Assembly: GCA_021789095.1 (NCBI GenBank)
Contig: JAJYJX010000029.1
Location: 1 to 17,640, forward strand
DNA: 17,640 bases
Direction of reading: 5' to 3'
Origin: a bacterium
GTDB taxonomy: Bacteria; JAMCPX01
Positions 1-17,640 of the stretch are shown here, in pieces. Position 1 is the first letter of the stretch. Each line of letters begins with the position of its first letter. Under the pieces are notes generated by a model that saw nothing but the letters and a program-made list of their open reading frames with translations, was not told where the DNA came from and searched no databases. Made by a program: the position numbers and the translations under genes.

Positions 1-759
1 ATAGCAGAGAGGAAGCGAGGCCTTTTCGAGTATTTCCTTTGCATGGATGTTCGTGATCGGGACTTCGGACGTTGGTATGAGGTAAAGCTCTTCGTCCTGG
101 ATCTTGTAAAGATCGTCCTTGAATTTCGGGAGCTGTCCAGTCCCTGTCATGCTTATGTTGTTAACGACAAAAGGTATATAAAGTTCTACATAACCCTGTT
201 CCCTTGTATGCACATCCAGGTAGAAGTTAATCAATGCCCTTTCAAGCAGTGCACCGTAGCCTATTGAAACGGAGAATCCTGAGGTGGTAATCTTCGCTCC
301 CCTTTCAAAATCGATGATGCCGAGGTTTGCGGAAATCTCATCATGTGTATAGGGCGTGAACTGGAAATTTTTCTTTTCTCCCCATATCTTTACAACAGGA
401 TTATCCTCGCTGGTAGCGCCGTACACAACGGATGAATGCGGGATGTTAGGGATGGTCAGGAGAAATTCGTTTATTTCAGTTTCCAGTACGTCAAGTTCCT
501 TCTGAATCCCGTCAATATCCGCTCCTATCCCCTTGACCTCTTCAAGAAGAGCGGTAACATCTTCGGATTTTGATTTCCTGGTTCCTATGTCCCTTGAGAG
601 GATGTTTCTTTTATGCTTCAGGTCCTCCGCTTGTTTCAACAGCTCAAGCCTTTTCGTGTCTTTATCGTAGAAGATCTTTAACGATACGCTCATGCCCCTT
701 TTACCAAGCGCATCTTCAACCAGTTTTCTGTCTTCTCTCAATAATTTTATATCAAGCAT
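1..759 (-). CDS. serS: Seryl-tRNA synthetase, N-terminal part (cut by window edge)
   Basis: Cytoplasmic class II aminoacyl-tRNA synthetase that charges tRNA-Ser (and tRNA-Sec where present) with serine. The frame stays open from the ATG at 759 to the window edge, giving 253 codons of a family usually 420-430 residues long. Residues 1 to about 100 are the charged tRNA-binding coiled-coil arm (starts MLDIKLLRED). The catalytic core then begins, with a recognisable motif-1 region ending in GTGQLPKF, and LYLIPTSEVPITN, which holds the serine-binding T-x-E signature. Motifs 2 and 3 lie beyond the window. An in-frame stop lies four codons upstream of the ATG, so this start is the only reasonable one. 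No strong Shine-Dalgarno is seen. The gene follows the C45-type hydrolase by 35 bp and is probably cotranscribed with it. Recognition of the family is firm; the rest of the gene is not visible. Confidence 0.95.
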   Translation of the reverse strand, partial: MLDIKLLREDRKLVEDALGKRGMSVSLKIFYDKDTKRLELLKQAEDLKHKRNILSRDIGTRKSKSEDVTALLEEVKGIGADIDGIQKELDVLETEINEFLLTIPNIPHSSVVYGATSEDNPVVKIWGEKKNFQFTPYTHDEISANLGIIDFERGAKITTSGFSVSIGYGALLERALINFYLDVHTREQGYVELYIPFVVNNISMTGTGQLPKFKDDLYKIQDEELYLIPTSEVPITNIHAKEILEKASLPLCY

Positions 760-794
760 GCTGTTGCATTAACATTGATACCTTTACCAGTCAA

Positions 795-2561
795 TTAATA
801 CTCGGTGTTGTCCGAAAAAACGAAATCGAGATCGTGCTTTCTAATCCTTGAAGAACTGTACGCATGCTTCAAGCCCTCTCTGGCGGCCTTTTCAAGGTTT
901 GATCCGACACCGTCCATCGAAATAACCTTACTGTAAGATCTCAGGGCATCCACGCGCCTGCCGAGTATATCGCATGTTCTTGCCTTCCACAGCATGTTAA
1001 CCGCGATCCTGTGAGGTATATCGGGCATTGCCGTTGAAATCGACAGTGCTGTATCAAATGCCCCGAGTGCTTCATTGAACCTGTTGACCCTCAAATACAA
1101 CTGCCCCCTTAACATGAAGTATATGGGCTCACTCTGGTCTTTCAGCGTAAGTTGTTCGAGTTCGGCAAGGGCTGCAGGAATATTGTTGTGATAAAAATAC
1201 TCTTGATATGCCTTCTCATAGTGCTCCTTGAAAACCGTAAAATTGTGGGTGTTTGCATATGGATTCGGCGGCCTGATGTCCGTAATCTTCAGATCCCCTT
1301 GCATCCAGCTCTTCAGGTCAACACCTATGAAATCAGAGTTGTTGGAAGGCGCGTCTCCCTGGGACATCCATACCTTCATTTCTTCCGGCTTCATAACTAT
1401 CGCACTCACATTGTGTACAGCGGTTATAGTGCTGCCCAGCGCCCTGTCCCTGCGGGTAAAATATTCCAGGTGGTCGCCGAGCAGGCAGATCATGTCATCA
1501 ACGGTGAATCTGCCTTGTTTTTCCTTTATGATCTCCTCTGCCCTCTTATACCTGCCGATTGTTGACGCAGTTGTTGATACGCTGTAATCGTACTCACGTT
1601 TCTTCTGAATATCCGTGTTGTAATGGTTGGTATTGACGATAAAGGAAGAAGACCCACCCCTGGATACAACATGCATGGATGAAGCCTCGATAACAACCGC
1701 TTCACTGCGTTTTGCATCTGTAACTACAATGCCCCAGCCTGATGAGAACCTGTGCGAGTTTGCGATCCTGACCGCATCGTTTATGCTCTCCGCATTTCTT
1801 ATGATCTCGTTTGATACGTTCATGATAGGTGTGGAATAGCTTGATACATCCCTGCTCAGCATTATGTGCAGTGCGAATGTAATACCCGCCTCGTTTATTC
1901 CCGTAATACCGCCGCCCGGGATGCCGAGAAAACCGAATGACGCATATTTCATGCCCTTATCGGGCTTGTACAGCATTATGGCAGGGTTGGTATCCATTGA
2001 ATGATCATCAAAGAAATCAAGATTCCTTCCATAAATAAAACTGCCGTCCTCGCTTGCATCCCCCCACACCGCCGCGCTTGTGCACCCCGGGTTCAGGGCT
2101 GCGACAGAGTTTGCAACGGTACGGGACAGTCCCCTTGCAAGGAGTATCTGTAAAACATCGGGCATTGTCATCAGTCTTTTCAGGAGTTCACCGGACTCGG
2201 CACTTCCGTCAGAAAAGCCCTTCATTTCATCTATGATAAAATGCGTATACCTCTTGCCAAGGTTTGACTGAAGGACCATTACATACCTCTCGAACAGCCT
2301 TCCTATGGTTTTTCTGAGATATCTTGATCTTACCATATCTTCGAGCCCGAACCTCAGCGTCCTCAGGAACCTGACAAAAAACATTATCAGTCCCTTTACA
2401 TAGAGTTCCCTTGCGATCACGCCGTGCTGGTAACCCATATCATAAGCACTTCCGCTCAGCGTTATAAAGTTCAGCCTTCCTGCCCTCTTTATCCTTCCGT
2501 CGGGAAGTGAACCGAACTCTATGGGTGTCAATACTTGATTTTTAGCTTCAGGATCTGACAT
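795..2561 (-). CDS. C45-type Ntn-hydrolase / acyltransferase-like protein with C-terminal TPR-like region
   Basis: A 588-residue protein whose N-terminal two thirds match the C45 family (isopenicillin-N acyltransferase, carcinine hydrolase and acid-ceramidase-like relatives), which cut or transfer amide bonds. Seen: an entry motif at about 36-47 (GSAYDMGYQHG), and the expected autoprocessing site NPGC-TS, where Cys160 would become the N-terminal nucleophile. GRNLDF follows at 179-184, then a Gly-rich segment ending GINEAGITF near 221-229, and NTNHY at 310-314. Residues from about 445 to 570 look like two or three TPR-type helical repeats. There is no signal peptide or membrane segment, so it is probably cytoplasmic. 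It starts 12 bp after the four-helix membrane protein and ends 35 bp before serS, implying one transcript. The Shine-Dalgarno is weak (GGAATCC). The substrate is unknown; beta-lactam chemistry should not be assumed from the family name. Confidence 0.8.
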   Translation of the reverse strand: MSDPEAKNQVLTPIEFGSLPDGRIKRAGRLNFITLSGSAYDMGYQHGVIARELYVKGLIMFFVRFLRTLRFGLEDMVRSRYLRKTIGRLFERYVMVLQSNLGKRYTHFIIDEMKGFSDGSAESGELLKRLMTMPDVLQILLARGLSRTVANSVAALNPGCTSAAVWGDASEDGSFIYGRNLDFFDDHSMDTNPAIMLYKPDKGMKYASFGFLGIPGGGITGINEAGITFALHIMLSRDVSSYSTPIMNVSNEIIRNAESINDAVRIANSHRFSSGWGIVVTDAKRSEAVVIEASSMHVVSRGGSSSFIVNTNHYNTDIQKKREYDYSVSTTASTIGRYKRAEEIIKEKQGRFTVDDMICLLGDHLEYFTRRDRALGSTITAVHNVSAIVMKPEEMKVWMSQGDAPSNNSDFIGVDLKSWMQGDLKITDIRPPNPYANTHNFTVFKEHYEKAYQEYFYHNNIPAALAELEQLTLKDQSEPIYFMLRGQLYLRVNRFNEALGAFDTALSISTAMPDIPHRIAVNMLWKARTCDILGRRVDALRSYSKVISMDGVGSNLEKAAREGLKHAYSSSRIRKHDLDFVFSDNTEY

Positions 2562-2573
2562 TTGGATTCCGGC

Positions 2574-3008
2574 CTATAGAGTTTTTTTGTTTTCTTCGGC
2601 TTTCATAAAACTCCACATATAGTTGATCGTAATACCGCCGAATATGACACTTGCAAGGTTTATGATGATCTCGCCGGCCATACCTGCATTTATGTGCATG
2701 TACATCCCGTTCTCAAGGTTATACAGGATATCCATGCACCCGAGGTAAACAAATGTGCCGCCTGCAACAATGCCCCATAAAACGCCTTTTACATCTTTTT
2801 TAAGCAGGTAATATGCAGAAAGGAAGAATGCTATGCTCATCCACACATCAGCTGCAACAAAGCTCCTCTCAAAAACAAGGTAACACCTTTCCGACGATGA
2901 CTGTACGCTGCCGGGTACAAAAAAGAACATGGCCCAGTAAAGAAGTGTCAACACGCCTACAATGATCTCAAGCCATACAAATATTCTGGAAGCATCTTTT
3001 TTCAACAT
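2574..3008 (-). CDS. Small four-helix inner-membrane protein, function unknown
   Basis: A 144-residue protein I do not recognise. Four hydrophobic segments fit membrane helices at roughly residues 10-31, 50-69, 75-97 and 107-134, with short charged loops (KKD) and a Lys/Glu-rich C-terminus, so it should sit in the inner membrane with little exposed mass. No catalytic motif or metal-binding cluster is evident; single acidic residues within the membrane segments (Glu14, Asp93, Glu113) could be functional or structural. The start is well supported by a strong Shine-Dalgarno (AAAGGAGG) seven bases before the ATG. It is the first gene of a likely three-gene transcript with the C45-type hydrolase and serS. 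It lies just downstream of two palindromic repeats that separate it from lipA, so it may have its own promoter or be read through from the lipA operon. Confidence 0.75.
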   Translation of the reverse strand: MLKKDASRIFVWLEIIVGVLTLLYWAMFFFVPGSVQSSSERCYLVFERSFVAADVWMSIAFFLSAYYLLKKDVKGVLWGIVAGGTFVYLGCMDILYNLENGMYMHINAGMAGEIIINLASVIFGGITINYMWSFMKAEENKKTL

Positions 3009-3040
3009 ATATCCTCCTTTTTTATACTATCTCAATTCTA

Positions 3041-3084
3041 AATCCCCTTCTCCCCCCCTTTGTAAAGGGGGAGAAAGGGGGATT
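3041..3084. repeat. C-rich/G-rich palindromic repeat between lipA and the membrane-protein gene
   Basis: A near-perfect inverted repeat: AATCCCC-TTCTCCCCCCC-TTT on the left pairs with AAAGGGGGAGAAAGGGGGATT on the right across a two- or three-base loop. Transcribed from either strand it would make a very stable hairpin of about 20 bp. It is not followed by a U-tract on the minus-strand transcript, so it is not a classical intrinsic terminator, though it could slow polymerase or protect the lipA mRNA 3' end. Repeats of this C-run/G-run type are scattered in many bacterial genomes, from memory. Other copies are not present in this window. Confidence 0.8.
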
Positions 3085-3089
3085 ATGCT

Positions 3090-3151
3090 GTCATTCCGCA
3101 CTTGATGCGGAATCCAGTTTTTTTCTGGATTCCCGTTTGCACGGGTATGAC
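3090..3151. repeat. GTCATTCCG-type palindromic element overlapping the lipA 3' end
   Basis: A 62-bp element with GTCAT at the left end and ATGAC at the right. Inside, AATCCAG pairs with CTGGATT across a T-run, and each side has its own small hairpin: CCG-CACTTGAT-GCGG on the left and CCCG-TTTGCA-CGGG on the right. The whole would fold as a three-armed or cloverleaf-like structure. This layout is typical of REP- or MITE-like elements found in many copies in bacterial genomes. Here the element runs through the end of lipA and supplies its last 20 or so codons and its TGA stop. No clear target-site duplication is visible. Confidence 0.8.
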
Positions 3152-3996
3152 GACTCTGTTGCCCGCATCCACATTTCCCGTGCCTGAAAAGAGCTCCTGA
3201 CCAACGGAGCCGATTGAACGACCTTGAAACCAAGACCGTGACCGAAGGCTTCCAGCATCTTGAATACCCCGGGGTGTATGTATGCTTTAACCTCCTCGTT
3301 ATCTTCCGACGGCCTCAGGTACTGGCCCACGGTAAGAATATCACACCCTGCTGCCATTATGTCGCGCATGAGTTCCTTTACCTCTGATATGTCCTCTCCC
3401 AGTCCCATCATAAACCCTGATTTTGTTATCATGTTCTTTTGTGTACGTTTTATACACTCCAGCACTCCAAGGCTTGTTGAATAATCCGACCCGGGCCTGA
3501 GATGCCGGTAAAGTCTTTGCACCGTTTCCATGTTATGGGCAATCACATCCGGACCTGCATCTATCACTGCACGTATCAACTTCTCATCGCCGTCAAAATC
3601 AGGTATCAGCACTTCCGTATGGATATTACTGTTTTTAAGGGCATGTATGACCTTTGCGAACTGATGTGCGCCGCAATCGGGCAGGTCGTCCCTTGTAACA
3701 GACGTTATTACGGCGTAATCAGCCCCGAGCCATTCTACGGTATTCAGGATTGTCTTACATTCGTGCTCATCAACGTTCTCCGGGACACCTTTTGTAACGG
3801 CGCAAAAACCGCACTGCCTCGTACACCGTTCACCGAGGATCATAAAGGTCAGTTCTTTGTCCGCATAACATGCCCATCTGTTCGGGCACACAGCACTTTC
3901 GCACACCGTATGTATCCTGTTTTGCTCAAGATAATCTGCAACAGGTTTTATCCTGTTTTCACTGTATCTTACTTTAATCCACTCAGGTTTTATCAT
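3091..3996 (-). CDS. lipA: Lipoyl synthase (radical SAM)
   Basis: Inserts two sulfur atoms into octanoyl groups carried on lipoyl domains, finishing lipoate synthesis in the cytoplasm; here the obvious client is the E2 of the same operon. Seen: the auxiliary cluster cysteines Cys32, Cys37 and Cys43 (C-x4-C-x5-C), the radical SAM triad Cys58, Cys62 and Cys65 (CTRQCGFC), GQYLRPS at 224-230, and the C-terminal RSS motif (VRSSF, 266-270) that supplies a serine ligand in the family. Native LipA proteins end soon after this motif, but this one continues for about 20 residues from Ser282 on. That tail is encoded by the palindromic element at 3090-3151, which also gives the stop codon. The start overlaps the end of lipB by 14 bp. 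All catalytic residues are intact, so the enzyme is probably active. Confidence 0.96.
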   Translation of the reverse strand: MIKPEWIKVRYSENRIKPVADYLEQNRIHTVCESAVCPNRWACYADKELTFMILGERCTRQCGFCAVTKGVPENVDEHECKTILNTVEWLGADYAVITSVTRDDLPDCGAHQFAKVIHALKNSNIHTEVLIPDFDGDEKLIRAVIDAGPDVIAHNMETVQRLYRHLRPGSDYSTSLGVLECIKRTQKNMITKSGFMMGLGEDISEVKELMRDIMAAGCDILTVGQYLRPSEDNEEVKAYIHPGVFKMLEAFGHGLGFKVVQSAPLVRSSFQAREMWMRATESSYPCKRESRKKLDSASSAE

Positions 3997-4651
3997 CCTG
4001 TTTGTTGTTTTCCTTTATGATAAATTTATCAGGCATATAATGAAATCTTCTTGAGAATTTAGATATAAACACATGTTGGATCTCCTCCATCTGGATCATC
4101 TTCCTTGTTAAGAGGGTCAGGTTTGTTACCCGAGCTTCTTTAATGCCGCAGGTCTCTATGGTCTTAAAGAGATCAAGATCGTTCGACACATTCAGGGCAA
4201 ACCCGTGCGTTGAGATCCCCTTCTGTATCCTCATGCCCACGAAGCCTATCTTGCAGCCGGATACCCACAAACCAGGCTCAGCACCCTTTTCAGATTTAAC
4301 ACCAAACCCAGAGAGGACATCAGCCATCGTGTCAACAATACCCAACAGCAGATCCAGAGGCATGTTTGATAGCTTCATCACAGGATACCCCACAAGCTGT
4401 CCGTTGTTATGTACAACCGCGCCACCCCCGCGATCAACATGAACTACGGATATGCCCTTTCTCTTTATGTAACCAGTATCAACAATGCTGTGCTCGCTGC
4501 CATCCGATCCAATCGTTATAACAGGATTATATTCTACAAAGATGAGAGCGTCATTTTCACCGTGTTCAACTTCATCTCTCACGTTATGCATAACTTCCAT
4601 TGTCGAATTATAATCCATGGTGTTGAGTTCGATGATGCGGAGTTTTTTCAT
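3983..4651 (-). CDS. lipB: Octanoyl-[ACP]:protein N-octanoyltransferase
   Basis: Moves an octanoyl group from acyl carrier protein to the lipoyl-domain lysine of target proteins, the step before LipA. The 222-residue length fits the family. Seen: the substrate-loop signature DRGGGAVVHNNGQLVGYPV, close to the usual RGG-T-x-HGPGQ-Y-P, with NNG in place of GPG. The catalytic Lys134 lies in GCKIGFVG, STHGFALNV falls at 147-155, and the catalytic Cys168 is in IETCGI. The ATG overlaps the lpd stop by four bases (ATGA), and a Shine-Dalgarno AAAGGA sits six bases upstream inside lpd, indicating translational coupling. The gene in turn overlaps lipA by 14 bp. The position at the end of a 2-oxoacid dehydrogenase operon suggests its main target is the E2 encoded upstream. 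Confidence 0.93.
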   Translation of the reverse strand: MKKLRIIELNTMDYNSTMEVMHNVRDEVEHGENDALIFVEYNPVITIGSDGSEHSIVDTGYIKRKGISVVHVDRGGGAVVHNNGQLVGYPVMKLSNMPLDLLLGIVDTMADVLSGFGVKSEKGAEPGLWVSGCKIGFVGMRIQKGISTHGFALNVSNDLDLFKTIETCGIKEARVTNLTLLTRKMIQMEEIQHVFISKFSRRFHYMPDKFIIKENNKQDDKT

Positions 4652-6054
4652 AGTGTTCCTTTCTTCAGTGTATGGTGCGACAGTCTATCTGCAGCCCATG
4701 CTGATTCAGCAATCCCCTCTGAAAAGCTCGGGTGGGCGAAAACAGCCCTTCTGAGTTCATCAATGGTGATCTCCCCTGCCATACCTGCTGTAAATAGGGA
4801 TACAAGTTCATAGGCAGACTCTCCTGCAATTGAAGCACCCAGCACCAGTCCATACTTTTTATCGGATAAGATTTTTATAAAACCCGCAGGTTCTCCATGC
4901 ACAAGGGCCATGGGACTGTTGGCAAGATCAAATATCCCTGTTCTGACTTCCATACCTGCCTTTTGTGCTGACTTTTCATCCATGCCCACCTGGGCAACAG
5001 GCGGTTTGGAATACACGACAGAGGGCACGAGCAGAGGTTCAAAAACCTTGTTCTGTCCGAGCATATTCTCCACTGCAATCATGCCCTGGTGAAATGCAGC
5101 ATGGGCAAGAAGCTTTATACCGTTAATGTCGCCTGCTGCATATACATTATCCACGCTGGTACGCATTGCTCTGTTCACGTCGACCCAATCCTTTGTTGTT
5201 GACACACCAACAGCTTCCAATCCAAGTCCAGCAGTATTGGGCTTTCTCCCTGTGACAACAAAGGCTCTATCAACATCGACCGAAGTGACATTGCCTGCCC
5301 GGGTGCCGGAAGAAGGCTCAAGCCCGAGTTTAATACCTTTTCTTGATGCGGAGGCGCTGGATACTTTATGGGACAATATGACATCTATACCAAGCTTTCC
5401 CATGAGATCCTTTTCATAGAAACTGATATCGGAATCCATAAGCGGCAGCAGCCTGTCCATCAACTCCACGATAACAACCTTCTTCGCTCCGAACGACTTT
5501 AGTATTGTCGCATATTCAATGCCGATAGCACCGCCGCCTATTATTGCAACCCTTTCCGGCACATCGTGCATTGTAAAGATGCCATCGCTTGAAAAGATCC
5601 CTTCTTGCCGAATACCCTCAATATCAGGCAGAGAAGGAATGGAACCTGTTGCAATAAGAATAAATTTTGCGCTAACAGCCTGTCTGCCACTGATTTTAAT
5701 GGTATACCTGTCGATGAACTGTGCCCTGCCCTTGATCACTTCAACCCTGTTTGAATCAAGCAGTGCCCCGATGCCCGACTTGATATAGGTAACGATATCA
5801 TTCATCCTTGACATGGCTGCTTTAAGATCGAGACTGCACGTTATCCCCAGACCCATGTCGGTCCATTTTTCTTGAAAAAGGATGGGCGCAGATACCTCAA
5901 GCAAGGCCTTTGTCGGTATGCATCCCCGGTTTGTGCACACACCGCCAAGCTCATCCATCTCAACAACAGCTGCTTTCGCACCAAGCTGGGAAGCCCGTAT
6001 GCCTGCAAGGTAACCTGCAGGACCTCCTCCGATTATACAAATATCATAATCCAT
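4648..6054 (-). CDS. lpd: Dihydrolipoyl dehydrogenase (E3)
   Basis: Flavoprotein that reoxidises the dihydrolipoyl group of E2 and passes electrons to NAD+. With the ATG at 6054 it is 468 residues. Seen: the FAD-binding GGGPAG near residue 9, the redox-active disulfide Cys40/Cys45 in GGVCTNRGCIPTK, the NAD-binding GGGAIGIEYA around residue 170, the second FAD motif AAGDING, and the C-terminal active-site dyad in FAHPSFSEG. The frame is open back to a TTG at 6087, but the extra 11 residues (MRIRTCYRVKS) precede the normal family N-terminus. A weak Shine-Dalgarno (GGGTGA, 6060-6065) fits the ATG at 6054, so I use that start. It overlaps the E2 end by 11 bases and lipB by four. It is likely the dedicated E3 of this complex, and could also serve other lipoyl systems. 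Confidence 0.95.
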   Translation of the reverse strand: MDYDICIIGGGPAGYLAGIRASQLGAKAAVVEMDELGGVCTNRGCIPTKALLEVSAPILFQEKWTDMGLGITCSLDLKAAMSRMNDIVTYIKSGIGALLDSNRVEVIKGRAQFIDRYTIKISGRQAVSAKFILIATGSIPSLPDIEGIRQEGIFSSDGIFTMHDVPERVAIIGGGAIGIEYATILKSFGAKKVVIVELMDRLLPLMDSDISFYEKDLMGKLGIDVILSHKVSSASASRKGIKLGLEPSSGTRAGNVTSVDVDRAFVVTGRKPNTAGLGLEAVGVSTTKDWVDVNRAMRTSVDNVYAAGDINGIKLLAHAAFHQGMIAVENMLGQNKVFEPLLVPSVVYSKPPVAQVGMDEKSAQKAGMEVRTGIFDLANSPMALVHGEPAGFIKILSDKKYGLVLGASIAGESAYELVSLFTAGMAGEITIDELRRAVFAHPSFSEGIAESAWAADRLSHHTLKKGTL

Positions 6055-7444
6055 ACTTTTCACCCGGTAACATGTGCGGATTCTCAATGTACTGCTTTAT
6101 GGTAAACAGGAACTGCGCCGCAGGAGCACCGTCTATGATCCTGTGATCAAATGTCAGGCTCAGGATCATTGTTGATACAATCCCGATTCTGTCCTCCATG
6201 ACCCACGGCTTCTGAACAATCCTTCCAATGCCGAGAGTGGCCGATTGCGGCGGGTTGATTATGGGAGTAAACATATCAATGCCGTAAGCGCCGAGATTTG
6301 TCACCGTAAATGTGCCTCTCGAAAGTTCTTCAAGCGTGAGTTTTCCCGTCCTTGCTTTTTCTATCAATTCCTTTGATTCCCTCGAGATCCGGACAATGTT
6401 TTTTTTATCGGCATCTGCAACGGCCGGGACGATCAAGCCGCCTTCAACTGCTACACCAATGCCTATATTGATACTATTATAAAGCCTGATCCCTTTATCA
6501 TCGAGCGAGGCATTTGCAAGCGGATGCTTCCTGAGTGCCATCGCAACAATTTTTACAAGTATATCGTTTATCGTGACTTTATCGGAAGGGTATTTCCGTC
6601 CCATGTCGTCCTTAAGTTTGATCAGTTCTTCAGCAACAACCTCCATGCCAAGCGTTACGGGCGCAGATGTATGCGCGCTGTAGCTCATTCTCTCTGCAAC
6701 AGCCCTTCTCATATCTGAAAGCGGCAGCAGTGTCGAAGCCATATCTGCTGAGGGGACCGATGCACTGAAATCGATAACATCCTGCGCATATATCTTTCTG
6801 TCCCCTGCTGACCGTGCAACCTGTTCGATTGCTACGCCGTATTGCCCTGCAATCTTCCTTGCATAAGGTGTTGCAGGCTGCTGTTTGACCTCCTGCGGCT
6901 CGTAGTTTGTTACATCCGACTCGGTGATCCTTCCGCCGGGACCCGTACCCCTGACCATGGAGAGATCAATGCCTTTTTCCTTTGCAAGCTTCTTTGCCGC
7001 AGGGCTGGCCTTGATCTCCTGAAGCTTATCAATAGGTGATTTGTCATTGCGAGTGGCGCCCTGGCGCCGCGAAGCAATCCCTTGTTTTGGGGAGATTACT
7101 TCGTCGCCTTGTTCCTCGTAATGACTTTCTGAAACTTCCTGTGTTTGCTTAATTGCAGACCTATCAATCTCGTATACAGGCGGTTTTATGTCGGGCAGGG
7201 GATCATCCCTGTCGCCTATGAGTCCTACAATGCCTGATACAGGGACGATCGAACCCGGTTGCGCATACACGAACCGCAGGTAACCCGATGCCTTTGCCTC
7301 AACATCTATGGTTACCTTTTCCGTTGAGATCTGAAACAGCGGCTCGCCCTCTTTCACATGATCACCTGTGTTTTTGTACCACCTGATAATCCTGCCTTTC
7401 TTCATAACAAGACCGAGTTTTGGCATCAAAACCTTGGAGATCAT
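6044..7444 (-). CDS. 2-oxoacid/acetoin dehydrogenase complex E2, dihydrolipoamide acyltransferase
   Basis: Core subunit that takes the acyl group from E1 on a swinging lipoyl arm and passes it to CoA. Domains in the 466 residues: a lipoyl domain at 1-78 with modified Lys43 (STEKVTID); a long linker; a first peripheral-subunit-binding domain at about 146-181 (GTGPGGRITESDV); a second, more divergent one at about 191-226 (ATPYARKIAG... QDVIDF); and a catalytic domain from about 240 to the end with His434 and Asp438 in DHRIIDG. Residues about 107-134 of the linker are encoded by an 83-bp palindromic repeat, kept in frame. The Shine-Dalgarno is poor (AGGG), and a second copy of the repeat ends 14 bases upstream of the ATG. 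The family match is firm; the acyl substrate (acetyl from acetoin or pyruvate, or another acyl group) is not determined. Confidence 0.93.
   Translation of the reverse strand: MISKVLMPKLGLVMKKGRIIRWYKNTGDHVKEGEPLFQISTEKVTIDVEAKASGYLRFVYAQPGSIVPVSGIVGLIGDRDDPLPDIKPPVYEIDRSAIKQTQEVSESHYEEQGDEVISPKQGIASRRQGATRNDKSPIDKLQEIKASPAAKKLAKEKGIDLSMVRGTGPGGRITESDVTNYEPQEVKQQPATPYARKIAGQYGVAIEQVARSAGDRKIYAQDVIDFSASVPSADMASTLLPLSDMRRAVAERMSYSAHTSAPVTLGMEVVAEELIKLKDDMGRKYPSDKVTINDILVKIVAMALRKHPLANASLDDKGIRLYNSINIGIGVAVEGGLIVPAVADADKKNIVRISRESKELIEKARTGKLTLEELSRGTFTVTNLGAYGIDMFTPIINPPQSATLGIGRIVQKPWVMEDRIGIVSTMILSLTFDHRIIDGAPAAQFLFTIKQYIENPHMLPGEKYGL
7043..7125. repeat. 83-bp palindromic repeat, copy A, inside the E2 coding sequence
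   Basis: The ends are GTCATTGCGAG and CTCGTAATGAC, an inverted pair with one mismatch. Inside are GGCGCC-CT-GGCGCC, a self-complementary hairpin, and CGAAGCAATC facing GATTACTTCG, again one mismatch from perfect. It is exactly as long as copy B at 7459-7541 and shares its first 37 bases without a change, in opposite orientation. It contributes about 28 codons in frame to the flexible linker of E2. GTCATTGCGAG/GAAGCAATC repeats are common in several bacterial phyla, from memory. Confidence 0.93.
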
Positions 7445-7458
7445 ACGGCTACCCTGCT

Positions 7459-7541
7459 GTCATTGCGAGGAGCATAACGACGAAGCAATCCCACAATACC
7501 GGTAGATTGCTTCGCGGCGCCAGGGCGCCACTCGCAATGAC
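7459..7541. repeat. 83-bp palindromic repeat, copy B, between the E1-beta and E2 genes
   Basis: Perfect 11-bp terminal inverted repeats (GTCATTGCGAG / CTCGCAATGAC), an inner 10-bp inverted pair (CGAAGCAATC / GATTGCTTCG) and a doubled GGCGCC. It fills most of the 131-bp gap between the E1-beta stop and the E2 start. It encodes no transposase, so it is a non-autonomous, MITE- or REP-like element. It is inverted relative to copy A; because its stems are fully paired it looks like the less decayed of the two. Confidence 0.93.
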
Positions 7542-7575
7542 ACTGTAATATTTTGAGGAGCAATATCCATCCCTG

Positions 7576-8553
7576 TCATCCCAGTATCTGCTTTACAGCA
7601 TCCGCTATGCCCTGTTCTGTAGGGTACATTACCTCTTCAAGTGCAGGAGAAAATGGTATGGGGCAGTCTGCGCTTCCGAGCCTTTTTACAGGTGCATCAA
7701 GATAATCAAGAGCCTCTTCTGCAACCCTTGCTGCGATCTCAGCGCCTATGCCTCCTGTCCTGCTTCCTTCCTCAACCGTGACAAGCCTCTTGGTCTTTTT
7801 GACGGAATTGATGATCGAATCCATATCCAGAGGGTATAATGTTCTCGGATCCACAACCTCTGCCTCTATGCCCTCTGAAGCAAGTATATCGGCTGCCATC
7901 AACGCTTTTTTAATCATCGCAAGAACGGCAACTATAGTTACGTCCTTGCCCTGCCTCTTAATATCAGCCTTGCCGAAAGGTACCGTATAGTCTCCTTCAG
8001 GCACTTCGCCGCCCTCGTAGTAAAGCATCTTGTGCTCAAAAAACAGAACGGGATCATCCATCCTTATCGCTGTTTTCAAAAGTCCCTTCATATCGTAAGG
8101 CGTTGAAGGCACCGCAATCTTTATGCCCGGTATGTGCATGAATATGGCTTCAGGACTCTGAGAGTGCTGTGCACCTGCGGACAGTCCCGCACCCGACGGC
8201 GTCCTTATAACCATCGGTACTTTTGCCTGTCCTGATGTCATGAACCTTATCTTTGCCATTGTATTAACAATAGGATCCATTGCATCCATAAGGAAATCGG
8301 CAAACATGATCTCCGCAACAGGCCTCATGCCGGTCAGTGCAGCGCCAATTGCAGCACCGATGATTGCATTCTCGCTGATAGGAGTGTTCCTAACACGCTC
8401 CGCCCCGAACTCTTCTACAAGCCCGTCTGTAACACCGAATGTGGCCTGCTCAAGGTCTTCCCCGAGGAGGAACACGCTGGGGTCCCTTCTCATCTCTTCT
8501 ATGAGCGCCTCTCGTATTGCATCCTTGCCGGTTATCAACCTTGCGTTAGCCAT
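7576..8553 (-). CDS. 2-oxoacid/acetoin dehydrogenase E1 component, beta subunit
   Basis: Beta half of the thiamine-diphosphate-dependent E1, which decarboxylates the 2-oxoacid (or cleaves acetoin) and reductively acylates E2. The 325-residue length and motifs are typical: GEDLEQATFG at 31-40; the conserved Glu61 in PISENAIIGAAIG, which activates thiamine diphosphate; MFADF at 83-87; SGAGLSAGAQHSQ at 120-132 with active-site His130; and the C-terminal transketolase-type domain with VEEGSRTGGIGAEI. The ATG is preceded by a strong Shine-Dalgarno (AGGAGG). It lies 79 bp after the E1-alpha gene, a gap holding a short TTTTGAG repeat, and 131 bp before E2, a gap filled by a palindromic repeat. It would form an alpha2-beta2 heterotetramer with the neighbouring alpha subunit. 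Family certain; substrate unknown. Confidence 0.95.
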   Translation of the reverse strand: MANARLITGKDAIREALIEEMRRDPSVFLLGEDLEQATFGVTDGLVEEFGAERVRNTPISENAIIGAAIGAALTGMRPVAEIMFADFLMDAMDPIVNTMAKIRFMTSGQAKVPMVIRTPSGAGLSAGAQHSQSPEAIFMHIPGIKIAVPSTPYDMKGLLKTAIRMDDPVLFFEHKMLYYEGGEVPEGDYTVPFGKADIKRQGKDVTIVAVLAMIKKALMAADILASEGIEAEVVDPRTLYPLDMDSIINSVKKTKRLVTVEEGSRTGGIGAEIAARVAEEALDYLDAPVKRLGSADCPIPFSPALEEVMYPTEQGIADAVKQILG

Positions 8554-8604
8554 GATTACCTCCTGTGACTCTTGAATTTTAAATCTTCAATTCTGAGTTG
8601 CAAC

Positions 8605-8625
8605 TTTTGAGTTTTGAGCTTTGAG
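8605..8625. repeat. Tandem heptamer TTTTGAG repeat in the E1-alpha/E1-beta gap
   Basis: Three heptamers in a row, TTTTGAG, TTTTGAG and CTTTGAG, preceded by a related CTGAGTTGCAAC. They occupy the spacer between the two E1 genes, upstream of the E1-beta Shine-Dalgarno. On the transcript this reads as an A/C-rich unstructured segment. I know no function; it may be simple slippage sequence. Confidence 0.6.
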
Positions 8626-8632
8626 TTTATCT

Positions 8633-9589
8633 TTACACATACACGTTCTGTGTCAGTACTGCCGGATCCGGCATCGGGCTTTCTGCTGCGAACTGAACGG
8701 CATCTTCTATCTCTTTCAGGATCTTTTTCTCAATTGCATCGATCTCTTTATTGTCCGCCTTGAATTCCTTCAGAAGCCTTGACTTGAAAAGTTTTACAGG
8801 ATCCCGCTTCTCCATCCATTCTTCAACCTCTTCCCTGGTCCTGTATGTCTCAGGGTCTCCGATATGATGGCCGTGAAATCTGTATGTTTTTGCTTCGATA
8901 AGCGACGGCCCCTTGCCGTCCCTTGCCCTTTTAACTGCCTCTGAAACAGCATCATAGACCTTAAGCACATCCTGGCCGTCAACACTGACACCAGGCATGT
9001 CATAAGCCTGCGCCCTTGTCGATATGTCTTTTATCCTCATATGCTTTGACTGTGGTGTTGCTTCTCCATAAAGATTGTTTTCGCAGATAAATATATTCGG
9101 TAATGCCCATACAGATGCCAGGTTCAAAGCCTCATGGAACTTGCCCTGGTTCGCGGCTCCATCACCAAAGAAAGTCAGGATAACCTTCTTGTTATTCTTA
9201 AGCTTTGCCGACAGCGCGGCTCCGTTTGCAACGATAATCCCCGCGGCAACAATGCCGTTTGCTCCGATGCTGCCCACGCTCATGTCTGTTATGTGAAGGC
9301 ATCCTCCGCGTCCCTTGCAGTAACCTGTTTCCCTTGCGAAAAGCTCCGCCATCATGCGGTCTGTCCTTGCACCTTTTGCCATAAGGTTGGCATGCCCCCT
9401 GTGGGTAGAGCCTATGTAATCATCTTTTTTGATTGCAGCGCATGCGCCCGCCGAAACAGCTTCCTGTCCTGATCCAAGATGGATGAACCCCGGGATATTT
9501 CCGTCTTCAAACTGTTTTTTAACTTCCTCCTCGAATGTCCTTATACGGAACATTGTTTCATAAAGGTTGAGTAGAAAACCTTTGTCCAT
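8633..9589 (-). CDS. 2-oxoacid/acetoin dehydrogenase E1 component, alpha subunit
   Basis: Alpha half of the thiamine-diphosphate-dependent E1. The 318 residues are close to the compact AcoA/PdhA-type alpha subunits. Seen: HLGSGQEA at 37-44, GSTHRGHANLMAKG at 60-73, and the thiamine-diphosphate/Mg signature beginning GDGAANQGKFHEA at 142-154 and ending with the Asn pair ENN at 170-172. The phosphorylation-loop region reads YRFHGHHIGDPE, with His and Gly where eukaryotic enzymes carry the regulated serine. The GSTHRGH and GANGIVAAG patches look more like acetoin-cleaving AcoA or generic bacterial E1-alpha than branched-chain E1, but this does not settle the substrate. A very good Shine-Dalgarno (AAGGAGG) overlaps the stop region of the SCP-2 gene 11 bp upstream, so the two genes are translated from one message. 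Confidence 0.94.
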   Translation of the reverse strand: MDKGFLLNLYETMFRIRTFEEEVKKQFEDGNIPGFIHLGSGQEAVSAGACAAIKKDDYIGSTHRGHANLMAKGARTDRMMAELFARETGYCKGRGGCLHITDMSVGSIGANGIVAAGIIVANGAALSAKLKNNKKVILTFFGDGAANQGKFHEALNLASVWALPNIFICENNLYGEATPQSKHMRIKDISTRAQAYDMPGVSVDGQDVLKVYDAVSEAVKRARDGKGPSLIEAKTYRFHGHHIGDPETYRTREEVEEWMEKRDPVKLFKSRLLKEFKADNKEIDAIEKKILKEIEDAVQFAAESPMPDPAVLTQNVYV

Positions 9590-9600
9590 TTCAGCCTCCT

Positions 9601-10008
9601 TTAAGCAGGTACACCCTTTCCCTTAAGGTACTCCTTGTACATCTGTATGCCTTTCGGCATCAGTGATGTAAGTTTCATTATGCTCGCAATGTTACCCTCT
9701 GTCTTTATCTTGCGCATCGAGAACGCCCATACAATGTTGAGCTTTCCGATCCACAGATCATGGAAAACACCGATGTCGAGCTTGAGCGCTGCCTTCGGCT
9801 TGTCAGGGTAGCCTTTCGTTATAACGACATCCGTGCCCGAGGTACAGTCAAGGCTGTAGCTGAGACCAAGGTCAGGGATCTGCACGCCGACGACCATACC
9901 GAGGTTTTTCCATCCTTCAAAAAGGGCCGGATCCGTCTTCGTCTTTAAAAAGAACTCAAACAGAAAATCATCCGCCTTTTGCTTGTCATTTACATAAGGG
10001 AACGCCAT
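9601..10008 (-). CDS. SCP-2 sterol-carrier-type lipid-binding domain protein
   Basis: A 135-residue single-domain protein with the SCP-2 pattern. A helical N-terminus (residues 8-35) leads to beta strands ending in LGLSYSLDCTSGTDVVI and a DKPKAALKLDIGVFHDLWIGKLN segment typical of the family. A C-terminal amphipathic stretch follows (MKLTSLMPKGIQMYKEYLKG). SCP-2 folds bind fatty acyl chains, acyl-CoA or sterols in a hydrophobic tunnel; no catalytic residues are expected. There is no signal peptide, so it is cytoplasmic. The start has a strong Shine-Dalgarno (AAAGGAGG). It lies 20 bp after the IclR gene and 11 bp before E1-alpha, inside the dehydrogenase operon. This suggests that the substrate or product of the complex, or the regulator's ligand, is hydrophobic. 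The fold assignment is good; the role is inference. Confidence 0.78.
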   Translation of the reverse strand: MAFPYVNDKQKADDFLFEFFLKTKTDPALFEGWKNLGMVVGVQIPDLGLSYSLDCTSGTDVVITKGYPDKPKAALKLDIGVFHDLWIGKLNIVWAFSMRKIKTEGNIASIMKLTSLMPKGIQMYKEYLKGKGVPA

Positions 10009-10028
10009 ACATCCTCCTTTCTATGGTT

Positions 10029-10838
10029 CTAAAAGCTTTTCGCAGGCTGATACCCGATATCTCTTGATATATTGTTGGCTATTGTCTTGATCTTTGGGAT
10101 AAGTGCCAGAACCTTATCTTCATTACCAACAAGCTCCATGGATGAAATGCTTACTGCTGCAATTACGCTGCCATCCCTCTGGAATACAGGTGCTGATATG
10201 CATATCAATCCCTTGAGGCTCTCCTCCCTGTCGATCGCATATCCCGACTGTTTTACCCTGATCAGTTCGTCCCTGAGCCTTGCGGGATCGGTAATGGTAT
10301 ACTCTGTGAAACTTCCAAGCGGCTTTTTTAACAATACATCAAGCTCGTCATCCGGCATGGCTGCAATAAGTATCTTGCCTAATGCTGTTGAATGTGCGGG
10401 TACATTCATACCCGTTTGCAGGATGGCCATATATGACGCAGGCGGCTGAACATCGAGTATAATGTATATGCCTGTACCCCTTCTTATGGCAACATGAACG
10501 GGTTCCTGCTCGTCATTTAAAAGCCTCTCTGCCCACAGCCTGGCAACTTTGTGCATCTCCATGCCGTTCAGGTAGCTAAACCCGAGTTCGAACGCCTTTA
10601 TACCCAATCTAAAACTGTTGTCCTTGTTTTTTTCTACAAGTTCGTACCTGGAGAGTGTTTTTAATAAACCGGATATAGTACTCTTCGGATACCCCAATTT
10701 CCGGCTGATCTCTGTAACAGTGGATATAGAATAGCTGCTAAAAAATCTAAGAACATCAAGTGCCTTTTCAAGTGAGCGATAAGGGCTATATCTTGGTTGC
10801 TTGTTATTGTCTATTTGTTCAATAGTATCAATCTTCAT
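10029..10838 (-). CDS. IclR-family transcriptional regulator
   Basis: A 269-residue regulator with the two IclR parts. The first is an N-terminal winged helix-turn-helix at about 18-80 (SLEKALDVL; STVTEISRKLGYPKSTISGL; a wing ending NSFRLG). The second is a C-terminal effector-binding domain at about 90-262 with PAHSTALGKILIA at 147-159 and the conserved YAIDREESLKGLICISAPV. IclR proteins bind small organic acids and repress or activate catabolic operons. It is the first gene of the operon that runs through the SCP-2 protein, E1-alpha, E1-beta, E2, lpd, lipB and lipA, with only 20 bp to the next gene, so it probably controls its own transcription with the rest. No other in-frame start precedes the HTH. 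There is no Shine-Dalgarno before the ATG, hinting at a leaderless or nearly leaderless message. Confidence 0.93.
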   Translation of the reverse strand: MKIDTIEQIDNNKQPRYSPYRSLEKALDVLRFFSSYSISTVTEISRKLGYPKSTISGLLKTLSRYELVEKNKDNSFRLGIKAFELGFSYLNGMEMHKVARLWAERLLNDEQEPVHVAIRRGTGIYIILDVQPPASYMAILQTGMNVPAHSTALGKILIAAMPDDELDVLLKKPLGSFTEYTITDPARLRDELIRVKQSGYAIDREESLKGLICISAPVFQRDGSVIAAVSISSMELVGNEDKVLALIPKIKTIANNISRDIGYQPAKSF

Positions 10839-10852
10839 ATATTATAATTGAA

Positions 10853-10880
10853 CTTATGGGAGTTTATATTGATTTGTCAA
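10853..10880 (-). promoter_or_regulatory. Candidate sigma-70-type promoter of the IclR-dehydrogenase-lipoate operon
   Basis: On the minus strand a perfect -35 box TTGACA (10875-10880) is followed after 16 bp by CATAAG (10853-10858), a four-of-six -10 match. Transcription would start about seven bases before the IclR ATG, in keeping with the missing Shine-Dalgarno. A TATAAT at 10841-10846 is too close to the ATG to serve as its -10. An inverted AACT-TATGGG-AGTT overlaps the -10 region. Prediction by eye only. Confidence 0.35.
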
Positions 10881-10913
10881 GTAAAATCAGGAAATATGCC
10901 AATCAGAAATTAA

Positions 10914-10925
10914 AAGTGCACACTT
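10914..10925. promoter_or_regulatory. Small palindrome upstream of the IclR promoter, possible operator
   Basis: AAGTG-CA-CACTT is a 12-bp inverted repeat about 34 bp upstream of the candidate -35 box in the 227-bp region between the IclR gene and the TVP38-type gene. IclR proteins often bind short palindromes near their own promoter, so this is a candidate site, but no second copy is visible and a 12-bp palindrome can arise by chance. Apart from this, the promoter and the weak hairpin at 10959-10975, I see nothing in this gap. Confidence 0.2.
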
Positions 10926-10958
10926 GAAAACTTATAATAGCGTAGGATCAAACAAGCC

Positions 10959-10975
10959 AAAAGGTGCATCGCACC
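10959..10975 (-). terminator. Weak candidate intrinsic terminator after the TVP38-type gene
   Basis: Read on the minus strand, GGTGC-GAT-GCACC is followed at once by TTTT. The stem is only 5 bp though G/C-rich, and the T-run is short. It lies about 90 bases past the stop of the TVP38-type gene and upstream of the IclR promoter, a sensible place for a terminator. Strength is doubtful. Confidence 0.3.
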
Positions 10976-11065
10976 AGAAACAACCCCGTCATATATTAAG
11001 TTTACAAATGTATAACTAAAGGCTGCAACAGCATCATCGGGATAAAAAAGTTTTCTTATGCTGGA

Positions 11066-11764
11066 TTAATTTTTGGGGGGTGTGTTTTTGCGGTTTTTTG
11101 AGAATTTTCTTATGAGTATCGGAAGGGCAAAGATTGCTATGATGAGGAAAAACGAAAGAAACGATATGAAGTTTAACTTAAGGTTTGCAAGCCGGTCACC
11201 GAGATAACCAAGAGCAAAAGACCATGGAGTCATGCCTATGGCAGTACCGATAAGAAAATCCCTGAACCGTATGTTTGACAGCCCCGCACCGAGATTGAAC
11301 ACATCGAACGGCAGTGACGGCACAATCCTGAAGAACAATACCACCTCAAGACCGTGCACGCCCGTTAGCCTGTCGAGTATCTTCGCCTTTGGACCAAGCA
11401 CCCTTACAACAAAGTCCCTGCCGAGTCTTCTTGAGAGCTGATATGCGATGCCTGCGCTTATAACAGAACCTATGATTGCATAAATGGCCCCGTAGAATGG
11501 TCCGAAGACAAGTCCTGCTGCCAGTGCAAGAACCGATGTCGGGAACGGTATAACGGATTTTATCGCAAACACCAGAATAAATATAAACGGCGCCCAGTAA
11601 CCCCAGGAAAGGAAAAAAGACTTTAACTCCCTCGGATTTGTGTATCTGCGCAAGGGCGTATTGTAAACAACAATAGTGGTTATTGCAAATATGGCTATCA
11701 GTGCAAGAACCTTTATTACGGTCTTTTTATCAAGCCTGTCCTTCAACAACTTGCCAATTTTCAT
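11066..11764 (-). CDS. TVP38/TMEM64 (VTT-domain, DedA-like) membrane protein
   Basis: A 232-residue inner-membrane protein. A first membrane helix lies at about 18-36 and another at about 53-70, followed by the VTT-domain signature. This comprises FPTSVLALAAGLVFGPFYGAI near 73-93, a Gly/Ala-rich re-entrant region (GSVISAGIAYQLSRRLG), FFRIVPSLPFDVFNLGAGLS near 143-162 and GMTPWSFALGYLGDRLAN near 176-193; a last helix precedes a basic tail (RKFSKNRKNTPPKN). DedA/VTT proteins are implicated in moving or flipping phospholipids such as undecaprenyl phosphate across membranes, and in envelope stress resistance. It is transcribed away from a lipid-kinase-family gene that starts 58 bp off, suggesting a shared lipid-related role. 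No Shine-Dalgarno precedes the ATG. Confidence 0.9.
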   Translation of the reverse strand: MKIGKLLKDRLDKKTVIKVLALIAIFAITTIVVYNTPLRRYTNPRELKSFFLSWGYWAPFIFILVFAIKSVIPFPTSVLALAAGLVFGPFYGAIYAIIGSVISAGIAYQLSRRLGRDFVVRVLGPKAKILDRLTGVHGLEVVLFFRIVPSLPFDVFNLGAGLSNIRFRDFLIGTAIGMTPWSFALGYLGDRLANLKLNFISFLSFFLIIAIFALPILIRKFSKNRKNTPPKN

Positions 11765-11810
11765 ATAATGTGTGTATCAATTAACAGATACCGAGGCAAA
11801 CAAAATCTAC

Positions 11811-11814
11811 GGAG
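11811..11814 (+). promoter_or_regulatory. Shine-Dalgarno that fixes the lipid-kinase start
   Basis: GGAG lies eight bases before the ATG at 11823. The frame is open further back to a GTG at 11772, but that codon has no ribosome-binding site, and the 17 extra residues precede the normal family N-terminus (MKAIGIIHNPRS). The ATG at 11823 is therefore the likely start. Confidence 0.7.
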
Positions 11815-11822
11815 CGGGCAAT

Positions 11823-12752
11823 ATGAAAGCAATAGGCATTATCCACAATCCCAGATCAAAAAAGAACATGAAGCATCCATACATACAGGATGCATTAAGG
11901 GATATTGTTGGAGGATACGGGACTATCTTTGCGCCTTCATCTTTTGAAGAACTGATGGAAGTTACACGGGAAATAAAAAAGGACAGGTACGAGATCGTTT
12001 GTGTTAATGGAGGAGACGGCACCAACCACCAGATCATCACCCGCATGATCAGTGTTTACAGGGATGAAAGCATGCCTCTGGTCGCACATCTGAGAGGCGG
12101 AACCATGAACACCATTTCAAAAGCTCTGGACGGTATAGACGGCTCTGTAGCAGGCATAGCAAGAAAGCTTGTCAAACACTACAGGGAAGGCAGGCCGTTC
12201 AGGACGAAAACAATAAGGGTATTAAATGTCAACGGAAAATACGGATTTATATTCGGCACAGGTCTTGTTTCAAACCTCATGGATATGTATTATGAAGGCG
12301 GTAATCCGGGACCTGTAAAGGCATTGCAGATCATATATAAAGCCATTGCGTCGGCCATACTTGGAACAGAATACATTGACCGGCTGTTCAAGCCGATAAA
12401 TGCCGAGGTCATAATTGACGGCGAGAAGCTGGGCCAGCGCGAATGTCTGGTCGTTGTCGGTGCCACGATAAGAAACGTAGGGCTGAATTTCAGGCCCATG
12501 TACAGGGCTGATGAACTCCCTGACAAGGTCCATGTCTATGCAGGGACTGCAACTGCAATGGATGTGATAAAGAAATTGCGCAGGCTCTATGTCGGGCATC
12601 CGCCCGGCATAAAGAGTTTAACCGATACGCTCGCACGTGTCGTGGAGATCCGGTCGGACAGTCCCATTCAATATACAATAGACGGCGACATGTACGAGGA
12701 CACCGGGATCACTTTTTCTCCCGGACCGGTGCTGAGGTATATACAGGGATAA
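11823..12752 (+). CDS. Diacylglycerol-kinase-family lipid kinase (DagK/YegS-like)
   Basis: A 309-residue cytoplasmic protein of the diacylglycerol/sphingosine kinase family, which phosphorylates lipid alcohols with ATP. Seen: the N-terminal HNPRSKKN at 8-15, the nucleotide-binding NGGDGT at 62-67, the second conserved loop RGGTMNTIS at 91-99, a central beta region, and near the C-terminus YTIDGDMYED, whose acidic residues correspond to the conserved IDGE/IDGD of the family. It is the only gene on the plus strand. It diverges from the TVP38-type membrane protein and converges with the globin/GGDEF/EAL gene, ending 47 bp from it; no clear terminator hairpin is seen there. Likely substrate is diacylglycerol or a related lipid, returning it to phospholipid synthesis; the exact substrate is not readable. 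Confidence 0.87.
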   Translation: MKAIGIIHNPRSKKNMKHPYIQDALRDIVGGYGTIFAPSSFEELMEVTREIKKDRYEIVCVNGGDGTNHQIITRMISVYRDESMPLVAHLRGGTMNTISKALDGIDGSVAGIARKLVKHYREGRPFRTKTIRVLNVNGKYGFIFGTGLVSNLMDMYYEGGNPGPVKALQIIYKAIASAILGTEYIDRLFKPINAEVIIDGEKLGQRECLVVVGATIRNVGLNFRPMYRADELPDKVHVYAGTATAMDVIKKLRRLYVGHPPGIKSLTDTLARVVEIRSDSPIQYTIDGDMYEDTGITFSPGPVLRYIQG

Positions 12753-12799
12753 CTCAAAAGCCAAAACGCTAAACTGACAATGTTGTTTAAACCCTGAAC

Positions 12800-15157
12800 T
12801 CACGCCCTGCCCTCACGGGTTCTTGCGAAGTTTACCATGAATTTCTCGATCTCCGGTGCAGGCAGCGGTTTCGTAAAGTAATAGCCCTGGACCTCGTCGC
12901 ATTTAAGCTTCCTTAAAAAGTCAATTTGCGCTTTTGTATCTATCCCCTCCGCTATGGTCTTCAGGTTCATGATCTTGGCAAGCGATATTATTGTTTCTGT
13001 GATCTTCGCATTTTCTGTGTCTTCGGGCAGGCTTTTTATGAATGAAATATCGATCTTCAGAGAGTTAACAGGCAGCCTTTTAAGGTATGCAAGGGATGAG
13101 TAACCTGTACCGAAGTCATCAATAGATATAGATACACCGTAATCCTTGAGCTGCAGCAGCTTATCTATATTCTTTTCAACGTTCTTCATCAGGAAGCTTT
13201 CCGTTATCTCAATTTCCATATTTGCAGGGTTCAGCCCTGTGTCCATTACGGTCATTATGATTGTCCTGGCAAAATCTTCCTGTTCAAGCTGGGATGCCGA
13301 TACATTAACCGCAACCTTCAGATTAAACCCCTTTTCGTTCCACCGCTTCACCTGCCTTGATCCCTCCTCAAATACCCATTTCCCTATTTTTAGTATCATA
13401 CCTGTTTCTTCCAGGATCGGAATGAACTTTGAAGGCTGGATCACGCCCTCTTCCGGGTCTTGCCACCGGAGAAGCGCTTCAACGCCGGAAATCGTATAGG
13501 TCTTTAAGTCTACCTTGGGCTCGTAATAGAGCCGGAACTCATTGTTATCAAGTGCACTCATAAGCTTGTTTCTTATTTTCATCATCTCGGACAGCCTTTT
13601 GTTTATCGCGGGAGAGTATGTCCCAAGGCTTTTTGCTCCTGTCTTTCTTGCCTGTACCAGGGATTCTTCTGCGATCTTTACCAGATCCTCTGCGTTGTTT
13701 CCGTCGTCCGGATATACCGATATACCCATGCTGAAGGTTATGTTTGCATATGCACCGTCCATTTCAACAGGCTTCGAGAACAGCGTGTTTACACTCTCTA
13801 TTACCTTATAAATGTCTTCCTCGCTTATTATGTCCGGGCCTATTATGGCAAACTCGTCGGCACCGATCCTGCCGAGCAGGTTGTTGCCCTTTACTCCGGC
13901 CGCAAGCATTTTTACTATCTTCTTTAACAGTACATCTCCCTTTGCATAACCCATGGTCTGGTTTATCACCTTGAAACGGTCGATATCCATTACAATGAAT
14001 GTTATCCGGTTGCCCGATGAACCGGAACTATCTATCAGCCTTTGCAGTTCCTGAAGCATATGGTTCCTGTTCGGCAGATCGGTCAGGGAATCGAACAGGG
14101 CAATGTGCTTTGTTTTCTGAAGCTTCCCTATGTTTTCTATTGCAAAGGAGATATCACCCGAAATTTCCTCCAGCAGGCGCATCTCATCCCTGCCGAATAT
14201 AAAGGGCGAATCCGAGTACAGGGTAAGAGCACCGATTACCTCGTCTCCCATTTTCACGGGTATTGCAGCGTATGCCTTGAAACCGAAGCTTAGAGCACCC
14301 CTCTGCCACGGAAGCATCGCACCTTCCCGATCTATGTCGTCACCGGCTACAATCCTGGACTCAATGATTGCTCTCTCTGTAGGGCCTGCGCTATCAATAA
14401 GATCCGTACGCACAGAAAACTTCCTGCTCCTTACGTATGCCTCCCCCTCGCCCCATAGCGTGACAGGTCTTACATCGCCCGTTTCCCTGTCCACAAAGCC
14501 TATCCATGCAAACTTGAATCCACCGTCGTCCACAAGGATCGGGCATACACCCTCAAGCAGCTCGTTTATATCGCTCACCCTTATCATAAATTCGTTTATC
14601 TTGCTGAGAACAGTATAAAGCCTGTTCAGACGACTTATGTTCATCTGCTTTTCATAGAAATATGCTTCCATGGTGTTTATTATGTCAAAAAGGATTATCT
14701 TGAATAATGCTGAAACTGTTTTTGAGAATGTTTCGATGTTATTGTCCGAAAGGTCCTTTATGAAAGGTATGACCGCATTTATGGACTCACTGTACGCACC
14801 TATATAGTGCTTTGATTCAACACCCGCTGCGTTATGCGTGTACCCGATCTGAAGCCTGTTCAGGAGGTAATCCAGATCGTACCTGCCCTCAAAAAGGCGC
14901 GCAAAGTAGGCTGCAACCTTCTTTTTTATTTCATCCTGATTGTATTGCTTTATGAGTGCCTTCGTTTCTTTAAATGAGAAGAGGTGCTCCATGAACACAT
15001 CAGCAATCCTGTCAAAGATCCACGGTGATTTCTTGTAAATCGTCCTGAGCAGGCCTATTTCCTCTTCGGAGATCGTAAGGAATTTCTTACGCCTCTCCAG
15101 CTCTGCCCCGTCGATATTTAAATCGCTTGCTTTCAGGTCCGAGAAATTTTTAGTCAT
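12800..15157 (-). CDS. Globin-coupled sensor with GAF, degenerate GGDEF and EAL domains
   Basis: A 785-residue cytoplasmic signalling protein. Residues about 15-170 form a sensor globin: the F-helix pattern IGYTHNAAGVESKHYIGAY puts proximal haem ligand His108 in the H-x3-G-x5-Y-x-GAY context of globin-coupled sensors, and Tyr41 is a possible distal residue. A GAF domain covers about 185-345. The GGDEF domain (about 350-515) starts with DSLTDLPNR and has GADEF at 432-436 instead of GGDEF. The EAL domain (about 530-780) keeps EALLRW (560-565), NVSA, EITES, DDFGTGYSS (680-688), LKID, AEG and the final Gln757. By family knowledge the EAL site is c-di-GMP phosphodiesterase-competent, while the altered GGDEF may be inactive or only bind GTP. 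It would link oxygen or another haem ligand to c-di-GMP level. No partner gene adjoins it. The start lacks a strong Shine-Dalgarno. Confidence 0.92.
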   Translation of the reverse strand: MTKNFSDLKASDLNIDGAELERRKKFLTISEEEIGLLRTIYKKSPWIFDRIADVFMEHLFSFKETKALIKQYNQDEIKKKVAAYFARLFEGRYDLDYLLNRLQIGYTHNAAGVESKHYIGAYSESINAVIPFIKDLSDNNIETFSKTVSALFKIILFDIINTMEAYFYEKQMNISRLNRLYTVLSKINEFMIRVSDINELLEGVCPILVDDGGFKFAWIGFVDRETGDVRPVTLWGEGEAYVRSRKFSVRTDLIDSAGPTERAIIESRIVAGDDIDREGAMLPWQRGALSFGFKAYAAIPVKMGDEVIGALTLYSDSPFIFGRDEMRLLEEISGDISFAIENIGKLQKTKHIALFDSLTDLPNRNHMLQELQRLIDSSGSSGNRITFIVMDIDRFKVINQTMGYAKGDVLLKKIVKMLAAGVKGNNLLGRIGADEFAIIGPDIISEEDIYKVIESVNTLFSKPVEMDGAYANITFSMGISVYPDDGNNAEDLVKIAEESLVQARKTGAKSLGTYSPAINKRLSEMMKIRNKLMSALDNNEFRLYYEPKVDLKTYTISGVEALLRWQDPEEGVIQPSKFIPILEETGMILKIGKWVFEEGSRQVKRWNEKGFNLKVAVNVSASQLEQEDFARTIIMTVMDTGLNPANMEIEITESFLMKNVEKNIDKLLQLKDYGVSISIDDFGTGYSSLAYLKRLPVNSLKIDISFIKSLPEDTENAKITETIISLAKIMNLKTIAEGIDTKAQIDFLRKLKCDEVQGYYFTKPLPAPEIEKFMVNFARTREGRA

Positions 15158-15316
15158 ATCAATCTGCCCTTTTTCAGGGTTTTACACAGAATACTTAATG
15201 CAAAACAGCGGAACGGATGAACTGATGTAGACTGTGTATTGTACCTTTACCAGAAAAAAACAGAAAGATCACCAAAAAAAATTGCAGCGTTCTCAGACAA
15301 GGACTGATAACAATAC

Positions 15317-16402
15317 CTACCATCTCGTAAATCCATTTATAACAAGGGCCACCATGAATGTAGCGATGTTGGGCAGCCAGGCCGCAGTTACAGCACTTAT
15401 TATTTCCGAGTTCCCCATTGACTGGGATAAAGCCATAATGATCCAGTAACTGAACCCGACAGCGAGTGATACACCGATGGCGAGCATCGTACCGGACGTT
15501 TTCCTTTTCTTTAACGAAAACGGGGCCACCAGTAATATCACAAACAGGGAGGACAGCGGATAGGAAAGTTTACCGTTCAGGTCAACATCATAGGGTGCAT
15601 ACGTATAGCCCTCCTGTTTGAGTTTGTTTATGTATGATTTTAGTTCTGCATAGCTCATTTCATCGGGCGTTTTACCTGTATGTCTGAAGTCGGAAAGAGT
15701 AAACGGCAGCTTCATAACGGTTGAACCTGAAAATTGATAAGCCGTCTGATGTCCCTGATCGAAACGCCTTATATAGATATTATCCGCAGTCCAGTGGTCC
15801 TTGTCCCATTTGGCAGCATTTATGTCCGCCCTTTCAACAAGCGTGTCATTCTTACCCGAAAATTGATAGATCGTGATATCCTTTATGGTATCAAGCCACG
15901 GTACGAAAAGACCCACCTTGTATATTTCATTGTCCGACCTGAACCATATATTGTTTACCTGGAAGTTATTTGAAAGACTTGACTGCTGGCGGTGGATTTG
16001 CGCATCCACGATCGCATTCTCAATGTTTGCCTGAGGCACAACATACTCTCCCAGCATGAAATGGAAAAGGGACAAAATAAGTATTACAGCAAGCGTGGGC
16101 TTCACTATTGTAAAAGGACTTATACCTGCTGACAGAAGCGAGCCTACCTCGTTGTTCCTTGACATTACTGCATATACTATAACGGCCGTAAGAAGCGCTG
16201 CCATCGGGATGGTTTGATATACAATACCCGGAAGCTGGGTTGCGTAAAATACGATCACCGAATAAGCAGGCGGCTGCATGGAGAGCAGGCCTTTCAGGCT
16301 CTCAAATATGTTCACTATAATGTAAAGCCCGGAAAGAGCACCAAGCGATATAAAATAGATTCTCAGGAATTCATTGACAATGTATCTGCTTATTGTCTTC
16401 AA
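15317..16402 (-). CDS. lptG: LPS export ABC transporter permease LptG
   Basis: One of the two permeases of the LptB2FG complex that pulls lipopolysaccharide out of the inner membrane toward the LptC/LptA bridge. The 361 residues show the YjgP/YjgQ layout. Three membrane helices lie before residue 115, with the family patch MSRNNEVGSLLSAGISPFTIV at the second/third helix. A soluble periplasmic beta-jellyroll spans about 120-270, and three more helices follow from about 275. The start is a TTG overlapping the lptF stop (TTGA). It is supported by a Shine-Dalgarno AAGGA eight bases upstream and by the normal N-terminus that follows; the next methionine is 41 residues in, too late. Assignment as LptG rather than LptF rests on being the second gene and on overall similarity; the two are paralogues. 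Confidence 0.88.
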   Translation of the reverse strand: MKTISRYIVNEFLRIYFISLGALSGLYIIVNIFESLKGLLSMQPPAYSVIVFYATQLPGIVYQTIPMAALLTAVIVYAVMSRNNEVGSLLSAGISPFTIVKPTLAVILILSLFHFMLGEYVVPQANIENAIVDAQIHRQQSSLSNNFQVNNIWFRSDNEIYKVGLFVPWLDTIKDITIYQFSGKNDTLVERADINAAKWDKDHWTADNIYIRRFDQGHQTAYQFSGSTVMKLPFTLSDFRHTGKTPDEMSYAELKSYINKLKQEGYTYAPYDVDLNGKLSYPLSSLFVILLVAPFSLKKRKTSGTMLAIGVSLAVGFSYWIIMALSQSMGNSEIISAVTAAWLPNIATFMVALVINGFTRW

Positions 16403-17553
16403 CGGTATTTCCTTACGTAAGTCATAGGATTGATGAACCTCAGGCTTTTTTCAATGGACACAAGGTAAAACAGCGTAACGGCAATGACCAGAAAAAACAG
16501 ATCTACCATTGCAATGGCAATAACAGGGTTTATTATGTTCAGATTGCCTGCGGTTTCTGCACTGCTCAGCACAATGTAGTAAAACAGCACAACGATTACC
16601 GCAACGGTTATCCCGTAAGCTTTACCCGACCTTGGGGACTTTATACCGAGCGGTATGCCTATTATTGAAAATATTATTGCTGTAAACGGAATGGCAAAAC
16701 GTTCAGCGATATCCGTCAGCAGGGAATTGTAGTGCTCCTTCTCTTTTTTCAGCTTTTTATACTGTCGTATAAGCTCCGGTATGGTCATTTCAAATGTGTT
16801 TTTACTGTACGAGGACATAGACGGGTTTATCTCGTTTTCTGAAAAAGCGAGATCGTAAGCTTTGAAGTTTATAAGTCTTATTGTCTGGGCATCATTTCCG
16901 AGCTGCTGAATAGTACCATCCTGCAAAGCCAGCGTTATGGTCTTGTTGTCCTTATCCACGATAAACCTGCCCTGTCTGGCAATAATGGTATTCGGCATCT
17001 TTGGATTCCTCATATCGTATATCAGTATATTGTTCATGACCTCCCTGTCCTGCGACAGGTTGTCAACATAAAAAGTTATGTCTCTGGTAAATGTATTAAA
17101 TGCCTTGTCATTTACACCTACCGTGGTCTTCCTTATGATTATGTTAAAGAATTCGTTTTTCAGTGCAATGTTGGATTCGGGCAGGAGATAGAAGGATATA
17201 ATACTCGTAAGCGCATAGGCTACAAGTCCAAGACAGACAGGCGCTCTCGACAGTTTGGATAGATCTATACCTATGGCCTTCATCGCAATGATCTCACTGT
17301 CGTTTGACAGCCTGTTGAATGCAAGCACAACAGAGACAAGAACCGATATCGGTATCGCAAGCGCCAGTATGAACGGGGACATATACAGGAACAGCAGGGC
17401 TACCTCCTTTAACGATACGCCCTTTGCGATAATGAGATCAAAGAACCTCACCATTCTGCCGATAAGCATCAACACAGAGGTTGCAAGCAGGCTTACCGTG
17501 AACGGCTCCATGATCTCCCTTGCTACGTATCTGTCCGTGATTGTGATTTTCAT
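16399..17553 (-). CDS. lptF: LPS export ABC transporter permease LptF
   Basis: Partner permease of LptG in the LPS extractor. The 384 residues have the same plan: helices at about 17-38, 52-75 and 101-122, with RLSNDSEIIAMKAIGIDLSKL between the second and third, the cytoplasmic patch that contacts the LptB ATPase. The periplasmic domain is at about 125-285, with conserved IARQGRF, and there are three C-terminal helices beyond about 290, starting in the RFAIPFTAIIFSIIGIPLGI region. It is translationally coupled to lptG through a 4-bp overlap. No clear Shine-Dalgarno lies before the ATG at 17553. No lptA, lptB or lptC is in the window. The presence of this pair is the best evidence that the organism is a diderm with LPS. 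Confidence 0.9.
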   Translation of the reverse strand: MKITITDRYVAREIMEPFTVSLLATSVLMLIGRMVRFFDLIIAKGVSLKEVALLFLYMSPFILALAIPISVLVSVVLAFNRLSNDSEIIAMKAIGIDLSKLSRAPVCLGLVAYALTSIISFYLLPESNIALKNEFFNIIIRKTTVGVNDKAFNTFTRDITFYVDNLSQDREVMNNILIYDMRNPKMPNTIIARQGRFIVDKDNKTITLALQDGTIQQLGNDAQTIRLINFKAYDLAFSENEINPSMSSYSKNTFEMTIPELIRQYKKLKKEKEHYNSLLTDIAERFAIPFTAIIFSIIGIPLGIKSPRSGKAYGITVAVIVVLFYYIVLSSAETAGNLNIINPVIAIAMVDLFFLVIAVTLFYLVSIEKSLRFINPMTYVRKYR

Positions 17554-17640
17554 TTACACTACTTATTATCAGGAAAAACGGAAGCTGTTAATGTTTTTTT
17601 TGCGGAGGAAGTCACGGCGGCTATGCCCGTCAATAGTGCT
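17554..17640 (-). other. Upstream flank of lptF, possible tail of another minus-strand gene
   Basis: Two minus-strand frames enter from the window edge and stop shortly before lptF. One ends TASVFPDNK with a TAG five bases before the lptF ATG; another ends INSFRFS with TGA-TAA-TAA. Either could be the C-terminus of an upstream gene, or neither. Too short to identify. Confidence 0.25.

Follow-up and report, generated by a model that had tools for sequence, protein, structure and literature searches.

In-frame insertion of palindromic elements into conserved genes is established in Rickettsia, where the extra residues lie at tolerant positions (PMC10969869, PMC3733652), and nearly half of the Rickettsia palindromic elements (RPEs) first reported were intragenic (PMC10969869). 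RPE-4 and RPE-6 are CGTC REPs, and REPs have also been described in open reading frames (ORFs) of several free-living bacteria, over half of them as dimers or groups encoding 20-30 residues; pseudouridine synthases are among the target genes, TruA being a reported host for other REPs and a sister enzyme one in R. conorii (PMC3733652). Here we analyzed a stretch of 17,640 nucleotides (the window; contig JAJYJX010000029.1) in which a palindromic repeat lies within the gene for a dihydrolipoamide acyltransferase (E2). An initial annotation of this DNA had likened the repeat to the Rickettsia insertions. The parallel stands in kind, as both are in-frame insertions, but not as membership, and intragenic REPs had already been described outside Rickettsia (PMC3733652). 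The annotation named no precedent in an E2 linker, and our literature search found none either: no report of a palindromic insertion in a dehydrogenase E2 was found among the papers searched, the main text of PMC3733652 mentions none, and a search for palindromic elements together with dihydrolipoamide gave nothing relevant.

A palindromic dimer within the E2 reading frame

The E2 gene forms an operon-like run with the genes for E1alpha, E1beta, and E3, a lipoate-ligase-like gene, and a radical SAM gene. The features considered below are as follows, in window coordinates.

4648-6043, minus strand: E3 dihydrolipoamide dehydrogenase gene, downstream of E2 (Pfam Pyr_redox_2 and Pyr_redox_dim; the listed ORF begins at an upstream start, 6087)
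6044-7444, minus strand: E2 (dihydrolipoamide acyltransferase) gene, 466 aa (ORF list and Pfam)
7043-7125, minus strand: in-frame palindromic REP dimer in E2, 83 bp, residues 107-134 (covariance model R1, 81.1 bits, E = 1.2e-17)
7043-7079, plus strand: E2-copy half-unit B, which contains a GGCGCC hairpin (identical at 37/37 bases to the matching half-unit in the spacer copy)
7094-7125, minus strand: half-unit A of the E2 copy, the GTCATTAC...GTAATC variant (pattern search; the paired A/T variant backs a hairpin of its own)
7459-7541, plus strand: second REP dimer copy, located in opposite orientation in the spacer between E1beta and E2, 14 bp before the E2 start codon (model R1, 91 bits)
7576-8553, minus strand: E1 beta subunit gene, upstream of E2 (Pfam Transket_pyr and Transketolase_C)
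8633-9589, minus strand: E1 alpha subunit gene (Pfam E1_dh)

The E2 protein is the sole match to E2 in its genome, indicating a single-copy gene. Its domains follow the order lipoyl (PF00364, residues 4-73), E3-binding (PF02817, residues 144-178), and catalytic acyltransferase (PF00198, residues 238-458), each above the cutoff. Judged by these matches, the gene is that of a 2-oxoacid dehydrogenase E2 with all three Pfam domains intact. A scan of the protein against NCBIfam matched enzyme families alone; no model of a palindromic element was among the hits. A second segment resembling an E3-binding domain follows the first at about residues 188-222 (TPYARKIAGQYGVAIEQVARSAGDRKIYAQDV).

As first annotated, the repeat falls wholly within the E2 ORF and is read through without a stop; the ORF list and the translation show its coordinates to be exact. 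Residues 107-134, encoded by the repeat, read SHYEEQGDEVISPKQGIASRRQGATRND, and the predicted tryptic peptide QTQEVSESHYEEQGDEVISPK runs across the 5′ junction of the insert. The placement of these residues, about 28 in number, in a flexible linker between the lipoyl and E3-binding domains was borne out by the Pfam boundaries and by predicted disorder: in an AlphaFold2 model made with ten sequences, residues 97-142 had a pLDDT under 50, with confident domains on both sides. We note that this model (mean pLDDT 75, pTM 0.49) is informative on local order only. The codon-usage score was positive on both flanks of the insert (28.9 and 88.3), and as RNA the E2 copy had a predicted fold of -33.7 kcal/mol (z = -5.1 against shuffled sequence). 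The insert is probably translated as 28 extra residues, and we infer that it is neutral or nearly so.

Structure and distribution of the element

The covariance model R1 was built from ten copies and matched others in the genome and family at E values as low as 1e-17. Every one of the 79 full copies read consists of two half-units set head-to-head with GTC outward, a dimer form for which R1 itself selects. In each half-unit, an outer stem of 5 bp (ATTGC/GCAAT) is followed by an internal loop and then by an inner stem with at least two pairs. Among 73 half-units, the outer stem was the standard pair in 66, ATTAC/GTAAT, with A-T in place of G-C at one position, in 5, and mismatched in 2 (Fisher P = 2e-6, an optimistic value given that related copies were entered as separate), and the inner stem retained two standard pairs in 34 of 40. 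This pairing supports a structure in which each half-unit would fold on its own. The outward tag had T or C before GTC in 59 of 70 copies and the complement after GAC in 58 of 70. The tail after GCAAT, where CGTC REPs have a CCA tail, begins with C and varies in the bases that follow. No target-site duplication was found: around 70 copies, direct flanking matches of 1-10 bases were no commoner than in shuffles.

The initial annotation held that an inserted element should have copies beyond the two in the window. The host genome contains 14 full dimers at E < 1e-6, with weaker ones beyond, and 65 more were read in five relatives, giving 79 in six family genomes; copies were most numerous in the relatives G004 and G001, and R1 had no match in G002 or G005. 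A strict half-unit pattern (GTCATTGCGAG, 10-35 bases, CGAAGCAATC) occurred in 71 of 386 sampled genomes, spread over many families, against 0 of 386 for the reversed control. Partial matches to the element, mostly covering about 40% of its length, were present in plasmids of Calothrix, Methylocystis, and others. An Rfam search of the region gave one chance match below the gathering score, and a literature search with the element sequence returned primers and unrelated papers only.

A link to Y1 (RAYT-type) transposases was not supported. Genes of this type are present in most family genomes, but only one of 18 Y1 loci had half-units near it, the others having none or a lone short motif; G002 and G005 have seven Y1 matches each, yet no R1 match. 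The one such neighborhood, in G007, is within chance by a rough estimate. It consists of a C-terminal fragment of a Y1 transposase gene at a contig end (L112:1-301, in G007:C182), with REP half-units about 145 bp downstream.

Absence of the repeat from E2 orthologues

A gap opposite residues 107-134 in aligned orthologues had been proposed as the mark of an insertion. The 28 residues are lacking in all seven family orthologues that cover the linker, among them one whose match is split in two and one truncated at the N terminus, and the insert was found in one of the eight family genomes having an E2. The spacing between the conserved YEID and SPAAK blocks is 53 residues here, or 25 minus the element, and 30-36 in the counted orthologues. 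The linker is variable in all relatives and too diverged to set the insertion junction to the base. With the residues lacking in orthologues and many other copies in existence, the view that the repeat is an inserted element and not ancestral coding sequence was upheld; on these alignments, the segment is very probably a lineage-specific repeat insertion.

Two other origins were weighed. E2 linkers are weakly constrained and vary in length, and ancestral linker sequence might have come to resemble the repeat by chance. The segment, however, shares 37 of 37 bases with half of the spacer copy, has the complete two-hairpin architecture, and is absent from orthologues, and the reversed-pattern control gave no match in 386 genomes; we count chance resemblance as already refuted by these numbers and accord it virtually no probability. 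The second is misassembly, which could have joined two repeats or put a repeat inside E2 in a draft of 203 contigs, contigs often breaking at repeats. Nevertheless, the usual short reads are longer than the 83-bp repeat, both flanks of the insert align collinearly, as one protein, to the same orthologues with the same best relatives despite the draft state of the genome, and a different assembly (G004) holds a second case of the same kind. An assembly artifact is very improbable, and we retain insertion as the origin of the segment.

The element is 83 bp long in its core, or 85 bp including both tag bases. As 83 bp does not divide into whole codons and the target site is not duplicated around the element, insertion alone would shift the frame. 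Judging from these lengths, the linker must have undergone a further net length change with or after the insertion. The 25 residues of remaining native linker are fewer than in the relatives, which fits the loss of some target sequence.

A second copy in the E1beta-E2 spacer

The spacer copy had a predicted fold of -42.5 kcal/mol (z = -7.3; z on the two strands, -7.3 and -6.0). It had been described as a near-identical noncoding copy 330 bp away. It does lie in a noncoding spacer, 333 bp from the E2 copy, but near-identity does not hold, since the copies are 82% identical (68/83) and mutually inverted. The 15 differences are confined to the first 46 bases, the last 37 being identical (37/37), a clustering with P of about 4e-5 if differences were evenly spread; the best match of any other copy read to that 37-base half was 32/37. 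Because one half is identical and the other diverged, the comparison suggests local copying or conversion between the E2 and spacer sites. The frame that stays open in the E2 copy is interrupted by a TAG in the spacer copy.

G004 has REP copies in two of the corresponding spacers, a decayed one between E1beta and E2 (L071:2756-2853) and an intact one between E1alpha and E1beta (L071:3919-3990). Since the decayed copy occupies the same position as the spacer copy of the window, the latter may be older than the E2 copy. The E1alpha-E1beta spacer of the window (8554-8632) contains TTGAGTTTTGAG-type short repeats, as does that of G004.

Capture of the element by genes

A copy was scored as captured when it lay inside an ORF of at least 100 aa with a clearly positive codon-usage score on both flanks. 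Counting intragenic copies, as the initial annotation had proposed for the host genome, gave 2 of 79 full copies across the six family genomes (E2 here and TruA in G004), with a simple codon-usage test that was trained on window genes and could miss weakly scoring genes, and with the ORF and codon-usage tests run on sequence stretches around the copies. In-frame capture is real but rare in these genomes. Most of a bacterial genome is coding, so that a count this low points to strong avoidance of genic sites or selection against insertions in them.

L183:874-1821 (G004:C55:4066-5013), minus strand: TruA (tRNA pseudouridine synthase A) gene of the relative (PF01416)

The element in this gene (G004:C55:4393-4476) is 84 bp long, is in frame, and encodes VIARSDDAGDTTKQSWGREIASPSARND. 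The loop in which it lies also holds a second, unrelated palindrome, with arms at L183:1108-1127 and 1167-1186; loop length varies, and the family orthologues are without both the element and the second palindrome. By this comparison, the predicted TruA protein is a second, independent in-frame capture.

ORFs of 100-270 aa over other copies (e.g., in C188, C194, and G001 C62) were rejected as spurious, as they had no coding signal, and in G007 C29 and G001 C33 the overlap was only with N-terminal extensions of negative score. Single half-units were also seen within larger ORFs. One lies in frame (1501-1550) in the DUF7149 region of an Eco57I-like restriction-modification protein (L269:832-3048, plus strand); the residues after it are characteristic of a different widespread repeat (CHPERSVSGVEGSK). 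Another is read as IASSSSTPRND within a poly-serine linker of a protein with a Fib_succ_major domain (L268:598-1767, minus strand). A third, read as VIARSINNEAISNLEKAV, stands near residue 500, just past the membrane part, of an O-antigen ligase/TPR protein (L257:556-3033, minus strand); it may be an insertion turned TPR-like helix, or chance.

Discussion

Taken together, these data make it highly probable that a dispersed REP-like dimer inserted in the E2 linker and was kept in frame, the product gaining 28 residues. The 83-bp segment would be one copy of a dispersed, nonautonomous REP-like element of two hairpin half-units with (C/T)GTC tags outward, which would have entered the linker-coding part of E2 after the lineage split from its sequenced relatives. 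Two features presumably kept the gene intact: the insertion point is in flexible-linker sequence, and the copy is open in that phase. The copy now seen probably owes its form to local copying or conversion involving the spacer copy, 333 bp distant.

A different reading of the same locus is that the insert has been co-opted and is under selection, a longer charged linker or an mRNA hairpin altering the reach of the lipoyl arm or the expression of the complex. The E2 copy keeps open a frame in which the spacer copy carries a TAG, one hairpin copy lies within the E2 coding region and another 14 bp before the start codon, and G004 has the decayed copy at the same spacer position. Yet plain purifying selection on E2 already predicts an open frame, only one of the eight E2-bearing family genomes has the insert, and the linker is variable in all relatives; we therefore consider co-option unlikely. 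The broader idea that REP dimers are a recurrent source of linkers, through local copying and loop capture (E2 and TruA), with a role of the E2 insert in lipoyl-arm reach or complex expression, likewise seems improbable to us. Insertion of a dispersed dimer, retained in frame, is the reading we prefer. It offers a clean case, outside Rickettsia and in an uncultured lineage, of a repeat that has apparently become protein in a textbook flexible linker; the E2 linker is a place where the effect of added length is measurable, and the family-wide 2 of 79 provides a rate for comparison with Rickettsia.

Comparison with known systems

The E2 insert, and that in TruA of G004, resemble RPEs in being in-frame insertions in conserved genes. 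They differ in host, which is not Rickettsia and whose nearest named relatives are unclassified bacterial MAGs, and in frequency, with 2 of 79 copies intragenic here against nearly half of the RPEs first reported (PMC10969869). Like MITEs, the element is short, nonautonomous, and dispersed, with inverted termini; unlike them, it showed no target-site duplication in 70 copies.

The CGTC REPs (Di Nocera et al. 2013, PMC3733652) share more with it: (C/T)GTC outer tags and head-to-head dimers, A-T first stem pairs, no dedicated transposase nearby, some intragenic dimers of 20-30 residues, and a pseudouridine synthase target. The tag of that class (CGTC, or TGTC or CCTC, at one end of each unit) is present here. 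Their units have a single stem of 8-9 bp with a loop of 4-5 bases, whereas the stem of those described here is in two parts, an outer one of 5 bp and an inner one, with an internal loop between them. Since the stem plan differs, the element, as predicted from its folding, is CGTC-like and is not filed in the four families of Di Nocera et al.; no match to the phyla of CGTC REPs is claimed, as the host is placed only near unclassified MAGs. The E2 insert is a well-supported further example of a phenomenon known from Rickettsia and from free-living bacteria.
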